A stretch of 64,000 nucleotides of DNA from Shinella zoogloeoides (GTDB lineage Bacteria; Pseudomonadota; Alphaproteobacteria; Rhizobiales; Rhizobiaceae), in assembly GCF_033705735.1 (NCBI RefSeq), contig NZ_CP131130.1, positions 995,001-1,059,000 on the forward strand, read 5' to 3'. Numbering within the stretch: position 1 is the stretch's first letter; each line of letters opens with the position of its first letter. The notes below the pieces were generated by a model, which saw nothing but the letters and a program-made list of their open reading frames with translations, did not search any database and was not told the DNA's origin. This document shows positions 1-64,000 of the stretch, one piece after another. The translations under genes were made by a program, and so were the position numbers.

Positions 1-1031
1 AGGGCCGGGTTCTCGGCGGGGTCGTAGCAGCGCTCGCCCTCGGCCGAGCAATTGACGCAGGCCTTCATGATGGCCTTGAGGTGGCCGGCGACGATCTTCG
101 AGCCGGTGACGAGCGCCGCCACCTTCTGCTCTTCCTTGACCTTCCAGTTGATGTAGTCCTCGATATCCGGATGGTCGATGTCGACCACGACCATCTTGGC
201 GGCGCGGCGCGTCGTGCCGCCCGACTTGATGGCGCCGGCCGCGCGGTCGCCGATCTTCAGGAAGCTCATCAGGCCCGAGGAGCGGCCGCCGCCCGAAAGC
301 TTCTCGCCTTCGCCGCGCAGATGCGAGAAGTTGGAGCCGGTGCCGGAGCCGTATTTGAAGAGGCGCGCTTCACGCACCCACAGGTCCATGATGCCGTTCT
401 CGTTGACGAGATCGTCCTCGACGGACTGGATGAAGCAGGCATGCGGCTGGGGATGCTCGTAGGCCGACCTGGACTTGGTCAGCTTGCCGGTGAAGGGGTC
501 GACATAGAAATGGCCCTGGCCGGGACCGTCGATGCCATAGGCCCAGTGCAGGCCCGTGTTGAACCACTGCGGCGAGTTCGGGGCGACGCGCTGCGTGGCG
601 AGCATGTAGGCGAGTTCGTCCTTGAAGGCGGCAGCGTCTTCCTCGGAAGCGAAATACTTGCCCTTCCAGCCCCAGTAGGTCCAGGTGCCGGCAAGACGGT
701 CGAAGACCTGGCGGGCATCGGTTTCCGAGCCGAAGCGCTCACCCTCGGGAAGCGCTTTCAAGGCTTCGGTATCGGGCACGGAGCGCCACAGGAAGGAGGG
801 AACGTCGTTCTCCTCGACCTTCTTCAGCCGCGCCGGCACGCCGGCCTTGCGGAAGTATTTCTGCGCGAGGATGTCGGCGGCGACCTGGGAGAACTGCGCC
901 GGCACGTCGATATCGGCCAGGCGGAAGACGATGGAGCCGTCCGGGTTCTTGATCTCGCTGGTGGCCTTGCGGAACTCGATCTCCGCATAGGCCGACTGGC
1001 CAGGTTTTGTGAAGCGACGTTCTATGCGCAT
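1..1031 (-). CDS. nrdJ: Adenosylcobalamin-dependent ribonucleotide reductase (class II), N-terminal part
   Basis: Reduces ribonucleotides to deoxyribonucleotides using adenosylcobalamin. The reading frame is open from the ATG at 1031 to the window edge, so only about 343 N-terminal residues are present; rhizobial NrdJ proteins are usually about 1,250 residues. The start MRIERRFTKPG, the segment APNSPQWFNTGLHW and the later GSGTGSNFSHLRGEGE are typical of the rhizobial NrdJ N-terminal region. The radical-site cysteines lie outside the window. Two NrdR-box-like sites upstream fit an RNR gene. Identity is from recognition of the sequence, not a search; confidence is high. Confidence 0.93.
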   Translation of the reverse strand, partial: MRIERRFTKPGQSAYAEIEFRKATSEIKNPDGSIVFRLADIDVPAQFSQVAADILAQKYFRKAGVPARLKKVEENDVPSFLWRSVPDTEALKALPEGERFGSETDARQVFDRLAGTWTYWGWKGKYFASEEDAAAFKDELAYMLATQRVAPNSPQWFNTGLHWAYGIDGPGQGHFYVDPFTGKLTKSRSAYEHPQPHACFIQSVEDDLVNENGIMDLWVREARLFKYGSGTGSNFSHLRGEGEKLSGGGRSSGLMSFLKIGDRAAGAIKSGGTTRRAAKMVVVDIDHPDIEDYINWKVKEEQKVAALVTGSKIVAGHLKAIMKACVNCSAEGERCYDPAENPA

Positions 1032-1798
1032 TTCCGTTGTCCTCTGCTGCCGCATCCTGTCGTTGAAAACAGGGCGCAATTAACCCCGTCCGGCCGCAAT
1101 GCCCTTGCAGCCAGCCCCGATCTTCCAATCCTTGCGGGAAACCCGATCGATCTCGGATGTCCTGTATCTTGTGCTGAGTTTGGCTGCAAACACTAAATAT
1201 AGTATTAACAGATAGTTTATTCCAGACCCTGCGGGCGCGAAGGCGCATCAAAAAACCGGGCGCAAAAGCACCCTTGCGGTGAGCGGATCATCCGCCCCGC
1301 CGCATGCGCAGGAAACGCGATTTCGTGATGGGAACCGACCTCGTAACTTTACGGTCCAGTCGCCGCCGCAACTTGGAATTCATTAACCTCATCAGCCCGA
1401 TTCTCGTCAAGGGCTGGTTTGTGAATGAAGTTTGAACTCTATATCTTGTGCCTGTGGGCTGTGGAAAATGGGGACATCGCGCAAGGCCTGAAAAATCAGC
1501 AGGTTCCGGCCGAAAGGTGAGGCGGCGTGACATGCCTCTGTGGAAAAGCAAAAAAAATCATGGGTGAAAAGAAGGGATTTTTCGACATCCCGACATCAGG
1601 GAATAGTCATCCCCGAAGAGTTGTGATCCGTGGATAAAGTGATTCTCCCTGCCGTCAACCCGACTCGCCGGCGGCCCTTTTTAGCGGCCGCGATGCTGCG
1701 GCTTCCCGGGCGGAAACGCCCGGAAAACGGCTGGAAAAGGCGAGGACTCTGGCGCGAAAGAAACGCCGGCGCACAGGGCAGGCGAGACGCCGCCGCTA
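1032..1798. other. 767-bp intergenic region between gpt and nrdJ
   Basis: No convincing protein-coding gene was found here; the short frames lack good ribosome binding sites. It holds the NrdR-like sites described separately and a 7-bp GC stem with a GAAA tetraloop (1706-1723), which may end the gpt transcript. It also has three sequences resembling degenerate DnaA boxes (TGTGGAAAA near 1460 and 1540, CGTGGATAA near 1630). A long leader or a small RNA for nrdJ cannot be excluded. Confidence 0.5.
1159..1205 (-). promoter_or_regulatory. Tandem NrdR-box-like sites upstream of nrdJ
   Basis: ACACTAAATATAGTAT at 1190-1205 differs from the pattern ACACTATATATAGTGT at two positions. A weaker copy, GTCCTGTATCTTGTGC, lies at 1159-1174. 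The centres are 31 bp apart, three helical turns, which is the usual spacing of paired NrdR boxes in front of ribonucleotide reductase genes. A third similar 16-mer is at 1436-1451. The sites lie 128-174 bp upstream of the nrdJ start. Function as NrdR operators is inferred. Confidence 0.6.
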
Positions 1799-2296
1799 TC
1801 AGCCGCGGCTGCCCTTGGCGATCGGCTCCTGGTAGGTGAAGCCCATGTCCCAGGGGAAATAGATCCAGGTGTCCTGGCTGACTTCGGTGACGAAGGTGTC
1901 GACCAGCGGACGGCCCTTGGGCTTGGCGTAGACGGCGGCGAAATGCGCTTTCGGCAGCATGGCGCGGACCTGCGCGGCGGTCTTGCCGGTATCCGTCAGG
2001 TCGTCGACGATGAGGATGCCTTCGCCGCCCTGCTCGGTGAGCTCCGGCGAGATTCCCTTGAGGACGTGCATGTCGCCCTGCGAGACATAATCGTGGTAGG
2101 AGGCGACGCAGACCGTCTCGATCAGGCGGATGTTCAGTTCGCGCGAGATGACCGCCGCCGGCACGAGGCCGCCGCGGGTGATGCAGACGATCGCCTTCCA
2201 TTCGCGGTCTCCGTCCGCCAGCCGCCAGGCGAGCGCGCGCGCGTCGCGGTGAAACTGATCCCAGGAAACGGGGAAGGCTTTGTCGGGCAGCGACAT
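1799..2296 (-). CDS. gpt: Xanthine-guanine phosphoribosyltransferase
   Basis: Purine salvage enzyme that converts guanine, xanthine and hypoxanthine plus PRPP to the nucleotide. The 165-residue length is normal for the XGPRT family. The PRPP-binding motif [13 protein letters not shown] is at residues 94-106 and the RGG loop at 41-43. The protein has no signal peptide and should be cytoplasmic or peripheral to the inner membrane. It is a single gene between nrdJ and a universal stress gene, all on the minus strand but separated by more than 100 bp. Confidence 0.92.
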
Positions 2297-2410
2297 GACG
2301 GGCTCCTGATAGGCGGAAAAAAAGAAGATTCCTTCTCTCTAATGCAAGTCGCCGCTCAAGGAAATCGCCGCCCGGCCATGCAGGCCGGGCGATCCACAGC
2401 CAAGTCCGCC

Positions 2411-3253
2411 TCAGCGGGACATCAGCACCGGCACGCGGGCGTGGCGCATCATGGCGCTGGTGACGCCGCCGAAGAGGCGCTGGCGCAGCCGCGAATGGCT
2501 GTAGGCGCCCATGACGATGAGGCCCGCGCCGATCTCCGTCGCACGGTGGTTGACGGTCTCGGCGACGGAATGCCGCTCCGATCCGCGCGAGGCGACGGTG
2601 GTCTTGATGCCGTGCCGGGCGAGCGTCGCCGCAAGTTCGGCGCCGCAGAACTCGCGCGACTGCATGGAGTTCTCCGGCGGATCGACGGTGAAGATCTCGA
2701 CCTCCTTCGCCGCCGTCAGGAAGGGCAGGGCGTCGAAGGCGGCGCGCGCCGATTCCTTCGAGCCGTTCCAGGCGAGCAGCACCCGGTCGATCGGTTCGGG
2801 GCCGGCCGGCGCATTGGAGACGAGATAGACCGGGCGGCCGCTCTCGTAGAGCAGGTCCTCGATATCCTCCTGCGCCGGGCCGTCGGCGTCCGGGTCGAAC
2901 TGCCCGGCGATGACGATGTCGGCGCCGCGCGCGCTGTCGATGACGCCGGCCGAGGCATAGCCGGCGGTGCCGGTGAAGAGGCGCCATTCATAGGAGATGT
3001 CATCGCGCTCGCAGCGCGAGCGGAAGGCCTGCTCGACCTCGCGCGATTGCCGGCGGGCGCGTTCCTGCAGGTCGAGGACGGCGCTCGGATCGGGATATTC
3101 CATGGGCGCGATCAACGTGACCACGACCGGCGATTCCGCGTGAATGCCGACGACATGCCCGCCGGTGCGGCGCGCGAGCGCGAGCGCGTGGTCCGTCACC
3201 TTGCCGGCATCCTCCGCGGCGCTCAGCACCGCCACGATGGTCTTGTAGCTCAT
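2411..3253 (-). CDS. Universal stress protein, tandem UspA domains
   Basis: 280-residue protein of the UspA superfamily with two domains in tandem (roughly residues 1-145 and 150-280). The C-terminal half ends in the Usp pattern GAYSHSRLRQRLFGG...TSAMM...VPVL, whose glycines form the ATP-binding loop. I chose the ATG at 3253 because MSYKTIVAVL is the standard Usp beginning and the upstream codons look non-coding. Role is in stress tolerance by family; the specific signal is unknown. Confidence 0.88.
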   Translation of the reverse strand: MSYKTIVAVLSAAEDAGKVTDHALALARRTGGHVVGIHAESPVVVTLIAPMEYPDPSAVLDLQERARRQSREVEQAFRSRCERDDISYEWRLFTGTAGYASAGVIDSARGADIVIAGQFDPDADGPAQEDIEDLLYESGRPVYLVSNAPAGPEPIDRVLLAWNGSKESARAAFDALPFLTAAKEVEIFTVDPPENSMQSREFCGAELAATLARHGIKTTVASRGSERHSVAETVNHRATEIGAGLIVMGAYSHSRLRQRLFGGVTSAMMRHARVPVLMSR

Positions 3254-3312
3254 TTCGGCCTCCTGTCTGGTCCACACTTGCGCCTGCCGAAACGCCACAA
3301 CCTTGATCGGGA

Positions 3313-4068
3313 TCAAACGCCCGCCTTGGCCGCGGCGATTTCTGCAATCATCGCAAGTATATCACGTTCGGCCGCAAGCGCCGGAGATTCCTCGCGGCTG
3401 CGGATGACGATTTCCGTCGAGAAGCGGTTTTCCGAAAAGCGCGGATAGGAGCCGATGCTGGTCTCCGGATGGTTCTTCTGGATCTCGGCGAGCGCGCTGC
3501 CGATATCTCCCTCGCCGAAGGGCGAGGCGACGGAACGCTGGAGCATGGGCCGCCCGCCCTCGAGCTTCGGCACGACGGTGCCGAGCATCGCGGTGAAGAC
3601 CTGCGGCACGCCCGCCATCACATAGACATTGCCGATATGGAAGCCCGGCGCCGTGGAAACGGCATTCTCGATATGGACGGAGCCCTCGGGCATGCGCGCC
3701 ATGCGCTTGCGGGCCTCGTTGAACTCGACGCCGCGCCGCGCATACATCGCGCCGAGCAGCTCCATCGCCAGCGGATCGTGCAGGCACGGCACGCCGAACG
3801 CCTTGGAGACGGCGTCCGCGGTGATGTCGTCATGGGTCGGGCCGATGCCGCCGGAGGTGAAGACATAGGTATGGCGGGCGCGCAGCGCATTCAGCGCCTC
3901 GACGATCGCGTCTTCGTCGTCGCCGACGATGCGCACTTCCTTGAGGTCGATGCCGGCGAGGAAGAGCATGTCGGCGAGCTGGCCGATATTCTTGTCCTTG
4001 GTGCGCCCGGAAAGGAGTTCGTCGCCGATGGCGAGCATGGCGGCGGTGGCGGCGGGGCTGGAACTCAT
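3313..4068 (-). CDS. CinA/MoaB-type molybdopterin-binding domain protein
   Basis: 251-residue protein of the competence/damage-inducible CinA N-terminal (MoCF_biosynth) family. The family hallmark AIGDELLSGRTKDKN is near residue 12 and TSGGIGPTHDDIT near residue 70. The C-terminal nicotinamide-nucleotide amidase domain of full CinA is absent, as in many alphaproteobacterial paralogues. Start ATG at 4068; an internal ATG at residue 11 is an alternative. The substrate in vivo is uncertain. It is divergent from wrbA. Confidence 0.85.
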   Translation of the reverse strand: MSSSPAATAAMLAIGDELLSGRTKDKNIGQLADMLFLAGIDLKEVRIVGDDEDAIVEALNALRARHTYVFTSGGIGPTHDDITADAVSKAFGVPCLHDPLAMELLGAMYARRGVEFNEARKRMARMPEGSVHIENAVSTAPGFHIGNVYVMAGVPQVFTAMLGTVVPKLEGGRPMLQRSVASPFGEGDIGSALAEIQKNHPETSIGSYPRFSENRFSTEIVIRSREESPALAAERDILAMIAEIAAAKAGV

Positions 4069-4237
4069 GGGCGCTCTCTGGACTTCGGACAATATTGCCG
4101 ACCGATGCGGCGGCATTGTCAATGGAGGGTGAACAGTCTGTCGACCGGGCAGCTTCTGGGTGGCCGCCACCCTGAAGTGCTACATCCAAGGCGACGCCGC
4201 GATCAAGCGGAAAGGCATCGCAAGACAGGAGACGACG

Positions 4238-4837
4238 ATGGCGAAAGTTCTGGTTCTTTACTATTCGGCCTACGGGCACATCGAAGCCATGGCCTATGCT
4301 GCGGCGGAAGGCGCGAAGTCGGCCGGTGCCGACGTGACCGTCAAGCGCGTCCCGGAACTGGTTCCGGAAGAGGTTGCCAAGGCTTCCTACTACAAGATGG
4401 ACCAGAAGGCCGAGATCGCCACCGTGGCCGAACTCGAAAACTACGACGCCATCATCGTCGGCGCCGGCACGCGCTTCGGCACGGTCGCCTCGCAGATGCG
4501 CAATTTCTGGGACCAGACGGGCGGCCTTTGGGCGCAGGGCAAGCTGGTCGGCAAGGTCGGCTCGGTCTTCACCTCCTCGGCGACCCAGCACGGCGGCCAG
4601 GAATCCACCATCCTCGGCTTCATCCCCACGCTGCTGCACCACGGCCTTGCCGTCGTCGGCCTGCCCTATGCCTTCCAGGGCCAGATGGGCGTCGATGCCG
4701 TCAAGGGCGGCTCGCCCTACGGCGCTTCGACGATCACCGACGGCGACGGCTCGCGCCAGCCTTCGGAAGTCGAACTGGATGCCGCCCGCTTCCAGGGCGC
4801 GCATGTCGCCAAGATCGCGGCAAAGCTTTCGGCCTGA
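4238..4837 (+). CDS. wrbA: NAD(P)H:quinone oxidoreductase WrbA
   Basis: Flavodoxin-fold quinone reductase, 199 residues, the usual WrbA length. [19 protein letters not shown] forms the FMN phosphate loop, and [24 protein letters not shown] with [10 protein letters not shown] are strongly conserved WrbA segments. The ATG at 4238 is preceded by an AGGAG-type ribosome binding site about 8 bp upstream. A strong intrinsic terminator follows the stop at 28 bp. Likely cytoplasmic; reduces quinones by two electrons to limit oxidative stress. Confidence 0.95.
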
Positions 4838-4865
4838 CGTTCTCCTGAAACGTCGCTGAAAAAGA

Positions 4866-4899
4866 GGGTGCGGCCAGCGTCAGGGGCCGCACCCTTTTT
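4866..4899 (+). terminator. Rho-independent terminator of wrbA
   Basis: A perfect 10-bp stem, GGGTGCGGCC (4866-4875) with GGCCGCACCC (4885-4894), is followed by five T residues. It lies 28 bp downstream of the wrbA stop and just before the convergent tRNA-Leu gene. Confidence 0.9.
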
Positions 4900-4924
4900 G
4901 TTTGCCGTGATTCCGGAAGAATGC

Positions 4925-5009
4925 TGGTGCGGGCGGCGGGGATCGAACCCGCACAGCCAAGGCCGAGGGATTTTAAGTCCCTTGCGTCTACCAGTTTCGC
5001 CACGCCCGC
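4925..5009 (-). tRNA. tRNA-Leu (anticodon TAA)
   Basis: 85-nt class II tRNA on the minus strand with an encoded CCA end (TGG at 4925-4927). The acceptor strands GCGGGCG and CGCCCGC pair. The D-arm contains ACTGGTAGACGC, the anticodon loop is CTTAAAA with TAA, a variable arm follows, and the T-arm contains GGTTCGATCC. It decodes UUA, a rare codon in this GC-rich genome. It lies between wrbA and the higBA pair. Confidence 0.95.
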
Positions 5010-5091
5010 TTCCCGCGCGTTTTCGATTGCCGGGGCGAAGCAGTCAAGAGGCGTTCACAAAATACCGCTTGGCGGGCAGGGGCAGCTGTTC

Positions 5092-5406
5092 TCAAGCCGC
5101 TACCGGAGTGTCCCGGCTTTCGATCTCGGGAATGGAAGCCAGTTCGTCCCTGAGGGCCGGCAGGGTGATCTTGATGTCGTAACTGGTCTGCAGGTTCAAC
5201 CAGAACTGGGGCGTGGTCTTGAAGAATTTGGCAAGGCGGAGGGCCGTGTCCGTCGTGACCGGCGACTGCTCCGTTGCCAGCCGTTCGATGCGTGTGCGCG
5301 GAACCCCGAGCTTTCGGGCAAGGGCGCCGGCGCTCATGCCGAGGGGCAGCAGATAGTCCTCCCGAAGGATTTCGCCGGGATGGACCGGAGGCAGGATGCT
5401 GGTCAT
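5092..5406 (-). CDS. higA: HigA-family antitoxin (XRE DNA-binding)
   Basis: 104-residue HTH protein that begins with the HigA signature VHPGEILREDYLLPLGMSA. The helix-turn-helix SAGALARKLGVPRTRIERLATEQ follows at about residues 25-48. FFKTTPQFWLNLQTSYDI is typical of the HigA C-terminus. It is the second gene of the pair, starting 22 bp after higB, which is the usual higB-higA order. It should neutralise HigB and repress the operon through the palindrome at 5731-5749. Confidence 0.92.
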   Translation of the reverse strand: MTSILPPVHPGEILREDYLLPLGMSAGALARKLGVPRTRIERLATEQSPVTTDTALRLAKFFKTTPQFWLNLQTSYDIKITLPALRDELASIPEIESRDTPVAA

Positions 5407-5428
5407 CTTCGATCTCCTTTGTGCGGCC

Positions 5429-5710
5429 TCAGTGATAGTCGACGATCTCGACGGCCTCGGCGCCACCGTCGGACCAGACGAAGCAGATGCGCCATTGGTC
5501 GTTGATGCGAATCGAATGCTGGCCTTTGCGGTCACCCCTCAGGGCCTCCAGGCGGTTGCCGGGAGGGCTTCGAAGGTCGTCCAGCGTTGCTGCGTTCTCG
5601 ATCATCGTCAGCTTGCGGATCGCGGATCTGGAAAGATCCGCCGGAAATCCCTTCGGAATATTGCCGATCGCTACGGCTTCCGTTCTCGAATCTTTGTAGG
5701 AACGGATCAT
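5429..5710 (-). CDS. higB: HigB/RelE-family mRNA interferase toxin
   Basis: 93-residue basic protein of the RelE/ParE superfamily, HigB branch. The patterns LRSPPGNRLEALRGDRKGQHSI and INDQWRICFVW are characteristic of host-inhibition-of-growth B proteins, which cleave mRNA on the ribosome. It lies directly upstream of higA on the same strand. The cluster sits between tRNA-Leu and the phosphate transporter operon, a frequent setting for a transferred toxin-antitoxin module. Confidence 0.9.
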   Translation of the reverse strand: MIRSYKDSRTEAVAIGNIPKGFPADLSRSAIRKLTMIENAATLDDLRSPPGNRLEALRGDRKGQHSIRINDQWRICFVWSDGGAEAVEIVDYH

Positions 5711-5730
5711 CAGCCAGCCTCGAGCAGATG

Positions 5731-5749
5731 TGTATCATATGATGATACA
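5731..5749. promoter_or_regulatory. Palindromic operator of the higBA operon
   Basis: TGTATCATATGATGATACA is a perfect inverted repeat: 8-bp arms TGTATCAT/ATGATACA around a 3-bp centre. It lies 21 bp upstream of the higB start. It is most likely the HigA binding site that autoregulates the operon. The palindrome is seen directly; the binding is inferred. Confidence 0.78.
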
Positions 5750-5810
5750 TTCCGGTGGTCAAGGCATGAGAGCGGCGGAGGCGCCCGTGAGATCGCTCCG
5801 CCGCTGGCAG

Positions 5811-6818
5811 TCAGCCCGAAACCGCGTTCACCGCGAAGTAGAACAGCGCCGAGATCGCTGCCGCCGAGGGCAGGGTGACGATCCAGGCGATGACGATGTT
5901 GCCGGCGATGCCCCAGCGGACGGCCGAGACGCGGCGGGCGGCGCCGACGCCGATGATGGCGCCGGTGATCGTGTGGGTCGTGGAGACCGGGATGCCGAGC
6001 CATGTCGCGGCGAAGAGGGTGATCGCGCCACCGGTTTCGGCGCAGAAGCCCTGCATCGGGTTGAGGCGGGTGATCTTCGAGCCCATCGTGTGCACGATGC
6101 GCCAGCCGCCCATCAGCGTGCCGAGCGCCATGGCGGACTGGCAGGTGATCACCACCCAGAAGGGGACGTAGAAGTCGCCGCCGAGATAGCCCTGCGAATA
6201 GAGCAGTACGGCGATGATGCCCATGGTCTTCTGCGCGTCGTTGCCGCCGTGGCCGAGCGAATAGAGCGAGGCGGACAGGAACTGCATGACGCGGAAGGTG
6301 CGGTCGACGGCAAAGGGCGTCTGGCGCACGAAGATCCACGAGACGATCAGGATGAGGATCAGCGCCAGGAAGAAGCCGATGGCCGGCGACAGGAAGATGG
6401 CGCTCGCCGTCTTGATGAGGCCGCTCCACACGACGGCGTCGAAGCCGGTCTTGGCGAGGCCCGCGCCGACGAGGCCGCCGATCAGCGCATGCGAGGAGCT
6501 CGACGGGATGCCGAAGACCCAGGTGACGACGTTCCAGATGATCGCCCCCATCAGCGCCGAGAAGATGACCAGCGGGCTGACGATGGAAGGATCGATGATG
6601 CCCTTGCCCAGCGTCTCGGCGACATGCAGGCCGAAGAACAGGAAGGCGATGAAGTTGAAGAAGGCCGCCCACAGGACAGCGTATTGCGGGCGCAGCACGC
6701 GGGTGGAGACGATCGTAGCGATGGAATTCGCCGCGTCGTGCAGGCCGTTCAGGAAGTCGAAGACGAGCGCGATGCCGACGAGGCCGACCAGCAGCGGAAG
6801 GGCGAGCGTGGCGTCCAT
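5811..6818 (-). CDS. pit: Low-affinity inorganic phosphate transporter, Pit family
   Basis: 335-residue polytopic membrane protein of the PiT family. It carries the duplicated signature NGLHDAANSIAT (N-half) and GHGGNDAQKTMG (C-half), plus the segments VFGIPSSSSHALIGG and GIPVSTTHTITGAI. Uses a cation gradient to import phosphate. It is translationally coupled to the upstream DUF47 gene: its ATG at 6818 overlaps that gene's stop codon. This is the conserved orfA-pit arrangement of rhizobia. Confidence 0.95.
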   Translation of the reverse strand: MDATLALPLLVGLVGIALVFDFLNGLHDAANSIATIVSTRVLRPQYAVLWAAFFNFIAFLFFGLHVAETLGKGIIDPSIVSPLVIFSALMGAIIWNVVTWVFGIPSSSSHALIGGLVGAGLAKTGFDAVVWSGLIKTASAIFLSPAIGFFLALILILIVSWIFVRQTPFAVDRTFRVMQFLSASLYSLGHGGNDAQKTMGIIAVLLYSQGYLGGDFYVPFWVVITCQSAMALGTLMGGWRIVHTMGSKITRLNPMQGFCAETGGAITLFAATWLGIPVSTTHTITGAIIGVGAARRVSAVRWGIAGNIVIAWIVTLPSAAAISALFYFAVNAVSG

Positions 6819-7462
6819 CAGACGTTCTCGATCACGATACCGCTGATTTCATTGGCGACGTCCTCGAAGCGGTCGACGACCTTCTCGAGTTCCCCGTAGA
6901 TCTCGCTGCCGATGATATAGGCCATCGGATCGGTCTTGCCGAATTCCCTGAAGAGGTCCTTCAGGCCGCGGTCGTGCAATTCGTCGGAGCGGCCCTCGAC
7001 GCGGGTGATCTCTTCCGCGATGGTGCCGAGGCGGCCGGCATGCACGCCGATCTTGTCGAGCAGCGGGATCGCCTCGGCGATGAGATGGGCGGCCTTGACG
7101 ACGGTCTCGCCCATTTCCTGCATGCCGGGCTGGAAGCTCGTCTGCTCGTAGAGGCGGATGGTCTTGACCGTCTTGTGCATCATGTCGATGGCGTCGTCCA
7201 TCGACTGGATCAGGTCCTTGATGTCGCCGCGGTCGAAGGGCGTGATGAAGCTGCGGCGCACGGCCTGCAGGACCTCATGGGTGATCTCGTCGGCCTGGTT
7301 TTCCAGTTCGACGATCCGGTCGCAGTGCTTTTCCATGTCCGGGCCGCCGGCAAGCAGCGTGCGGAGCGATTCGGCGGCGCCGACGACAGTGCGGGAATGC
7401 TGCTCGAAGAGATCGAAGAAACGGTCTTCGCGCGGCATGAGTTTGCGAAACAGCGAAAGCAT
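6818..7462 (-). CDS. DUF47 (PhoU-like) phosphate transport regulator
   Basis: 214-residue all-alpha protein of the DUF47/PhoU-like family that is paired with Pit transporters. Conserved features are the N-terminal FRKLMPREDRFFDLFEQH, the E/D-rich helix VELENQADEITHEV and the motif TPFDRGDIKDLIQSMDDAID. Forms an operon with pit, with a stop/start overlap. In Sinorhizobium this partner (orfA) is cotranscribed with pit and affects its activity. Confidence 0.92.
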   Translation of the reverse strand: MLSLFRKLMPREDRFFDLFEQHSRTVVGAAESLRTLLAGGPDMEKHCDRIVELENQADEITHEVLQAVRRSFITPFDRGDIKDLIQSMDDAIDMMHKTVKTIRLYEQTSFQPGMQEMGETVVKAAHLIAEAIPLLDKIGVHAGRLGTIAEEITRVEGRSDELHDRGLKDLFREFGKTDPMAYIIGSEIYGELEKVVDRFEDVANEISGIVIENV

Positions 7463-7587
7463 GGATGCCCCTTACATGGCTGGGGTTGTCATGCGGCTGT
7501 CATAATTGACCGTCAACGCGCTGGAAAGCGTTGATTCGGCCTTGTCACAATTTCTCTTGCACTGCGGTAAACGGGACGCGCACCCGC

Positions 7588-8166
7588 TCAGGGCACGATC
7601 TTGAAGGGTTGCTCGCTGATGGCGACCGCGCCGCTGGCGCTGTCGCGGAAGCGGTAGCGCAGTACGTAGTCGCCGGCCGGCGGGCTCGTGAGATTGAGCG
7701 TCAGCTTGGCGAAGACCTCCTGGTTGCGCACGCTGCCCTTGAAGTCGAAGGAGCCGAAGGCCTTCTGCTCGGCAAGTTTCGTCCCTTTGGGATCGATCAG
7801 TTCGAGGTCGACGGTGAAATGCGATTCCAGGAGGCCGCCATCGGCGGCGCGCCAGGTGAGGCCGACCGGCTCGACATAGGAGATCAGCGCCTCGCCCGCC
7901 TTGAAGCTGGAATCGGGCCGGGTGGCATACATGCCATAGCCCTGCGGCGGCGCGGCGACGAAGATCGCCTTGCCGATGGAGAAGGGGAGCGTCGCGGCGA
8001 AGGCGCCATAGGCGTCGCGGATCGTGTTGTGCGCGCCGACCGTATCGCCGGCGGCGGCCTGCTCCTCCGCCTTCTTCGCGGCGTCCGCGAGGGGGCCGGC
8101 AAGCGCGAGCGTCGGCGCGAGCGCGGCGACAAAGGTCAAACGCATCAGGGACTTCCACACGGACAT
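7588..8166 (-). CDS. Conserved periplasmic protein of unknown function
   Basis: 192 residues with a clear Sec signal peptide: MSVWKSLMRL, hydrophobic core TFVAALAPTLALA, probable cleavage after ALA-G near residue 24. The mature part looks like a beta-rich domain (VDLELIDPKGTKLAEQKAF, PAGDYVLRYRFRDSASG) that resembles periplasmic DUF-type rhizobial proteins. I do not recognise a function. It lies downstream of trkH on the same strand but 87 bp away, so co-transcription is possible. Confidence 0.7.
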   Translation of the reverse strand: MSVWKSLMRLTFVAALAPTLALAGPLADAAKKAEEQAAAGDTVGAHNTIRDAYGAFAATLPFSIGKAIFVAAPPQGYGMYATRPDSSFKAGEALISYVEPVGLTWRAADGGLLESHFTVDLELIDPKGTKLAEQKAFGSFDFKGSVRNQEVFAKLTLNLTSPPAGDYVLRYRFRDSASGAVAISEQPFKIVP

Positions 8167-8253
8167 TCAGTCTTCCTCCAGCCGGATTGCGGGCAGGATG
8201 CGAAGAAGCGCGGCAACAGTCAAGGACGGCCGGCGCTTTGTCCGGGGCTCTCG

Positions 8254-9708
8254 TCAACTCTTCCAGAAGAGCGGCGTCAGGATGACCAGCACGGTGAGGA
8301 TTTCGAGACGCCCGAGCAGCATGAGGAAGGAGAGCACGTAGAGCGCCGCGTCGTGGAACACCGTGAAGGAGCCGGCGGGGCCGATCTCCGGCGTGACGCC
8401 CGGTCCCACGTTGGAAAGCGAGGTCGCCGCCGCCGAGACGGCGGTCAGCACGTCGTAGCCCATCAGGCCGAGCAGGATCGCCCCGATGGCGGAGATCGCG
8501 ACATAGGTGATGAAGAACAGGAAGACGTTGCGCTGCAGGTCGGCATCGACCGTCATCGAGCCGTAGCGCACGGCATGGATGCCGTCGGGATAGATGAGGC
8601 GGTAGAGACCGGTGCGGATGGAGTTGAAGAGGATGATGAGGCGATAGGCCTTGAGGCCGCCCGCCGTCGAGCCCGAACAGCCGCCGAGGAAGGTGGCGAC
8701 GAAGGCGAGCGCCACGATGAAGTGGCCCCATCTCGTATAGTCGTCGCTGGCAAAGCCCGTCGTCGAGATGATCGAGGAGACGGTGAAGAAGGAATGGGCC
8801 AGCGCCTCGTGGAAATTGACCCCGTTCTGCAGGCGCAGGTAAATGCTGGCCGCGACGGAGAAGAGCACGAGATAGCCGAGGAAGACGCGGATCTGCGGGT
8901 CGCGCCAGGCATCGAGCCGCTGGCGCACGACGAAGAGGATCAGCACCGAGAAGGGCAGGCTGCTCAGCGTCATGAAGAAGGTGCCTGCCCACAGCAGCGG
9001 CAGGCTCTTGTAGTAGCCGAAGGAGGCGTCGTGAGTCGAAAGCCCGCCCGTCGCGACCGTCGACATGGCGTGGTTCACCGCGTCGAAGCGGCTCATGCCG
9101 AGCGCCGCATAGGTGACGGCGCAGATGATGGTGATCGCGACATAGATGGCGAGGAAGGCGCGGGTGTAGCTCGCGATGCGGGCGAAGGGCTTGTCGGCGG
9201 TGTCGGACGATTCGAGCTTGAAGAACGACATGCCGCCGACGCGCAGATACGGCATGATGAAGAGGCCGAGTGCCAGGATCCCGACGCCGCCGAGCCAGTG
9301 CAGCAGCGAGCGCCACATGAGGATGCCGGGCGGGGCGTTGTCGAGGCCGACGATGACGGTCGAGCCGGTCGTGCTGATCGCCGAGACCGATTCGAAGAGG
9401 GCCTGCGCGAAGGTCAGTTTCATCGAGGAAAGCCACAGCGGGATCGCGCCGATGAAGCAGCCCGAGATCCACAGCATGTTGACGACGAGGAAGCCCATGC
9501 GCTTGTTGAAGGGCGGCGGGCCGGCGCGGGTCGCCGCCGCCGTCGCCAGCGACAGGCCGCCCGTCATGAAGGCCGAAAGCAGGAAGATCTCCCAGTCCCG
9601 ATGGCCGTAATAGATGTCGATGAAGGCCGGAATCAGCATCGCCACGGAAAGGTAGATGCCGCTGATGGCTGCGATATGGATGGCGGACCGGAAAATCGTG
9701 GCGTTCAA
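8254..9708 (-). CDS. trkH: Potassium uptake protein TrkH
   Basis: 484-residue polytopic membrane protein of the TrkH/KtrB family, normal length. The four pore-loop selectivity segments are visible, including SAISTTGSTV, STVATGGLSTH, SSIISTTGFASDD and SLSNVGPG; the glycine of each lines the filter. K+ uptake in a complex with the cytoplasmic regulator TrkA, whose gene is not in this window. Divergent from the threonine ammonia-lyase gene with a 195-bp intergenic region. Confidence 0.95.
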   Translation of the reverse strand: MNATIFRSAIHIAAISGIYLSVAMLIPAFIDIYYGHRDWEIFLLSAFMTGGLSLATAAATRAGPPPFNKRMGFLVVNMLWISGCFIGAIPLWLSSMKLTFAQALFESVSAISTTGSTVIVGLDNAPPGILMWRSLLHWLGGVGILALGLFIMPYLRVGGMSFFKLESSDTADKPFARIASYTRAFLAIYVAITIICAVTYAALGMSRFDAVNHAMSTVATGGLSTHDASFGYYKSLPLLWAGTFFMTLSSLPFSVLILFVVRQRLDAWRDPQIRVFLGYLVLFSVAASIYLRLQNGVNFHEALAHSFFTVSSIISTTGFASDDYTRWGHFIVALAFVATFLGGCSGSTAGGLKAYRLIILFNSIRTGLYRLIYPDGIHAVRYGSMTVDADLQRNVFLFFITYVAISAIGAILLGLMGYDVLTAVSAAATSLSNVGPGVTPEIGPAGSFTVFHDAALYVLSFLMLLGRLEILTVLVILTPLFWKS

Positions 9709-9903
9709 CGGTGGTCGTCCTGCATGCCGGCTGGGCTCAAGGTCTGGTCTCGAAAGGCCGCGCGGCCGGGGCGGGCCGTGCCCGTCGCTGCGATAGGCAA
9801 CTTTTTGTTTTCCGCGTCGTTTTTTGCCGAAAACCGCTGTCCACTCTTCTGCACGATGCTATAGCCTTTGCATTGTCCAAACTCAAGGATGGCATCGAAC
9901 GGC

Positions 9904-11151
9904 ATGAAACCGGACGTCGACGCAGCCTGCGAAGCTTTGCGCGGGCTCTTTCCCGAAACACCGCTCCAGCTCAACGAACATCTTTCCGCCCGCTACGGCG
10001 CGGAAATCTACCTGAAACGCGAGGACCTCTCGCCGGTGCGCTCCTACAAGATCCGGGGCGCCTTCAACTTCTTCCGCAAGGTCCTGGCGAAGCCGGACGG
10101 TGCGCGCAGCTTCGTCTGCGCCTCGGCCGGCAATCATGCGCAGGGCTTCGCTTTCGTCTGCAAGCATTTCGGCGTACCGGGCGTGGTCTTCATGCCGGTG
10201 ACGACGCCGCAGCAGAAGATCGACAAGACGCGCATCTTCGGCGGCGAGTTCGTGACGATCAGGCTGGTCGGTGACTTCTTCGACCAGTGCTACAAGGCCG
10301 CCCGCGACCATGCGGAGGCGACCGGCGCGCAGATGGTGCCGCCCTTCGACCATGCGGACATCATCGAGGGGCAGGCGACCGTCGCGGCGGAAATCCTCAC
10401 CCAGCTCGGCGAGGGCAAGCTGCCGGATATCGTCGCCCTTCCGGTCGGCGGCGGCGGCCTTGCCTCGGGCGTCACCGGCTATCTCGAAGGTACCGTCGGC
10501 CCGTCGAGCTTCGTCTTCTGCGAGCCGGCCGGCGCGCCGAGCCTCAAGCGGAGCCTCGAAAGCGGCACGGTGGTGACGCTCGACCAGGTGGACAATTTCG
10601 TCGATGGCGCCGCGGTCGGGCAGATCGGCGCGCTCAATTTCGCCGCGCTCAGCCGCTTCTCCGCCGACCAGGTCATGCTGCTTTCGGAAAACGCGATCTG
10701 CGTGACGATGATCGACATGCTGAATGTCGAGGGCGTGGTGCTGGAGCCGGCCGGCGCGCTGTCGCTGACGGCTCTGGAGGCGCTCGGCCGCGAGGCGCTG
10801 GCAGGCAAGACGGTCGTCGCGGTCGTCTCCGGCGGCAATTTCGACTTCGAGCGCCTACCGGACGTCAAGGAGCGCGCCATGCGCCATGCGGGGCTGAAGA
10901 AATACTTCATCCTGCGCCTTGCCCAGCGTCCGGGCGCTCTTCGAGATTTCCTCAACCTGCTCGGCCCGGACGACGACATCGCCCGCTTCGAGTACCTCAA
11001 GAAGTCCGCCCGCAACTTCGGCTCGATCCTTATCGGCATCGAGACGAAGGCGCCGGAGAACTTCGTCGCGCTGCGCAAGGCGTTCGATACTGCGGGCATG
11101 CGCTACCAGGACATCACCGAGAACGAGATTCTCGCAAACCTCATCATCTAA
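9904..11151 (+). CDS. ilvA: Threonine ammonia-lyase (threonine dehydratase)
   Basis: PLP enzyme that deaminates threonine to 2-oxobutanoate, the entry to isoleucine synthesis. The PLP lysine lies in SYKIRGAF, the phosphate-binding loop is GGGGL, and SAGNHAQG is the asparagine loop. The final ~80 residues (YFILRLAQRPGALRDFLNLL...) form an ACT-like regulatory domain, so this is the shorter single-ACT form. I chose the ATG at 9904, which has an AAGGA at 9885-9889; an in-frame ATG at 9889 overlaps that site and is less likely. Confidence 0.92.
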   Translation: MKPDVDAACEALRGLFPETPLQLNEHLSARYGAEIYLKREDLSPVRSYKIRGAFNFFRKVLAKPDGARSFVCASAGNHAQGFAFVCKHFGVPGVVFMPVTTPQQKIDKTRIFGGEFVTIRLVGDFFDQCYKAARDHAEATGAQMVPPFDHADIIEGQATVAAEILTQLGEGKLPDIVALPVGGGGLASGVTGYLEGTVGPSSFVFCEPAGAPSLKRSLESGTVVTLDQVDNFVDGAAVGQIGALNFAALSRFSADQVMLLSENAICVTMIDMLNVEGVVLEPAGALSLTALEALGREALAGKTVVAVVSGGNFDFERLPDVKERAMRHAGLKKYFILRLAQRPGALRDFLNLLGPDDDIARFEYLKKSARNFGSILIGIETKAPENFVALRKAFDTAGMRYQDITENEILANLII

Positions 11152-11215
11152 GGGACACGGGAGCCGGCGGCGCGTTCCTCTTGGAGCGCGCTTCCGCCTG
11201 TGCTAGCAATCGGCC

Positions 11216-11530
11216 ATGGCATCGTTCTTTTCAAAACTCTTCGGTCGCGGCGGCGACTCGGCTACTCCGGCGAAGGTCGCCGAGGAAACCGAGGCCTATA
11301 ACGACCTTCTCCTCGTCGCGGCCCCCATCGCGGAGGGCGGCCAGTTCCGTCTTGCCGGCCGCATAGAAAAGCGGGACGGCGAGCGCGTGCTGGTGCGCAC
11401 CTTCATCCGCGCCGACCTGTTTTCCTCGCGAGACGATACCGTCGCCTCGACCTTCCGCAAGGCAAGGCAGATCGCCGACCAGCATGGTTCCTCGCTTTTC
11501 AGCGATGGCGAGGAGAGCCGGCCGGTCTGA
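11216..11530 (+). CDS. HlyU-family small protein
   Basis: 104 residues matching the HlyU/DUF pattern: basic N-terminus MASFFSKLFGRGG, then APIAEGGQFRLAGRIEKRDG, RTFIRADLFSS and RKARQIADQHGSSLF. HlyU of Vibrio is a hemolysin regulator, but the short alphaproteobacterial members have no established role and no visible HTH. It is a separate gene 64 bp after ilvA on the same strand. Confidence 0.75.
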   Translation: MASFFSKLFGRGGDSATPAKVAEETEAYNDLLLVAAPIAEGGQFRLAGRIEKRDGERVLVRTFIRADLFSSRDDTVASTFRKARQIADQHGSSLFSDGEESRPV

Positions 11531-11674
11531 TCCGGGCGGACAGTCGCAAATAAATCATACAAAATGACGCGAACGTGCTGGAGAACCGGCGCGATTGCCT
11601 GTATCCGCAGGAAACGACTTGTTGTGACTCTCCCGCTATACTGGCGGGGAAAGTCGAAAATCTGCGGATTGCCC

Positions 11675-12955
11675 ATGGGAACTGAAAACCTGATCCTGCT
11701 TCTCATCGAGGCCGGGTTTTATTTCGTCTTCATGGTGGGCCTTCTGCACCTGCGCCACCAGATCGGCATCGGCGTCTTCGTCGCGGCACTCGGGGTGATG
11801 CACTTCCTCGAGACCTATCTTGCGGCGGTCTTCTATATCGAACTGCCCTTCGGCGTCATCTCCCCCGGATCCTCGGTTCTCTTCTCCGGCAAGCTGATGA
11901 TGATCCTCCTTCTTTACGTGAAGGAGGACGCGGCGGTCGTGCGCGCGCCGATCTACGGCCTGCTCGCCGGCAACTTCCTGACTGTCGGTCTCGGCTTCTT
12001 CCTGCGCCATCACCAGACGGTGGGGGCGGTGCCCGGCCGCGTCGCCGACCTTGCCTTCATCGACGAGATGGGCTGGCTGATGCTGCTTGGCACGACGCTG
12101 CTCTATCTCGATTCGCTCGGCATCATCCTGCTCTACGAGCGGCTGGGGCGGGTGTTCAAGAAGAGCACGGCCACGCGCTTCTTCGTGTCCGGCGTCATCG
12201 TGCTGACATTCGACCAGGTGGGCTTCTACGCGGCGCTGCATTTCCTCAATAACGCGCCGATGGAGGTGTTCTGGGGCGGCTGGATCGCCAAGATGATGGC
12301 GGCCTGCGCCTATGCGGTCATGATGACGGTCTATCTGCATTATTCGCGCATCTCGGCCATTCCGGTCTCGCCGCGGCCGATTTCCGACATTTTTGCCGAC
12401 CTGACCTTCCGCGAGCGCTACGAGGACCTGCTCGACCGCTCGGGCCGCGATGCGCTGACCGGCGTCTACGACCGCAGCCGGCTGGAATTCGAGGCGCCGC
12501 GCCTGCTTTCCGCCATGCTGGCGGCCGGCAAGCCGATGGCGCTGATGATCATCGACGCCGATCACTTCAAGGACGTCAACGACCGGTTCGGCCATCTTGC
12601 CGGCGACGAGGTGCTGAAGACCGTCGCCACCTGCCTGCAGCGGGCGATGCGCGGCAACGACAAGGTCTTCCGCTTCGGCGGCGAGGAATTCGTCATCCTG
12701 TCGGAGGACATCACGCCGGATGTCGGGACGGACCGTGCCGAGGCCCTGCGCCGCATGGTGGAGGACGAGGTCCGCCGGCCGGACGGCATATCCGTGACGG
12801 TCAGCATCGGCGTCGCCAACAGCTACAGCGACGGCACCACGCTGAACGCCCTTCTCTCGGCGGCCGATGCGCGGCTCTATGCCGCCAAGAATGCCGGCCG
12901 GAACCGGGTGATCTCCACCGCCGCGCCCGCAGCTTCGTCCGGCTTCGAAGCCTGA
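11675..12955 (+). CDS. Membrane-anchored diguanylate cyclase (GGDEF)
   Basis: 426-residue protein. Residues ~1-225 contain about six to seven hydrophobic helices (a membrane sensor domain). A C-terminal GGDEF domain (~255-415) follows, with active-site FRFGGEEFVI. An intact inhibitory I-site, RGND, lies five residues before GGEEF, so product feedback by c-di-GMP is expected. DALTGVYDRSR and ALMIIDADHFKDVND are the usual GGDEF landmarks. Start at the ATG 11675; no signal ligand can be inferred. Confidence 0.92.
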   Translation: MGTENLILLLIEAGFYFVFMVGLLHLRHQIGIGVFVAALGVMHFLETYLAAVFYIELPFGVISPGSSVLFSGKLMMILLLYVKEDAAVVRAPIYGLLAGNFLTVGLGFFLRHHQTVGAVPGRVADLAFIDEMGWLMLLGTTLLYLDSLGIILLYERLGRVFKKSTATRFFVSGVIVLTFDQVGFYAALHFLNNAPMEVFWGGWIAKMMAACAYAVMMTVYLHYSRISAIPVSPRPISDIFADLTFRERYEDLLDRSGRDALTGVYDRSRLEFEAPRLLSAMLAAGKPMALMIIDADHFKDVNDRFGHLAGDEVLKTVATCLQRAMRGNDKVFRFGGEEFVILSEDITPDVGTDRAEALRRMVEDEVRRPDGISVTVSIGVANSYSDGTTLNALLSAADARLYAAKNAGRNRVISTAAPAASSGFEA

Positions 12956-13089
12956 GGTTTCCGACCCGCTTTCCGTCACAAAAGGTTCATGAAGGCTTCC
13001 TATAGGAGCAGGCGGCGCCATGGCTTGATCGCGCATGGCGCCTCCCGACGGCAACGGCCTTTCACCTTCCTCATCGACGGATATTGCTC

Positions 13090-13998
13090 ATGTTCGACGA
13101 CCATCATCTGAACCGCATCAAGGCGGAGATCGCCGACAGCTTCGACGAGGAGCTGGAAATGCAGATCGAAGAGGAGCGGCTGGACGACCTCATCGCCGAG
13201 GGCATGTCCGAGGCGCCCGTCCAGACGCTGGAGCGCCGCATCTATTTCCGCGAACTGTTCCGCCTCCAGCACGAGCTGGTGAAACTGCAGGACTGGGTGC
13301 ACCACAAGAAGCTGAAGGTCGTGGTCCTGTTCGAGGGCCGCGATTCGGCCGGCAAGGGCGGCGCCATCAAGCGCGTCACCCAGCGCCTCAATCCGCGCGT
13401 CTGCCGCGTCGTCGCCCTGCCGGCGCCGACCGAGCGCGAGCGCCACCAATGGTATTTCCAGCGCTACGTGCCGCACCTGCCGTCGGCCGGTGAAATGGTG
13501 CTTTTCGACCGCTCCTGGTACAACCGCGCCGGTGTCGAGCGCGTCATGGGCTTCTGCACGCCGGACGAGCTGGAGGAATTCTTCCGCTCGGTGCCGGAAT
13601 TCGAACGCATGCTCGTGCGCTCCGGCATCGTGCTCGTCAAATACTGGTTCTCGATCACCGACGAGGAGCAGGAATTCCGCTTCCGCATGCGCATCCACGA
13701 TCCGCTGAAGCAGTGGAAGCTCTCCCCGATGGACCTCGAAAGCCGCGTCCACTGGGAGGACTATACCAAGGCGAAGGAAGAGATGCTGGAACGCACCCAT
13801 ATTCCTGAAGCGCCCTGGTGGATCGTCGAGGCCGTCGACAAGAAGAAGGCGCGCCTCAACTGCATCGCCCATCTCCTGACGCAGATTCCCTACGAGGACG
13901 TGCCGAAGGCGGCCATCGAACTGCCGGAGCGCGTGCGCCACGACGACTATATCCGGCATGAGCCGCCGGACGAAATGTACGTGCCGGACGTCTACTGA
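13090..13998 (+). CDS. ppk2: Polyphosphate kinase 2
   Basis: 302-residue PPK2-family kinase that transfers phosphate between polyphosphate and nucleoside diphosphates. Walker A is GRDSAGKGGAIKR; the Walker B/lid region is LFDRSWYNRAGVERVMGFC. The conserved YFQRYVPHLPSAGEMVLFDRSWYNR stretch and the ending DDY...PPDEMYVPDVY match rhizobial PPK2 proteins. Start ATG 13090, since the in-frame TTG at 13084 has no advantage. Confidence 0.95.
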   Translation: MFDDHHLNRIKAEIADSFDEELEMQIEEERLDDLIAEGMSEAPVQTLERRIYFRELFRLQHELVKLQDWVHHKKLKVVVLFEGRDSAGKGGAIKRVTQRLNPRVCRVVALPAPTERERHQWYFQRYVPHLPSAGEMVLFDRSWYNRAGVERVMGFCTPDELEEFFRSVPEFERMLVRSGIVLVKYWFSITDEEQEFRFRMRIHDPLKQWKLSPMDLESRVHWEDYTKAKEEMLERTHIPEAPWWIVEAVDKKKARLNCIAHLLTQIPYEDVPKAAIELPERVRHDDYIRHEPPDEMYVPDVY

Positions 13999-14012
13999 CG
14001 CCGGATCTTCCT

Positions 14013-15020
14013 TTGAACCTGCTGGACCAGAGGGAAAGAGGACTGACGCCGGGGCTCGTCGGCGCCTACCGGGCCGGCCCCGGCGGCCCGGTTGTGCCGA
14101 TCGCGCCGTCGGAGCTCGATGCGGCGCTTGCCGCCGAGGACGGCTGGGTGTGGCTGCATGTCGATCTCGTCGACCAGCGCATGCAGGGCTGGCTTGCGGC
14201 GAGGTGCCGGCTGCCCGCGGCGGCGCGCGCCATCCTCGAAGGCAATGACGAAAGCCTCGTCCTCGGCTGCGAGGCGGGCACGACCCATGGCGTCGTCGCC
14301 GATCTCCAGCAGGACATGGAACGCACCTCCACCACCATCGGCCGGCTGCATTTCGCCCTGACCGAGCGCCTGCTCGTCACCGGCCGACGCCATCCCGTCG
14401 AGGCGGTGAACCGCGTGCGCCGCGCTTTCGCCGACGGGTTCTGCCCAACGACGGCCTACGAGGTCTTCGAGGCCATCGTTACCGCCTTCTGCAAGAACAC
14501 GGCCATCCGCCTCAAGGAGGCGGCGGCGCTGCTCGACGCCGTGGAAGACCGGCTGGTGACGGAACGCCTCAGCGACGAGCGCCGCAGCCTCAAGGAAGTG
14601 CGCCGCCTCGCGGTATCGCTGCACCGGCCCGTCGCCGGCATGGTGGCGCTGTTCGAGGAGGAGGACCGGGAGGATTGGACGCTTTCCGAGCATGCCCATG
14701 CGGTGCTTGGGCGCCTCTCCATGCGGCTGGAACGGCTCGACCGCGAAATCGTGATGGTCAACGACCGGGCAAGGCTGCTTCAGGAGGAAATGGCGGCGGA
14801 GCTCGCGGACGAATCCAACCGGAGCCTGAGGGCCATGGCCATCATGAGCGCGCTGCTTCTGCCCGGCACGCTGGTCGTCGGCGTCTTCGGCATGAATACC
14901 GGCGGCCTTCCGCTGAGCGAAGGCAGCTCTGGCTTCTTCTGGGCGATGATGCTCGGCATCGCCGCGACCGCGCTGTTCTACTGGCTCTTGCGCCGCGCGG
15001 GCATCAGCCTGCGGTTTTGA
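14013..15020 (+). CDS. CorA/ZntB-family metal transporter
   Basis: 335 residues. A large acidic cytoplasmic N-terminal domain ends in a long helix, followed by two C-terminal TM helices (about 275-295 and 305-328). Between them is the CorA-family signature GMN in VFGMNTGGLP. The divergence from the classical YGMNF motif and the length favour a ZntB-like member, but substrate (Mg, Zn or other divalent) is not decidable here. The start is a TTG at 14013, only 15 bp after the ppk2 stop, suggesting cotranscription. Confidence 0.85.
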   Translation: MNLLDQRERGLTPGLVGAYRAGPGGPVVPIAPSELDAALAAEDGWVWLHVDLVDQRMQGWLAARCRLPAAARAILEGNDESLVLGCEAGTTHGVVADLQQDMERTSTTIGRLHFALTERLLVTGRRHPVEAVNRVRRAFADGFCPTTAYEVFEAIVTAFCKNTAIRLKEAAALLDAVEDRLVTERLSDERRSLKEVRRLAVSLHRPVAGMVALFEEEDREDWTLSEHAHAVLGRLSMRLERLDREIVMVNDRARLLQEEMAAELADESNRSLRAMAIMSALLLPGTLVVGVFGMNTGGLPLSEGSSGFFWAMMLGIAATALFYWLLRRAGISLRF

Positions 15021-15068
15021 CCGCGCAATCCCGGACGCAAAACCGCTTCACACTTTTGCCGGGATTGC

Positions 15069-15530
15069 TCAAACCCCGACATTCGGCCGGTCGATGATCT
15101 CGCGCAGCGCGAAGCTCGAATTGATCTTCACCACATGGGGCAGGGCCGAGAGCCAGTCGCGGTGGATGCGCTCGTAATCCTCGAGGTCCTTGGCGGCGAC
15201 GCGCAGGATATAGTCGTATTCGCCGGACATCAGGTAGCAGACCAGCACGTTCGGACAGAGTTTTACCGCCGCCTCGAATTCCGCCAGCGTCTTGGCGAAC
15301 TGGCCGGAGAGCGAGATATGCACGATGGCGATCATCTTGTAGTCGAGCGCCTTGGGCGAGACGCGGGCATGGTATCCGTTGATGATGCCGGACTTTTCCA
15401 GGATATCCAGACGGCGCGAACAGGCCGACGGCGAGAGCCCGACGCGCTCGGCAAGCTCGGCATTGGAGATTCGCCCGTTCTGCTGAACCGCCTTCAGGAT
15501 CGCAGCATCGATAGCATCCCGTTGCACCAT
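15069..15530 (-). CDS. Lrp/AsnC-family regulator of alanine dehydrogenase (AldR-type)
   Basis: 153-residue regulator. An N-terminal winged HTH (NAELAERVGLSPSACSRRLDILEKSGII) is followed by a RAM/ACT-like ligand domain. It is divergent from ald, 161 bp away, the conserved arrangement in which the Lrp-like protein senses alanine and activates ald. Its start codon overlaps one of the ATTCGAA repeats in the shared promoter region, which suggests autoregulation. Confidence 0.92.
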   Translation of the reverse strand: MVQRDAIDAAILKAVQQNGRISNAELAERVGLSPSACSRRLDILEKSGIINGYHARVSPKALDYKMIAIVHISLSGQFAKTLAEFEAAVKLCPNVLVCYLMSGEYDYILRVAAKDLEDYERIHRDWLSALPHVVKINSSFALREIIDRPNVGV

Positions 15531-15576
15531 TCGAATTTTCTCCGAAAATTCCGCTGATATTCGAAGAATATTCGAA
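15529..15576. promoter_or_regulatory. Lrp-type repeat sites in the ald promoter region
   Basis: ATTCGAA occurs at 15529-15535, 15559-15565 and 15570-15576. The last two are part of the 9-bp direct repeat ATATTCGAA at an 11-bp phase, and the segment also reads as the palindrome TTCGAAGAATATTCGAA. Helically phased A/T-rich repeats between divergent lrp-like and ald genes are the expected binding sites of the Lrp octamer. The repeats are seen; binding is inferred. Confidence 0.6.
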
Positions 15577-15691
15577 AGGAGGCCGTTTCGCCAAGGGGCT
15601 TTGCAAGGACATTGCACGCATCCTCTGCTTCCATGATGTCCCCGCCGAACGCGGCGGCAATAACGGGAACATCACTGGGAAAGGAACGCGC

Positions 15692-16810
15692 ATGCGTGTC
15701 GGTTGTCCGAAGGAAATCAAGAATCATGAATATCGGGTCGGTCTGACGCCCGGTGCCGTGCGGGAATACGTCGCCCACGGTCACGAGGTGATCGTCGAGA
15801 CCAGGGCCGGCGCCGGCATCGGCGCAGACGATGACGCCTATCGCGCCGCCGGCGCGAAGATCGTGCTCACTGCCGCGGACATTTTCCAGAAGTCCGACAT
15901 GGTGGTGAAGGTCAAGGAACCGCAGCCCGCCGAATGGGCGCAGCTCCGCGACGGACAAATTCTCTACACCTACCTCCACCTCGCTCCCGACCCGGAACAG
16001 ACCAAGGGCCTCCTCGGCTCGGGCGTCACCGCCATCGCCTATGAGACGGTGACGGACGACCGCGGCGGCCTGCCGCTGCTCGCGCCGATGTCGGAAGTCG
16101 CCGGGCGTCTCTCCATCCAGGCCGGTGCCACGGCGCTGCAGAAGGCCAATGGCGGGCGCGGCATCCTGCTTGGCGGCGTGCCGGGCGTGCCTCCCGCCAA
16201 GGTCGCCATCGTCGGCGGCGGCGTCGTCGGCCTGCATGCGGCGAAGATGGCGGCCGGCCTCGGCGCGGATGTCGCGATCCTCGACCGCTCGATCCCGCGC
16301 CTTCGCCAGCTCGACGATCTCTTCGGCGGCCGCGTCCACACGCGCTATTCGACCATCGACGCGCTGGAGGAGGAGGTCTTCTCGGCCGATCTCGTCATCG
16401 GCGCCGTTCTCATCCCCGGTGCCGCCGCACCGAAGCTCGTCACCCGCGAAATGCTCTCGGGCATGAAGAAGGGCGCGGTCATCGTCGACGTCGCCATCGA
16501 CCAGGGCGGCTGCTTCGAGACGTCCCACGCGACGACCCATTCCGACCCGACCTTCGAGGTCGACGGCGTGGTGCACTATTGCGTCGCCAACATGCCGGGC
16601 GCCGTGCCGGTCACCTCGGCGCACGCCCTCAACAACGCGACCCTCCACTACGGCCTCCAGCTCGCCGACAAGGGCCTGAAGGCCATTGCCGAGGACCGGC
16701 ACCTGCGCGCCGGCCTCAACGTGCACAAGGGCCGCGTGACGAACCGCGCTGTCGCCGAGGCGCTCGGCTACGAGTCCTTCGCGCCGGAGGCGGTGTTGAA
16801 CGTGGCTTGA
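15692..16810 (+). CDS. ald: Alanine dehydrogenase
   Basis: NAD-dependent enzyme interconverting L-alanine and pyruvate plus ammonia; 372 residues, normal length. Begins [20 protein letters not shown] with the conserved KEIK substrate region. The Rossmann NAD fold [21 protein letters not shown] is at about residues 170-190. [14 protein letters not shown] and [16 protein letters not shown] are Ald signatures. Divergently transcribed from its likely Lrp-type regulator. A stable GC hairpin follows the stop (16825-16846). Confidence 0.97.
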
Positions 16811-16824
16811 GGGTATCGGCGGAA

Positions 16825-16846
16825 GGGCCCGGAAAGGTCCGGGCCC
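16825..16846 (+). terminator. GC-rich hairpin downstream of ald
   Basis: GGGCCCGGA and TCCGGGCCC form a perfect 9-bp stem with an AAGG loop 15 bp after the ald stop codon. There is no T-tract, so it may be a transcript-stabilising or Rho-associated structure. A second hairpin at 16988-17007 (AGGCCCGGA/TCCGGGCCT) is followed by TTTCT on the plus strand. Confidence 0.5.
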
Positions 16847-16877
16847 GGTCTGCCGGAACACACACCCCACCCACTAT

Positions 16878-16951
16878 GTCATCCTCAGGCTTGACCCGAG
16901 GATCCACGCGTCACCCGGAGCATGGACGGTCGGGTCGAGCCCGGCCATGAC
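16878..16951. repeat. Intergenic palindromic repeat of the alphaproteobacterial type
   Basis: GTCAT at 16878-16882 and ATGAC at 16947-16951 close an element with two internal stems: ATCCTC...GAGGAT on the left and CGGG...CCCG on the right. The core CTTGACCCGAGGATCCA is a motif found repeatedly between genes in rhizobia and relatives. It is non-coding and probably a non-autonomous dispersed repeat. The copy number in this genome cannot be seen from one window. Confidence 0.65.
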
Positions 16952-17011
16952 GAAGGAGGGGTGAGAGGCTTTGTCAGCCGCCTGCGAGGCCCGGAGCGAT
17001 CCGGGCCTTTC

Positions 17012-17479
17012 TCATGCGCGCTCTACGCGGCACTGGTAGCAATTGTTGCGGGCCGAGCGGATGTGCAGGTAGGCGACATCCTCGCGCGCAAGCAAAGTTT
17101 CCGCATAGGCCGGAATATCGGCATTGGGCACCACGGCGCCGGTGCCGTAGAGGATGCGGTTTTCCGCCGAATAGCCGCGCACGATATAATCGCGGCTCGT
17201 CAGCATCGGCGGCATCGCTTCCGACGGCTCATGGGCCTTGCACGATTCGGCGTGGATGAAGACCGGCCCGGTTTCGGCATAGGGCTGGAGAGCCGGGAAG
17301 GGGCGGTGGGCGAGGGTGAGATAGGGCTCTCCGGCGCCGACGAGCCGCAGGCAGTGCCGGCAGGGCACGCCGTCGCCATTGGAGACACGGCGCTCGGGCG
17401 TCATGCCATAGGCATCAGGGCCGCCGCTCCAGTAGGTGTTAGCAGTCTCGGTGGGTATGGGCAGGAAGCGAATGGTCAT
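17012..17479 (-). CDS. DUF1203 domain protein
   Basis: 155-residue protein of the DUF1203 family. Key features are CRHCLRLVGAGEPYLTLAHRPF near residue 40, a central ETGPVFIHAESC, and the ending SARNNCYQCRVERA. The paired cysteines (C40/C43 and C147/C150) suggest a metal or redox site, but the family has no assigned reaction. The ATG at 17479 begins MTIRFLPIPTE, the common start for the family. Confidence 0.82.
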   Translation of the reverse strand: MTIRFLPIPTETANTYWSGGPDAYGMTPERRVSNGDGVPCRHCLRLVGAGEPYLTLAHRPFPALQPYAETGPVFIHAESCKAHEPSEAMPPMLTSRDYIVRGYSAENRILYGTGAVVPNADIPAYAETLLAREDVAYLHIRSARNNCYQCRVERA

Positions 17480-17598
17480 GGCAATGCTCCGTTTGATGCG
17501 GAGAGCATCCATGCAAACCCGTCGGCCCGACACCCGTTTCCTGCCCGGAATCGAAACCGCCGGCGCGAGGCCGGCGGTGAGGATGGTCGGTCGGGCGA

Positions 17599-18159
17599 TC
17601 AGCGCACGAATTCGTCGATGCGGCGGAGCGTGACGCGGCGGTTGCGCCATTCCTCGCGCTCGGTCGGCACCAGCAGGTATTCCTCGCCGTAGCCGACGGT
17701 TTCCAGCGCGCGGGAGGGCAGGCCGAATTCGCGCACCAGCACCCATTTCAGCGAATCGGCGCGGCGCTCGGAGAGGATCTGGTTGGACGAGGCCGAGCCG
17801 ACGGCATCCGTGTGGCCCTCGATGAGGAAGACGGCGCGGCGGCGGCGGCGCAGGATCTGCTCCATGGCGCGGGCGATCTGGCGCACCTTGCGGTATTCCG
17901 AGCGCGGGATTTCGGCCGAGGCGAATTCGAAATTGATCGACTGAATGTCGATGGACGGCGCGGCGCGGCGCAGGTCCGCGCGGCGCTTGAACTCGCGCAC
18001 GGTCACGCGTTCGTCCTCGCGCATGCGGCGGGCGGGCGCGGCATCGAGGCGGCGCAGGATCATCTCTTCGGACGGCGTTTCCTGTGCCAGGGCAAGGCCC
18101 GAGAAGGCCGGCGCGGCGAGGGTTGCGGCAAACGCGGTCAGAAAGGCGCGGCGTTGCAT
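17599..18159 (-). CDS. OmpA-family C-terminal domain protein (exported)
   Basis: 186 residues with a signal peptide (MQRRAFLTAFAATLAAPAFSGLA, likely cleavage after ALA near residue 25). A short basic linker precedes an OmpA/MotB-like peptidoglycan-binding domain. Landmarks are INFEFASAEIP, IEGHTDAVGSASSNQILSERRADS and ETVGYGEEYLL. It probably sits in the periplasm bound to peptidoglycan. Start chosen at the ATG 18159, which directly opens the signal peptide. Confidence 0.88.
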   Translation of the reverse strand: MQRRAFLTAFAATLAAPAFSGLALAQETPSEEMILRRLDAAPARRMREDERVTVREFKRRADLRRAAPSIDIQSINFEFASAEIPRSEYRKVRQIARAMEQILRRRRRAVFLIEGHTDAVGSASSNQILSERRADSLKWVLVREFGLPSRALETVGYGEEYLLVPTEREEWRNRRVTLRRIDEFVR

Positions 18160-18255
18160 GGACGGTGTCTCCTTCGGTTTCGTCTTTCGGGCGGAAAGTG
18201 CCACGGATGACCTGAAGGAAAGATGAACCGGCCGGTTAGGCACCGTTCAGGGTGA

Positions 18256-18846
18256 TTAACGCCGCTCGGCCGGCATCAGGCAGTCGCGCTTGGCGAGTGC
18301 CAGAAGCTCGGCATCGGAAAGCGGCGTGACCTCCGCCTCCATCGTGCCGACCGGCGAGAATCCGAACATCTGGTAGAGCTGCAGGGCCCGCGGATGGTCG
18401 AGGCTGTTGGTGGTGACGACGACCCGCTTCGGCCCGAGCGCCCAGGCGGCGTAAAGCGTCTGGAGCAGGAACCATTTGCCGATGCCGTGCCCCAGCGCCC
18501 GCTCGAAGAGGCCGAAATGGGAGAGCTCGACCGTGTCGTCGTCGATCCGCAGCAGCTCGAAGAAGCCGGCCGGCGCGCCGTCGACATAGAGCACGCTCAC
18601 GCTGTTGCGCTTGTCGTGCAGCGTGGCAGTCAGCGTCCCGTCGTCCATGCGCAGCCGGTCGACCCAGTGCCAGCGGCTGCCCACCTGCCGGTAGAGGAAG
18701 CGGTAGAAGGCGAGCGGAATGTCCGGCGCGCCGAGGATCGCCGTCTGCACATTGACCGGCACCGGCAGGCTCTGCTTCGGCGGCGCGGTCATTTCGAGCG
18801 CGGTGATGGTGACGGATATCGGCGCGGACTGGACCTTCTTCGCCAT
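18256..18846 (-). CDS. GNAT-family N-acetyltransferase
   Basis: 196-residue protein with a GNAT fold. The acetyl-CoA loop is in FERALGHGIGKWFLLQTLYAAW (R/Q-x-x-G-x-G pattern), followed by VVTTNSLDHPRALQLYQMFGFSPVG, typical of motif B. The substrate is unknown. It follows sseA on the same strand with a 2-bp gap, so the two are likely cotranscribed and perhaps functionally linked to sulfur or amino-acid metabolism. Confidence 0.85.
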   Translation of the reverse strand: MAKKVQSAPISVTITALEMTAPPKQSLPVPVNVQTAILGAPDIPLAFYRFLYRQVGSRWHWVDRLRMDDGTLTATLHDKRNSVSVLYVDGAPAGFFELLRIDDDTVELSHFGLFERALGHGIGKWFLLQTLYAAWALGPKRVVVTTNSLDHPRALQLYQMFGFSPVGTMEAEVTPLSDAELLALAKRDCLMPAERR

Positions 18847-18848
18847 GG

Positions 18849-19718
18849 TCAGTCCTTGCCGGTGGCAGCGGGCCCGGTGACGACGGGCGTATCCTCGCGC
18901 CCGCCCCATTCCGTCCACGAGCCGTCATAGAGCGTGTTGTCCTCGTGACCGAGCGAATGAAGCGCCAGCGTTATGATCGCCGCGGTGATGCCGGAGCCGC
19001 AGCTCGTGACGACCGGTTTGGAGAGATCGATGCCCGACGCCTCGAAATGCCGGCGGAGGCTGGCGAGATCCTTGAATTTCCCGCCTTCCGAGAAGGTGCC
19101 GGAGGGCATGCTCCTTGCGCCCGGCATATGGCCGGAGCGCATGCCGGCGCGGGGCTCCGCCTCCTCGCCGGTGAAGCGGCCGGCGCCGCGCGCATCGGCG
19201 ACCTGCTTCGAGCCGGTCGAGACGATGCCGCGCATTTCCTCGAAGGAGGTCACGGCATAGGGATTGAAATTGGTGTGGAAGGTGGCGGGTGCGGGCTCCG
19301 GCAGGTCGGTCTCCAGCGGCCGTCCTTCCTTCTTCCAGCCGTCGATGCCGCCATCCATGACGAAGACGTTCTTCGCGCCCATCGTGCGGAACAACCACCA
19401 GACGCGCGGCGCGGTGAAGATGCCGGGGCCGTCGTAGACGACGATCGTGTCCGTATCGGAAATGCCGAGCTTGCCGACTTCGGCCGCGAAGACGTCCGGC
19501 GCGGGAACCATATGCGGCAGGCTGCTGGAATGATTGGCGATGACGTCCTGGTCGAAGAAGACCGCGCCGGGAATGTGCCCGCCGGCATATTCGGCCGCGC
19601 CGTTACGGTTCTGCGCGGGAAGATACCAGGAGGCATCGACGATACGGAATTCCGGCGCGCCGAGCTGCTTTTCCACCCAATCCGCCGAAACGACGAACCT
19701 GCTCTTTTCGTTGGACAT
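18849..19718 (-). CDS. sseA: 3-mercaptopyruvate sulfurtransferase
   Basis: 289-residue two-rhodanese-domain protein that transfers sulfur from 3-mercaptopyruvate to thiol acceptors. The active-site loop CGSGITA in the C-terminal domain is the mercaptopyruvate-type CG(S/T)G variant rather than the CRKG type of thiosulfate sulfurtransferase. GGHIPGAVFFD and GHMPGARSMPSG are the rhodanese CH2A-like motifs. Lies in a minus-strand run cysK-alaX-sseA-GNAT, consistent with cysteine metabolism. Confidence 0.94.
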   Translation of the reverse strand: MSNEKSRFVVSADWVEKQLGAPEFRIVDASWYLPAQNRNGAAEYAGGHIPGAVFFDQDVIANHSSSLPHMVPAPDVFAAEVGKLGISDTDTIVVYDGPGIFTAPRVWWLFRTMGAKNVFVMDGGIDGWKKEGRPLETDLPEPAPATFHTNFNPYAVTSFEEMRGIVSTGSKQVADARGAGRFTGEEAEPRAGMRSGHMPGARSMPSGTFSEGGKFKDLASLRRHFEASGIDLSKPVVTSCGSGITAAIITLALHSLGHEDNTLYDGSWTEWGGREDTPVVTGPAATGKD

Positions 19719-19730
19719 GTTTCTCTCCCT

Positions 19731-20474
19731 TCAGGCTTCGGAGGCCGGCGCGCCGAAGCGGATGCGGAACCGGCGGTTCTCCTTGCCCTTCTTCTCGATC
19801 TTGGCGATGTGGATCGCGCCCACTTCCTGTGTTTCGGAAACATGGGTGCCGCCGCAGGGCTGACTGTCGACGGCGGAATTCTCGCCGATGCAGACGAGGC
19901 TGACGCGGCCGAGGCCCATGGGCGGGCGCACGTTCTTGGATTTGACGATGCCGGGATTGGCTGCAAGCTCCGCGTCGGTGATCCACTGGACGAAGATCGG
20001 GTGGTTCTCCGTAACGAGCTTCATCAGCTTCGCCGTCACCTCGTCCTTGTCGATGGTCTCCGTCATGTCGAAGTCGACGCGGCTGTCCTCCTCGCCGACG
20101 GCGGCGCCCGTAATGGGGTAGGGGCAGACGACGGAAAGGAGATGGCAGGCGGTGTGCATGCGCATCAGCTTGTAGCGGCGCGCCCAGTCGATATGGGCGA
20201 CGACCGTCTCGCCGACGATGGGCGGTGCCTCGCCTTCCAGCGGCCGGTGGATGATGATCTCCTTGGTCGCGCCCGTCACCGCCGGGCCGAGCGCGATGCG
20301 GCTGCCGTCGGCGCGCTCCAGGAAACCGGTATCGCCGGGCTGGCCGCCCGACGTCGCGTAGAAACAGGTCTGGTCCAGCTCGATACCGCCGTCCTCGTGC
20401 ACCGCCGTCACCACCGCCTCGTTCGTCGAAAGATAGAAATCGTCGCGGAAGAGGGCGGTGGTGGGAAGGGACAT
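19731..20474 (-). CDS. Alanyl-tRNA editing protein, AlaX family
   Basis: 247-residue free-standing editing domain related to AlaRS. The zinc-binding/catalytic HTACH motif and the later CGGTH (in QPCGGTHVSET) are both intact. The N-terminal part holds the AlaRS-like beta-barrel (TCFYATSGGQPGDTGFL). It clears mischarged Ser-/Gly-tRNA(Ala). It ends 12 bp before sseA and starts 5 bp after the cysK stop, so it belongs to the same operon. Confidence 0.9.
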   Translation of the reverse strand: MSLPTTALFRDDFYLSTNEAVVTAVHEDGGIELDQTCFYATSGGQPGDTGFLERADGSRIALGPAVTGATKEIIIHRPLEGEAPPIVGETVVAHIDWARRYKLMRMHTACHLLSVVCPYPITGAAVGEEDSRVDFDMTETIDKDEVTAKLMKLVTENHPIFVQWITDAELAANPGIVKSKNVRPPMGLGRVSLVCIGENSAVDSQPCGGTHVSETQEVGAIHIAKIEKKGKENRRFRIRFGAPASEA

Positions 20475-20479
20475 GATAC

Positions 20480-21520
20480 CTATTCGACCGGCTGGTAGGG
20501 GACCTTGATCCCCGATTTCGCCTTCAGCCAGCCTGGAACCGGCAGGCCCTTCGAATCGAGGAAGTCCGGGTTGAAGAGTTTGGACTGATAGCGGTTAGCA
20601 TAGTCGCAGAGGATCGTCACGATCGTGTGGCCGGGGCCGAGGTCCTTCGCGAGGCGGATCGCGCCCGCGATGTTGATGCCCGAGGAACCGCCGACGGCGA
20701 TGCCCTCGTTCTCGATAAGGTCGAAGACCAGCGGAACGGCCTCCGAATCCGGGATGTTGTAGGAATAGTCCGGCGTGAAGCCTTCGAGATTGGCGGTGAT
20801 GCGGCCCTGGCCGATGCCCTCGGTGATCGAGCTGCCGGAGGATTTCAATTCACCGTGCTCATAAAAGTTATGGAGCGCTGCGCCATCCGGATCGGCAAGG
20901 GCGATCTTGATATTGGGATTCTTGGCGCGAAGGCCGGCCGCGACGCCGGCAAGCGTCCCGCCCGAGCCGACGGCCGAGACGAAGCCATCCACCTTGCCGT
21001 TGGTGTCGCGCCAGATTTCCGGCGCGGTCGTCTCGATATGGGCGTCGCGGTTGGCGACGTTGTCGAACTGGTTGGCCCAGATCGCGCCGTTCGGCTCGGT
21101 TTGAGCAAGCTGCTCGGCGAGCCGGCCGGAGAGCTTTACATAATTGTTCGGGTTCTTGTAGGGAACGGCCGGCACCTCGACGAGCTCGGCGCCGAGCAGG
21201 CGCAGCGCGTCCTTCTTCTCCTGGCTCTGCGTCTCGGGAATGACGATGACGGTGCGATAGCCGAGCGCCTGCGCCACCAGCGCAAGGCCGATGCCGGTAT
21301 TGCCCGCCGTGCCCTCGACGATGACGCCGCCGGGTCGCAGCGCGCCCGAGCGCTCCGCCGCGCGGATGATGGAGAGGGCGGCGCGGTCCTTCACCGACTG
21401 GCCGGGATTGAGGAATTCCGCCTTGCCGAGGATCTCGCAGCCCGTCGCTTCCGAGGCGCCCTTGAGGCGGATCAGCGGCGTGTTGCCGATTGCATCAAGA
21501 ACGGACGGAAGAATGGACAT
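20480..21520 (-). CDS. cysK: Cysteine synthase A
   Basis: O-acetylserine sulfhydrylase, 346 residues, PLP-dependent. The PLP lysine is in NPGQSVKDRAALSII, the phosphate loop in GTAGNTGIG, and AVGSGGT is the second glycine loop. An extra C-terminal portion (KGLPVPGWLKAKSG...) matches the longer rhizobial CysK. First gene of the minus-strand cluster cysK-alaX-sseA-GNAT. The ATG at 21520 opens MSILPSVLDAIGNTPLIRL. Confidence 0.95.
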   Translation of the reverse strand: MSILPSVLDAIGNTPLIRLKGASEATGCEILGKAEFLNPGQSVKDRAALSIIRAAERSGALRPGGVIVEGTAGNTGIGLALVAQALGYRTVIVIPETQSQEKKDALRLLGAELVEVPAVPYKNPNNYVKLSGRLAEQLAQTEPNGAIWANQFDNVANRDAHIETTAPEIWRDTNGKVDGFVSAVGSGGTLAGVAAGLRAKNPNIKIALADPDGAALHNFYEHGELKSSGSSITEGIGQGRITANLEGFTPDYSYNIPDSEAVPLVFDLIENEGIAVGGSSGINIAGAIRLAKDLGPGHTIVTILCDYANRYQSKLFNPDFLDSKGLPVPGWLKAKSGIKVPYQPVE

Positions 21521-21782
21521 GGGAAATCGAGCCTCGCGCGTTGCAAATCCGGATTGGTGTCGTCTTTTCGGCCGCTGCGGCCGGCTTTGCAAGGAATGGT
21601 GTTCCTGTCAGGCTGAGATTGCTAGGGATTTTTTCTTCGGGCAGGGGCTTCCTGCCGCAGGCCGGCCGAAAGCGCGCGGGCTTTAACGTCCTGTTAGCAA
21701 ACATGGTTAATTTTGCGTCTATCGGCGAGCGGCGGAACGGAAAGGCCTGCCGCCCGTTTGAGACGACACTGGAGGTACCACG

Positions 21783-21989
21783 ATGCTTTTCGGACTTTTT
21801 CAGGCCACCCCTACCGACGACGATGACATCGCCACCGGCACCTATGCGGACGGGGTGATGGGAACGCCGCTGAGCGATCCCTCCGCCCGCCCGCGCGAGC
21901 GCAGCCAGACCTTCCGCCGCACGGCCCACGAGCGCGACTACGGCGCCGCGCGGACTACCGGCCAGACCGGCGCCGGCCTCGTGCCCTGA
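21783..21989 (+). CDS. Small acidic hypothetical protein
   Basis: 68 residues (MLFGLFQATPTDDDDIATG...), low complexity and probably disordered, with no signal peptide or TM segment beyond a short hydrophobic start. A good ribosome binding site, GGAGG, precedes the ATG by 6-7 bp. I recognise no family. Confidence 0.6.
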   Translation: MLFGLFQATPTDDDDIATGTYADGVMGTPLSDPSARPRERSQTFRRTAHERDYGAARTTGQTGAGLVP

Positions 21990-22058
21990 CCGCATCGCGC
22001 GCCGGGAACAAAGCGCGGCCCGGCGTGTTTCTCTTCCGCTTGCACGGAGGAGCCCGCC

Positions 22059-22250
22059 ATGACCCATCACATCGACAATCGTCAGTTCAGCCCGCGCCAG
22101 GCTCGCCACGTTCTCGACGTGCTCGAGCATTGCCGCAAGAACGGGCTCGACAAGGCAGAAGAACGCAAGTTGCTCCTCCTCTTCGGCCGCTTCGCCACCC
22201 GTCACGAATTGCAGATGAACACGAAGCGCCCGCCGGCAAGCCGGCACTAG
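22059..22250 (+). CDS. Small helical hypothetical protein
   Basis: 63 residues, helix-rich and basic (QARHVLDVLEHCRKNGLDKAEERKLLLLFGRFATRHELQ). CGGAGGAG lies about 8 bp upstream of the ATG. It is followed by an intrinsic terminator at 22279-22302. No family recognised. It is the last intact host gene before the phage boundary. Confidence 0.6.
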   Translation: MTHHIDNRQFSPRQARHVLDVLEHCRKNGLDKAEERKLLLLFGRFATRHELQMNTKRPPASRH

Positions 22251-22278
22251 CGATTTCCAGATCGATAAAGATGGAAGA

Positions 22279-22302
22279 GGGTTGCCGAGCGGCGGCCCTT
22301 TT
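22279..22302 (+). terminator. Intrinsic terminator after the 63-aa gene
   Basis: GGG-TT-GCC-GAGC-GGC-GG-CCC followed by TTTT. It lies 28 bp after the stop of the 22059-22250 gene. Confidence 0.65.
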
Positions 22303-22323
22303 GCGTGTGTGGCGCTGAAAAGC

Positions 22324-22355
22324 AGAAGGGCCGCGCTATTCAGCGCAGCCCTTCT
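22324..22355 (-). terminator. Terminator of the tRNA gene at the phage junction
   Basis: AGAAGGG (22324-22330) pairs with CCCTTCT (22349-22355), with additional inner pairs CGCGCT/AGCGCA-type around an ATTC loop. On the minus strand it lies immediately 3' of the tRNA end at 22362 and is followed by GCTTTT, as expected for a tRNA terminator. Confidence 0.65.
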
Positions 22356-22361
22356 AGAAAC

Positions 22362-22380
22362 TGGCTCCCCGGGCCGGATT
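22362..22380 (-). other. tRNA 3' end fragment (probably tRNA-Asn) = phage attachment core
   Basis: Read on the minus strand this is AATCCGGCCCGGGGAGCCA: the end of a T-loop, a 5-nt T-stem strand, a 7-nt acceptor strand, discriminator G and encoded CCA. The acceptor strand CCGGGGA with discriminator G fits a tRNA beginning TCCCCGG, as rhizobial tRNA-Asn does. The bases further 5' (beyond 22380) no longer form a tRNA, so the gene is cut here. This is the expected result when a phage integrates into the 3' end of a tRNA gene; the intact tRNA should lie at the far phage end, beyond the window. Isotype is tentative. Confidence 0.75.
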
Positions 22381-22460
22381 GGCTCCAATTCGCTACCGAA
22401 GGGAAAATGTAGCTAATTCAGGTGCATGGGTGAATTTCTGGTCTTCATTTTCGGGCTGCG

Positions 22461-22488
22461 GTAGCCAGAAAGTAGCCAAAAGGTAGCC
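22461..22488. repeat. Three GTAGCC repeats at 11-bp period: candidate integrase arm-type sites
   Basis: GTAGCC occurs at 22461-22466, 22472-22477 and 22483-22488, exactly one helical turn apart. A related GTAGCT is at 22409-22414 and an inverted copy (GGTAGCG on the minus strand) at 22391-22397. Clustered phased hexamers within 130 bp of an att core are typical of tyrosine-integrase arm sites. Inference; no integrase gene lies nearby in the window. Confidence 0.55.
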
Positions 22489-22489
22489 T

Positions 22490-22687
22490 CTATCGACCGA
22501 GAAGCTTCCGGATGCGATCGGCCTCGGATCCTCGGTTTTTCATCGCGAGATACTCCTTCTCCATCCGGTCAAGAATAGGCTGCGCGATTGGACCGCGCTC
22601 ATCCACGATTTCCGCGCAGACCAAGAGGAATTCTTCCATCATCTCGAGGGTGACTTCGTCCAGGCTTTTGAGTGGTTCGTAAAACAT
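22490..22687 (-). CDS. Small hypothetical phage protein
   Basis: 65 residues, helical and charged (YEPLKSLDEVTLEMMEEFLLVCAEIVDERGPIAQPILDRMEKEYLAMK). The ATG at 22687 is preferred over in-frame upstream starts because coding character begins there. It is the gene nearest to the attachment core. In this position phages often carry an excisionase or an accessory gene, but no HTH or basic DNA-binding pattern is evident. Confidence 0.55.
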   Translation of the reverse strand: MFYEPLKSLDEVTLEMMEEFLLVCAEIVDERGPIAQPILDRMEKEYLAMKNRGSEADRIRKLLGR

Positions 22688-22824
22688 TGATCCTGGGGCA
22701 TCGCCCTGCTCCCGAAGGGAACTGCTACTCGGCGCGGTCCGCCGCTGCAGCATGCCTTGGCGCTACGCTGGCGCCGCGGCGTGGAGGATAGCTGTCAGCA
22801 CCTCCACCTGTCGCGCGAGGCGAC

Positions 22825-22859
22825 TTGACTCTCATGCGTTACGGGAACGAATATAGAAC
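22825..22859 (+). promoter_or_regulatory. SOS (LexA) box and promoter of the 22860 gene
   Basis: GAAC-N7-GAAC at 22845-22859 (GAACGAATATAGAAC) is an exact match to the alphaproteobacterial LexA direct-repeat operator GTTC-N7-GTTC/GAAC-N7-GAAC. TTGACT at 22825-22830 can serve as -35 with an A/T-rich -10 inside the box (GAATAT or TATAGA). The box abuts the ATG at 22860, so the transcript may be leaderless. Confidence 0.82.
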
Positions 22860-23120
22860 ATGGTGTCCCATGTACGCATCCCCCAAGATCTAGAATCTCT
22901 CTTTTCTCCCCGGCGGCCGTCCCTCAGTGAAATACCGGAGTGGATGGAACTGGGCGGTCATTGCTCGAAATGTGAGAGGGAAGGGTGGGTCGATCGATGG
23001 GAGATCCAGCGAAAATTCGGCGGAAGCACGCTGGTCAAGGATTTGCGCCCGTTTCTGCGTTGCATGGCGTGCGGGAATAAGGGCACCAACACCTGGATCA
23101 CCGCGAAGCTTCCTCGTTGA
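22860..23120 (+). CDS. SOS-regulated small zinc-finger-like protein
   Basis: 86 residues. The C-terminal part holds CSKC (residues 35-38) and CMAC (68-71), consistent with a four-cysteine zinc ribbon, surrounded by basic residues (REGWVDRWEIQRKFGG). The function is unknown. The perfect LexA box immediately upstream predicts induction by DNA damage together with, or ahead of, prophage excision. The start could also be the in-frame ATG at residue 28, which keeps the cysteine region. Confidence 0.7.
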   Translation: MVSHVRIPQDLESLFSPRRPSLSEIPEWMELGGHCSKCEREGWVDRWEIQRKFGGSTLVKDLRPFLRCMACGNKGTNTWITAKLPR

Positions 23121-23223
23121 TCTGGACCTCACTTGGGTGGTTGGCCTGGAACGAGAATCATGAATAGCATGCGTTGATTGCAGGCCTGATTTTGCCGCAA
23201 CTCACGAAATACCGGGGGCCCTC

Positions 23224-24066
23224 GTGAAACCTACTATTCAATGGAGTTTTGACGCCGCGTTGCCAGCAATCGCATTGGTGATTTTTTCTCTTCTCCTTTT
23301 CGCAATGGCATTGAATCTGCAACCTACCCATGCCTGGTTGTGCGGGAGCTACGAGGACGGAACGAGCTGTGTTCGCGGGCTCATCTCCGAGTTTCAAACT
23401 CTTCTCACCGGTCTCGCTGCTGTGGCTGCCGCCACGCTTACAGTACGTGCGATGATCAAGACGGAGCTTGAGAATGCGAAGCGCCACCGACAGATATTGG
23501 GCGCGACACTCCGGGGCGAAGCCCGGCAGGTAGACAGGCTTTGGGCGCGTCGACTTCCACCCCTCCGGCACGCATCTCAAGTCTTTAGGGATGTGCTGGA
23601 AGGGCTGCCTTCCAAAGTCGGACCTGCGGGCGAGAAGGCACTTATGGTTCACTCTCTCAGCTCGGCGGCTATCACCGCAGCCCTCAAAATCAAAGGGGAG
23701 TTCCACACTGTGGAGTGGCGTGAAGCCGAACACCTTTTTGATGGGCAACTTGCTGCAGCCGTGGATTTTACTACGACGTCCCTGGCTGAACTGCTGCGTC
23801 ATCTCAATGACATCGATGCTGAGACTGGCTCCATGGGGCGGAAAATCGCTACATTTACTGAGCGCTTGCAGATTGCAGGTTCGGGTGAGTTGATGGACAT
23901 AATTGAGGCATCGTCCGCAAAACTGGCGGTAGAAAAGCAGGTGGAGCGTATCGACGTGGGTATTGTCGCCCTCCGCGAGAAGTTGCCCGAAGTTCTCGAG
24001 ATTCTGCAAGATGTGCTCGAAGGTCTCGGACGTCTCAAGGAACGGTATTCGGAGGTCGATATTTGA
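23224..24066 (+). CDS. Two-TM membrane protein with long coiled-coil domain
   Basis: 280 residues, GTG start with GGGGG upstream. Hydrophobic helices lie at about 12-31 and 56-75, separated by a short extracytoplasmic loop with two cysteines (WLCGSYEDGTSC). After TM2 there is a ~200-residue largely helical cytoplasmic domain with coiled-coil character (ALREKLPEVLEILQDVLEGLGRLKERY). Unknown family. A membrane protein at a prophage end next to lipoprotein genes fits a lysogenic-conversion role such as superinfection exclusion; this is inference only. Confidence 0.7.
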   Translation: MKPTIQWSFDAALPAIALVIFSLLLFAMALNLQPTHAWLCGSYEDGTSCVRGLISEFQTLLTGLAAVAAATLTVRAMIKTELENAKRHRQILGATLRGEARQVDRLWARRLPPLRHASQVFRDVLEGLPSKVGPAGEKALMVHSLSSAAITAALKIKGEFHTVEWREAEHLFDGQLAAAVDFTTTSLAELLRHLNDIDAETGSMGRKIATFTERLQIAGSGELMDIIEASSAKLAVEKQVERIDVGIVALREKLPEVLEILQDVLEGLGRLKERYSEVDI

Positions 24067-24125
24067 TCGTGTTTCACGCTGGGAGCATTGGTATTCCCCG
24101 CGACACAGCCGACCATGGGGGATCC

Positions 24126-24467
24126 GTGAAGAAAGCTATCGTGTTTGCAGTCGCCGGGCTTATCTTGGCGGGTTGCCAAAGTGACACCGAGTATGCGCGA
24201 ACGAAACAGGACATGATCCGTCGTTGCAACGAGCCCACAGCGAGGCTCGACGGGCCCGACATGGGGAATTGCTTTCTTTGGGACCGCGAGGCTGACAAGA
24301 GACTGAGAGCGAAACATCGGCGAGAGCAAAGAGAGCGATGGGAGGCAATCGAGGCTGATGCAAAAGCTCACCCGGAGAAGTATCGTAGGCCTCGTCCCGT
24401 GCCGACCGCATCGTGTGTTGGGCGCGGAATGGACTCGATTGGAAATATTCGTCTCACCTGCTACTGA
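24126..24467 (+). CDS. Prophage-encoded lipoprotein
   Basis: 113 residues from a GTG at 24126. MKKAIVFAVAGLILAGCQ is a classic lipoprotein signal with lipobox LAGC at residues 14-17. The mature part is charged and contains four further cysteines (RRCN, NCFLW, SCVGR, LTCY), which may form two disulfides in the periplasm. It starts 60 bp after the stop of the two-TM gene. Function unknown. Confidence 0.72.
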   Translation: MKKAIVFAVAGLILAGCQSDTEYARTKQDMIRRCNEPTARLDGPDMGNCFLWDREADKRLRAKHRREQRERWEAIEADAKAHPEKYRRPRPVPTASCVGRGMDSIGNIRLTCY

Positions 24468-24491
24468 GCTTTCATTCACGGATGCAATCTC

Positions 24492-24746
24492 ATGATCCTT
24501 CCAGGAAATGCTCGGCAAGTGATTATCGACGCCCTCGCAGGGTTTAGCGAGGCGCCGAACATTACCGCCAGCAAGGTCATCAACGATCTCGAAGACGCCG
24601 GCTTTCGAGTGGTGGACTATCGTGAACTGACCAACATCATCGAGAAGCTCATCGCAGTCATCAAGGCCCTGGATCCTGCCGGCAAAGCCGAGTTGACCGA
24701 TGGGATTGTGCTGGCGAAGGCGCTCATCGAAGTGATGAAGGCCTGA
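24492..24746 (+). CDS. Small helical hypothetical protein
   Basis: 84 residues, predicted all-helical (NEIIEKLIAVIKALDPAGKAEL-like heptads, exact text differs), no TM segment. It follows the lipoprotein gene by 24 bp and is convergent with the leftward operon, whose last stop is 17 bp away. The ribosome binding site is weak. No family recognised. Confidence 0.55.
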   Translation: MILPGNARQVIIDALAGFSEAPNITASKVINDLEDAGFRVVDYRELTNIIEKLIAVIKALDPAGKAELTDGIVLAKALIEVMKA

Positions 24747-24762
24747 TCGAGCGAGATTCGGA

Positions 24763-25083
24763 TCAGAAGCAGTCAGGATTGTCTCCGATCGGTCTGCTGG
24801 CAGCTTCGGAGCGCGCCTTCTCGAATTCATACAGGAGCTTCATCAATGCTTGCCGATAGAGAGCGTCGTTCACCTGGCTACGCTTGAAGCCGCGTGGCCA
24901 TTCTTGCCCCCTGATGACGTGGTAGGCCTCGTGGATGCTGAGACCACCGCGATCGGCGAGCCTGCGGAGCGTTTGGCTGTGGTTGCGCTGCGCCTGCTTC
25001 TCGTGCTGGGCAATCGCCGCCCACGGGATGCACTTGATGATCGGATCGTTGAGGATGGGGAACATCGGCTCCTGATTAACCAC
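24763..25083 (-). CDS. Hypothetical protein, distal end of the leftward operon
   Basis: 106 residues, GTG start at 25083 that overlaps the stop of the DUF4326 gene, so translation is coupled. It has a segment that could be an HTH (QTLRRLADRGGLSIHEAYHVIRG) followed by a helical C-terminus. Function not recognised. Confidence 0.6.
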   Translation of the reverse strand: MVNQEPMFPILNDPIIKCIPWAAIAQHEKQAQRNHSQTLRRLADRGGLSIHEAYHVIRGQEWPRGFKRSQVNDALYRQALMKLLYEFEKARSEAASRPIGDNPDCF

Positions 25084-25468
25084 CGTCGCCTCCCGTCGGC
25101 TTTCTGTTGGCGATCTTCAGTAAGTAATCCGCATGGCAAGGCGAGTCTTGCGAGCACCAGCACGCAAGGTTCTTGCCGGCTAGATTGTCGCGGACATGCT
25201 GATGGATGGCCGGATCGAGGCATAGGATGGTTCCAAATCGGCGCGCGGCCGCCTCCTGCGTGGGAGCGACATAATCCGGCTGGTTCAACGGCCACCATCC
25301 CCATCGCTTTGCCTGCTTACGATCGATCGGTTCGCCCACGACAAAAGGATTGCCCCATTCAGTGGGGCGGGCGACCACAACTGCGGGCAGCCCGTTGATT
25401 TCCCGCGAGGCGGCTTGGAGAGTGAAGCCCTTCGCGCGGGAGAGCTGAATGCGGACTGGCTCACTCAT
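25076..25468 (-). CDS. DUF4326 family protein
   Basis: 130 residues. Family landmarks are VVVARPTEWGNPFVVGEP near the middle, the helix QEAAARRFGTIL, and the cysteine/histidine pattern LAGKNLACWCSQDSPCHADYLL at the C-terminus. DUF4326 occurs mostly in phages and has no assigned activity; the conserved C-x-C-x6-C-H suggests metal binding. The ATG at 25468 was chosen since MSEPVRIQLSRAKGF begins the conserved part. Confidence 0.82.
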   Translation of the reverse strand: MSEPVRIQLSRAKGFTLQAASREINGLPAVVVARPTEWGNPFVVGEPIDRKQAKRWGWWPLNQPDYVAPTQEAAARRFGTILCLDPAIHQHVRDNLAGKNLACWCSQDSPCHADYLLKIANRKPTGGDGG

Positions 25469-25619
25469 CGGGATGCCTTTTCGATTCATTCGCGTCGCGC
25501 GCTTCGGCAAAGTTTAGCCACGTGCGACAAATAACGGTGCCAGCGTCGGTAGTAGTCTTTAGGCACTTGTGGGCTCGCGGATGCACGATTAACTTGTGGC
25601 GTCCTGGAGGGAATTGCAG

Positions 25620-25979
25620 ATGAGTTCTCGGTCTCGCATGCTTGCTGTCGGGATGACGCTCGCAGCCGCCAATTTTCTCACGTCGTGCGGAACATTGATG
25701 TATGACCCGGTGCGCGAGCGCCAGCAGCGTGAAGATCGCGAGGCTTTGGAACTCGCGAAGGTTCCTTGCGAGGATAGGGAAAGGTTTGGCCTGAAACGCT
25801 GCGGGGGTGACAATCGAGCTACCTCCTCCGATGAAGATTTCACAGCTGCCCGGATAGGACGTTTTGGTGGACCGCCCACCAACTGCGGAATGCCTCGTTG
25901 CTCCGACATCAGCGGCACAGATGGATCCAGAAGCGTGTCTCGCCCCGATGCGGATAATCGGGTCAGTTCGGCGCTGTGA
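25620..25979 (+). CDS. Prophage-encoded lipoprotein, plus strand within the leftward region
   Basis: 119 residues. MSSRSRMLAVGMTLAAANFLTSCGT is a lipoprotein signal with lipobox LTSC at residues 20-23. GGAGGG lies 8 bp upstream of the ATG 25620. The mature part is polar and probably unstructured, with four cysteines. It is transcribed against the operon around it, like an independent lysogenic-conversion gene (moron). Function unknown. Confidence 0.65.
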   Translation: MSSRSRMLAVGMTLAAANFLTSCGTLMYDPVRERQQREDREALELAKVPCEDRERFGLKRCGGDNRATSSDEDFTAARIGRFGGPPTNCGMPRCSDISGTDGSRSVSRPDADNRVSSAL

Positions 25980-26022
25980 GGCGAAAACTTGGTTATCGTT
26001 TAGGCGCCGGTCACCGGTGGTT

Positions 26023-26241
26023 CTAGCCATCGCCGCCTCCAGAAGATGACGCGGTGATGCGGCCGGTGTCATTCACCAACATGGCTTTAATCTCATCGGC
26101 CACCATGCTCGCCTCAGAGATGCCGAGGTGCAATGCACTGGAGGTGTCGGCGTCATCAAGCGACCGCGCTGCTAGGGCCAGCAGGTTCAGATGGTCGCGA
26201 AGGCGGTTGATTTTATCGATCAGATCGGGGCGGTTAGCCAT
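26023..26241 (-). CDS. Small helical hypothetical protein
   Basis: 72 residues: ANRPDLIDKINRLRDHLNLLALAARSLDD followed by a second helix and a glycine/serine-rich tail ending SSSGGGDG. The pattern of two helices with conserved leucines resembles small phage proteins of unknown role. The ATG at 26241 overlaps the end of the upstream 26234-26467 frame. Confidence 0.6.
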   Translation of the reverse strand: MANRPDLIDKINRLRDHLNLLALAARSLDDADTSSALHLGISEASMVADEIKAMLVNDTGRITASSSGGGDG

Positions 26242-26467
26242 CGTTGTCTCCAATTGAAGCAGTGTGGGGCAGTTTCCGCAGATAGTCGAAAGGCCGCCCG
26301 GGAAATATGTCCCGAGGCCGCGGGTGCCGCCACAAGCCGGGCCAATCTTCTGGCCTACGGCCGGCCCCGGAATGCTTGGGCTTCGCGGTCTGTTTGGCGC
26401 GGATCGCCTCAAGCACCTGGTGCAGTGGATGGGCACTGGCACGGCCACCGCTGAGGGTCAGGTGCAC
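26234..26467 (-). CDS. Possible small basic hypothetical protein
   Basis: 77 residues from a GTG at 26467 with GAGGG five bases upstream. Very basic and proline/histidine-rich (ALHQVLEAIRAKQTAKPKHS-like helix, then RRPEDWPGLWRHPRPRDIF). It overlaps the next gene by 8 bp, the usual arrangement here, which supports it, but base composition gives no strong support. Tentative. Confidence 0.4.
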   Translation of the reverse strand: MHLTLSGGRASAHPLHQVLEAIRAKQTAKPKHSGAGRRPEDWPGLWRHPRPRDIFPGRPFDYLRKLPHTASIGDNDG

Positions 26468-26562
26468 GTTGCCCTCGGGAAGAATGAAAGGTAATCCCGT
26501 CCTGTTGCGTCGCCTATGCGGGCGATAGCGCTTGATGCCAGAGGGCTTAGGAGGACGTTAGC

Positions 26563-26817
26563 GTGACCCTTTCCAGCATGCGGGAATTCTACGAAGAAAA
26601 CCGTCAGAATAGGGCGATCTTCACTTGGGTTCATTCCCAGGGGACGTTTGACTACGACGATAACCTTGAGATCGTTATGGCCATGATAGTCGATGAAAAC
26701 CCGCATGGGCGGATGCACCGTAAGTCTGTTTTCACCTCCAACGGCGAGCAGACCATCTCCCCCGAGGAGTTCATCGCACTTCAAGCGATCCAGAGGCAGA
26801 TTGAGGCTGATCGATAG
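26563..26817 (+). CDS. Small hypothetical protein on the plus strand
   Basis: 84 residues, GTG start with an excellent AGGAGG 8 bp upstream. Acidic and soluble (REFYEENRQNRAIFTWVHSQ..., ending ALQAIQRQIEADR). It is transcribed against the leftward operon, so it probably has its own promoter. The strong ribosome binding site decides for this strand over the overlapping minus-strand frame at 26458-26832. No family recognised. Confidence 0.6.
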   Translation: MTLSSMREFYEENRQNRAIFTWVHSQGTFDYDDNLEIVMAMIVDENPHGRMHRKSVFTSNGEQTISPEEFIALQAIQRQIEADR

Positions 26818-26828
26818 GGCCGAAACTC

Positions 26829-27143
26829 TCATTCGCTACTTCCAGATGGTTTGCTGGGGGGGCGGAAGAAGTGAAGCACCAGCTGTCCGTTGTGGAAAAT
26901 TTCGGTCCCGAGGTAGCCATCCAAGAGAGCCACCGGGACGTGTTGCCCGGTACCAAAAACATGGATCAGCATGGCCTCGTCTGGCTGCTGCGGATCGCAA
27001 GCGTACCATACGTACGGGGTCTGATCGGTCGGGAACTGTCGGCTGATCTTGAGGACGCGAGCGCCGTATGGGGCGAAGATGACTAAATCTTCCGACGAGG
27101 TGAAAATCGGCAGCTTCTGTTTATGAATGACGAACTCAGCCAT
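26829..27143 (-). CDS. DUF7352-like phage protein, copy 1
   Basis: 104 residues, beta-rich: IFAPYGARVLKISRQFPTDQTPYVWYACDPQQPDE followed by IHVFGTGQHVP, YLGTEIFHNGQLVLHFF. The order of motifs (GA-x-I/V-L, W-x-x-VDP, GTG, YIGT, L-V-x-H) is that of the DUF7352 phage family. A diverged second copy occurs at 36361-36732. Role unknown. The ATG 27143 overlaps the previous gene's end. Confidence 0.72.
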   Translation of the reverse strand: MAEFVIHKQKLPIFTSSEDLVIFAPYGARVLKISRQFPTDQTPYVWYACDPQQPDEAMLIHVFGTGQHVPVALLDGYLGTEIFHNGQLVLHFFRPPSKPSGSSE

Positions 27144-27405
27144 GGTCGCCTCCGGAAGCGATGCTGGCCGCAATCAACTTGCGGGCCATCGCCGGGTGGC
27201 AATAGATGACGCCTCGGACCTGATCGACGAGGTACTTGCCATCCGGTTCGTAAAGAGCGGTGATGTTCTGCCGGTGTTTCCGGCGGCGGCGGCGCGCACG
27301 GCCGGGCGAGCGGACCTTTGACCAGTCCTCACCGACGTAGACGACCATGCTGTCTACCTCATGGATGCGAAGGCCGTTGATCGTGCCAAGGATGGGGTTA
27401 AACAT
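27136..27405 (-). CDS. Hypothetical phage protein
   Basis: 89 residues; the central RARRRRRKHRQN is strongly basic and could contact nucleic acid. The C-terminal part contains VDQVRGVIYCHPAMARKLI. It overlaps both neighbours by 8 bp. No family recognised. Confidence 0.6.
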   Translation of the reverse strand: MFNPILGTINGLRIHEVDSMVVYVGEDWSKVRSPGRARRRRRKHRQNITALYEPDGKYLVDQVRGVIYCHPAMARKLIAASIASGGDHG

Positions 27406-27934
27406 GGTCCCCTCCCTTTGCTTTTGTGGTGAAGGAGAAGGGGATCAATGGTGCATCGCCTCGAACATAGAGGGGGTGCCGTGGTGCGCCCTGCTGGGTC
27501 TTGCCGAGGCAGACCAAACGGGAACCGAGATAGTGCCGCATCAACGCAACAGCATCGCCGCCCTGGCTGTCACCATCTGCGCCCCAAGCCGCCACGATGG
27601 GGCCGGTCATCATGCGCAAATGTCGCTGAAACTCATTGTCGCTGTCGGGGCCGAACCGTTCAAGATAGCGCGTGGCCCATAGTTGCGCCGGATCGGTGGC
27701 GCGAAGCGGGAACAGGTTGACCACCACGATCCCGCCGCAGCCTTCGCGGCGGGCGAAACCTATGCAACGGCGGATGGTCGGATCGTCAAGATCAGCGTCC
27801 GCCGTTGACGGGTTGAGCATAACGAAGCCCATCATAAGACCGTCAGACCATTGGCGGGTCAGGCCATAGCGATAGCGCCCGCACGGTGAGACGGAGGCGC
27901 TGGACGATTGGAATAGATCGTTCATTCGGCGCAC
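27398..27934 (-). CDS. DUF1643 family protein
   Basis: 178 residues. The DUF1643 signature is clear: RYRYGLTRQWSDG, GFVMLNPSTADADLDDPTIRRCIGFARREG, and VVNLFPLRATDP. The family is widespread in phages and plasmids and is without a proven activity. It lies in the tail of the leftward early operon and overlaps both neighbours by 8-13 bp. Confidence 0.88.
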   Translation of the reverse strand: MRRMNDLFQSSSASVSPCGRYRYGLTRQWSDGLMMGFVMLNPSTADADLDDPTIRRCIGFARREGCGGIVVVNLFPLRATDPAQLWATRYLERFGPDSDNEFQRHLRMMTGPIVAAWGADGDSQGGDAVALMRHYLGSRLVCLGKTQQGAPRHPLYVRGDAPLIPFSFTTKAKGGDHV

Positions 27935-28653
27935 CCCTTTTGAATAGTGGCGGAACCGCTGCGCGTGGCGGCGAGGGCAGCTAGGAACGCAATGGCGTTG
28001 TCGATGGCGTGGGTTTGCTGCAATCGATCCGCGAGGCCGGAAGCGGCATGGCGAAGATCGGTGATGATCCGCTCCACCTCTGCGCTATCCTTTCCTTCTC
28101 GGGAGAGGGGTGGGGAGGAAAACTGACGAACTATGATTTCCTGCGCCTGGTCCGGGGAATATGATACGTCATCAGGGACGCCGATCTTCTCGACCAGAAG
28201 CCACGCCAGCACCTCTTCGGCGGCAGTCATAGGCGTGTCGCCGCCGTCTGCCATCGGCTTCGTACCGTCGTATAGGCGCTGATCCGGCTCGACCGCCGGC
28301 ACATCGACAAGGGCGGAGCGGATGCGTTGCTCGTAGTCGGCTTGGGCGGCGGCCTTGGCATTCTCTTCGTCGGCTTCCGCAACATCGAAAATAACGTCGC
28401 TCTGCCCAAGCGTAACCACCCACCCGGGCGAATACGCCTTGATGCAAGCCTCGTACTTGAGGCCTAGACCCCGGCCAACGTGGATGGTGAACCCGCTTTT
28501 CTGCTCCGTTGTCCACTCCAGCGGTCGCGCCTTCATCTCTACTGCCTGTTGCTCTGATAGGGCGGCGGTGAGGGCGCGGCGAAGTTGATCGTCGGGCTTA
28601 AAGGTTTTGAGTTCGCGGCGAAGTGCCTTCAACATCTTGTCAGTTACCTGCAT
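27922..28653 (-). CDS. Hypothetical phage protein
   Basis: 243 residues from the ATG 28653 (MQVTDKMLKALRRELKTF). Central helices DVAEADEENAKAAAQADYEQRIRSAL and a C-terminal helical block ending at SATIQKGCAE. No recognised domain. The start overlaps the upstream stop by 14 bp. Probably an early non-structural protein by position. Confidence 0.62.
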   Translation of the reverse strand: MQVTDKMLKALRRELKTFKPDDQLRRALTAALSEQQAVEMKARPLEWTTEQKSGFTIHVGRGLGLKYEACIKAYSPGWVVTLGQSDVIFDVAEADEENAKAAAQADYEQRIRSALVDVPAVEPDQRLYDGTKPMADGGDTPMTAAEEVLAWLLVEKIGVPDDVSYSPDQAQEIIVRQFSSPPLSREGKDSAEVERIITDLRHAASGLADRLQQTHAIDNAIAFLAALAATRSGSATIQKGCAE

Positions 28654-29029
28654 TTTCACCTCCGAGGAGTGCGCGGGCGCGACAGGACAGGACAGCTTCA
28701 TTGATGAGCGCACATTGAGTTGCCCAGTCGAGTGACGCCGTATCGCCGGCTCCCCCAAGCATTTTGAATCGCTCTTGGAATTCGAGGATCTCGTCCAACC
28801 GGTCTTCGGAAAGCGGCTTGATCTCGTGATCGCCGGCCAGTGTCTTCCGCAGCTCCGCATTCTCTCGCTGCAACGCCTCTGCCTGACGGGCGATAATCTC
28901 GGCGACAGCTTTTGCCGCCTCGTCAAAGCCGACGACGTATGCAGAAGCGACTGCGGGAGAAAGCCCGGTCGCATCGACCTTGATGTGATCGCGCATTGCC
29001 TTCTCAATGGCGGATACGGGGGTGGTCAT
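28640..29029 (-). CDS. Hypothetical helical phage protein
   Basis: 129 residues. Residues 25-65 form a coiled-coil-like stretch (VVGFDEAAKAVAEIIARQAEALQRENAELRKTL). The ATG at 29029 forms an ATGA overlap with the upstream gene's stop, indicating translational coupling. No family recognised. Confidence 0.6.
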   Translation of the reverse strand: MTTPVSAIEKAMRDHIKVDATGLSPAVASAYVVGFDEAAKAVAEIIARQAEALQRENAELRKTLAGDHEIKPLSEDRLDEILEFQERFKMLGGAGDTASLDWATQCALINEAVLSCRARALLGGENAGN

Positions 29030-29472
29030 GCTGGACCTGCCTTCCAATGGCGGCGCATCTCAGCGGCCATCAACTTTGCCTGATTGATGATGCGGATGGC
29101 GGCCTCTGTGTCGCCCGAGACGGCCCAAAGACGCGTCGCGAGAGTCGTGGCATCGATGCCCCGGCTTTCCCACCACTCACGCTCCTTGCCCGTCCGGTGC
29201 TGCGCCTCCGGGCCCGTGCGGTGTTCCTCGGCAGTCAGCGGCAACACCCAGTCATCGCCGGCCTTCCTCCCCCGAGCGCGCTCTGGCTTACCGAAACGGC
29301 GATCCGCGAAGCTGATGTGGGCGGCTTCGCAGCCGAGGCGGCCGCTGACTACGCTCGGAAGGGTCCGGATCCAGGCGAGGTGCCGCGAATCACGGACGTC
29401 CTTCGACTCCTTTGCCCGGCGGGAGGTGTCGAATGCTGTAATGTCACGATTGATGCGCATCGCCATGCTCAC
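29026..29472 (-). CDS. DUF968/HNH-like phage endonuclease
   Basis: 148 residues. The order CEAAHISFADRRFG - KAGDDWVLPLTAEEHRTG - EWWESRGIDATTLATRLWAVSGD matches the phage DUF968 family of HNH-like nucleases, including the A-H-x-S start, the D-W-V-L-P-L core and the W-x-x-x-G-I-D tail. Probable DNA processing enzyme; cleavage specificity unknown. Starts in an overlap with the J-domain gene. Confidence 0.72.
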   Translation of the reverse strand: MSMAMRINRDITAFDTSRRAKESKDVRDSRHLAWIRTLPSVVSGRLGCEAAHISFADRRFGKPERARGRKAGDDWVLPLTAEEHRTGPEAQHRTGKEREWWESRGIDATTLATRLWAVSGDTEAAIRIINQAKLMAAEMRRHWKAGPA

Positions 29473-30047
29473 AACTCCTTCAGCGCTTCATCGCGGGCGA
29501 TGTTCAGCTCCGCCATCGCTGTCTCCGAGCCGCCCCGATCAGGGTGGGCGCCTTTCGCCAACTCGCGAAACGCCTGCTCGACCATCTCGCGGTCGATGTT
29601 GTGCCCGGGCACGTTGGTGAGCCGTAGAACTTCCTGCCAGGACTTCCTTGCCGGCGCCGGCAAGGCTGCGAATCCGGTGAACGTCGCGCGGACGATGTTG
29701 AGGCCGCCGTGACGAAGCTCGGTCCGGCGGGCGTCGATGATCATGTAGATGGCCTGCAGGTTGTCCTCGACCTTGGGATAGCGGTCGACTGCGATGCAGA
29801 CCGAAAGGCCGTCCCATGTGAACCAGACGGCGACGCCTGGATCGGAAGGCTTGTCCACGCCGAGGGAGACATTCGACGAGATCACGATGTCTTTCACCGC
29901 TTTGCCGCTGTCGTTGGCAAACAGAGTCAGCGCGCCGCGCACGTTCTTTATCGCCGCGTTCAGCCCGGTCTTGAAGCGAGACGAAACGCGGCCCTTTGTT
30001 CGTGGCATGTTTTGAGGCCAGGTGAGGGGGTATGCTGTTGCGGTCAT
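29469..30047 (-). CDS. J-domain-like phage protein
   Basis: 192 residues. The C-terminal ~45 residues (VEQAFRELAKGAHPDRGGSETAMAELNIARDEALKEL) form a J-domain-like helix-HPD-helix with the HPD tripeptide intact, the motif that stimulates DnaK ATPase. The N-terminal ~130 residues are unrelated to DnaJ and include a beta-rich segment (VAVWFTWDGLSVCIAVDRYPK). A single-J co-chaperone could recruit host DnaK to a phage complex. Inference from the motif. Confidence 0.72.
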   Translation of the reverse strand: MTATAYPLTWPQNMPRTKGRVSSRFKTGLNAAIKNVRGALTLFANDSGKAVKDIVISSNVSLGVDKPSDPGVAVWFTWDGLSVCIAVDRYPKVEDNLQAIYMIIDARRTELRHGGLNIVRATFTGFAALPAPARKSWQEVLRLTNVPGHNIDREMVEQAFRELAKGAHPDRGGSETAMAELNIARDEALKEL

Positions 30048-30916
30048 TGAAGAGCCCTCGGAAATTCTTGGACGCGAAGGTCAATTGGGAAGCTCTCGAC
30101 GTCGGTAATAGGTTGGGTACCGGTGCCGGGAAGCTGCTTCAGGAAGAAGGCGGTGTTCGCGAACCTGCAATCTGAAAGGAGGCTGCGCGCCCAGTCATGA
30201 TGGAATGGTCGACGGTCGCGACCGCTCTCCGATCCGGCGATTACCCAGTCGATGCCGAACAATGCTGGCGGGACCGTCGGCAATCCCATGCAGCCACAAT
30301 CATGGCCGCTGCAGCATCGGGGCAGGGGATCTGGATATAGCGACGGTGGGTAACGACCGTCGATCGGCTCAATCTGTGGCTCGACGCTCAGGCCTACCCA
30401 CGGAATGCGAAATTCGGCCTTCAGGCGCCGCAGGCGCTCGGCTTCTCGATCGAACTCAGCCTGGGTGACGACCGTGAACATCAAGCCGATGTGACGTGGC
30501 CACTGGCCCGTGCGCCAGTGCAGAGGCACCATCTTTGGGACATTGGGCCCGCGCTTGGTCAGTAGCTGGATGTTGACGCCGCTCGCGCGCTCGGCCTCCT
30601 CCAGCGCCTCCATCCGCCATGCATCGTCCACCTCGTTATCGAAGGTATCGGACATCGACTGCATGAACACGCGTTGCCGGCGACCGTGCTTCAGCGCGAA
30701 GGCAGCGGAATTCCGGTGGAGGCGGCGGAGGAGGCTGCCGGCGCCTTTGATCCGGCGCCGCGGCGCGCCGGCGCCCCACACCTGTGTTCCGCCGAATCGT
30801 GGGTTATTGTTGAGCGTCTCCGCATAGCAGTGATCGCATCCAGGGCCGACCTTAGTGCAGCCCCACCAGAAATTGACGGTGGCATCTGTCCACCCGATCT
30901 TTGACACTTCGGCCAT
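30044..30916 (-). CDS. Phage Gp37/Gp68 family (DUF5131) protein
   Basis: 290 residues. The signature VNFWWGCTKVGPGCDHCYAETL near residue 15, VFMQSMSDTFDNEV, LTKRGPNVPKM and WVIAGSESGRDRRP are those of DUF5131. The C-x3-C-x2-C-like cysteines and fold are reminiscent of radical-SAM enzymes. No proven reaction. The ATG 30916 was chosen over the upstream in-frame ATG since MAEVSKIGWTDATVNFW is the conserved beginning. Confidence 0.9.
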   Translation of the reverse strand: MAEVSKIGWTDATVNFWWGCTKVGPGCDHCYAETLNNNPRFGGTQVWGAGAPRRRIKGAGSLLRRLHRNSAAFALKHGRRQRVFMQSMSDTFDNEVDDAWRMEALEEAERASGVNIQLLTKRGPNVPKMVPLHWRTGQWPRHIGLMFTVVTQAEFDREAERLRRLKAEFRIPWVGLSVEPQIEPIDGRYPPSLYPDPLPRCCSGHDCGCMGLPTVPPALFGIDWVIAGSESGRDRRPFHHDWARSLLSDCRFANTAFFLKQLPGTGTQPITDVESFPIDLRVQEFPRALQ

Positions 30917-30917
30917 A

Positions 30918-31220
30918 TCAATTGATCCCCACTGCGGCCTCAATGGCTTGGCGCTTGCAGGCTTCCCACGATTTTTGCAGGAGCCTGACTATCCGGACGG
31001 CCTCAATCCTTTCCGGAGACCCAGCCGCGTACTGCCACGGACGATTGTTCCCGAATTTGCGGCGGTATCGACGCAGAAGGCGCGCATCGCGCCGGCGGAG
31101 CGTCTTGGACACGATCCGCCAATGCTTGCCGCAGATGAACTCAGGGTCTTCGCCCATGTTCTCCCAAGGCTTCCGAGTGCGCCGGCAAAAGGGAACACAG
31201 CAACCGATCCGCTCAGGCAT
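30918..31220 (-). CDS. Small zinc-binding-type phage protein
   Basis: 100 residues. CCVPFC near the N-terminus and CGKHW about 25 residues later give a C-C-C-H metal-site pattern, followed by a very basic helix (RRRDARLLRRYRRKFG). Seen in rhizobial phage genomes as an unknown protein. Ends 1 bp before the Gp37/Gp68 start and overlaps the upstream gene by 8 bp. Confidence 0.65.
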   Translation of the reverse strand: MPERIGCCVPFCRRTRKPWENMGEDPEFICGKHWRIVSKTLRRRDARLLRRYRRKFGNNRPWQYAAGSPERIEAVRIVRLLQKSWEACKRQAIEAAVGIN

Positions 31221-31419
31221 AGGCTTTCACCGGCGATAGGCGATAGTCCTCGTGCTTATCGCGCGGGATCTTCCTGACATGACCGGAGGCGTACCGCGCC
31301 CAGATGAAATCGGCATTGATCTGATCGACTTCGGCCGGGTGCCAGATTGAGTTGTCGTGGGTGCGAAAGCGAACCTCGAGATGGTCGCCTTTCTTCAAGT
31401 TCCGAAGCTTGAGCTTCAT
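31213..31419 (-). CDS. Small hypothetical phage protein
   Basis: 68 residues, basic, beta-rich (KLKLRNLKKGDHLEVRFRTHDNSIWHPAEVDQI), with a look of a small SH3/KOW-like barrel. ATGA overlap with the upstream 139-aa gene. No family assigned. Confidence 0.6.
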   Translation of the reverse strand: MKLKLRNLKKGDHLEVRFRTHDNSIWHPAEVDQINADFIWARYASGHVRKIPRDKHEDYRLSPVKAYA

Positions 31420-31835
31420 CGTTTTCCTTGAGGATTCATCATCGCGTCAAAGAGCGACGACATCTGCGGCACCATCTTCCTCACGATCATGTCCACCATG
31501 ACCGCTTCGATCGGTGCGAACAGCCAGGCCGATTGGCCGGGCAGCTTCTTGTATGTTCCGAGGGAGCATTGCTCCCATTCGCGCACTTCGGTCCCGTTCC
31601 AGTTGCCGCTGCGGACCTTGAACATCCAAGCCCGCGCCCTGAAGATCAGGGTTCCTGTGATCGTCAGGTTGTTACCCTCCCGATCATGAGACTTGTGCCT
31701 CATCCGACGGAACCGATAGGGCCATTCTCGATCATCCACGAGGCAGCAGATGTCTTCCAGGATGGCAGTCGAAATTTCTTCTCCGTACTGGCGACAAAAC
31801 TGGAGGAACTCCTCGCAGTTGACGTCTTCTCTCAT
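31416..31835 (-). CDS. Hypothetical phage protein
   Basis: 139 residues from the ATG 31835, which overlaps the helicase stop as ATGA. Mixed alpha/beta with conserved-looking REGNNLTITGTLIFRARAWMFKVRSGNWNG, and a C-terminal helix VDMIVRKMVPQMSSLFDAMM. No family recognised. Probably accessory to the helicase by coupling, which is inference. Confidence 0.6.
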   Translation of the reverse strand: MREDVNCEEFLQFCRQYGEEISTAILEDICCLVDDREWPYRFRRMRHKSHDREGNNLTITGTLIFRARAWMFKVRSGNWNGTEVREWEQCSLGTYKKLPGQSAWLFAPIEAVMVDMIVRKMVPQMSSLFDAMMNPQGKR

Positions 31836-32944
31836 GCTACGATTGTCAGGCGCTCCGCGGCGCGCGTGATGCCTGTGTAGAGGTGTCGCCCGCGTTCGGG
31901 AAAGGCATGGCTTTCGTCGAACAGGCATACGTTACCCCATTGCGAGCCCTGAGCCTTGTGTACCGTGAGCGCGTAGCCGAAATCGAACTGCTGCGTCCCG
32001 CGCAACTCCTTCCAGCCGACCTCGTCGCCCTTGCCGAGGAACAGTTCCTGGCGACAGCGGACTGTCTTGGCTTCTGTGCCCTGGAAATCCAAGGACTTGA
32101 CGATCATCTTCAGGCAATGGTCGTTCACGGCGCCACGCCGGCGCGGCTTGAGCTCAAGCACCTCCCAGAGGCCACCATTGAGGATGCCTAGAGCGTGGTC
32201 ATTCTTCAGCGCCACCAAGCGATCGCCGACTTCCGGTAGCTGGGCCTTGAACCCGGCAATCTGCCGAAGGCGGGCGTTGTATCGCTGGCGGGTGCGATTG
32301 ACGCCAACCAGCACCTGATCGGCGCCGGTGACGAGTTCGGGATCAACCTCTTTCGGCGAGATAATGCGCACAGCCCCATAATCGCCCCGCTCGAGTCTCC
32401 GTCCTTCGCGCACATCCGTCGCGAGACGGACAATCGGGTTGTCGGCCGCCTGCCGGTGAATCTCCTCGAGCATGACGTCCGGATCATGGTTCGTGAAGAA
32501 GCCGCCCCCATTGACCGGCGGCAACTGGCCCGGATCACCGAGGACCAGGATGGGGATGCCGTAGGAGAGAAGATCCTTGCCGAGTTCCTCGTACACCATC
32601 GAACACTCGTCGATGACGAAGAGCTTAATCTTCTCCAACTCGAACCGCGGCCGAAGGCGGAAGCGGGTAATGCCGGTCTCCTCGTCCTGCTCGAACTTGT
32701 AGATCAGGCTATGGATGGTGCTGGCTCCTGTGCATCCGTTCTTCTTCATCACCATCGCCGCTTTGCCCGTGAAGGCTGCGTATTGAACCGATCCTTTCAC
32801 TGAGGCGGCAAAGTGCCGGGCGAGGGTGGTTTTGCCGGTGCCGGCATATCCGAAGACGCGGAAGATCGGGCGTTCATGACGTTTGAACCATTCGGCCACG
32901 GCGTCGATGGCGTCTGCCTGCTGGGGGGAGAACTTCAAATCCAA
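31832..32944 (-). CDS. SF1B DNA helicase, RecD/Dda-like
   Basis: 370 residues. Walker A GYAGTGKTT is at 32-40 and Walker B FVIDECSMV near 114. Motif III is LVLGDPGQLPPV. The C-terminal GYALTVHKAQGSQWGNV and YTGITRAAERLTIVA are SF1 motifs V/VI. Comparable in size to T4 Dda, which is a 5'-3' helicase that assists replication and recombination. It overlaps the upstream 61-aa gene by 10 bp. Confidence 0.92.
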   Translation of the reverse strand: MDLKFSPQQADAIDAVAEWFKRHERPIFRVFGYAGTGKTTLARHFAASVKGSVQYAAFTGKAAMVMKKNGCTGASTIHSLIYKFEQDEETGITRFRLRPRFELEKIKLFVIDECSMVYEELGKDLLSYGIPILVLGDPGQLPPVNGGGFFTNHDPDVMLEEIHRQAADNPIVRLATDVREGRRLERGDYGAVRIISPKEVDPELVTGADQVLVGVNRTRQRYNARLRQIAGFKAQLPEVGDRLVALKNDHALGILNGGLWEVLELKPRRRGAVNDHCLKMIVKSLDFQGTEAKTVRCRQELFLGKGDEVGWKELRGTQQFDFGYALTVHKAQGSQWGNVCLFDESHAFPERGRHLYTGITRAAERLTIVA

Positions 32945-33120
32945 CTCCGTTCGTTCATCGTCTTCCTTGCCGGCCGCGCGAGGATCTTCTCCTGCAAACG
33001 GTGGATGCCGTGCCGAAACTCAGAGACATCGTCGCTGTGATGGATCGGCAAGCGCAGGAAGGCGTTCCACGTCGCGACGAGGCCGTCCATGACCTCTTGC
33101 TCTTGCGGTGTCAGGTTCAC
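32935..33120 (-). CDS. Small helical phage protein
   Basis: 61 residues from a GTG at 33120 that overlaps the SpoU gene stop (GTGA). The pattern TPQEQEVMDGLVATWNAFLRLPIHHSDDVSEFRHGIHRLQEKILARPARK recurs in many phage genomes as an unassigned small protein. No enzymatic motif. The frame could start further upstream, but the coupled GTG is the best choice. Confidence 0.7.
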   Translation of the reverse strand: MNLTPQEQEVMDGLVATWNAFLRLPIHHSDDVSEFRHGIHRLQEKILARPARKTMNERSWI

Positions 33121-33578
33121 GCTGCCTCCTTGATGGCTCGGGCCATCTGTTTGGCAAGGCGGTCGTAGAGCACCACGTTCACTGCGGCGGCGAGGTTCAT
33201 GCAGATAGCGGTGGGCACCATCACCCGAAGAGGGCACCAATCCAGAATCGCGGCTCCTAGTGTGCCGTCCTCTGGTCCGAAAACGTAAAAGGCCGACTGG
33301 GGATGCTGAAAGTCGGGCAGGGGAACAGCGTTCGGCACAAGGTCGACCGCGACCGGCGTCGCGCCGAACGGAATGAGGCCTCGCAACTCGCCGCGCTGCA
33401 CGGGCATGTGTTTGTGGGCTTGGCTCGTGTTGGCCGCATGGCGAATTCCATCGCTCCTGATGCGCTCGCCAGATATGGCCACCATACTGGCGCCGTATGC
33501 ATGCGCAGCGCGAAGCACTCCGCCGATGTTATGGAGATCCTTTGGCCGATGAAGGCCGATTGCTGCGAATCCTCTCAT
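33117..33578 (-). CDS. SpoU/TrmH-type RNA 2'-O-methyltransferase
   Basis: 153 residues, the size of a minimal SPOUT methyltransferase. Motif 1 is GLHRPKDLHNIGGVLRAAHAYGA, motif 2 FYVFGPEDGTLG, and motif 3 VMVPTAICMNLAAAVNVVLYDRL with the conserved N-L-A-x-A-V-N. The family methylates ribose 2'-OH groups of tRNA or rRNA with SAM. A phage copy is unusual; the substrate is unknown. GTGA/ATGA-type overlaps with both neighbours. Confidence 0.88.
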   Translation of the reverse strand: MRGFAAIGLHRPKDLHNIGGVLRAAHAYGASMVAISGERIRSDGIRHAANTSQAHKHMPVQRGELRGLIPFGATPVAVDLVPNAVPLPDFQHPQSAFYVFGPEDGTLGAAILDWCPLRVMVPTAICMNLAAAVNVVLYDRLAKQMARAIKEAA

Positions 33579-34249
33579 GCTGCGTGCACCTCCGGGAAAA
33601 AGCCGCGCCGTTGAAGAGCGAAATACATGTCTTTGAGGAGGAGAAGATCCTCCAGGCTATCGCGGTGCTCGCCCGGACGGCGGCCGAGGATCACCTCGCA
33701 AGCCTCCTCGAAACGTGGCCACCGATATTCCGTCGATGTCTCGACTTCGCTCGGGAGCTTGCAGATCTGCTGCGCATAGGGCTTCTGAAGGTCGACGAAT
33801 GTCGTCAGCGGCCGCGAGAGCCACAAGCGATCGAACGTGCTCGAGGGCTTGTTGAGGGAAATGGCGAAGCGCGCGAACAGGCTGGCCACGACCATGCGAT
33901 CCATGTCGCCGTAGGTGACGATCTTCATGTGCGATTCGAACGGCCCGACTTTCAGCATATCGGAGAGAATGCCGAGCGCGCGCGACTCTGGGATCCCGAG
34001 GCGCCCACAGGCCTTGTGGTCGATCCCGTGCTTCTCCAGCGCACCACCCTTCACCATCCGGCCATCCGGCTTCATGTAGGCGGAGAAATGGTTGATCACC
34101 TGGCCGGCATCGTTGCATTGCATCGCGGCCATGTATGGCGCCCACGGCTGCTGAGAACTGTCGATCGACTCGTTGCGAAGGTAGAGGCCGCTCGTGTGGA
34201 GATCGAGGAACAGGATGTTGGGTATTGCTACCGGAGCGACGTCACTCAC
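33575..34249 (-). CDS. DnaQ-like exonuclease-fold protein with altered active site
   Basis: 224 residues from a GTG at 34249 that overlaps the upstream stop (GTGA). ILFLDLHTSGLYLR aligns with exonuclease motif I (DxET), but the glutamate position is histidine. TYGDMDRMVVASL is motif II-like and HRDSLEDLLLLKDMYF motif III-like. Overall resemblance to ExoX/SbcB-like exonucleases is seen in the order of motifs; loss of one metal ligand suggests reduced or changed activity. A canonical relative is at 40025-40981. Confidence 0.62.
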   Translation of the reverse strand: MSDVAPVAIPNILFLDLHTSGLYLRNESIDSSQQPWAPYMAAMQCNDAGQVINHFSAYMKPDGRMVKGGALEKHGIDHKACGRLGIPESRALGILSDMLKVGPFESHMKIVTYGDMDRMVVASLFARFAISLNKPSSTFDRLWLSRPLTTFVDLQKPYAQQICKLPSEVETSTEYRWPRFEEACEVILGRRPGEHRDSLEDLLLLKDMYFALQRRGFFPEVHAA

Positions 34250-34449
34250 TGGACAGGCTCCTTTGCCCGCAGATCGAACATTTCGTAGCGTCTCCATGCG
34301 AGATCGGATCGGAGATTGATGAGAAAGCCTGCCTCTAGTTCGTTCTTTGCCCACGGTAGGGCCTCATCAAGAGGCAGGATGAAACGAGCAACATGATCCA
34401 TGTTCCTCTCCCCACCCCAGACATCACAGATGACTTTGCTTAGATTCAT
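34246..34449 (-). CDS. Small hypothetical phage protein
   Basis: 67 residues from the ATG 34449 (MNLSKVICDVWGGERNMDHVARF). Mixed composition, ending DLRAKEPVQ. Overlaps both neighbours by 4 bp. No family recognised. Confidence 0.55.
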   Translation of the reverse strand: MNLSKVICDVWGGERNMDHVARFILPLDEALPWAKNELEAGFLINLRSDLAWRRYEMFDLRAKEPVQ

Positions 34450-34694
34450 TTCGGCACCGCGTAACGGACTTCGACCATGTGGGCCGGGATGCGAGCTACG
34501 ATCTGGTCGCCCTTGATCACAGCGAAGAAGGGAATTGGCGCGCACTGGCCGTTCTCGGAATATGCGCGGATGCGGTCACACTTATGGGGGGACGCGGCGT
34601 TCGCAGATACCCAGAACCCGCCAGCATCCTCACCGGGGAACCAGATGGAATCGATCTCGCGGGTGTCTTCGCAAATGCTTGGAATGTCGTTCAT
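34446..34694 (-). CDS. Small hypothetical phage protein
   Basis: 82 residues with beta-strand character (IDSIWFPGEDAGGFWVSANAAS, FFAVIKGDQIVARIPAHMVEVRYAV). No recognised motif. ATGA overlap with the ASCH gene upstream. Confidence 0.58.
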   Translation of the reverse strand: MNDIPSICEDTREIDSIWFPGEDAGGFWVSANAASPHKCDRIRAYSENGQCAPIPFFAVIKGDQIVARIPAHMVEVRYAVPK

Positions 34695-35125
34695 GCTGAG
34701 ATCCTCTCACTGTCCTTCTCCCACTGTTTTCTCCAGTCAAAGAAGCCCAGGGCACCCCTTACCTTGATGAATTCGACCGGCCTCGGGTTGGCGAGAACGA
34801 AACCGTAGTCGCCAAAGAACCAAGGATTGTTCATCTCCGTGACGACGTCGACAATCTCGACTGTCCCGATGATGCCTCCTGTCTGCAGGTCCTTGAAATG
34901 AGGGAACGCGTGGAGTTGCTCCAACGTGGCGCCGGCATAGCGATACGTCTGGAGCGCGCTCCGCCATTGACTCATGTCTTTCTTTTGCCCGACATGGATT
35001 GCGATCTCGCCGCGGAATTTGGTCGACCAGTCGCGGTTCTCGACGGGCTTGCCTAGGTGGATGATGGAGTGGCCCCAAGGCTGAAGGATCGACAAGGCAA
35101 GCTTCGGGAGATGAGGATAGATCAT
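34691..35125 (-). CDS. ASCH-domain protein
   Basis: 144 residues from the ATG 35125. LALSILQPWGHSIIHLGKPVENRDWST is the ASCH/PUA-like start (QPWA..I..G.K..E.R.W), followed by RGEIAIHVGQKKD and GGIIGTVEIVDVV. ASCH domains bind RNA or act as small-ligand hydrolases; the exact role here is not known. ATGA overlap with the cupin gene upstream. Confidence 0.85.
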   Translation of the reverse strand: MIYPHLPKLALSILQPWGHSIIHLGKPVENRDWSTKFRGEIAIHVGQKKDMSQWRSALQTYRYAGATLEQLHAFPHFKDLQTGGIIGTVEIVDVVTEMNNPWFFGDYGFVLANPRPVEFIKVRGALGFFDWRKQWEKDSERISA

Positions 35126-35718
35126 GCCGCCACCATGTCGTTCAGGCCGACAGCGGCCTCTTCGTACTGGCTGAGGCGCGCCATGAGCTGATCGGCCGTG
35201 AAGCGGTCGTAGAGGCCCGTGGTTTGCGGCGCTGATTTGGTATGCATGAACGTCCTCGTGGGCAGTTCCGCCGGCACCTTGTCTGCCCATTGGTCGAGAA
35301 GAATTATCGTCCGGTCGGCATGCATACGGATCGTGTGGAGCTGATCGGTCGTCATGCGGTACGACTGCCCGCGGCGCAGCACAAAACGTTGCTCCTCCAG
35401 AAGCCGAGTCTCTCGCTTCCAAAGAAATCCGTCGCCGCCGAGGAGGGGAGTCCGCCATTCAAACTCCTCGTAGACGTCGCCGGCCGGGTCCTCGCTGTAA
35501 TAGGAGTTGGAGATGGCGCCGGTGATGACGGTGGTGTCGAAGTCGTACCGATGGTCGTGCGGATTGACGATCTCCGGCAGCCTCGTGAGATCTCCCTCGA
35601 AGAAATAGACCTTCCTTGTCCACTCCGGGGTTCGGAATAGGCAGAGGTAGTCGAAGCCCTTCACATGGAAGTTGCGGTACGAGTTCTCGAGCATCGCCTC
35701 GATAGGGGCATGTTCCAT
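35122..35718 (-). CDS. Cupin-like protein (cysteine-dioxygenase-like fold)
   Basis: 198 residues. A cupin motif 1-like segment VNPHDHRYDFDTTVITG has H54 and H56. A motif 2-like segment TDQLHTIRMHADRTIILLDQW has H128, between beta-strand-rich regions. This spacing is that of single-domain metal cupins. The gene abuts the 2OG-oxygenase-like gene, so both could act on the same substrate. No defined reaction; family assignment is from the motif pattern only. Confidence 0.6.
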   Translation of the reverse strand: MEHAPIEAMLENSYRNFHVKGFDYLCLFRTPEWTRKVYFFEGDLTRLPEIVNPHDHRYDFDTTVITGAISNSYYSEDPAGDVYEEFEWRTPLLGGDGFLWKRETRLLEEQRFVLRRGQSYRMTTDQLHTIRMHADRTIILLDQWADKVPAELPTRTFMHTKSAPQTTGLYDRFTADQLMARLSQYEEAAVGLNDMVAA

Positions 35719-36368
35719 CAGTTTGCGCTCCCGATCGGGTGGTTTCGCTCCGCCGTTCGCTCGACGTAGTCGGCGGGCAGGGGCAAGGCGTGATTGATGG
35801 AATTGCCCACAAGGTTGTACTTGTGGCGCGAGAATGAGACCTTGACGAAGGTGCGCATGCCCGGCTGCTTCACATCTGCGACACGATGGATCACGTACTG
35901 ATCCAGGAGGAGCAAATGCTTATCGGGATAGACGCGGTGGTGCGCGACGTCCTGCTCCGCAGCAGCTTCCATTTCTGCCAGCGAATCGTGGTGGTCCTGG
36001 GTGAACGCCGCCCTCTGTTCCGGCACCCAGAAGAGCGTGCCGTTGCAATTCGACCAGATGAAATTCAGGTCGTCGGTCAGGAAGCCGTCTGAGTGCCAGC
36101 CGGGCCGGTTCCCGGGGTTGTCGGCGGTCACCCAGAGAGTCTTGGCCGTGAGATAGATATAGTACGGCGCCAAGTCGCCAGCGAGCGAGCGCACCGCCCG
36201 ATCAACGATCGGTTCGAACTGGGCGAGATTGGCCGGATAGTGCAGTTCCAATTTCCCCATGGGCGCGGTGGGCACCTTGATCGGGCAGTACAGCCAGAAC
36301 ATCATCTCCCTCGGCTCGAGCTCGATGCGGCCGAGGTCGCACGGGGGCTTTCCGTAGAGCTCATGCAT
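35718..36368 (-). CDS. 2-oxoglutarate/Fe(II) oxygenase-like protein
   Basis: 216 residues from the ATG 36368. The facial-triad pattern is present: HxD at H92/D94 in RPGWHSDGF, the distal histidine H161 in DQYVIHRVADV, and R172 eleven residues later for the 2OG carboxylate. These stand in the right order and spacing for a jelly-roll dioxygenase. In phages such enzymes include DNA-base oxidases, but nothing here identifies the substrate. It is followed without gap by a cupin gene. Confidence 0.62.
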   Translation of the reverse strand: MHELYGKPPCDLGRIELEPREMMFWLYCPIKVPTAPMGKLELHYPANLAQFEPIVDRAVRSLAGDLAPYYIYLTAKTLWVTADNPGNRPGWHSDGFLTDDLNFIWSNCNGTLFWVPEQRAAFTQDHHDSLAEMEAAAEQDVAHHRVYPDKHLLLLDQYVIHRVADVKQPGMRTFVKVSFSRHKYNLVGNSINHALPLPADYVERTAERNHPIGSAN

Positions 36369-36732
36369 GGGTGATCTCCTCGAAGATGTAGAGACCGAGC
36401 TCCATTTGCACGAAGACCGCACAGAACCCCACATAGCGAAGCTCGACATCGTCCGGCATTTTCCCGCCGCACTTGAATGACCAGAACGTCCGCGTCTCGT
36501 CAGGCACGTCCGTGCGAACAACCGCCCACAGCCAGAACATGCCGCCCTGATCAGCGACACGAATGATTTCGGCGCCGGCGGGGAGCTTCATTGTGAAGCG
36601 CTCGAGAACTGGCATCTGGTACTTGAAGATGACGCGGCCTGTGGCGTCGGACATCTTCTTCCCGCGCGTGGCTTCGTCCCATTGGTCAGCCTGGGCGCCA
36701 GCGGCCCATGAATCATCGACTCTGGTGCTCAT
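36361..36732 (-). CDS. DUF7352-like phage protein, copy 2
   Basis: 123 residues. FKYQMPVLERFTMKLPAGAEIIRVADQGGMFWLWAVV followed by LRYVGFCAVFVQMELGLYIFEE is the DUF7352 arrangement. It shares this order with the 26829-27143 protein but the sequence is far diverged, so these are old paralogues. ATGA overlap with thyX upstream and 8-bp overlap with the oxygenase gene downstream. Role unknown. Confidence 0.7.
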   Translation of the reverse strand: MSTRVDDSWAAGAQADQWDEATRGKKMSDATGRVIFKYQMPVLERFTMKLPAGAEIIRVADQGGMFWLWAVVRTDVPDETRTFWSFKCGGKMPDDVELRYVGFCAVFVQMELGLYIFEEITHA

Positions 36733-37622
36733 GCCGCGACGCCCAACTGGTGACGGTACTGACGGAAGCCAACAAAGTTGGCGTGCTCGCGCTCATTCTC
36801 CCAGCGGATGTAGTAGTCTCCGGGGTAGCCGATCTTGCTACCGGCATCGGCCTGAGCAACTTGCTCGCAGGGTGACGCATGCATCGGCCGGCTGCCGACG
36901 AGCTTGTCGTGAAGCTTGACCGCGCGCTCGATTGTCATATCGAAGCCGTCGACCGTTTTATAGGAAGTGCCGGCGCACCGGGCGACGGATAGCTTTTTAG
37001 CGTAGTCTAGCCAGCGTTCGGACGGAAGCTCAGCGAGATCGCGCTCGTTCACGAATGGAAGATGCCAGCCTCCGGGCTCAAGCGTCTGAATTGGGTCTTG
37101 ATCGAGGCATTTCCGGATTTCTCGGGCGAGCATCTGAATGTGCGGCTCGGCATCCTTGTGATCGCGGAGTTCAAGGAAGTTGTCCCACTCGGTCGCCGAC
37201 ACGAGCACGGTGATGTGCATAAAAGGCTCAAGCAGGCGATTGACGACCTGCTTGTGATAGCCGGCCTCTTCATAAGCCCGCGCGATCCGAATGGCGTAAT
37301 CGCGCGCTTCATACCATGCCTCTTCACGAGTGCGGTAATCTGCGATCGGCGTGAGCACCTTCGCTGAACATTCCTCGAACGCCTGCATGCCTCGCTGGTC
37401 GGCGCCCCAATGCAACGGCATGGCGGTATCGGCGAGGATGTCGTCGATGATCTTCTTCACTGGGATTGCCCGGCTGCTCGCGGCGTTCCGGCTGAGTGCC
37501 CGATGCGTCATGAACTCGGCATGGATGAACCGCGGATAGCGCAGCAGCAGCGTTGACAGCACGTTGTCCGGCGCCGAGGCGTTACGCGAGCGGAGAACAG
37601 TCTTGGCGGAAACGGTGGTCAC
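36729..37622 (-). CDS. thyX: FAD-dependent thymidylate synthase ThyX
   Basis: 297 residues. Converts dUMP to dTMP with FAD, NADPH and methylene-THF. The ThyX motif RHRx7S appears as THRALSRNAASSR at residues 39-51, with the first arginine replaced by threonine. EDAEPHIQ-like (DHKDAEPHIQMLAREIRKCL) and the C-terminal ARCAGTSYKT are family features. It is adjacent to a dNMP kinase, forming a nucleotide-supply pair. Overlaps its neighbour genes by 4 bp each. Confidence 0.9.
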   Translation of the reverse strand: MTTVSAKTVLRSRNASAPDNVLSTLLLRYPRFIHAEFMTHRALSRNAASSRAIPVKKIIDDILADTAMPLHWGADQRGMQAFEECSAKVLTPIADYRTREEAWYEARDYAIRIARAYEEAGYHKQVVNRLLEPFMHITVLVSATEWDNFLELRDHKDAEPHIQMLAREIRKCLDQDPIQTLEPGGWHLPFVNERDLAELPSERWLDYAKKLSVARCAGTSYKTVDGFDMTIERAVKLHDKLVGSRPMHASPCEQVAQADAGSKIGYPGDYYIRWENEREHANFVGFRQYRHQLGVAA

Positions 37623-38467
37623 TGGCGGGGACCTTTCATGGCAATGACTTCATGGACGAAGCGCTCGGAGGCGAGCTTCAATTCGGCCAGGTCGGAATGG
37701 TTGTTGATGACGAAGTCGTAGGAGAAGTCTTCCACGCCCATGTCCGCGGCGTTCGAGGTCACGGTCTCGGCATCGTGCCGGTCGACGAAGACTGTGATGA
37801 ACTCGCAGTCCTTCACGAGCGTCTTCATGAAATTGATCGCGTCGGGCTCCCGAGCGAAGATAAAGCCGATCTGTGCGGCTCGGGCCGACTGGAACATCGC
37901 GTGCTCCATTTCCGCGACGGTCCGCCGGGAAATGAACCGGTCGTACTTCTCGAACGCGGTCTTCAGTTCCGCCCAGAGCGCACGCTTCTCAGGCGTTTTG
38001 GGCTCTTCGGCTATGCCGGCCGCCTCGGTGATCGCCTTCACGAAATCAACAGTGCTGGAAGAGTAGGCGCCCCAGCCCATGTATGCGAAGAAATTGCCGG
38101 CGAACTCGACGAACGTGTCCTTGCCGGCGCGTGGGTAGCCGTTGACGATGACGACGATCTTCCGACGTTCGTGCGTTGCCTTGAAGATTTTCATTTTCTT
38201 GCGTTCCTCAAGCGCGTCTCGGCGCGCGTTGGTGGCGTCCAAGGAAGGGCAGCGACGGATCTCGCCCATCCGAAAAGCTCGCTTCCAAAGAGGCCAGGCG
38301 CTGGCCCCCTTGGTGTAGAATTCTCTGGCGATGCCTCGGCGATCCAGCCAATAGGAGTGCAGGTTCCCGCGGCGATCCCGCGTGAATTTGACGGTCCCTT
38401 GGCCGAGCATTGCTGCCCCGAAAGCCACGATGAAGCAGTTCGCCGGAAACCTTGCCGGCAGTCTCAT
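37619..38467 (-). CDS. Deoxynucleoside monophosphate kinase-like protein
   Basis: 282 residues. The C-terminal two thirds hold a P-loop kinase: IVVIVNGYPRAGKDT with Walker A at 110-118, and FEKYDRFISRRTVAEMEHAMF plus REPDAINF, like phage T4 gp1-type dNMP kinases. The first ~92 residues form an extra basic segment (TRDRRGNLHSYWLDRRGIAREFY) not found in the kinase family; an internal start at residue 92 is possible. Lies between dnaN (3-bp gap) and thyX. Confidence 0.82.
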   Translation of the reverse strand: MRLPARFPANCFIVAFGAAMLGQGTVKFTRDRRGNLHSYWLDRRGIAREFYTKGASAWPLWKRAFRMGEIRRCPSLDATNARRDALEERKKMKIFKATHERRKIVVIVNGYPRAGKDTFVEFAGNFFAYMGWGAYSSSTVDFVKAITEAAGIAEEPKTPEKRALWAELKTAFEKYDRFISRRTVAEMEHAMFQSARAAQIGFIFAREPDAINFMKTLVKDCEFITVFVDRHDAETVTSNAADMGVEDFSYDFVINNHSDLAELKLASERFVHEVIAMKGPRQ

Positions 38468-38470
38468 GCG

Positions 38471-39586
38471 CTAGACGCGCATCGGCATGAGGACGTAGAG
38501 GGTCTCTTCCCCTTCTTCGTCCCGGATCACCGTCGGGCTTCCAGAGTCCGCGAGGCTGATGCGCGCTCGCTTCGATTGAACATTCACGAGGATGTCGTTG
38601 ATGTATTTGGCGTTGAAGCCGATCTGCAGCGGCGGCTGGTCGTCGGGAAAGTCAATCGCGACGTCATCCTCGGCGCTACCCGAGTCGGGGTTCGTGACCT
38701 CCAAATGGAGATTGTTCTCCGCGAACGTCATCTTCACGGCGCGGCCGCGCTCGCTGGAGATGGTCGCCACTCGATCGGTCGCCGCGCGGATCGCGTCGGT
38801 GTCAGCGAGCGCAACGATGTTGTTCTGCGTGGGGATGACGCGCCCGTAGTCAGGGAAGGTCCCGTCGATGAGCTTCGAAAGCAGGATGACGTCGCCGCAT
38901 CGCAGACGGATCTTCGTGTCCGAGACATCGATGTGGGCTTCGTCGTCGCCGAGCACCTTCTCGAACTCGCCGACGGTCTTCCTCGGGACGATCACTGCGG
39001 GCATCTCGCCAGAACCTGGCGGCGCGTCGGTCTGGGCGCGAGCGAGGCGGTGACCATCCGTTGCAACCGCTCGGAGCACCTTTTGTCCCTTGTCGTCGAC
39101 CGTGTGCATGAAGATGCCGTTCAGATAGTAGCGCGTCTCCTCGGTCGAGATCGCGAATTTTGTCCGGGCGATCAGCGTCTTGAGTTGAGCCGACGGCATG
39201 GAGAACGAATGCGAGAACTCACCAACGCCCATATAGGGGAAGTCGGAGAAGGGCAGGCACTGCAATTTGAACTTCGACCGGCCGGCGCCGACCGAGATGG
39301 TGGAATGGTCAGACGAAAGGTCGAAGCTCACCTCCGAAGAGGACAGCTTGCGGACGATGTCGCTGAGCAACTGTGCCGGCACGGTAGTCTCGCCGACAAC
39401 CGAGACTTGAGCAGGGACGGTGAGATGGATCTCCAGGTCCAGGTTGGAGGCTCGCATCGTCAGAGATGCGTCGGCGGCGATCAGCGCGACGTTGGAGAGA
39501 ATGGGGACCGTATTACGGCGCTCGACGACACCGGTTGCGTGCGAGATCGCCCTGGCGATCACAGACTTTTCGATAGTGAATTTCAT
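38471..39586 (-). CDS. dnaN: Phage-encoded DNA polymerase III beta subunit (sliding clamp)
   Basis: 371 residues, full length for a bacterial beta clamp with three pseudo-repeats. MKFTIEKSVIARAISHATGVVERRNTVPILSNV is the DnaN start. Other landmarks are ATDGHRLA, PRKTVGEFEKVL, FPDYGRVIP and the C-terminal YVLMPMRV that closes the clamp cleft. It starts with a TAATG overlap on the upstream small membrane gene. A complete clamp in a prophage is unusual; it is similar to but distinct from a host copy not present in this window. Confidence 0.95.
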   Translation of the reverse strand: MKFTIEKSVIARAISHATGVVERRNTVPILSNVALIAADASLTMRASNLDLEIHLTVPAQVSVVGETTVPAQLLSDIVRKLSSSEVSFDLSSDHSTISVGAGRSKFKLQCLPFSDFPYMGVGEFSHSFSMPSAQLKTLIARTKFAISTEETRYYLNGIFMHTVDDKGQKVLRAVATDGHRLARAQTDAPPGSGEMPAVIVPRKTVGEFEKVLGDDEAHIDVSDTKIRLRCGDVILLSKLIDGTFPDYGRVIPTQNNIVALADTDAIRAATDRVATISSERGRAVKMTFAENNLHLEVTNPDSGSAEDDVAIDFPDDQPPLQIGFNAKYINDILVNVQSKRARISLADSGSPTVIRDEEGEETLYVLMPMRV

Positions 39587-39783
39587 TAAAACACTCCAAA
39601 CCAGACGCCGGCGCCGTGGACGATGCCCACTGGGGCGACGATGCAGCCGAATGCGAGGAGAACCCAGGCACTGGCCTTGATGCAGACGATGACGTGGGTG
39701 ACCCATGCCGCGACGAGGGCTAGCCCGAAGGACAGGCCGGAAATCGATGAGCAGACCACGAAGAAGAGAGAGAGGAGGCGCAT
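39586..39783 (-). CDS. Small two-TM membrane protein
   Basis: 65 residues, mostly hydrophobic with helices at about 4-28 and 36-58 (LLSLFFVVCSSISGLSFGLALVAAW; WVLLAFGCIVAPVGIVHG). Coupled to dnaN (TAATG) and overlapping the upstream gene (ATGA). A holin is unlikely in an early operon; role unknown. Confidence 0.65.
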   Translation of the reverse strand: MRLLSLFFVVCSSISGLSFGLALVAAWVTHVIVCIKASAWVLLAFGCIVAPVGIVHGAGVWFGVF

Positions 39784-40028
39784 CAGAACTTCATCCCCTC
39801 GAGCTTGGCGATCGACTTCCGGAGCGATTTGATCTTCTTGGGGATCAAGGTCTCGTTGATGTACCGCACGGCCTCTTCGCGCGTTGCGAAGGCGTCGCGC
39901 CCGAGTTTGAAGCCACTGAAACCACGCTTCATGTCGTAAAGGTAAGCGGGGTCGCCGGACGAGGGCTCGAGTTCCGCCTCCTCGATTTTCCCGGTGGAGA
40001 GAACGTATTTGACGATGAAGTATTTCAA
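39783..40028 (-). CDS. Small hypothetical phage protein
   Basis: 81 residues, basic C-terminus (TLIPKKIKSLRKSIAKLEGMKF); the N-terminal YFIVKYVLSTGKIEEAELEPSS is beta-rich. ATGA overlaps with both neighbours. No family recognised, though similar small proteins accompany phage exonucleases. Confidence 0.62.
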   Translation of the reverse strand: MKYFIVKYVLSTGKIEEAELEPSSGDPAYLYDMKRGFSGFKLGRDAFATREEAVRYINETLIPKKIKSLRKSIAKLEGMKF

Positions 40029-40981
40029 AGCGGCAACTCCTGGGTGTCAGCGCAAGCAGTCGGCTTCGGGTGCTCCCGTTGGTCGGACTTGGTGTGCGAG
40101 AAATCGGTAAAGGGCTTCTCCTCGTCCGGTTTTTCGAACCGCTCGGTCTCGGGCATGCCGTTCTTCCGATACTGGCGGTTCAGTTCATCGAGCTCCCAAG
40201 CGTTACGCTGGTCGATCTCGCGCTGGGCGAGATGAAAACTGGCCGTGTGCATCGTGTTCTCGTCGAAGTCCTTGGTGAGTATCCAGGAGAGGAAGCCGCT
40301 GTCGACCTCCGACCATGGCGTGCCTTTTCCTTTGCCGCCGTAGTCGCGCCACTTGCCAATCTTACAGCGGGGCAGGAGAGCCGGCTCGTTTGTCCACTTG
40401 ATCAGTGTTTCGAACGAATGGCCGGCGTTGAGCGCTTCCCGAAGAGTGAAGGCTGTGATGTACGAGTCAGGCAGCGCGCGGTGAACGGGACACGCTTGGG
40501 CCGGGTCCAGGCCATCCGGGTCAAGGTAGTACCTGATCGCATTGTTGGAATGCGACGCGGCCTCCGGCCAAAGACGGAGCGCAACCTTGTAGGTGCAAAT
40601 CCACGGCAGATCGCCGGCGGCCCGGCCAATAAGCGTTTTCTCCGCCTCGATGTTGTGGGCCGCAAGGGCAACGATCTTCTTGAACGGGCTGTTGACGAAG
40701 GTGACAAACGGCGCCACCTTTTCCCAGGACGGGGCGCTCGCAACGTCACCGTTGGTGATGTTGTGAATTCCCGAGGTTTCCGGAGGAATTGGTCCGTAGG
40801 GCTTGACCAGTGTGGTCGTGCTGTCATCCGGCATCTGGCCGACACGCCAGTCGAATGGATTACCGAGCATGTCATGTTGATCGGTCCACACATCAGTGTG
40901 GCCGTATTCCACGATCCCCGGCTCGGCGCCGAGGGGATCCGGTCCCGTTTCGAGGTCGATAACACGGATGACGCTTCTCAT
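40025..40981 (-). CDS. DEDDh 3'-5' exonuclease, ExoX-like
   Basis: 318 residues. Motif I RVIDLETGPDP gives D9 and E11. Motif II is around ALAAHNIEAEKTLI, with a glutamate where aspartate is usual. Motif III PVHRALPDSYITAFTL has the H-x4-D of DEDDh enzymes. The first 200 residues match exodeoxyribonuclease X-type proteins; the last ~110 are an extension of unknown role ending in a charged tail. It could trim 3' ends in recombination or act as a proofreading partner. Confidence 0.85.
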   Translation of the reverse strand: MRSVIRVIDLETGPDPLGAEPGIVEYGHTDVWTDQHDMLGNPFDWRVGQMPDDSTTTLVKPYGPIPPETSGIHNITNGDVASAPSWEKVAPFVTFVNSPFKKIVALAAHNIEAEKTLIGRAAGDLPWICTYKVALRLWPEAASHSNNAIRYYLDPDGLDPAQACPVHRALPDSYITAFTLREALNAGHSFETLIKWTNEPALLPRCKIGKWRDYGGKGKGTPWSEVDSGFLSWILTKDFDENTMHTASFHLAQREIDQRNAWELDELNRQYRKNGMPETERFEKPDEEKPFTDFSHTKSDQREHPKPTACADTQELPL

Positions 40982-41523
40982 GCTGCGACCTCGACGTCGG
41001 CGAGCACGCGCATCGAAACGATGCTGTCGGGATCGCGCACGGGCTCACCACGCTTGATAGCGTCGATCACCTCCATGCCCTCCACCACATGGCCCCAGAC
41101 GGAATACTGCTTGTTCAGCCAGGGCGCGTCCGTGAAGCAGATGAAGAACTGCGAGTTGGCGGAGTTCGGCATCTGGCTGCGCGCCATGGAGCAGGTGCCG
41201 CGCACATGGCTCATGTTGGAGAATTCGGCCTTGAGGTCCGGCTTATCCGAACCGCCCATGCCTGCGCGACCGGGATTGTAATCCGCGCTGCCCTGCTTGC
41301 CGAACTTCACGTCGCCCGTCTGGGCCATGAAGTCCTCGATCACGCGGTGGAAGACGACGCCGTCATAGGCGCCTTCGCGCGCCAGTTCCTTGATGCGGGC
41401 GACATGGCTCGGCGCGATCTCAGGCAGCAGCTTAATGAGAACCTTGCCCTTCGTGGTCTCCATCACGATGGCATTCTCGGAATTATCGATGGTTTTGATC
41501 ACCTGGAAGAAACCTTTCGTCAT
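40978..41523 (-). CDS. Peptidyl-prolyl cis-trans isomerase (cyclophilin), host-like
   Basis: 181 residues. Full cyclophilin: FHRVIEDFMAQTGD, the active-site FHRxI and QxGD, GTCSMARSQMPNSANSQFFICF and WLNKQYSVWGHVVEGMEV are intact. The sequence is strikingly like the cytoplasmic PpiB of rhizobia. It sits inside the phage operon between recT and the exonuclease, with a novel N-terminal ~18 residues (MTKGFFQVIKTIDNSENA). There is no signal peptide, so it acts in the cytoplasm. Its ribosome binding site is poor. Recent capture of a host gene is likely. Confidence 0.95.
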   Translation of the reverse strand: MTKGFFQVIKTIDNSENAIVMETTKGKVLIKLLPEIAPSHVARIKELAREGAYDGVVFHRVIEDFMAQTGDVKFGKQGSADYNPGRAGMGGSDKPDLKAEFSNMSHVRGTCSMARSQMPNSANSQFFICFTDAPWLNKQYSVWGHVVEGMEVIDAIKRGEPVRDPDSIVSMRVLADVEVAA

Positions 41524-41534
41524 GGCGTTTGTGC

Positions 41535-42773
41535 TCAGAGGCCGTTGAACGACTGTTCGATCGCGGCTTTGACGTCCCGCTTCACAGCGTCCGTCGACTT
41601 GTTGCCGGACATGCGCTGCAGATGGGCGCCGATGATTTTCTTACAGAGGTCGATGTCCGACGGGTGCGTGGGCTTCCCGCCCTTTTCCGCCCAGAAGGAA
41701 TCGCTTGCATTGGAGGCCTTCTGGCGATCTGCCTCCTCTCCATTGCCCGTGCCGGCGAAGCGAAGCAGGGCGGTAGAGAACTCGTCGAAGATGCCAACGG
41801 GAGCGCGCTGGGACGGGGATGCGGGGCGCGCGCCCCCGTTGGCCTTGTCATCGCCCGAGACGGACGATGAATTGGTGGGGCTCCCGTCCTTTTGGACATG
41901 GGAAGCCCCGTCGACCTGGCGGGCCGACATATCTCGAGCATTCGCACCTGCGGCCACCGCCAGGGACGCGGCACCCGCGTCGACGAGTTCTCCCGTCCCG
42001 CCGTCGATCTTGTCCATCGGCAAGGCACCGGAGGCGATCCGGCGGACGTCCGCTGGGTTAAAGCCTTCGCCCGAGGTCGAAGAAAAGCGGGTGGCGAGCG
42101 AGGGCGTCACATCACGCGCGGCATTGGCTCGGCGATCTCGGTCTAGCTCCAGCAGTTCGTCGTCGCCGAGAACACCCATGATGGCCGCCGGCTTGTAGAT
42201 ACGTGCCCATTCCCGGCTGCCGCGGTAGACAAGCATCTTGCTGTAGGTCGCCGTGCGCCAAGGCGAGCCGTTGCCAGTGGTCTTCCATTCGCTGACCGCG
42301 CCATCCATGATGCGGTAGCCGGGCACGCGAATGCCGGGGCCGAGCTTCGCCACAACATCATCCGGAAGCGGCTGGTCGCAGAGATAGATCCGGTAATCGT
42401 CGGACGTCGGGTCGCCGGTGAAATAGTGGTGAAGCACGATGCCGAAGTTGGCTTCGAGTACCGCGGAAATGACCTTGCCTTCGAAGCCGAGCTTCCCGTG
42501 AACGATCGCGGCGCACTGGAGGAGGGCGAAGGGCGACATGTTCCAGCGATCGGCTTGCTCGCAGACCGCAAAGACGTTCGCGACGATCTGATCGCGCGGC
42601 AGGGCCTTCTTGTTGCTGCTGTTGCCTTCGGTCCGAAGCGTCTCCGGAACTAGACTGGAATTGGCGATCCGCTCGGCAAGCGACCACAGATATTCCAGGC
42701 GCTCTGGATTGATCGCCGCCGACGGGCGATACACTTCCGCCTCACTGGGAGGTGCAATTTCATTCACGTTCAT
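41535..42773 (-). CDS. recT: RecT-family single-strand annealing protein
   Basis: 412 residues. The N-terminal ~230 residues have the RecT family pattern: DQIVANVFAVCEQADRWNMSPFALLQCAAIVHGKLGFEGKVISAVLEA and SEWKTTGNGSPWRTATYSKMLVYRGSREWARIYKPAAIMGVL, including the late D-E-L box. The C-terminal third is a low-complexity, flexible segment. It lies directly after the RecE-like nuclease (4-bp overlap), the usual Red/RecET pair for strand annealing recombination. Confidence 0.88.
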   Translation of the reverse strand: MNVNEIAPPSEAEVYRPSAAINPERLEYLWSLAERIANSSLVPETLRTEGNSSNKKALPRDQIVANVFAVCEQADRWNMSPFALLQCAAIVHGKLGFEGKVISAVLEANFGIVLHHYFTGDPTSDDYRIYLCDQPLPDDVVAKLGPGIRVPGYRIMDGAVSEWKTTGNGSPWRTATYSKMLVYRGSREWARIYKPAAIMGVLGDDELLELDRDRRANAARDVTPSLATRFSSTSGEGFNPADVRRIASGALPMDKIDGGTGELVDAGAASLAVAAGANARDMSARQVDGASHVQKDGSPTNSSSVSGDDKANGGARPASPSQRAPVGIFDEFSTALLRFAGTGNGEEADRQKASNASDSFWAEKGGKPTHPSDIDLCKKIIGAHLQRMSGNKSTDAVKRDVKAAIEQSFNGL

Positions 42774-43717
42774 TGCGAGAGATCCTGTTCAATCTGTTTG
42801 AGGCGACGCTTTGCCCACTCGCGTGTCCAGGTAGTCCGGCGCACGAAGCTGCCGTCTCCACCTTCACCCTTGGGGCCGGGCCATTCGTTGGTTTGGAGCG
42901 CGCGCGCGAAAAGGCGCAGCGCCGCCTGATTTTCGACGATGCCGTCGGCGACGTCGTCGGGATGAATGGTGTTGATGCGGACGCAGTGAGGGCGCTTCTG
43001 CTCCACATAAACGAGGAAGAAGTTCTCCATCGATCGATGGAAGACGTGACGCACGGCCTCGAAGGTGAGGGCGGCCTGCTGGTGGTAGCCGCGGTCCCCA
43101 AGCCCACGAGAGATGCCTTCGTCGAAGATATCGGCAACGCATTTCATGTCGGCGCCGTCGGCGTCGTTCGGCACAGCGTCCGGGCGGGACTTCACCCAAA
43201 TCCCGGTCTCCGGATCGGGATAGAACATCGAAAGCTCGACGTGGCCGTTGAGGATACCGCCGCGAACTGGCTCTTCCAGCATTAGGCTGTTGGCCATTCC
43301 CTTGATGCACTCGACCTGTTTTGCCGTGAGGATCGTCAGGCCATTGAGCTGTTGCTCGGCGCGCCATTCCTTCGCCTCGTTGCTGCGGAACTCCGCATAT
43401 TTCGAGACGACGAAATATTTGCTGAAATCCGCTTCGCCGAGAAACAGATGGTGCGCAGCCCGGCCGAGGATCGTCGCCTCGGTATCCTGGAATGGCTCCC
43501 GGTCAGGGTTGAGAGGCGACTTGTCCCAATAATGCTTCAAGCTCTGGGAGAAGATCGTCCGAAGTTGGCTGGAACTGATCGACGGGCCAACGCAGGGCTG
43601 TCCGTGATAGACCGACATCGGCATGTTGCGAATTGCGCAGGGAATATCGACGATGACGCCGGGCACATACTCGTAGATGCCGAATTCGTCTGGCTGGAAA
43701 TCGAGATAGCTGCTCAT
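42770..43717 (-). CDS. RecE-like PD-(D/E)XK exonuclease
   Basis: 315 residues. Landmarks in order are GRAAHHLFLG (86-94), E161, D180 in VKSRPDAVPND, DMK at 190-192 as the D-x-K catalytic pair, and a following helix YHQQAALTFEAVRHV (the QxxxY-like helix). This is the exonuclease VIII/RecE C-terminal domain (DUF3799) layout. Pairs with recT as the 5'-3' resecting exonuclease. Confidence 0.9.
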   Translation of the reverse strand: MSSYLDFQPDEFGIYEYVPGVIVDIPCAIRNMPMSVYHGQPCVGPSISSSQLRTIFSQSLKHYWDKSPLNPDREPFQDTEATILGRAAHHLFLGEADFSKYFVVSKYAEFRSNEAKEWRAEQQLNGLTILTAKQVECIKGMANSLMLEEPVRGGILNGHVELSMFYPDPETGIWVKSRPDAVPNDADGADMKCVADIFDEGISRGLGDRGYHQQAALTFEAVRHVFHRSMENFFLVYVEQKRPHCVRINTIHPDDVADGIVENQAALRLFARALQTNEWPGPKGEGGDGSFVRRTTWTREWAKRRLKQIEQDLSQ

Positions 43718-45039
43718 TCTGCCGCCTCGAGCGCGACGGGCTGCTTCACGAGGCCGTCCTCGATCACGACGGCGCCAGGGCTGTCGGATTGCACGGTTTC
43801 GATCCAGACCTGATAGTCGTGCTTCTCGGCGAGATTCGCGACGACCTGCATGGAGTCTTCATCAAGGAGCGATCCTTCGCGGATCATGATCACGCGGAGG
43901 CGCGGGTTGGCCGCCATGCTGATTTCGCAGCCGGCGCGGATTTGCTCAGCCGTCGAAGCCTGGTCAAAGGGGACATCATTTAGGGTGATGAACCCGTCGC
44001 CGAAGCCGATACCAGAGACTGGCAGCGCAGCCTTCTCAATTGCCCGCAGCTTGCGCTTGTTGCTCTCCTCAATGTCCTTCGTCAGTTGGTCAGCCTCGGC
44101 CTCGGCCTTGCGGACGGCATCGAGCAACTCGTTCAGCCGGAGAAGCAGCCGGACATCGGCATTCGTTCGATTGGCGGCGTCGATCTTGGCTCGGACCGCG
44201 TCGGCGCTTTGCTGCTCTGGCAGGTCCCCGGCTTCCTTCAGGCGGAGGCGATTGGCCTCGGCCTGCTTGCGACGCTCCGCCGCCTGTTGCTCAGCCTCGT
44301 CGGCCTGTCGGCGCAGTTCGGCGGCCTTGGCGTCCAGATTGCGAGCTTCGATCTCCCACTGGTCCGCCTGGTCCGCGACGCGTGCCCGGTTGGCGCGCCG
44401 TGTCTCGATGTCAGCGTTGAATTCGCCGACCTTCTGCAGTTCTTCCGTGAGCGCCGAAATATCGATCTCGGCCGAGGGAGTCCCCTCGGGCACAGTGATG
44501 CCGGCGATCTGGGACTTCCAATCGCGGACGGTGCGGTTCACGTCGGTTCGGCGCTCGAATGCCTGTTTGCGCACCTGCTCTTCCGCTTCGAAATCGAAAT
44601 CAGGTACAAAGCGCTTCATCAGTTCGAACTGGTCGGCCGGCTTCTTCCGAGTGAATTCGAGCGGGTCGAACGTCAGATCGCCGATGAGCTTGTTCAAGAT
44701 GTTCTGGGGCGAGGTGAAACGGGCACCTTCCTCGCTCTCGACGATGAGGGTCGTCGAGAAGGACCCGTCCTCCTGACGAGTAAAGGTCCTGCGGATGGTC
44801 AAACTGCCCAGATTGATTTCGGTCTTCGCCTTGTCGGCGCCCGTGCGAATGGGCTGGTTGGGGATCTCCTTTACCCCACCCATGGCATAGAAGATGCTGT
44901 CGAGGACCGAGCTCTTCCCGTTGCCGTTTTTGCCGGTGACTTCGACGATGCGGCCGCTTGGAGTAATGGAAACCGCCTTCAGCCGCTTCACATTTTCCGT
45001 CTGCAGCTGGACGATCTTGTAGGTTTTTTCGGACATCAT
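43714..45039 (-). CDS. SMC/RecF-like AAA ATPase with coiled coil
   Basis: 441 residues from the ATG 45039 (a second ATG follows at 45036). Walker A GKNGNGKSS is at 36-44. Residues ~170-340 are a long charged coiled coil (many R/E/A/Q heptads). The C-terminal block is RLRVIMIREGSLLDEDSM, the position of Walker B, where the expected aspartate is arginine. Phage ATPases of this kind commonly precede RecE/RecT-type genes. Likely holds DNA ends or loads the recombination pair; inference. Confidence 0.85.
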   Translation of the reverse strand: MMSEKTYKIVQLQTENVKRLKAVSITPSGRIVEVTGKNGNGKSSVLDSIFYAMGGVKEIPNQPIRTGADKAKTEINLGSLTIRRTFTRQEDGSFSTTLIVESEEGARFTSPQNILNKLIGDLTFDPLEFTRKKPADQFELMKRFVPDFDFEAEEQVRKQAFERRTDVNRTVRDWKSQIAGITVPEGTPSAEIDISALTEELQKVGEFNADIETRRANRARVADQADQWEIEARNLDAKAAELRRQADEAEQQAAERRKQAEANRLRLKEAGDLPEQQSADAVRAKIDAANRTNADVRLLLRLNELLDAVRKAEAEADQLTKDIEESNKRKLRAIEKAALPVSGIGFGDGFITLNDVPFDQASTAEQIRAGCEISMAANPRLRVIMIREGSLLDEDSMQVVANLAEKHDYQVWIETVQSDSPGAVVIEDGLVKQPVALEAAE

Positions 45040-45053
45040 CGTTCCGTTCGTGC

Positions 45054-45314
45054 TTATTGAGCGCGCATCTGGCGCTTCGTGTCTTCCTCGACGAGCACGC
45101 AAAGCTCGACGATGGCGGGGCCTAGCGATCGGTCGAGGATCTCGGCGATCGCTCGCTGTTCGTCAGGAGAGCAGGCTAGAAATTCCCGGTGCGGGTTTCC
45201 CCGAAAGCGTTCTCGCCGGTCGGCCTGGTCGTCACCCGGGAAAGCTTCAAGAGGATCCACATGAATGAGCGCCGCAAGGATGTTCCGCGCTACCCGCCGG
45301 AGCGCCTCAACCAC
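45054..45314 (-). CDS. Hypothetical phage protein
   Basis: 86 residues, acidic (EAFPGDDQADRRERFRGNPHREFLACSPDEQRAIAEIL). Precedes the ATPase gene by 14 bp and overlaps the upstream gene by 8 bp. No motif recognised. Confidence 0.6.
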   Translation of the reverse strand: MVEALRRVARNILAALIHVDPLEAFPGDDQADRRERFRGNPHREFLACSPDEQRAIAEILDRSLGPAIVELCVLVEEDTKRQMRAQ

Positions 45315-45585
45315 GCGCCGCTCCAGGCTGTCCGAGCGCGCGACGCTTCAGTTCCTCGGCAATTGCCAAGAAGTGAGTGACATAGGCGTGGTGACGAGCG
45401 ACGTCCGCTTCGTGTTCTTTCTTCAGGCGCTTCACCTTCCAGGCAGGAAGGTTCTGGTGCGATCGACCGGCCGCCTTTTGCTTCTGGGCCGCCAAGTTTG
45501 CATGGAAGGCCGCGACAGAAGCCATTTGCAGCCACGAGCTTCCCTGCGCGAATGCCTCCTGAACGGAGACCGCGTTAATGGCCAT
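45307..45585 (-). CDS. First clear gene of the leftward operon, hypothetical
   Basis: 92 residues, helical and basic in the middle (AAQKQKAAGRSHQNLPAWKVKRLKKEHEADVARHHAYV). No recognised family. It begins ~235 nt downstream of the proposed PL start site, so the transcript would carry a long untranslated leader that includes a 7-bp hairpin (45736-45756). Confidence 0.6.
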   Translation of the reverse strand: MAINAVSVQEAFAQGSSWLQMASVAAFHANLAAQKQKAAGRSHQNLPAWKVKRLKKEHEADVARHHAYVTHFLAIAEELKRRALGQPGAARG

Positions 45586-45825
45586 GAGCCAACCTCAATG
45601 TCTTGAACTCGGGGAGGGCGGTTTGTGATGCTCTTGCCCAGGAGCATTTTCGTCTGGAAACGATCAGTTTCCGAAAAGTCGATTAGACTGGGATAGTCCG
45701 CGCGCACCGCGCTGCTGCTACTTGAAGACACGCCTCCTCAATGCCTCCAATTGAGGGGAGTCCCCACATTGGTTCATCCGAGTGGATTGGCTGGGCCGCA
45801 GCCGATCAATTTCGTCGATGATTAT

Positions 45826-45886
45826 GGAATATGCGAAAACGCATCTTATGTCAATATGCGAAATAGCAGAAAATGCGTTGACGCAG
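45826..45886 (-). promoter_or_regulatory. PL/OL: leftward early promoter with three operator half-palindromes
   Basis: On the minus strand TTGACA (45849-45854) is followed by a 17-bp spacer and TATTCC (45826-45831). The spacer carries the palindrome ATGCGAAAACGCAT (45831-45844). Two more copies lie behind: ATGCGAAATAGCAG (45856-45869) and ATGCGTTGACGCAG (45873-45886). They share the pattern ATGCG-N4-CGCAT with the operators at 47278-47337, so the same repressor probably controls both. Confidence 0.75.
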
Positions 45887-45927
45887 ATGCATTTTGGTGA
45901 TTGTCTCTATGTCGCGGTGTGAATCGC

Positions 45928-45969
45928 TGAAAAAGAAAGACCCCGGCGACGTTGTAGCGTCCCGAGGTC
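45928..45969 (-). terminator. Intrinsic terminator on the minus strand, upstream of PL
   Basis: The hairpin GACC-C-CGG-C-GACG / CGTC-CCG-A-GGTC with a TTGTAG loop (45939-45969) is followed on the minus strand by TTTCTTTTTC. It would end transcripts coming leftward from the repressor gene at 46,887 and so insulate PL. Confidence 0.7.
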
Positions 45970-46248
45970 GGACTGGAGTGAGTGCTTGAGGCTGATCCAG
46001 TGAGGGAAACTATATTGGTGTTCTCTCTTTGTTTCAATCTCCCATTTTGAATTTTGCGAACGAAGCCCGGGGATACCCGTGTTTCTAGCCATGACGCTTT
46101 GGGGCACCTGAGAGCCGTCGTCTTGGTGAAGTGTGCAGGTTGGGGGTGCAAGCGGTTCGCCGGCAATCAGGCGAAAGGGACGCGCAAGCACAAAGGGGAT
46201 CCGAAACCCTGCGCGTGATCAGCCTTCCTGGGGCTATAGAAACGGATC

Positions 46249-46365
46249 ATGAACCGGACAGGTAAGCGCCGACATATGGCGTGCCGGGGATGCGCGGAAA
46301 CCTCAGAACACTCAGTCGAGTGCTGGACGTGCAGTTCCTATGGGTCGGGTCTACCGGCCCCATAG
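46249..46365 (+). CDS. Possible 38-aa zinc-ribbon microprotein
   Basis: An ATG frame of 38 codons encodes a basic N-terminus and two C-x2-C pairs, CRGC and CWTC, ten residues apart, a plausible zinc site. TATAGA lies 10 bp upstream, and the ribosome binding site is weak (CGGA). It is the only cysteine-patterned frame in the non-coding immunity region. Tentative. Confidence 0.35.
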   Translation: MNRTGKRRHMACRGCAETSEHSVECWTCSSYGSGLPAP

Positions 46366-46693
46366 GGATTGGTCTGCCTCGTTTCCTAGAAGCCTAGTCG
46401 TTGCTGATAGAGGTTTATGTAAATTTTCCTAAAATCTTATGGAGAAGAGTCGATATTGGACTCCGCATCAGTTGCAAGAGCCATCGGCATCCAAGGTTGA
46501 AATAGTTTGCAGCGCGAACAGTTTGCGGATCTCGAGCTGCAAAATAATAGGCGGCTGAAGAGTTTATCGAGAATTGTGGCGCCGCGGTGTGAGTCGCTGA
46601 TCGGTTGCTGAAGAATCAAAAAACAGGAAAATTTACCTAGGTGTATTGCCAATGTTCATGTTTTGATCCAATTTGTCCGAGCTGGAGACCGAC

Positions 46694-46909
46694 ATGGAAA
46701 CAAGACGAAAAATCCTGAAATCAATGTCCTCACTAGGGGTCTTTGCCGTGATCGCGCCAACCGTGGCGTGTGCCGCTTCGCGCGACGACGACGTTGATTT
46801 TTATGCCCAAAAGCTCTCGGAGTCGTTGGCTCGGAAGCATGGCGGGCGATGGGAGATCACTGTCTTTCCCACCAATGACGGCCTCTTTATGTGCCGGCAC
46901 CCGGAGTAG
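46694..46909 (+). CDS. Small exported protein, possible Tat/Sec substrate
   Basis: 71 residues. METRRKILKSMSSLGVFAVIAPTVACAAS is a signal sequence with a twin arginine before the hydrophobic core and likely cleavage after CAA or ACA near residue 27. The mature part is ~42 residues (DDDVDFYAQKLSESLARKHGG...). GGAG precedes the ATG by 7 bp. It is convergent with the repressor gene and overlaps its 3' end by 23 bp. Possibly a lysogenic-conversion factor; unknown. Confidence 0.6.
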   Translation: METRRKILKSMSSLGVFAVIAPTVACAASRDDDVDFYAQKLSESLARKHGGRWEITVFPTNDGLFMCRHPE

Positions 46910-47264
46910 GCGGGTTTACCTTGGCGTAGGCCTCGACGAGGTTGGCGATATTTTCGCGCTGCGTGCTGTCCAGCTTGTCCATGGCGGCGATCACTCGGCG
47001 GATCGATGGATCCTGGTCTTTCGTGATCACGGGGAAATCGAGGGGCTTCCCTGTAGCTTTGGTGTAGAGTGCGAAGATCGCCGGTGCATTGCTGATATGC
47101 GGATTGTCTCTCCGGCGCTTGCCCTCGGAGAGCCATTTGCTGAAGTTGTTCGGATCGATCCCTGAATCTTCGCCCATGCGCTTGTAGACGGCGCCTTTGC
47201 CGTCGGCCTCATAAGCGGCCTTTATCTCTTTCAGGATCTGAAGAATGTAGTGATCGTTGGTCAT
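46887..47264 (-). CDS. Repressor-like HTH protein of the immunity region
   Basis: 125 residues. The N-terminal half contains an HTH-like stretch (VYKRMGEDSGIDPNNFSKWLSEGKRRRD); the C-terminal helical part may mediate dimerisation. It has no LexA-like peptidase domain, so inactivation by RecA-driven self-cleavage is not expected. Starts at the ATG 47264, 14 bp from the first operator. Divergent from the Cro-like gene, the lambdoid arrangement; which one is the lysogenic repressor is not settled by sequence. Confidence 0.72.
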   Translation of the reverse strand: MTNDHYILQILKEIKAAYEADGKGAVYKRMGEDSGIDPNNFSKWLSEGKRRRDNPHISNAPAIFALYTKATGKPLDFPVITKDQDPSIRRVIAAMDKLDSTQRENIANLVEAYAKVNPPTPGAGT

Positions 47265-47277
47265 GGCGACACCATAC

Positions 47278-47342
47278 ATGCTTATACGCATTGTGAAAAA
47301 TCGAATTCGCACATTGACAAAAGATGCGAATTCGCATATTGA
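47278..47342. promoter_or_regulatory. OR/PR: operator cluster between the divergent HTH genes
   Basis: Three sites of the ATGCG-N4-CGCAT type: ATGCTTATACGCAT (47278-47291), a weaker AATCGAATTCGCAC (47299-47312) and the perfect palindrome ATGCGAATTCGCAT (47324-47337). PR reads TTGACA (47314-47319), 17 bp, TATTGA (47337-47342), so the perfect operator fills the spacer exactly as in PL. The predicted start point is within a few bases of the ATG at 47351, so the cro-like mRNA may be leaderless. Confidence 0.78.
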
Positions 47343-47350
47343 TCAAAATC

Positions 47351-47590
47351 ATGAGTACCATGAAGCACATTCGAACTGTCGTCTTCGGGGCCTCCCAAAA
47401 GGATTTCGCCGACATTGCTGGTGTCCACCAGGCGACAGTGTCCCGGTGGGATCGTGGAGAGTTCTTCCCGGAGATCGAAGCAATGAAACGAATTCGGGAC
47501 GCAGCCAAGCAGCGGGGCATCGCATGGAGTGATGCCTACTTCTTTGAGGATCCCCGTACTCACGAGGAAAAGGATGTTGTTCCGGCCTGA
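47351..47590 (+). CDS. Cro/CI-like XRE DNA-binding protein
   Basis: 79 residues. A typical XRE HTH, SQKDFADIAGVHQATVSRWDRGEFFP, lies at about 16-41; no other domain. First gene of the rightward operon. The ATG at 47351 is only 8 bp from the -10 of PR; ATG 47360 (MKHIRTVV) is an alternative. By size and position this is the Cro-type regulator. Confidence 0.78.
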   Translation: MSTMKHIRTVVFGASQKDFADIAGVHQATVSRWDRGEFFPEIEAMKRIRDAAKQRGIAWSDAYFFEDPRTHEEKDVVPA

Positions 47591-47680
47591 GGAGGTCGGC
47601 AATTCAGGGGGCGAATAGTCGGTCATCTGCGTCCTTTCCGTTCATTGCGTGTCTAACAAGTAGCGGAAAGGAGTTGCCGG

Positions 47681-48055
47681 ATGGGACAAACTGTTTGCCA
47701 AATTCGACAAGCCAGAACGTCTCCGGAAGACGCTTATGAGCGGGCTTTCACTCTCTGTGAAGCGGCGGTCAAACTGGAGCGGAACACCAAGGTCTACATT
47801 GGCGAGGCTTTGAACTCGCTGAAGCGACGCGGGAACTTCGGTTCCTGGCTGCACAAGCTCTACCACCGGAAAAAGGTGACGATCCACCTCCATTACTACG
47901 AGCGCCTGGTGCAGATACTCGAGGAGCTCTCGGTCCAGAACCAGGAGCAGATCGGCGAAATCGAAAAGCTTATCCAGAACGCGAGAGGGCGAATTAATGC
48001 GTCTGTTCAAAGCGGCATGGAGAGCCATAGCGTCAGCGTGGGCCGTCCGCAGTAA
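47681..48055 (+). CDS. Hypothetical helical phage protein
   Basis: 124 residues. The pattern EDAYERAFTLCEAAVKLERNTKVYIGEALNSLKRRGNFGSWLHKL and YYERLVQILEELSVQNQEQIGEIEKLIQNA suggests a coiled-coil/HTH hybrid. GGAAAGGAG precedes the ATG. No family recognised. It lies 90 bp after the Cro-like gene. Confidence 0.65.
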   Translation: MGQTVCQIRQARTSPEDAYERAFTLCEAAVKLERNTKVYIGEALNSLKRRGNFGSWLHKLYHRKKVTIHLHYYERLVQILEELSVQNQEQIGEIEKLIQNARGRINASVQSGMESHSVSVGRPQ

Positions 48056-48170
48056 GCGGCGAGAACTGCTGGCAACGGCATCTTCGCACGAGGAGCGAGT
48101 CCAGCTCGCATCGAAGATGAAGGCTCTCAAGGATGCAGTGAAATGCTCCAAACGATCCTATCCAGGGTGA
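47997..48170 (+). CDS. Small basic hypothetical protein (57 aa)
   Basis: 57 codons from the ATG 47997 with GAGAGGG 7-13 bp upstream. Basic and helical: MRLFKAAWRAIASAWAVRSK then RRELLATASSHEERVQLASK. It overlaps the 3' end of the 124-aa gene (59 bp) and its stop is coupled by GTGA to the next small frame. Supported by the good ribosome binding site and the coupling. Confidence 0.55.
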   Translation: MRLFKAAWRAIASAWAVRSKRRELLATASSHEERVQLASKMKALKDAVKCSKRSYPG

Positions 48171-48268
48171 GATCCGAGCGCTTCACGAATGCAATGCGAT
48201 GGGTTTCAATCGTCGCTTCGTTCGGGTTCCCCATCATAATCGTATTCGGGCTGGTGTCCCTACCGTAG
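48167..48268 (+). CDS. 33-aa single-TM microprotein
   Basis: A GTG overlapping the previous stop (GTGA at 48167-48170) opens a 33-codon frame: ten polar/basic residues, then one strongly hydrophobic helix (WVSIVASFGFPIIIVFGLV) and stop. GTGA coupling is the habit of this operon, which supports it. Such microproteins can modulate membrane enzymes; no function is assigned. Confidence 0.42.
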   Translation: MRSERFTNAMRWVSIVASFGFPIIIVFGLVSLP

Positions 48269-48367
48269 AGCGGGCCGGCGAGAATACTCTGCCTAATGCG
48301 GCCGCTGGCCGCTAGGTGCGATCAGTTCGCGCGCGTCGCAACAGATCGAATGCAATAGCGGGCGTGC

Positions 48368-49030
48368 ATGGAAGCGAACTTGGAGACTTGGTCGAAGGAG
48401 CGGTTAATTGCCCGCATCAACGACCTGGAAGCGATGGTCGACTCTCTGAAGACGGCCGGATCCGACAACAAGGTTCTGTCGGTGAAGATGCGCTTCAATC
48501 TGACTTTCAAGCAGGCGCGCCTGCTGACGGTCCTGAGCGACGGGCGGCCGAAAACGAAGCGTGCCATTTACGAGTTCGTCTACCACGATGAGTTCGATGA
48601 TCCTCCGGAGATGCGGGTCATCGATGTCTTCATGGTCCACGTCAGAAAGAAGATCGCGCCCTTTGGCCTGTTCATCACGACCATGCGGGGCGCCGGAGAC
48701 AGCAGCGGCTTCAAGCTCAACGACGCCACACTCTTCGACCTTGTGATGTCTGACGAGGTCGATCTCGAGACATTGCCGAAGGCGCCGCAGCGCGAGCGCC
48801 CGGGCAAGGAAAACGAGAACCTGGTGATGAACGTGCTCTGTCAGGCAATGGACTCGAGTGGCAGGGCGAAAATGCTGGGTCGGTCCATCGCCAAGGCCGC
48901 CGGCCTGACGGTCACCGTAGGCTCGGTTATGAAGCGACTTGAGAAGAAGAAGATGGTCAAGATCATAGGCTGTCCCCGAAGTGGGGCCAGCGATCGCCCG
49001 TGGATCGTGCAGGTGAGGGCGCAGAAGTGA
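48368..49030 (+). CDS. CtrA/OmpR-type winged-helix regulator without receiver
   Basis: 220 residues. Residues ~40-120 (FKQARLLTVLSDGRPKTKRAIYEFVYHDEFDDPPEMRVIDVFMVHVRKKI...TTMRGAG) resemble the OmpR-type wHTH, closest to CtrA's segment with the recognition helix IDVFxxxxRKK. The phosphoacceptor receiver domain is missing. The C-terminal ~65 residues include a second HTH-like part (SIAKAAGLTVTVGSVMKRLEKKKMVK). May imitate or block CtrA sites. Coupled to the MT-A70 gene by GTGA. Confidence 0.7.
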   Translation: MEANLETWSKERLIARINDLEAMVDSLKTAGSDNKVLSVKMRFNLTFKQARLLTVLSDGRPKTKRAIYEFVYHDEFDDPPEMRVIDVFMVHVRKKIAPFGLFITTMRGAGDSSGFKLNDATLFDLVMSDEVDLETLPKAPQRERPGKENENLVMNVLCQAMDSSGRAKMLGRSIAKAAGLTVTVGSVMKRLEKKKMVKIIGCPRSGASDRPWIVQVRAQK

Positions 49031-49671
49031 ATTGGCCCTTTGGGGACATGCAGCCATTCTCTTTCGACTGCTTCGTGGTCGACTGGCCGTGGGATTTCAA
49101 GCTCTACTCGGAGAACGGTGACGCCAAGTCGGCGCGGGCACATTACGACACGATGTCCCTGCAGGAGATTATCGACTTCTCCGTGATCACCCATCTCGCC
49201 CGCCCGGACAGCCTTTGGCTGATCTGGACCTGCGAGTGGATGAAGCCGGGGGACCAGCAACGGATTTTGGACGCGCATGGCCTGACCTACAAGTCGGCGC
49301 TGATGTGGCGGAAAACGACGAAGAACCACAAGGTCCGGATGGGCACCGGCTATCGGGTTCGGTCCATGCATGAGCGCCTCATTCTGGCGACGACGGGCAA
49401 CCCGAAGCACAAGGCCTTCAAGTCGGTCTTCGACGGGCTGGCCCGCGGGCATAGCCGCAAGCCGGAGGAGTTCTACGATATCGTCCGGAAGAATACGCCC
49501 GGGATGACCCGGGCTGACATGTTCACCCGCCAGACCCGTGAAGGGTTCGTGGCTTGGGGGAACGAGAAGAACCTGTTCGACGCCGGCACGCCGGTGACGA
49601 CGAAGCGGGCCCGCTCCGCTTCAGAAGAGCGCAAACCTGAACCCATGCCGCTCTTCACAACTGCCGCCTAA
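49027..49671 (+). CDS. MT-A70 family N6-adenine methyltransferase
   Basis: 214 residues from a GTG at 49027 (GTGA overlap). The catalytic DPPW appears as DWPW (residues 19-22, CFVVDWPWDFKLYSE). Other family landmarks are DSLWLIWTCEWM, AHGLTYKSALMWRKT, GTGYRVRSMHERLILATTG and RKPEEFYDIVRKNTPGMTRADMFTRQTREGFVAWGNE. SAM-dependent methylation of adenine in DNA is expected. The P-to-W change in the second position is unusual but keeps the essential D and PW. Confidence 0.85.
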   Translation: MNWPFGDMQPFSFDCFVVDWPWDFKLYSENGDAKSARAHYDTMSLQEIIDFSVITHLARPDSLWLIWTCEWMKPGDQQRILDAHGLTYKSALMWRKTTKNHKVRMGTGYRVRSMHERLILATTGNPKHKAFKSVFDGLARGHSRKPEEFYDIVRKNTPGMTRADMFTRQTREGFVAWGNEKNLFDAGTPVTTKRARSASEERKPEPMPLFTTAA

Positions 49672-49700
49672 CAACGGCAAGCATGAGGGTCATCCTCGAA

Positions 49701-49976
49701 ATGAGCATCACAAAATCCGAAATCGCCGATCGCGTGGCCGAAGTCACCGGGTCGACCAAGAAACTCGCCGCTGAGATCGTCGGCGCCACATTCGACCAGA
49801 TCACCTCGGCGCTCGCTTCCGGCAGCGATGTCCGCATCCCCGGCTTCGGCCAGTTCGTGGTCAAGGGCACCAAGGCCCGCAAGGCGCGCAACCCGCGCAC
49901 GGGAGAGCAGGTCGATGTGCCCGCCGGCCTAAAGGTGTCGTTCAAGCCGGCCGCCGAGCTGAAGAAGGCGGTGTAA
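49701..49976 (+). CDS. HU/IHF-family DNA-bending protein
   Basis: 91 residues, the usual HU length, starting MSITKSEIADRVAEVTGSTKKLAAEIVGATFDQI. The beta-arm signature VRIPGFGQFVVKGTKARKARNPRTGEQVDVPAG is intact, with the conserved GFG and RNP. Phage HU proteins bend DNA in recombination, replication or packaging. 4 bp upstream of the next gene. Confidence 0.93.
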   Translation: MSITKSEIADRVAEVTGSTKKLAAEIVGATFDQITSALASGSDVRIPGFGQFVVKGTKARKARNPRTGEQVDVPAGLKVSFKPAAELKKAV

Positions 49977-49980
49977 CGCA

Positions 49981-50568
49981 ATGGCACGAGGCAGGAAACC
50001 CAAACTCACCGTCGTTGGCGGCCCTACCGGTGGCCCTGGCCACAACTCCAGCATGACCGACGAGCAGAAGCTTCGGCTTCTTCGCGGTCACGTCGACAAG
50101 ATCACAGCGCTGAAGGCGAAAGTCGCGACGGCGACGGCGGACTTGCGCAACGCGTACAAGACCGCGAAGGCCGACGACATCCCGAAGGAGGACATCGACT
50201 TCGCCATCGCCCTCGAGAAGGACGATGACGACAAGATGATCCAGCGCCGGCGGCGGGAGACCGAGCTCGCGCGGCTTCTCAACCATCCGATCGGCACGCA
50301 GTTCGAGATGTTCGACACCGATCCCCGGCCGCTGGCCGAGCGCTCGTTCGAGGACGGCAAGCAGGCGGGCCTCAAGGGGCAGGATTGTGCGCCGGACAAC
50401 GCCCTCGGCGATGAAGCCCGCAACAAGTGGATCGAAGGTTGGCACGCCGGCCAGGCCATCTTGGCGGAGAAGTTCCAGAAGGGACCGAGCCAACCCGAGG
50501 TGCTCCGCCCTGAAGGCACGGGCGCCGAAAAGAAGGTCGACGACTTCGACCAGGCGGCAAGCACCTAA
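49981..50568 (+). CDS. GapR/RMF-like two-domain phage protein
   Basis: 195 residues. Residues ~22-90 (TDEQKLRLLRGHVDKITALKAKVATATADLRNAYKTAKADD) have the helix pattern of GapR/DUF2312, a protein that binds overtwisted DNA in alphaproteobacteria. Residues ~118-160 (FEDGKQAGLKGQDCAPDNALGDEARNKWIEGWHAGQAIL) match the ribosome modulation factor pattern (A-x3-G-x-A-G-x-G-x5-CP...W-x-x-GW-x-A-G). The N-terminus is basic and GP-rich. Fusion of the two is notable. Assignment is from pattern, not search. Confidence 0.62.
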   Translation: MARGRKPKLTVVGGPTGGPGHNSSMTDEQKLRLLRGHVDKITALKAKVATATADLRNAYKTAKADDIPKEDIDFAIALEKDDDDKMIQRRRRETELARLLNHPIGTQFEMFDTDPRPLAERSFEDGKQAGLKGQDCAPDNALGDEARNKWIEGWHAGQAILAEKFQKGPSQPEVLRPEGTGAEKKVDDFDQAAST

Positions 50569-50584
50569 CTGAGGAGCGTCGGAG

Positions 50585-51685
50585 ATGAGCCAGAGCAAAT
50601 TGGCCAAACTCCGGAACACCGACGTCTTCAAGGCGTGCATGCGCGTCTTGGAAGAATTCCGGATTCCGAAGGAGGACTTTCAGGTCCTCGATCGCCGGCC
50701 CCATCCGCAACTCACCGTCCGCTACTGCGGGCTGGAGCGGATGATGTCCCTGCCAAGTACCCCGAAGACGCGGGGAAAAGCGCCAACGGTCTACTCAGTG
50801 AATCTCCGACGCATGTTGAAGGAAATGCAAATGGAAGGGCTCGCCGGCGAGAAAGCAGTCGAGCAGCAAGGCGCTCATCAACCCGTTGACGGCTGCGCTG
50901 TCGTCGTCGGCAGCACCGTTATACGTCGCGTTGAATATCGTGGGGAACAGGTCGTCACTCTGGCCATGATCGACGAAGTTCATGGTCGACCGGATGGCAC
51001 CGCCGGCCGGGTGTTCCGTGAGAACCGTGACAGGTTCGAGAACGGCCAGGACTTCCACCAGATCGTCCACGCCCAAAACGACGAATTCCGTCGATATGGG
51101 CTCCACATCCCGAACCGCGGCCTCCTCCTCATCACCCGCCGGGGCTATCTCAAGATCACCAAGTCGCTCAGCGATGATCGAGCATGGGAAGTCTTCGATC
51201 AAATGTTGGATCGATACTTTGCGGCTGAGCTTCCTCAGGCGGAGAGTGTCGCAACCCTCGGCGTTGAGGTCCGCAGCGTCATTGGCGGCATCGTCAAATC
51301 GATCGTGCATAGCGAACTCGCCTTGATCGTGAAGGAAACGATGGGGCTGAGAGAGCAGGTGGCAGGACTGCTGATCGGCTCGGATCCTCGCGTCGCTGTC
51401 GTTGAATTCGTCAGCGTTGCCCAACTCCTAGAGGAAGGGAAGGCTGTCCAAAAGGGCAGGCGCTCGCTCAATCAACGCGTAGGCCACGGGCTGCAGAACC
51501 TCGTTCTGGAGACTGGCAAAGCCAGCAATCGACGCCGCTGCCCCCACTCGGGCAAGTGGCTGTTCCAGCGGGACCTCGCGGACGAATACATGCAGCGTGA
51601 GGGCCGGAGGCTAATTCGAGAGCATAACGACGTCCAGACCGGACAGACTTTCATGCACTTTTGTGCCGGAGGTTCGGCAGCGTGA
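50585..51685 (+). CDS. ORF6N-domain antirepressor-like protein
   Basis: 366 residues. An ORF6N domain at about 108-205 shows RRVEYRGEQVVTLAMIDEVHGRPDGTAGRVFRENRDRFENGQDF and LLLITRRGYLKITKSL. The first ~75 residues (NTDVFKACMRVLEEFRIPKEDFQVL) look like a separate small phage domain. The C-terminal portion has an HPHSGKWLF-type zinc-like RRCPHSGKW. Phage antirepressors and DNA-binding regulators carry ORF6N. GTGA coupling to the RuvC-like gene. Confidence 0.82.
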   Translation: MSQSKLAKLRNTDVFKACMRVLEEFRIPKEDFQVLDRRPHPQLTVRYCGLERMMSLPSTPKTRGKAPTVYSVNLRRMLKEMQMEGLAGEKAVEQQGAHQPVDGCAVVVGSTVIRRVEYRGEQVVTLAMIDEVHGRPDGTAGRVFRENRDRFENGQDFHQIVHAQNDEFRRYGLHIPNRGLLLITRRGYLKITKSLSDDRAWEVFDQMLDRYFAAELPQAESVATLGVEVRSVIGGIVKSIVHSELALIVKETMGLREQVAGLLIGSDPRVAVVEFVSVAQLLEEGKAVQKGRRSLNQRVGHGLQNLVLETGKASNRRRCPHSGKWLFQRDLADEYMQREGRRLIREHNDVQTGQTFMHFCAGGSAA

Positions 51686-52410
51686 GCGTGTTCGTCGGAC
51701 TGGATGTCGCCACCACTACTGGAGCTACGACCTACGCCGGCGGGCGCTACGTCGCGAGCACCTTCACTGCCGCCGCACCATACAAGCAGAAGAGCAAGAA
51801 GGAGCGTGTCGAGGAAGCGCTCGGCATGAAGGTGTCTGCGCTCGATGCAACCCTCACCGGCGCCGTGCTCGCCGACTTCGAGCGACGCCTGTGGATCTAC
51901 CTTGCCGATGTCACGGAGCGCTACGGTCCGATCTCTGCCGTCGCCATCGAGAAGCCGCTGGTTCCCAACCATGAACGCACGCGGACAGTCGTCGACACGT
52001 CGAGTGAGTGGGCCGGCAAGGCAATCCGCAAAGAGAAAGTGGCCGGCACCAACGAGTCCACGATTCATCGGCTCAACGCACTTGCTTCCACGGCGGCCAA
52101 GGTGTGCGCGGTCCTGAACATCCCTTGCGAGTACATCGACCAGACCACATGGCGGAAGGACTTCCTCGGCAACGGCCGACCAGGTCCAAGCGACGTCTGC
52201 AAGAAGCTGGCAGTCAAGGTGTGCCGGTCGATGGGCATTGAGGTTCCGAATGCAGACGCCGCGGAAAGCGTGGGCATCTGCTTCAGCCTCGTCCTCAAGA
52301 AGAATCCCTATGGCGGCCGAGCGAACGACCTGTTCGCCCGTAAGCCGCTGCCGGCGACGCCCAAGCAAGAAGAGGCGCGCGAGGCGGCCGAAGCCCTATT
52401 CCGGAAGTGA
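51682..52410 (+). CDS. RuvC-like Holliday junction resolvase (phage type)
   Basis: 242 residues from a GTG at 51682. RNase H-fold landmarks in order: VGLDVATTTG (D8), AVAIEKPLVPNHE (E in the second acidic position), TTWRKDFLGNGRPGPSD, and IEVPNADAAESVGICFSLVL, which supplies the last acidic residues. The order is that of phage RuvC-like resolvases. Position beside recombination and replication genes supports the call. Confidence 0.8.
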   Translation: MSVFVGLDVATTTGATTYAGGRYVASTFTAAAPYKQKSKKERVEEALGMKVSALDATLTGAVLADFERRLWIYLADVTERYGPISAVAIEKPLVPNHERTRTVVDTSSEWAGKAIRKEKVAGTNESTIHRLNALASTAAKVCAVLNIPCEYIDQTTWRKDFLGNGRPGPSDVCKKLAVKVCRSMGIEVPNADAAESVGICFSLVLKKNPYGGRANDLFARKPLPATPKQEEAREAAEALFRK

Positions 52411-53024
52411 GAATTTGCATGCGCCTTCTATGGCAAGCCATGACGACTGACGAGAGGATCGCGGTTGTCACGAAGTATGCGCTCGAAGGTCTCTCGGCAG
52501 CGAAAATTGCCGCGATGATCGAGGGCGCCACGCGGAACAGCGTGATTGGGGTCGTGCATCGCAATAAAATCTTGCTCGGCCGGGCGCCGTCTTTGCCGCG
52601 CGTAGCCATGACCACGGCCGCGCCGAGACAGCCGGAGGACGGTAACGTCGTGCCTCTTCCGAAGCCAAAGCCCAAACGCCCATCAGCGAAGCCACCGTCG
52701 GGCATAGCAGAGGTCATTCAGTTGCCGGCCAGAAAGCCGGCGCCGAAGAAGAAGAAGAAGAGAAAGGCTGGCGCCGGCGTCAGCATCATGGACCTCGGGC
52801 GAAGCACTTGTCGCGGACCACTCAACGAGAACTACCGACGGATTCCTCCAGCGCAAATGCTGTTCTGCGGAAAGCCTACCAGGCCAGACAGTTCCTGGTG
52901 CGAGGAATGCGCATCGATCTACGTGACAGGTCGCATCGGGACACCGCGGACGGTCGATAAGGATGGAACACCCCTCGCGCCGTCGACGAGGAAGAGGAAG
53001 CCCTTCTACCGATGGCGAAACTGA
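52407..53024 (+). CDS. GcrA-family cell cycle regulator (phage copy)
   Basis: 205 residues from a GTG at 52407 coupled by GTGA; an internal ATG at 52440 (MTTDERIAVV) is the alternative and closer to cellular GcrA. The GcrA N-terminal HTH TTDERIAVVTKYALEGLSAAKIAAMI...RNSVIGVVHRNKILLGR is present. The C-terminal sigma70-contacting domain DLGRSTCRGPL...MLFCGKPTRPDSSWCEECASIYV retains the C and FCG/WC pattern. A proline/lysine-rich linker lies between. GcrA activates methylated GANTC promoters with RNA polymerase. Confidence 0.85.
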   Translation: MRICMRLLWQAMTTDERIAVVTKYALEGLSAAKIAAMIEGATRNSVIGVVHRNKILLGRAPSLPRVAMTTAAPRQPEDGNVVPLPKPKPKRPSAKPPSGIAEVIQLPARKPAPKKKKKRKAGAGVSIMDLGRSTCRGPLNENYRRIPPAQMLFCGKPTRPDSSWCEECASIYVTGRIGTPRTVDKDGTPLAPSTRKRKPFYRWRN

Positions 53025-53401
53025 CGGATTTCCCGCCGTCTGAAGTCGCCATGTCGATCCAATCGATCGTGGACAGGTCGAAGCTCAAATTCGGCGGTCA
53101 TGCCGGCTTTCTCTTCATGGAACTGACCTTGGATCACGCCCGGATGTTCTGGGCGGCCAGCAAGCATCTCGAGTTCCTCTCCGATTGGGGAGTCGGGATC
53201 GAGACCACCCGATACAGCCTCGAGGAGTGCCGGGTCTTCATCGACGAATTGATCAAGACGGTCCGCAGCTCTCTCCGCGTGAGGCTGGACTTCGAGGAGC
53301 TGATGCTCCTCCGCGACGCAGCCACTCACATCGACCGGCTGTCGATCATGCAGACAACGAAGCCGCCAAGCAAACGGCGGAACGGAGGCAAAAAGACGTG
53401 A
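53012..53401 (+). CDS. Hypothetical phage protein
   Basis: 129 residues, starting inside the end of the gcrA-like gene (13-bp overlap) and ending in a GTGA overlap with the cytosine methyltransferase. Central SRYSLEECRVFIDELIKTVRSSLRVRLDFEELMLLRDAATHI-like helices (approximate) and a basic tail. No family recognised. Confidence 0.62.
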   Translation: MAKLTDFPPSEVAMSIQSIVDRSKLKFGGHAGFLFMELTLDHARMFWAASKHLEFLSDWGVGIETTRYSLEECRVFIDELIKTVRSSLRVRLDFEELMLLRDAATHIDRLSIMQTTKPPSKRRNGGKKT

Positions 53402-55665
53402 TAATTTCCGGCGCATTGAAGGAGGTGGAGTTCACCCATTTTCACCTCTTCTGCGGGCTCGGCGCCGCGGCAAAGGGCATGAACAAGGGTAGGGCGCGTG
53501 TGGGAAATCTGCGCGCCAAGTTTCGTTGCTTGGGCGGGGTCGACAACGATCCGGCGGCGATCAACGACTTCTCACGCCTGGCCGGCGTGCCCGGCACGCT
53601 GCTCGACATGTTCGACGAGGATCAATACCGTTCCTTCCACGATGCCGAACCTCCGCGCGGCTGGCGGCCCGCAACTCCGGCAGACATCCAGCGGGCAGCG
53701 CATCACGAGTTCCCCGACATCGTGTTTCTCAGCGCCCCCTGCAAGGGCTTCTCCGGTCTCCTACCGGAATCGTCGTCGAAGACCGCGAAGTACCAGGCTC
53801 TCAACCGCCTCACCCTTCGGGGCGTCTGGCTCATGCTGGAAGCCTTCAAGGACAAGCCCCCGAAGCTGATCATTTTCGAGAACGTGCCGCGTATCGCGAC
53901 GCGTGGCCGCGGCCTGCTCGACCAGATCGTCGCCTTGCTCCGCAGCTATGGCTATGCCGTTGCTGAGACGACGCACGACTGCGGCGAGCTCGGCGGCCTC
54001 GGCCAGTCCCGCAAGCGCTTCCTGCTCGTCGCCCGACACGAGGAGACGGTACCTCCGTTCCTCTACGAGCCGGAGAAGCGCCGCCTCCGCGGCGTCGGTG
54101 AAGTCCTCGACAAGCTCCCTATGCCGGGCGATCCGCGCGGCGGCCCGCTGCACCGCATTCCCGCGCTTCAGTGGAAGACATGGGTACGGCTGGCATTCGT
54201 TGAGGCCGGTGCTGACTGGCGCTCGCTGAACAAGCTCGCAGTCGAGGACGGGGTGTTGCGCGACTTCGGAATCCTGCCAATCGGCGGCTGGCGCGATACG
54301 GCTATCGCCGTTCCCGATGTTCGCACTGCAAGCACCCGGGAGGGCACCGGCTACCTCGGCGTGAACGCTTGGGACGAGAACATGGGCGTCATTTCCGGAA
54401 ACGGGAGGCCGGGAGCAGGCGCATATAGCGTGGCCGACCCGCGCCCACCCGAGGGAAGCCTCGAATATCACCAATATGGCGTCAGAGAGTGGGGCGAGCC
54501 CAGCGGCGCGGTGATCAACGTGAAATCGCCTGGCCAGGGCACGTTTTCCGTTGCCGATCCCCGGATGGAGGGCAAGCCCCGCTTCAATAACGTCTACCGC
54601 GTCGTGCCGTGGGTCGAGAACGCGCCGGCCGTCGCCGGTCCTGGCGGCCCGGCCGGCGGCCTCGCCGTTGCCGACCCGCGCCCGGCGCCGCGCGACGATT
54701 ACAAGCAGACCAAGTATCGTGTCACCGCGTTCGACGAGGCCGCCGGCACGGTCATCGCCGCATCGACGACGGGTAACGGTGCCTATGCGGTCGCTGATCC
54801 GCGCCCGGCTCGCGAACTGCACAAGGGCACGCATGGCGTTCGCGATTGGATGGAGCCGTCAGGCACAGTCCAAGGTGAAAGTCTACCTTCCAACGGAGCC
54901 TTCGCCGTAGCGGATCCGCGCACGGAATGGAGCGAGCACACCCACAGCAACAAGCTCGCCGTGACCGACTGGACCGAGCCCGGCACCACGGTCACCGGAT
55001 CGCGTTTCGGATCGGGCGCCGGCGCGGTAGCCGATCCCCGGCCTGGATATGGGGAAGGCGCCCATCAAAACATCCTGGCCGTCACTGATTGGGACGGGGC
55101 GTCCAAGACCGTCACGGGCGCACGCCATGTCGCCGGCGGCGCGCTCAGCGTCGCGGACCCTCGGCCGGTCGGGCTCAACGCCAATCGCGAGCACTATAAA
55201 TCCGGAGGCCACTATGGGGTGGTGCCTTGGGATGAGAATTCGGGCGCGGTGCCGGCGTTCGGGAAATACGACAGAGGCGCTTGGTCCGTTGCCGATCCCC
55301 GCGGTGGCGAAGGTGATGTCGCCGAGAGCCTTCCCCAGTCCAGCGACCGACTCGTCGCGGTGATCCGCGCGCTGGACGGGACGTGGCACCGGCCTTTCAC
55401 CACGCTGGAGCTTGCCGCGCTGCAAAGCCTCGTCGATCCGGAGGAGGTTTTTACGCTCTATGGCCAGTCCGATTCCGCTTGGCGCGAGCGCATCGGCAAC
55501 GCCGTGCCGCCGGATGCGGCAGAGGCGATCGCCGGCGTCATGGGCACAACTCTGTTGCTCGCCATGACGGGGCAGACCTTCATGTTGAGCAGCCAGCCGA
55601 TTTGGGTTCAGCCGATCGCCATGGCGCTGGCTGTCGATCAGAGGGGGAACATTCCCCATGAGTGA
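53398..55665 (+). CDS. Cytosine-C5 DNA methyltransferase with eight-fold VADPR repeat insertion
   Basis: 755 residues from a GTG at 53398. Motif I is HLFCGLGAAAKG (16-27); motif IV PCKGFS with catalytic C115; motif VI ENV 161-163; motif VIII QSRKRF 203-208; motif X GNAVPP 700-705, so the catalytic core is complete. Between VIII and X, where the target recognition domain belongs, lie eight imperfect ~40-residue units, each ending in (S/A)VADPR: R-box starts at residues 345, 385, 424, 465, 504, 544, 585 and 631. Each unit has a W-x-E-x-x-G-T/A-V pattern. This makes the protein about twice the usual length. Confidence 0.93.
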   Translation: MIISGALKEVEFTHFHLFCGLGAAAKGMNKGRARVGNLRAKFRCLGGVDNDPAAINDFSRLAGVPGTLLDMFDEDQYRSFHDAEPPRGWRPATPADIQRAAHHEFPDIVFLSAPCKGFSGLLPESSSKTAKYQALNRLTLRGVWLMLEAFKDKPPKLIIFENVPRIATRGRGLLDQIVALLRSYGYAVAETTHDCGELGGLGQSRKRFLLVARHEETVPPFLYEPEKRRLRGVGEVLDKLPMPGDPRGGPLHRIPALQWKTWVRLAFVEAGADWRSLNKLAVEDGVLRDFGILPIGGWRDTAIAVPDVRTASTREGTGYLGVNAWDENMGVISGNGRPGAGAYSVADPRPPEGSLEYHQYGVREWGEPSGAVINVKSPGQGTFSVADPRMEGKPRFNNVYRVVPWVENAPAVAGPGGPAGGLAVADPRPAPRDDYKQTKYRVTAFDEAAGTVIAASTTGNGAYAVADPRPARELHKGTHGVRDWMEPSGTVQGESLPSNGAFAVADPRTEWSEHTHSNKLAVTDWTEPGTTVTGSRFGSGAGAVADPRPGYGEGAHQNILAVTDWDGASKTVTGARHVAGGALSVADPRPVGLNANREHYKSGGHYGVVPWDENSGAVPAFGKYDRGAWSVADPRGGEGDVAESLPQSSDRLVAVIRALDGTWHRPFTTLELAALQSLVDPEEVFTLYGQSDSAWRERIGNAVPPDAAEAIAGVMGTTLLLAMTGQTFMLSSQPIWVQPIAMALAVDQRGNIPHE
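54340..55320 (+). repeat. Eight tandem imperfect ~120-bp coding repeats
   Basis: Region of the cytosine methyltransferase gene that codes the VADPR units. Spacing of the VADPR codons is 39-41 residues for six intervals and 46 for the last. The DNA copies are diverged at third positions, so they are old duplications kept by selection on protein. Confidence 0.85.
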
Positions 55666-56008
55666 CCTTCAGAACATCCTGCGGCTGCTGAGATCGCGCC
55701 GTTTCTCGTTGACGGATGAGAAGAAGCTGCAGGCCGAGATTGAGGAAGTGCTGACCGCCGCCGGCGTCGATCACAAGCGAGAGCATCGCTTGGACGCTGG
55801 CTCCATCATCGACTTCATGATCGGGGCCACCGGAGTCGAGGTGAAGATCAAGGGCTCGAAGCTCAACATCTTCAGGCAACTCGAGCGGTATGCCGAGTTC
55901 GATGCGGTGGAATGCCTGGTCCTCGTCAGCAACGTCCCCACGGGAATGCCGGAACACATCGATGGCAAGCCCGTCCATCTCGTAAATCTTGCAAAGGCTT
56001 GGCTTTGA
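55658..56008 (+). CDS. Small PD-(D/E)XK nuclease-like protein
   Basis: 116 residues. The pattern HRLDAGSIIDFMIGATGVEVKIKGSKLNIFRQLERYAEFDAVECLVLVS shows the D ... E-x-K catalytic core and the following Q-x3-Y helix of small PD-(D/E)XK nucleases. It overlaps the methyltransferase by 8 bp and the next gene by 1 bp (TGATG). Could be a nicking or resolving enzyme, possibly specific for modified or unmodified DNA. Confidence 0.68.
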   Translation: MSDLQNILRLLRSRRFSLTDEKKLQAEIEEVLTAAGVDHKREHRLDAGSIIDFMIGATGVEVKIKGSKLNIFRQLERYAEFDAVECLVLVSNVPTGMPEHIDGKPVHLVNLAKAWL

Positions 56009-57219
56009 TGAAGCAACCGACGCTCTTCGAGGGATCGAAGCGGCTGGTCTATGACGAGGCCGCCGAGATGACGCTGCAGTCGATGCAGGCGTATGGCCCA
56101 GCTCATGACCACTGGGTGTTCGCTTTTTCTGGCGGAAAAGACAGCACGGCAACGCTGACCGTGATCATGCATCTGATCGATGCGGGCCGATTGATGGCCC
56201 CCAAGACCATCACCGTCCTCTATGCGGACACGCGAATGGAGCTGCCGCCTCTGGCAATCGCAGCGGCAAAGCTCCTCGACCGGCTTCGCGCGAGAGGGAT
56301 TCATTGCGAGACCGTCTGCGCGCCGCTCGACCAACGCTTTCTCGTCTACATGCTCGGGCGAGGGGTGCCACCGCCGAACAACAACACATTCCGCTGGTGC
56401 ACCCGACAGATCAAGGTCGACCCGATGACGGTCGCCCTTGAGCGCCGGATCGGTGAGCTTCATGGCTCTATCCTCATGATCACGGGCGTTCGACAAGGGG
56501 AAAGCGCCATTCGCGACGGTCGGATTGCGATGTCCTGTGGCAAGGATGGCGCCGAGTGCGGGCAGGGCTGGTATCAGCAAGTCGTTCCGCAGGCGGCCGG
56601 AATTCGAGGGAAGATTGCGACGCTCGCACCACTTCTTCACTGGCGAGTTTGCAACGTGTTCGACTGGCTGAAAATCTACGCCAGGATGCCCGAGTACGGG
56701 GCATGGGATACCGGCGCCGTCGTCGATGCCTATGGAGGAGACGAGGCCCAGGAAATCAATGCGCGGACCGGCTGCAACGGCTGTCCGCTCGCATCGCGAG
56801 ATCTTGGCCTCGAGACCGTGCTCCGTGTTCCATATTGGTCCTACATCGCGCCTCTCCTCGGCCTCAAGCCGCTATATCGTGAACTCCGTGAGCCGCGACA
56901 CCGTCTGAAAAAGACTGGCATCGACGCCAACGGCGAAATCGCTACCGCCAAGAACAAGCAGCGGATGGGGCCACTCACATTCGAGGCCCGCCTCATGGCC
57001 TTGGACCGCGTGCTGTCCATCCAGGAACAGATCAACGCCGACGCCCTGTGTCTGGGCCGGCCGGCAGTCGACATCCTGAATGCAGAGGAAGAGACCCGGA
57101 TCCGCGAACTAATCGATCTCGAGACATGGCCGAACGGCTGGGAGGGGGATGAGCCGACGGCCGATACCCCGATGGACACGATCTACGCCGATGGCTCGAT
57201 CCAGCCATTGTTCATCTGA
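56008..57219 (+). CDS. PAPS-reductase-fold (DndC-like) protein
   Basis: 403 residues. The ATP-pyrophosphatase loop SGGKDS is at 41-46. C131 in RWCTRQIK, C177, C184 and the CNGC pair (256/259) supply cysteines for a 4Fe-4S cluster, as in DndC and phage PAPS-reductase-like proteins. DndC works in DNA phosphorothioation; simple PAPS reductases act in sulfate assimilation. The extra C-terminal ~150 residues and phage context favour a DNA or tRNA thiolation-type role, not proven. Confidence 0.78.
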   Translation: MKQPTLFEGSKRLVYDEAAEMTLQSMQAYGPAHDHWVFAFSGGKDSTATLTVIMHLIDAGRLMAPKTITVLYADTRMELPPLAIAAAKLLDRLRARGIHCETVCAPLDQRFLVYMLGRGVPPPNNNTFRWCTRQIKVDPMTVALERRIGELHGSILMITGVRQGESAIRDGRIAMSCGKDGAECGQGWYQQVVPQAAGIRGKIATLAPLLHWRVCNVFDWLKIYARMPEYGAWDTGAVVDAYGGDEAQEINARTGCNGCPLASRDLGLETVLRVPYWSYIAPLLGLKPLYRELREPRHRLKKTGIDANGEIATAKNKQRMGPLTFEARLMALDRVLSIQEQINADALCLGRPAVDILNAEEETRIRELIDLETWPNGWEGDEPTADTPMDTIYADGSIQPLFI

Positions 57220-57251
57220 GCCCGCATGAGGGCGAATCTTCAAAATAGGGT

Positions 57252-57743
57252 ATGCTGATGCAATATCGTTCCGATCGACAGATCGTTGAATCCCTTCTTC
57301 CCGTTCGCCTATGGGCGACTGTCATCGCCGAAGGCATCGACCAGCCGGATAGCGAGGACGCCCGCACCCTTCTGACCTGTCTGGCTCACGCGCAGGAAGA
57401 GGTCGTCGCCGGCCTGAGCCCGCGTAAAGCCGAAGCGATAGTCCGGCGGGCGCGTCGCGCCGTCGAGATCGCCAAGGAGCCTTTTGTGGAGGCAAAGGCT
57501 GCCGTGGCCAAGTTCGGCCTCTGCGTCTTCTATTTCCTCGATTGCCTTCGGAAGAACGGCGCCTTCGGCCTCGTAGATGGTAGCCCGCTGGATAGTGCCG
57601 TGACAGCGATCCTCGCGCCTGAAGGAACGCTCACAGAGTTCGCGAATATCCCGAAAGTGGATGCTTCCGCCCAGAAGCAGGCGCGCCACATGCTTACGGC
57701 GCTGCAGCGCGAAGGCTACTTTGCTCAGGTGGTCTGGGCATGA
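57252..57743 (+). CDS. Hypothetical phage protein
   Basis: 163 residues. Helical, with AEAIVRRARRAVEIAKEPFVEAKAAVAKFGLCVFYFLDCLRK as its core and a C-terminal winged-helix-like part (ARHMLTALQREGYFAQVVW). ATGA overlap with the adenine methyltransferase. No family recognised. Confidence 0.6.
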   Translation: MLMQYRSDRQIVESLLPVRLWATVIAEGIDQPDSEDARTLLTCLAHAQEEVVAGLSPRKAEAIVRRARRAVEIAKEPFVEAKAAVAKFGLCVFYFLDCLRKNGAFGLVDGSPLDSAVTAILAPEGTLTEFANIPKVDASAQKQARHMLTALQREGYFAQVVWA

Positions 57744-58483
57744 CCGGGAACCTGTTTGCGGGAATGGGTGGCCATCACGGCGCGCGATCGACAACCGACG
57801 TTTGGCTCACCCCGCCGGCGATCATCGAAGCGCTTGGTGGGCCGGAATCCTTCGACCTAGACCCATGCAGCCTCGCAGGCCGGCCATGGCCGACGGCCCG
57901 CGTACACTTCACGCCAGCCGACAATGGTTTGCTGCTGCCTTGGGACGGTCGAGTATGGCTCAACCCACCTTACAGCACGCATCTCATCCGACGTTTTATG
58001 GCACGGATGGCGGATCATGGCCGGGGCGTCGCGCTCATTTTCGCCAGAACTGAAACGGATCACTTTCAACGGTTCGTGTTCGGCGCGGCGTCGGCGGTCT
58101 TGTTTCTCGCCGGCCGGATCAACTTCCATCTTCCGGACGGTCGAAGAGCTTCGAAGAATGGGGGCGCTCCGTCGGCACTCGTGGCCTATGGCGAGGATGA
58201 TCGGGATATCTTGGCGCATGCGCCGATTGCGGGGGCGTTTGTGGCGCTGCGCCTTCCCACCTCGGTGCTCGTAGGCGCGCTGTCGGAAACCTGGGCCCAA
58301 GCCCTCCGCACGTTCTTCGAGCGGAACCCCGAGCAGGTGAGCCTGCAGGAACTCTATCGAGCCTTCAGCAACCATCCCAAGACGCGGGCCAACGCCCATT
58401 GGAGGGACAAGCTGCGCCAGGTCTTGCAGCGCGGCAACTACGAGCGCGTCGAACGCGGTGTTTGGAGGAGGCTGTCGGTTTGA
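57740..58483 (+). CDS. Phage N6-adenine methyltransferase (Dam/DNA_N-6-adenine MTase family)
   Basis: 247 residues. The catalytic NPPY is at 75-78 (RVWLNPPYSTHLIRRFM), preceded by TPPAIIEALGGPESFDLDPCS, the family start, and TETDHFQRFVFG. The C-terminal ~75 residues form an extra helical part with a possible HTH (SLQELYRAFSNHPKTRANAHWRDKLRQVLQ). It methylates adenine in DNA; recognition sequence unknown. Start ATGA-coupled; downstream SNF2-like gene begins right after. Confidence 0.88.
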   Translation: MTGNLFAGMGGHHGARSTTDVWLTPPAIIEALGGPESFDLDPCSLAGRPWPTARVHFTPADNGLLLPWDGRVWLNPPYSTHLIRRFMARMADHGRGVALIFARTETDHFQRFVFGAASAVLFLAGRINFHLPDGRRASKNGGAPSALVAYGEDDRDILAHAPIAGAFVALRLPTSVLVGALSETWAQALRTFFERNPEQVSLQELYRAFSNHPKTRANAHWRDKLRQVLQRGNYERVERGVWRRLSV

Positions 58484-58485
58484 CA

Positions 58486-60132
58486 ATGCCAACCTACGGA
58501 AACCTTCGGATCAAGGACCGCCGGATCATTCTCGAGGAAGTGAAGCCGCACGTCTCGATCCGACTGAAAAACATATTCGCGCGCATCGCCAAGCACCAGA
58601 CGAAGCAGTTCGCGCTGCCTTTGACGGACGAGATGTGCGCTGATCTGATGTGGTTCATGGAGAGGTATCCGTTCTCCATGAAGAAGGCCGACCAGTCGCG
58701 GCTAAAGAAGGGCGCCAAGCAGTTCCGGATTGATCGGGAGTCGACGGAAGCGATCCTCCTTCCGGGGTGGCAGGCGCCGACGGTTGCCGGCTTCCGGCCG
58801 GGCTACGCCCCCAACTTCATGCAGATGCAGGCCATTGAGATGTTGAAGCGCCGGCGGCGGTTGCTACTGGGCGATGACGTCGGCCAGGGCAAAACGTGGG
58901 TCGCCATGGCTGCTGCCCTTCAAAAGCGCCCGGTTGCCGTGATCGTGGAGCCTCATCTCGCAGAGCAGTGGACCGAGGAATTCATCGTCGAATACACGAC
59001 GCTTACCGCCCATATCATCGACGGCACCAGGCCTTATGATCTGCCGCAGGCTGACGTGTATGTCTTCCGGTATAGCAACATCTCAGGTTGGGTCGATATT
59101 GCGGGCACCGGCTACTTCTCGCTGGTGGTTTTTGACGAGATCCAGCAGCTTCGCACCGGCACGGAGACGGGCAAAGGCGCGGCCGCGGCCGTGTTTGCAG
59201 ACAATGCAGACTGGGTGCTTGGTCTCTCGGCGACGCCAATTTTCGGCTACGGCTCCGAAATCTGGAACATCATGCGCATCATTGATGCTGACGTGCTCGG
59301 ATCCTGGGAAGAGTTCACGCGCGAATGGTGCGTGATGGGCTCGGCGAACAAGTGGATTGTCACCGATCCCGATGCGCTCGGCGCCTATCTCGTCGAGGCC
59401 GGCTGTCATCTTCGCCGCCTGCGCGAGGGACGTCCGATCAACAAGATCATCGTCAACGTGGACTACGACGACAGTGAGGCGGAGAGGACCGAGGATCTGG
59501 CGCGCGCACTCGCCATGAAGGTGCTGGAGTCGAAATTCGGCGAGAGTGGGGAGGCGGCTCGCCAGTTGGACTCGCTACAGCGTCGCGTTACCGGGGTGGG
59601 AAAGGCGAAGGGGATCGCCGCATACGCCAAGCTCCTGCTCGCGGCCGGCCATCCCGTGTTGCTGTCCGCATGGCACCGCGACGTCTACGAAATCCTCCTG
59701 AAAGAGCTGAAAGATTTCCGTGTTGCCCTATACACGGGATCAGAGACCACAAAACAGAAGAACAAGGTCAAGCGCGATTTCATCGCCGGCAGACTTGACG
59801 CGGTTCTGATCTCGAACCGATCCGGCGCCGGCCTCGATGGCCTTCAGAAGCGATGCCACACACTGATCGTCGGTGAGCTCGATTGGGCGGCGGCGGTCTA
59901 TTATCAGTTGGCCGGCCGACTGGATCGCCCAGGACAGCCGATGGACCAGATCACCATGATTTTCTGCGTCTGCGACTACGGTTCAGACCCAACGATCATG
60001 TCGGTCAATGCACTCAAGAGCGATCAGCTCAGAGGCATCATGGACCCCGGAAGCGGTGTTGCCGAGACCTACTCTGACGTCTCGCACATCAAGCTTCTCG
60101 CGGAACAATATCTCGAAAGGTCTAAGGCATGA
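58486..60132 (+). CDS. SNF2-like SF2 DNA translocase/helicase
   Basis: 548 residues from the ATG 58486 (a TTG at 58480 would give two more residues and a TTGA overlap). Walker A LGDDVGQGKT at 128-137 replaces the usual LADEMGLGKT. DEIQ at 217-220 is motif II and LGLSATP motif III. ISNRSGAGLDGLQ and YQLAGRLDRPGQ are motifs V and VI. A ~110-residue N-terminal extension has no known domain. ATP-driven DNA remodelling is expected. Confidence 0.9.
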   Translation: MPTYGNLRIKDRRIILEEVKPHVSIRLKNIFARIAKHQTKQFALPLTDEMCADLMWFMERYPFSMKKADQSRLKKGAKQFRIDRESTEAILLPGWQAPTVAGFRPGYAPNFMQMQAIEMLKRRRRLLLGDDVGQGKTWVAMAAALQKRPVAVIVEPHLAEQWTEEFIVEYTTLTAHIIDGTRPYDLPQADVYVFRYSNISGWVDIAGTGYFSLVVFDEIQQLRTGTETGKGAAAAVFADNADWVLGLSATPIFGYGSEIWNIMRIIDADVLGSWEEFTREWCVMGSANKWIVTDPDALGAYLVEAGCHLRRLREGRPINKIIVNVDYDDSEAERTEDLARALAMKVLESKFGESGEAARQLDSLQRRVTGVGKAKGIAAYAKLLLAAGHPVLLSAWHRDVYEILLKELKDFRVALYTGSETTKQKNKVKRDFIAGRLDAVLISNRSGAGLDGLQKRCHTLIVGELDWAAAVYYQLAGRLDRPGQPMDQITMIFCVCDYGSDPTIMSVNALKSDQLRGIMDPGSGVAETYSDVSHIKLLAEQYLERSKA

Positions 60133-60956
60133 GGATCGTTGATCCTTCCTCCTACGCTCGCTTTATGCGCCAGCCAAAGTCCTCCTCGCTCGGCGTGGAG
60201 CCGCGACTTGCCTGGATCCCGATCTCCAAGCTTCGGATCGATCCCGCATATCAGCGCGAGATCCTGAGAAACGGCCAGACGAACATTTTGAAGATCGCGA
60301 TGAACTTCGACTGGGCCCTCTTCGGCGTTGTCGTGGTGGCCGAGATCGGCGATGGCTTGTTCGCGATCGTTGATGGGCAGCACCGCACGACCGCCGCAGC
60401 CGTTCGGGAAGCTCAACAGGTTCCGTGCATCGTTATCGAGGCTAGCCCCGCGAAACAGGCGGAGGCATTTGCGGCCATCAACGGCGCCGTCACGGCAATC
60501 TCTCCGTTGGCGATCTTCGCGGCCAAGGTCGCAGCTGAGGATGCCGACGCGCTCGCTCTGACCCGGGCATGCGAGCAGGCTGGGGTGTCTATCTGTCGGT
60601 ATCCAGTGCCGGCGAGCAACATGAAGCCCGGCCAAACCCTCGCGGTCCAAGCGCTTCAATCGTGTGCAGCAACCTACGGCCTGACGCTGCTCACCCTTGC
60701 GCTGAAGGGGGTAGTCAGGGCGGCCAATGGGCGACCCGGGCTCGTGAAGGCGGCTGCCGTCAAGGCAGTCGTCCATGTGTTTGAGGTGGAGAGCTCGTGG
60801 CAGCAGCGAGAGAAGGAGTTGCTCGTCGCGATCGCTCGCTTCGATCTCGCCGCTGAATTGGCCAAAGCTGAGGCCAGCGCCAAGACCTCTCGGCGCCAGG
60901 TCCACAACGCGTTGGCGCTCGCGCTCTTCGATTTTCTCGACGCGGAGCTTGGATAA
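60129..60956 (+). CDS. ParB-like/DGQHR-domain protein (DUF6551-like)
   Basis: 275 residues. IPISKLRIDPAYQREILRNGQ followed by AIVDGQHRTTAA (DGQHR at 82-86) is the ParB/Srx-like fold shared with DndB-type regulators and many phage proteins. The C-terminal ~120 residues are helical. Possible nuclease or NTP-dependent DNA-binding role. ATGA overlap with the helicase and coupled to the sigma-like gene (TAATG). Confidence 0.78.
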   Translation: MRIVDPSSYARFMRQPKSSSLGVEPRLAWIPISKLRIDPAYQREILRNGQTNILKIAMNFDWALFGVVVVAEIGDGLFAIVDGQHRTTAAAVREAQQVPCIVIEASPAKQAEAFAAINGAVTAISPLAIFAAKVAAEDADALALTRACEQAGVSICRYPVPASNMKPGQTLAVQALQSCAATYGLTLLTLALKGVVRAANGRPGLVKAAAVKAVVHVFEVESSWQQREKELLVAIARFDLAAELAKAEASAKTSRRQVHNALALALFDFLDAELG

Positions 60957-61621
60957 TGCAGGCCTGCGAGCGACCGCAAGAATTCGACGCCGCCGTAATC
61001 GGCCAGCGCCGCGCGCTGTATTCGTTTGCGATGTCCATGGTCGGAACGCGCGACCGGGCCGAGGATCTTGTCCAAGACGTGATCCTGAAGGCGTTCATGA
61101 AATTTGACCAGTTTGAGCCTGGATCAAACCTGAAAGCATGGCTGTTCACCATCATGCGAAATGAGGTCTACAGTCGCTGGCGCAAACGCGGGCGCGAGGT
61201 CTCGGATCCAGACGGGATTTTTGCTGCGTTGGTGCCCGTAAACGAGGGCCAATCGTGGGCCTATGATCTGAAGGTCATTCGGCAGCGTATGCGAATGCTT
61301 CCATCAGGATATCGAAAGGCTGCCGAGCTCGTGGCCGTTCTTGGGCATGAGTATGAAGAAGCCGCCGCGATGCTCGGCGTTCCGCTCGGCACGATCAAAA
61401 GCCGCATCAACCGAGTGAGGCATTTTCTCGAGACAGGAGATCTCCTTGAGGACGAGCCGGCGATCGAACTCCCCTCAGTAATCCCGGCCGCGGATCAGAT
61501 CGAAGCGCTGTTTCGAAACGGCAACTCCATCTCGGAGATTAAGGATCGCGTCGACGGAGCCACGCGCTCTGAGATCATGCAGGTCATTCTGGATCGCAAA
61601 CTGTCGGTGAAACGCGCATGA
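60956..61621 (+). CDS. ECF-type sigma factor-like protein with C-terminal HTH extension
   Basis: 221 residues. Region 2 (RALYSFAMSMVGTRDRAEDLVQDVILKAFMKFDQFEPGSNLKAWLFTIMRNEVYSRWRKRG) and region 4 (LPSGYRKAAELVAVLGHEYEEAAAMLGVPLGTIKSRINRVRHFL) are both complete, the defining pair of ECF sigma factors. The last ~45 residues (ADQIEALFRNGNSISEIKDRVDGATRSEIMQVILDRKL) form an additional HTH-like module. There is no anti-sigma gene beside it. ATGA overlap with the primase gene. Confidence 0.85.
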   Translation: MQACERPQEFDAAVIGQRRALYSFAMSMVGTRDRAEDLVQDVILKAFMKFDQFEPGSNLKAWLFTIMRNEVYSRWRKRGREVSDPDGIFAALVPVNEGQSWAYDLKVIRQRMRMLPSGYRKAAELVAVLGHEYEEAAAMLGVPLGTIKSRINRVRHFLETGDLLEDEPAIELPSVIPAADQIEALFRNGNSISEIKDRVDGATRSEIMQVILDRKLSVKRA

Positions 61622-62763
61622 GCCGCTTTGTTGACGATAGTGCCGAGCTAGCGCGCCTGGTGACGGACGAGGTTGAACGGCTGATCGAGGAATATTGGCC
61701 ACAGGCGATCAAGGCCCGTGTGAAAGGGCAGCAGATTGCGCTTTTGACGCCTCGGCAGAAGGGGAAGCAGAAGCGGCCGACGTCCAGTTTCACTGTCAAC
61801 CTGAGCGGCGACCGGCGGGGCCAGTGGTATCGTTTCAGTCAGTCGATTGGCGGCGGCGCGCTCGCGCTCCTTCATTATGGCAAGCACGGCTATGTGCCGA
61901 ATTCCAAGAGTGATTGGGCGGAGACCTATCGCCTCGCGCGAGAATTCCTAGGGATCACGCAACAACGCGAGGAGACCGAAGAGGAGCGTGCAGATCGCGA
62001 GGCCCAGCGGGCAAGAGATACTGCCGCCCGAGATCAGCAGAACCGGCAGGCCGCCGAAGCTCGCGCCAGAAAGGAGGCCGCCCGAACGTATTCGGCCAAC
62101 GAGGTTTGGGCTGAGACTCGGCCACTTCAGGGCACGCAAGGGGAGGCCTATCTGGTCGGCCGAGGGATCCCGCCGATTGAACATTGGCCCTGGGATTGTG
62201 GCGCGATCATCCGCTTCCATCCTTCTCTCGACTACGAGCTCGATCGAGCGGTCGGGCGCCTCCCGGCAGTCGTGGCCTCGGTTCTCGATCCATTCGGCAA
62301 ACTGATTGCTGTCTGGCAGATCTACCTTGATCGGACGAAGGCAACGAAGGCCCCGGTCGAAAACGCGAAAGTAGGGCGCGGGCCGGCCGCCGGCGGTGCA
62401 GTGCGGATCGGCGGTGATGCGGAGCGCGTTGGCGCCTGCGAAGGTGTCGAGACTGGTCTAGGCCTGTGGGCGCTTGAGGGGTTCCGCATGCCGATGTGGT
62501 CGATGCTTTCGACTTCCGGAATGACCAGCTTCGAACCGCCGATGTTCGTGAAGAGGATATCGATCTTCCACGACGGCGACAAAGGCATCTTCCAGAACGG
62601 GAAAATCCTGAAGCCGCCGGGCACCAGCGCGGCCGACACGCTCGCCGGCCGTATGGCGGAGATCGGCGTAGCGACCAACAGGAATGAAATGCCGATCCTC
62701 GGGGACGGATTGGACTTGCTGCAGACGAGGAATGAAATTGACCGCAAGAAGCAGATCGCGTGA
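61618..62763 (+). CDS. Toprim primase-like protein
   Basis: 381 residues. Central VWAETRPLQGTQGEAYLVGRGI and HPSLDYELDRAVGRLPAVVASVLDPFGKLIAVWQIYLD lead to the Toprim start VGACEGVETGLGLWAL, with the acidic residue E. This is the DUF7146/phage primase-Toprim pattern. RADREAQRARDTAARDQQNRQAAEARARKEAARTY is a charged coiled coil that separates the N-terminal part. An upstream zinc finger is not evident. Directly followed by DnaB, so primosome function is likely. Confidence 0.8.
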   Translation: MSRFVDDSAELARLVTDEVERLIEEYWPQAIKARVKGQQIALLTPRQKGKQKRPTSSFTVNLSGDRRGQWYRFSQSIGGGALALLHYGKHGYVPNSKSDWAETYRLAREFLGITQQREETEEERADREAQRARDTAARDQQNRQAAEARARKEAARTYSANEVWAETRPLQGTQGEAYLVGRGIPPIEHWPWDCGAIIRFHPSLDYELDRAVGRLPAVVASVLDPFGKLIAVWQIYLDRTKATKAPVENAKVGRGPAAGGAVRIGGDAERVGACEGVETGLGLWALEGFRMPMWSMLSTSGMTSFEPPMFVKRISIFHDGDKGIFQNGKILKPPGTSAADTLAGRMAEIGVATNRNEMPILGDGLDLLQTRNEIDRKKQIA

Positions 62764-64000
62764 ACAGCGCCAGCCGGCGCCGCTGGCCAATACCGATGCA
62801 GAGAAGATCATTCTCGGCAAGGTTCTGAGCAGCGAACAGGCATTTTGGCAGATCAGCGACACGGTCCAGGGCTTCCACTTCTCCGTGGAGATCTTCCAGC
62901 AGATATTCGACGCCATTCGGCTGATTGTCATGGAAGGGAAGAAGCCGACACTGTCGCTCCTTCAGAGCCGCGTCGGGCCAGAATATGGCGAAGGGTCATC
63001 GACCATGACGCTGATGACGGCGCTCATCCGGGACACCTCGGAGATCGACGACATCACACGCGAGGTGCAGGTCATCATCGAGATGTGGCAGCGCCGGCGG
63101 ACCATCGAGATATGTCAGCAGTTCATGCAGGAAGCAACGAAGGCGGATACCGATACCTCCTACATGCTCAACGACCTTGAGAACTGCGTGAAGGACGTGA
63201 CGGCGAACAGCCAGGCTGAACCCGTCAAGACCATGGGCGAAATCGTCACGCGGGTGATGCGCGAGTCAATGAGGACTCGAGACACCGGCATTTCGCCCGG
63301 CTTCGACACTGGCCTGGCACCGGTTGACCAAATACTTGGGCGGATATTCCCGGGGGACCTTGGTGTGATCGGCGCGCCTCCCGGTGGCGGCAAATCGCTT
63401 GTCGGCCTTCAGCTTCTCGATCACATCCAGCAAAACTACGGCCCAGCGTGCTTCTTCTCGCTCGAAATGAGGGACGTTGACTTGGGCCGCCGGGCGCTCG
63501 CCGGAAAAACAACCGTGTCGGTCTCCGAGATCGAAGAGGGAAGCTACGACGCGTTCGAGTGGGACGAGCTCCAAGTGGCGCAGAAGATGCTGCAGTCTTC
63601 CCGGATGCTCGTCGATGATCGGCCAGGACTCCGGATCGATCAGATCCGGGATCGATGCATCGTGCTGAAGCGGTCCAGAGGGCTCAAAGCAATTGTGGTT
63701 GACCATATCCGCCTCGTTCGCGCGCTCGGCAAATTCACCAACCGTTTCGATCGCGCTGAACACGTCACCGGCCTGTTGAAGGTGCTTGCAAAGGAAGCCG
63801 ACCTGGCGGTCATCGCCCTTTCACAGGTCACGCGAACATCGCAGCGGCGCGAGGATCCGCGGCCTCAGCTCACCGACTTCGATTGCGGTTCCAGCGTCGA
63901 CCAGGACGTTGACTGGGCCCTCAGTCTCTTCCGGCGCGACCGTTGGCTGCGTCAGCACAAGCCGCACGACATGGACTCTCCCGAGGGCAAGGATTGGGCG
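62732..64000 (+). CDS. DnaB-like replicative helicase, N-terminal part
   Basis: 423 codons to the window edge, with no stop, from the ATG 62732 with GAGGA 5 bp upstream. It overlaps the primase 3' end by 32 bp. The N-terminal DnaB domain (ANTDAEKIILGKVLSSEQAFWQI) and the RecA-like helicase with Walker A GAPPGGGKS at 214-222 are present. H4-like DHIRLVRALGKFTNRFDRAEHVTGLLKVLAKE and VIALSQVTR follow. Probably lacks only the final ~30-50 residues. Unwinds the phage fork. Confidence 0.92.
   Translation, partial: MKLTARSRSREQRQPAPLANTDAEKIILGKVLSSEQAFWQISDTVQGFHFSVEIFQQIFDAIRLIVMEGKKPTLSLLQSRVGPEYGEGSSTMTLMTALIRDTSEIDDITREVQVIIEMWQRRRTIEICQQFMQEATKADTDTSYMLNDLENCVKDVTANSQAEPVKTMGEIVTRVMRESMRTRDTGISPGFDTGLAPVDQILGRIFPGDLGVIGAPPGGGKSLVGLQLLDHIQQNYGPACFFSLEMRDVDLGRRALAGKTTVSVSEIEEGSYDAFEWDELQVAQKMLQSSRMLVDDRPGLRIDQIRDRCIVLKRSRGLKAIVVDHIRLVRALGKFTNRFDRAEHVTGLLKVLAKEADLAVIALSQVTRTSQRREDPRPQLTDFDCGSSVDQDVDWALSLFRRDRWLRQHKPHDMDSPEGKDWA

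Follow-up and report, generated by a model that had tools for sequence, protein, structure and literature searches.

A prophage-borne cytosine methyltransferase of Shinella zoogloeoides with a putative array of eight tandem target-recognition domains

Multispecific C5-cytosine methyltransferases are known from temperate phages of Bacillus: MtbP of SPbeta and phi3T, and the enzymes of SPR, H2 and phiBssHII. In SPbeta MtbP two tandem TL-type cores, of the pattern described below for the Shinella protein, can be picked out by eye (RVYSPEGLSPTLTT... and RRFKENGEPAFTVNT...), and the other multispecific Bacillus phage methyltransferases carry three to five target-recognition domains (TRDs). In the accessible portion of a review, the arraying of several TRDs in one polypeptide is presented as a means by which Bacillus temperate phages protect against many systems (PMC12707154), and tandem TRDs are described likewise in the accessible portion of PMC8936443. 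The multispecific principle is already known from these phages; the family described here has longer arrays of cassettes.

The locus described lies in a window of 64,000 nucleotides of Shinella zoogloeoides (NZ_CP131130.1, 995,001 to 1,059,000), whose numbering is used below. An uninterrupted frame at 53398-55665 (+) specifies a protein of 755 residues. Its GTG start shares bases with the stop codon of the ORF before it (53012-53401) and stands at the alignment column where the protein of phage PBC5 starts; an alternative in-frame TTG at 53185 would allow a longer methyltransferase frame. ORFs are also present on the opposite strand, as predicted frames only. An earlier note on this DNA had claimed core motifs I, IV, VI, VIII and X, and all are there in the expected order, together with motif IX. 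Named by inspection, these are motif I (HLFCGLGAA, residues 16-24), motif IV with its PC (SAPCKGFSG, 112-120), motif VI with its ENV (FENVPR, 160-165), motif VIII of QxRxR type (QSRKRF, 203-208), motif IX (RPFTTLELAALQ, 665-676) and motif X (RIGNAVPPDAAEA, 698-710). Pfam family PF00145 matches the protein in two stretches (E=1.9e-16), and the match to TIGR00675 falls under the cut-off (48.2 vs 100.65 bits). Judged by its core motifs and the PF00145 match, and in line with its database relatives, the product is a C5-cytosine methyltransferase, with a catalytic core of motifs I-VIII in residues 1-316 (53398-54345, +) and a C-terminus bearing motifs IX-X in residues 636-755 plus stop (55303-55665, +).

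Between motifs VIII and IX, in residues 317-635, lie eight units ending in VADPR. The same note had described eight such units of about 40 residues, and so it proved: the VADPR ends fall at residues 349, 389, 428, 469, 508, 548, 589 and 635, a spacing of 40, 39, 41, 39, 40, 41 and 46 residues, the 46 preceding the last unit. As delimited by VADPR spacing, a unit HMM and clustering, the units on the + strand are unit 1 (class G, residues 317-349, 54346-54444), unit 2 (class D, 350-389, 54445-54564), unit 3 (class E, 390-428, 54565-54681), unit 4 (class B, 429-469, 54682-54804), unit 5 (class C, 470-508, 54805-54921), unit 6 (class O, 509-548, 54922-55041), unit 7 (class F, 549-589, 55042-55164) and unit 8 (class A, normally the final one, 590-635, 55165-55302), giving the class order G-D-E-B-C-O-F-A. 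The HMM, of 34 columns, was seeded with these eight units and re-estimated on 1626; it scores them at 39-55 bits. Since they score so and since each of 246 homologues has 4-11 units, the array is not a chance repeat. Nor is it a recent tandem repeat at the DNA level: Tandem Repeats Finder run on the DNA did not detect it, so the copies have diverged.

The structure prediction that the earlier note had called for gave a fold for the core but none for the array. AlphaFold2 folds the core of a relative (P0111) as a class I methyltransferase like M.HhaI, M.HaeIII and DNMT1, at 17-21% identity to M.HhaI and M.HaeIII over aligned residues; the array, in the two proteins modelled (alignments of 45 and 63 rows), came out at pLDDT of about 25-48, with no confident fold, and the motif IX region of the window protein is likewise of low confidence. 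A sequence search of the PDB returned no match for the window protein (E<=0.1) or for a 12-row family profile (E<=0.01).

Like the Bacillus enzymes exemplified by MtbP of SPbeta and phi3T, the window protein is a temperate-phage C5-methyltransferase with a single core and, in the stretch from motif VIII to motif IX, what appear to be tandem TRD cores. Single-TRD enzymes such as M.HhaI and M.HaeIII have one TRD, against the eight putative ones here. The best PHROG of the window protein is phrog_32684, over the core. The window protein (P0001; E=5e-53) and SPbeta MtbP (E=6.7e-85) also share phrog_116, which each matches over nearly its whole length; as the array is an insertion relative to that profile, the match supports relationship of the cores only. 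The window family differs from SPbeta MtbP in having 4-11 units per protein rather than two, a shared framework ending in VADPR, a fixed pitch of about 40 residues, and often A or V in place of the TL threonine. Open-access literature, covered mostly as titles and abstract beginnings with few subscription papers, yielded no account of the family, its 4-11-unit array, the VADPR framework or a catalogue of exchanged classes; the string VADPR brought up only irrelevant papers among the matches listed, and the accessible part of PMC12429752 holds nothing on a cytosine enzyme.

The enzyme is one of a large family of (pro)phage proteins with a patchy distribution. A database search related 7041 of 7999 scored candidates to it at E<=0.001, and the 246 relatives examined, all retrieved because they resembled queries that have the array, have it too, which tempers the earlier note's description of the region as unusual. 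Of 38 matching phage records, 32 align over 80% or more of the query; they are from Sinorhizobium PBC5, mainly Pseudomonas phages (Hollowayvirus, Citexvirus and others), Marinobacter PS3 and Achromobacter CF418P1. Two cyanophage records are among the six weaker matches. Relatives are encoded at 310 loci in genome contigs (the best 80 were used) and at no fewer than 576 in viral contigs (again the best 80, plus 13 from a first scan). In an even sample of 289 genomes of the class to which the window belongs, two match at E<=1e-50, the window's own included. With the window's own copy excluded beforehand, 180 loci were fetched, of which 147 were usable, the other 33 having no one open frame that contained the two anchor motifs; joined to the best 120 of the 7041 database relatives they made 267 sequences, or 246 unique ones once 21 exact duplicates were removed. 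The unit HMM found 1651 units in these 246 proteins. Removal of 110 at core identity of 85% or more left a non-redundant set of 136 (56 database proteins, 42 genome loci, 35 viral loci and three phage records). One member, P0058 of Mesorhizobium sp. L-8-10 (1129 residues), has a LAGLIDADG homing-endonuclease domain (PF14528) ahead of the array, possibly an intein; in Pseudomonas phage PA8 a remnant (3225-4022 of locus L019) keeps about four units and the C-terminus in a frame devoid of the catalytic core.

Over the 246 proteins the units share the framework columns V7, W10, V17, G26 and V30-A-D-P-R34, and vary most in columns 2-4, 8-9, 11-13, 18, 20-25 and 27-28. The recognition loops of M.HhaI are placed at residues 233-240 and 252-258 in the accessible text of PMC4090504. 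In a by-eye alignment, unit columns 2-23 run without gaps along M.HhaI 236-257, columns 16-17 falling on T250-L251, and an R present in 28% of units falls, with the V or I that follows it, on R240-I241. At the first position of the TL motif 38% of units have T, 43% A and 13% V, and at the second 99% have V or I. The 921 units of the 136 proteins fall into recurrent classes, 18 of which comprise 819 units; the remaining 102, in small classes, were excluded from the entropy analysis. Class information reaches 1 bit in 16 columns (2-6, 8, 15, 18, 20-25, 27 and 28), of which 11 (2-6, 18, 20-24) map to the M.HhaI recognition loops and five (8, 15, 25, 27, 28) lie outside them; column 19, though in a loop, has no more than 0.7 bits, and linker columns 9-14 have 0.3-0.56. 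The six trimer columns average 1.79 bits vs 0.98 for random columns, and 0.2% of random sets score as high, in a register good to about one residue, since shifts of -1 and +1 give a similar 1.92 and 1.72 bits.

The classes had been defined on columns overlapping those analysed, and the entropy analysis was therefore redone with classes drawn from separate columns, each fraction being the information in the clustered subset over the entropy of all 921 units. When columns 2-8 alone define the classes, these account for 43-56% of the entropy in columns 20-25 and 6-13% in columns 11-14; classes from columns 18-28 explain 48-65% in columns 2-6 and 11-18% in columns 11-14; columns 15-16 are intermediate (31-46%). 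The two loop segments covary by class and the linker does not. Sequence matches between unit and canonical TRD are individually weak: when the unit profile was compared with 35 other C5-methyltransferase sequences, L201 alone scored above the highest of 105 shuffles, and in an hmmsearch against 11 C5-methyltransferases from outside the family six gave a reported stretch, at best scores of -4.8 to 2.3 bits, and five none. The commonest C-TL trimer of each class equals none of those published for GGCC (GRQ), GCGC (RHG) and CGCG (HHG), so that targets cannot be read off.

Reasoning from sequence, we put at roughly 0.8 the probability that the window protein is a prophage-encoded multispecific C5-cytosine methyltransferase. 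In such an enzyme a single catalytic core (motifs I-VIII, IX and X) would serve eight alternative tandem TRDs. Each unit of about 40 residues would be a complete TRD core, in which the framework (V7, W10, V17, G26, VADPR30-34) holds out two variable loops (columns 2-6 and columns 18-25) to contact the bases 5' and 3' of the cytosine to be methylated. For a given site a single unit would dock in the recognition cleft, the others being idle and looped out. Such one-at-a-time docking would give as many targets as there are active units, each unit we infer to be active having a target of its own, and the enzyme would methylate the union of several short motifs; phage DNA so methylated would, we propose, resist several restriction enzymes. 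The repertoire of units would turn over through cassette exchange.

The order of units bears on the number that work. Class A is the last unit in 130 of the 136 non-redundant proteins, where it adjoins motif IX, and the 46-residue spacing usually precedes it. It might accordingly be asked whether one unit only, probably this last one, is a working TRD, the enzyme having one target at a time and the other units being relics or a reservoir for recombination. We consider this improbable, although it fares best among the alternatives, for inner classes keep their loop residues across very different hosts, as silent units should not: the class B trimer is STT in 103 of 121 units and that of class I DRV in 26 of 30. 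It is in class A itself that the trimer is more variable, the commonest, ACH, being found in 19 of 134 units.

Within a protein, units avoid resembling one another. Of the 2838 pairs of units from one protein, only eight are 60% or more identical over columns 5-29, and none reaches 70%; free permutation of units predicts 134 and 52 such pairs, and permutation that preserves position 80 and 32.5. In 500 permutations the count of similar pairs never fell as low as that observed, and 1000 free permutations agree. The gap is weaker at 50% identity or more (60 pairs observed, 244 expected freely and 152 with position kept), and for none of the 921 units is the nearest neighbour in its own protein. 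The avoidance is strong, not absolute, as classes recur 27 times inside a protein, in 26 of the 136 proteins, with 23 of the 27 in class C. Recombination between like repeats, deleting similar units, could add to the depletion, above all at high identity. Regular modules of about 40 residues with two variable segments might also be expected of a TALE- or PUF-like array, whose units would jointly read one long target at one or a few bases each. Such a base-per-repeat code would reuse its modules, and homogenised scaffold repeats would show the reverse of the avoidance just described; the TALE-like trait of a few module types used many times per protein is absent from the family, and the number of units ranges from 4 to 11. 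This reading is less probable still than a single working unit.

Units are exchangeable as wholes in nature. Among pairs with core identity of 85-99.5%, measured only on the portion ahead of the array, 376 of 418 show the replacement (less than 50% identity), gain or loss of one or more whole units, and at core identity of 90% or more 75 of 97 do so; the pairs share proteins and hence are not independent. Many members come from metagenome contigs, so some of these could be assembly chimeras. The DNA of three pairs, picked from the listed examples of exchange with DNA available, showed whole-unit differences as in the proteins in every case: two Asticcacaulis loci (L056/L066) are 91.6% identical in the core, 60-64% in units 1-3, 89-91% in units 4-5 and 91% in the C-terminus; two from Comamonas (L090/L093, the latter a metagenome assembly) are 65% identical in unit 4 and 85-91% in the remaining segments; and two viral contigs (L118/L124) are 94% identical in the core, 53-61% in units 1-3 and 95-99% in units 4-7. 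An array that served as a structural or oligomerisation scaffold, or as a DNA-mimicking decoy, with no role in target choice would fit the want of a confident fold or DNA-contact model, but it would leave unexplained the exchange of whole units between near-identical cores, the class-specific variation in two recognition-loop segments, and the avoidance among units whose classes recur over distant hosts; we think it very unlikely.

Together the TRD position, the recognition-loop pattern, the non-redundancy within a protein and the cassette exchange indicate that the units are probably tandem TRDs. They favour the earlier suggestion of modular recognition as in multispecific phage methyltransferases; multimerisation, offered beside it, found no support. 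If the multispecific reading holds, one short polypeptide gathers recognition elements that would otherwise take as many as eleven methyltransferases, and temperate phages of Proteobacteria could escape numerous restriction systems together. Natural exchanges, with the same core and one unit different, would then link a module of about 40 residues to a DNA motif ready-made. Only tentatively, at somewhat less than even odds, would we go on to suggest that some 20 recurrent TRD classes are traded among proteobacterial phages, 4-11 per enzyme, that the window enzyme methylates at least six unrelated motifs with its one active site, and that the loops will be readable as a code once methylomes are mapped. 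We know of no characterised methyltransferase with more than about five motifs.

A second array-bearing group was reached from a cytosine methyltransferase with a repeat array in a same-genus genome (G007; 1432-3537 of locus L214), which matches 235 phage records at E<=1e-5; in 103 the match extends over 80% or more of the query. The group includes RR1-A, phi2LM21_p23, ARM81mr_p29 and ARM81ld_p31. Its members, too, are (pro)phage enzymes with a core and an array, at the same place, of cores of DxPxxTVTA type, but their repeat is a different one (DEPxxTITA...LVAPxL), of about 33-39 residues where cleanly split, and they lack the VADPR array; BLASTP of P0001 against five members gave no match better than E=0.13. 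Two P. aminophilus proteins, JCM7686_0772 and _2655, are reported as relatives, with 44% identity to phi2LM21_p23 according to the accessible part of PMC5537653, where phi2LM21_p23 itself is said to give no protection in E. coli. The two P. aminophilus enzymes are reported to protect broadly, at many different sites. Relatives in this group are described, in what is accessible of PMC3925955 and PMC5537653, as relaxed or as modifying cytosine in CC, which might suggest for the window enzyme a broadly relaxed specificity (CC or CN, for example) that arose as the recognition domain loosened and was diluted by the repeats with no discrete added targets, a reading that we rate very low, partial protection of several discrete sites being equally expected from a set of TRDs and loop conservation in most classes favouring defined contacts. 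Were the multispecific reading true, the 'relaxed specificity' of the second group might itself be a sum of discrete specificities.

The surroundings of the window gene are prophage-like, a scan of some ORFs having found antirepressor, RecT, exonuclease VIII, DNA polymerase exonuclease, primase and helicase families. For ten genes next to it in the window, the number of the 180 loci with a match lies between 1 and 8 (E<=1e-5, within the flanks available), so no partner gene can be named. A protein of 116 residues that overlaps the methyltransferase end (55658-56008, +) belongs to a phage family with no assigned function (phrog_5928, E=5.5e-35); it has no Pfam match at E<=0.001, and a nuclease-like D...EVKIKG pattern can be seen in it by eye. 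Near the methyltransferase lies also a gene of the PAPS-reductase family (55912-57219, +; phrog_12882, E=1.1e-215). In Rhizobium phage RR1-A a PAPS-reductase gene stands directly 3' of the second-group array methyltransferase (L222), and such genes are listed among matches in Escherichia phages Flotzy and Eeyore. A phage-borne homologue of GcrA, which in Alphaproteobacteria is a regulator responsive to GANTC methylation, is encoded at 52407-53024 (+; PF07750, E=3.2e-18), and a few genes away, at 57740-58483, is a Dam-type adenine methyltransferase (PF05869, E=3.3e-11); a methylation-based takeover of host cell-cycle control by these two is possible.
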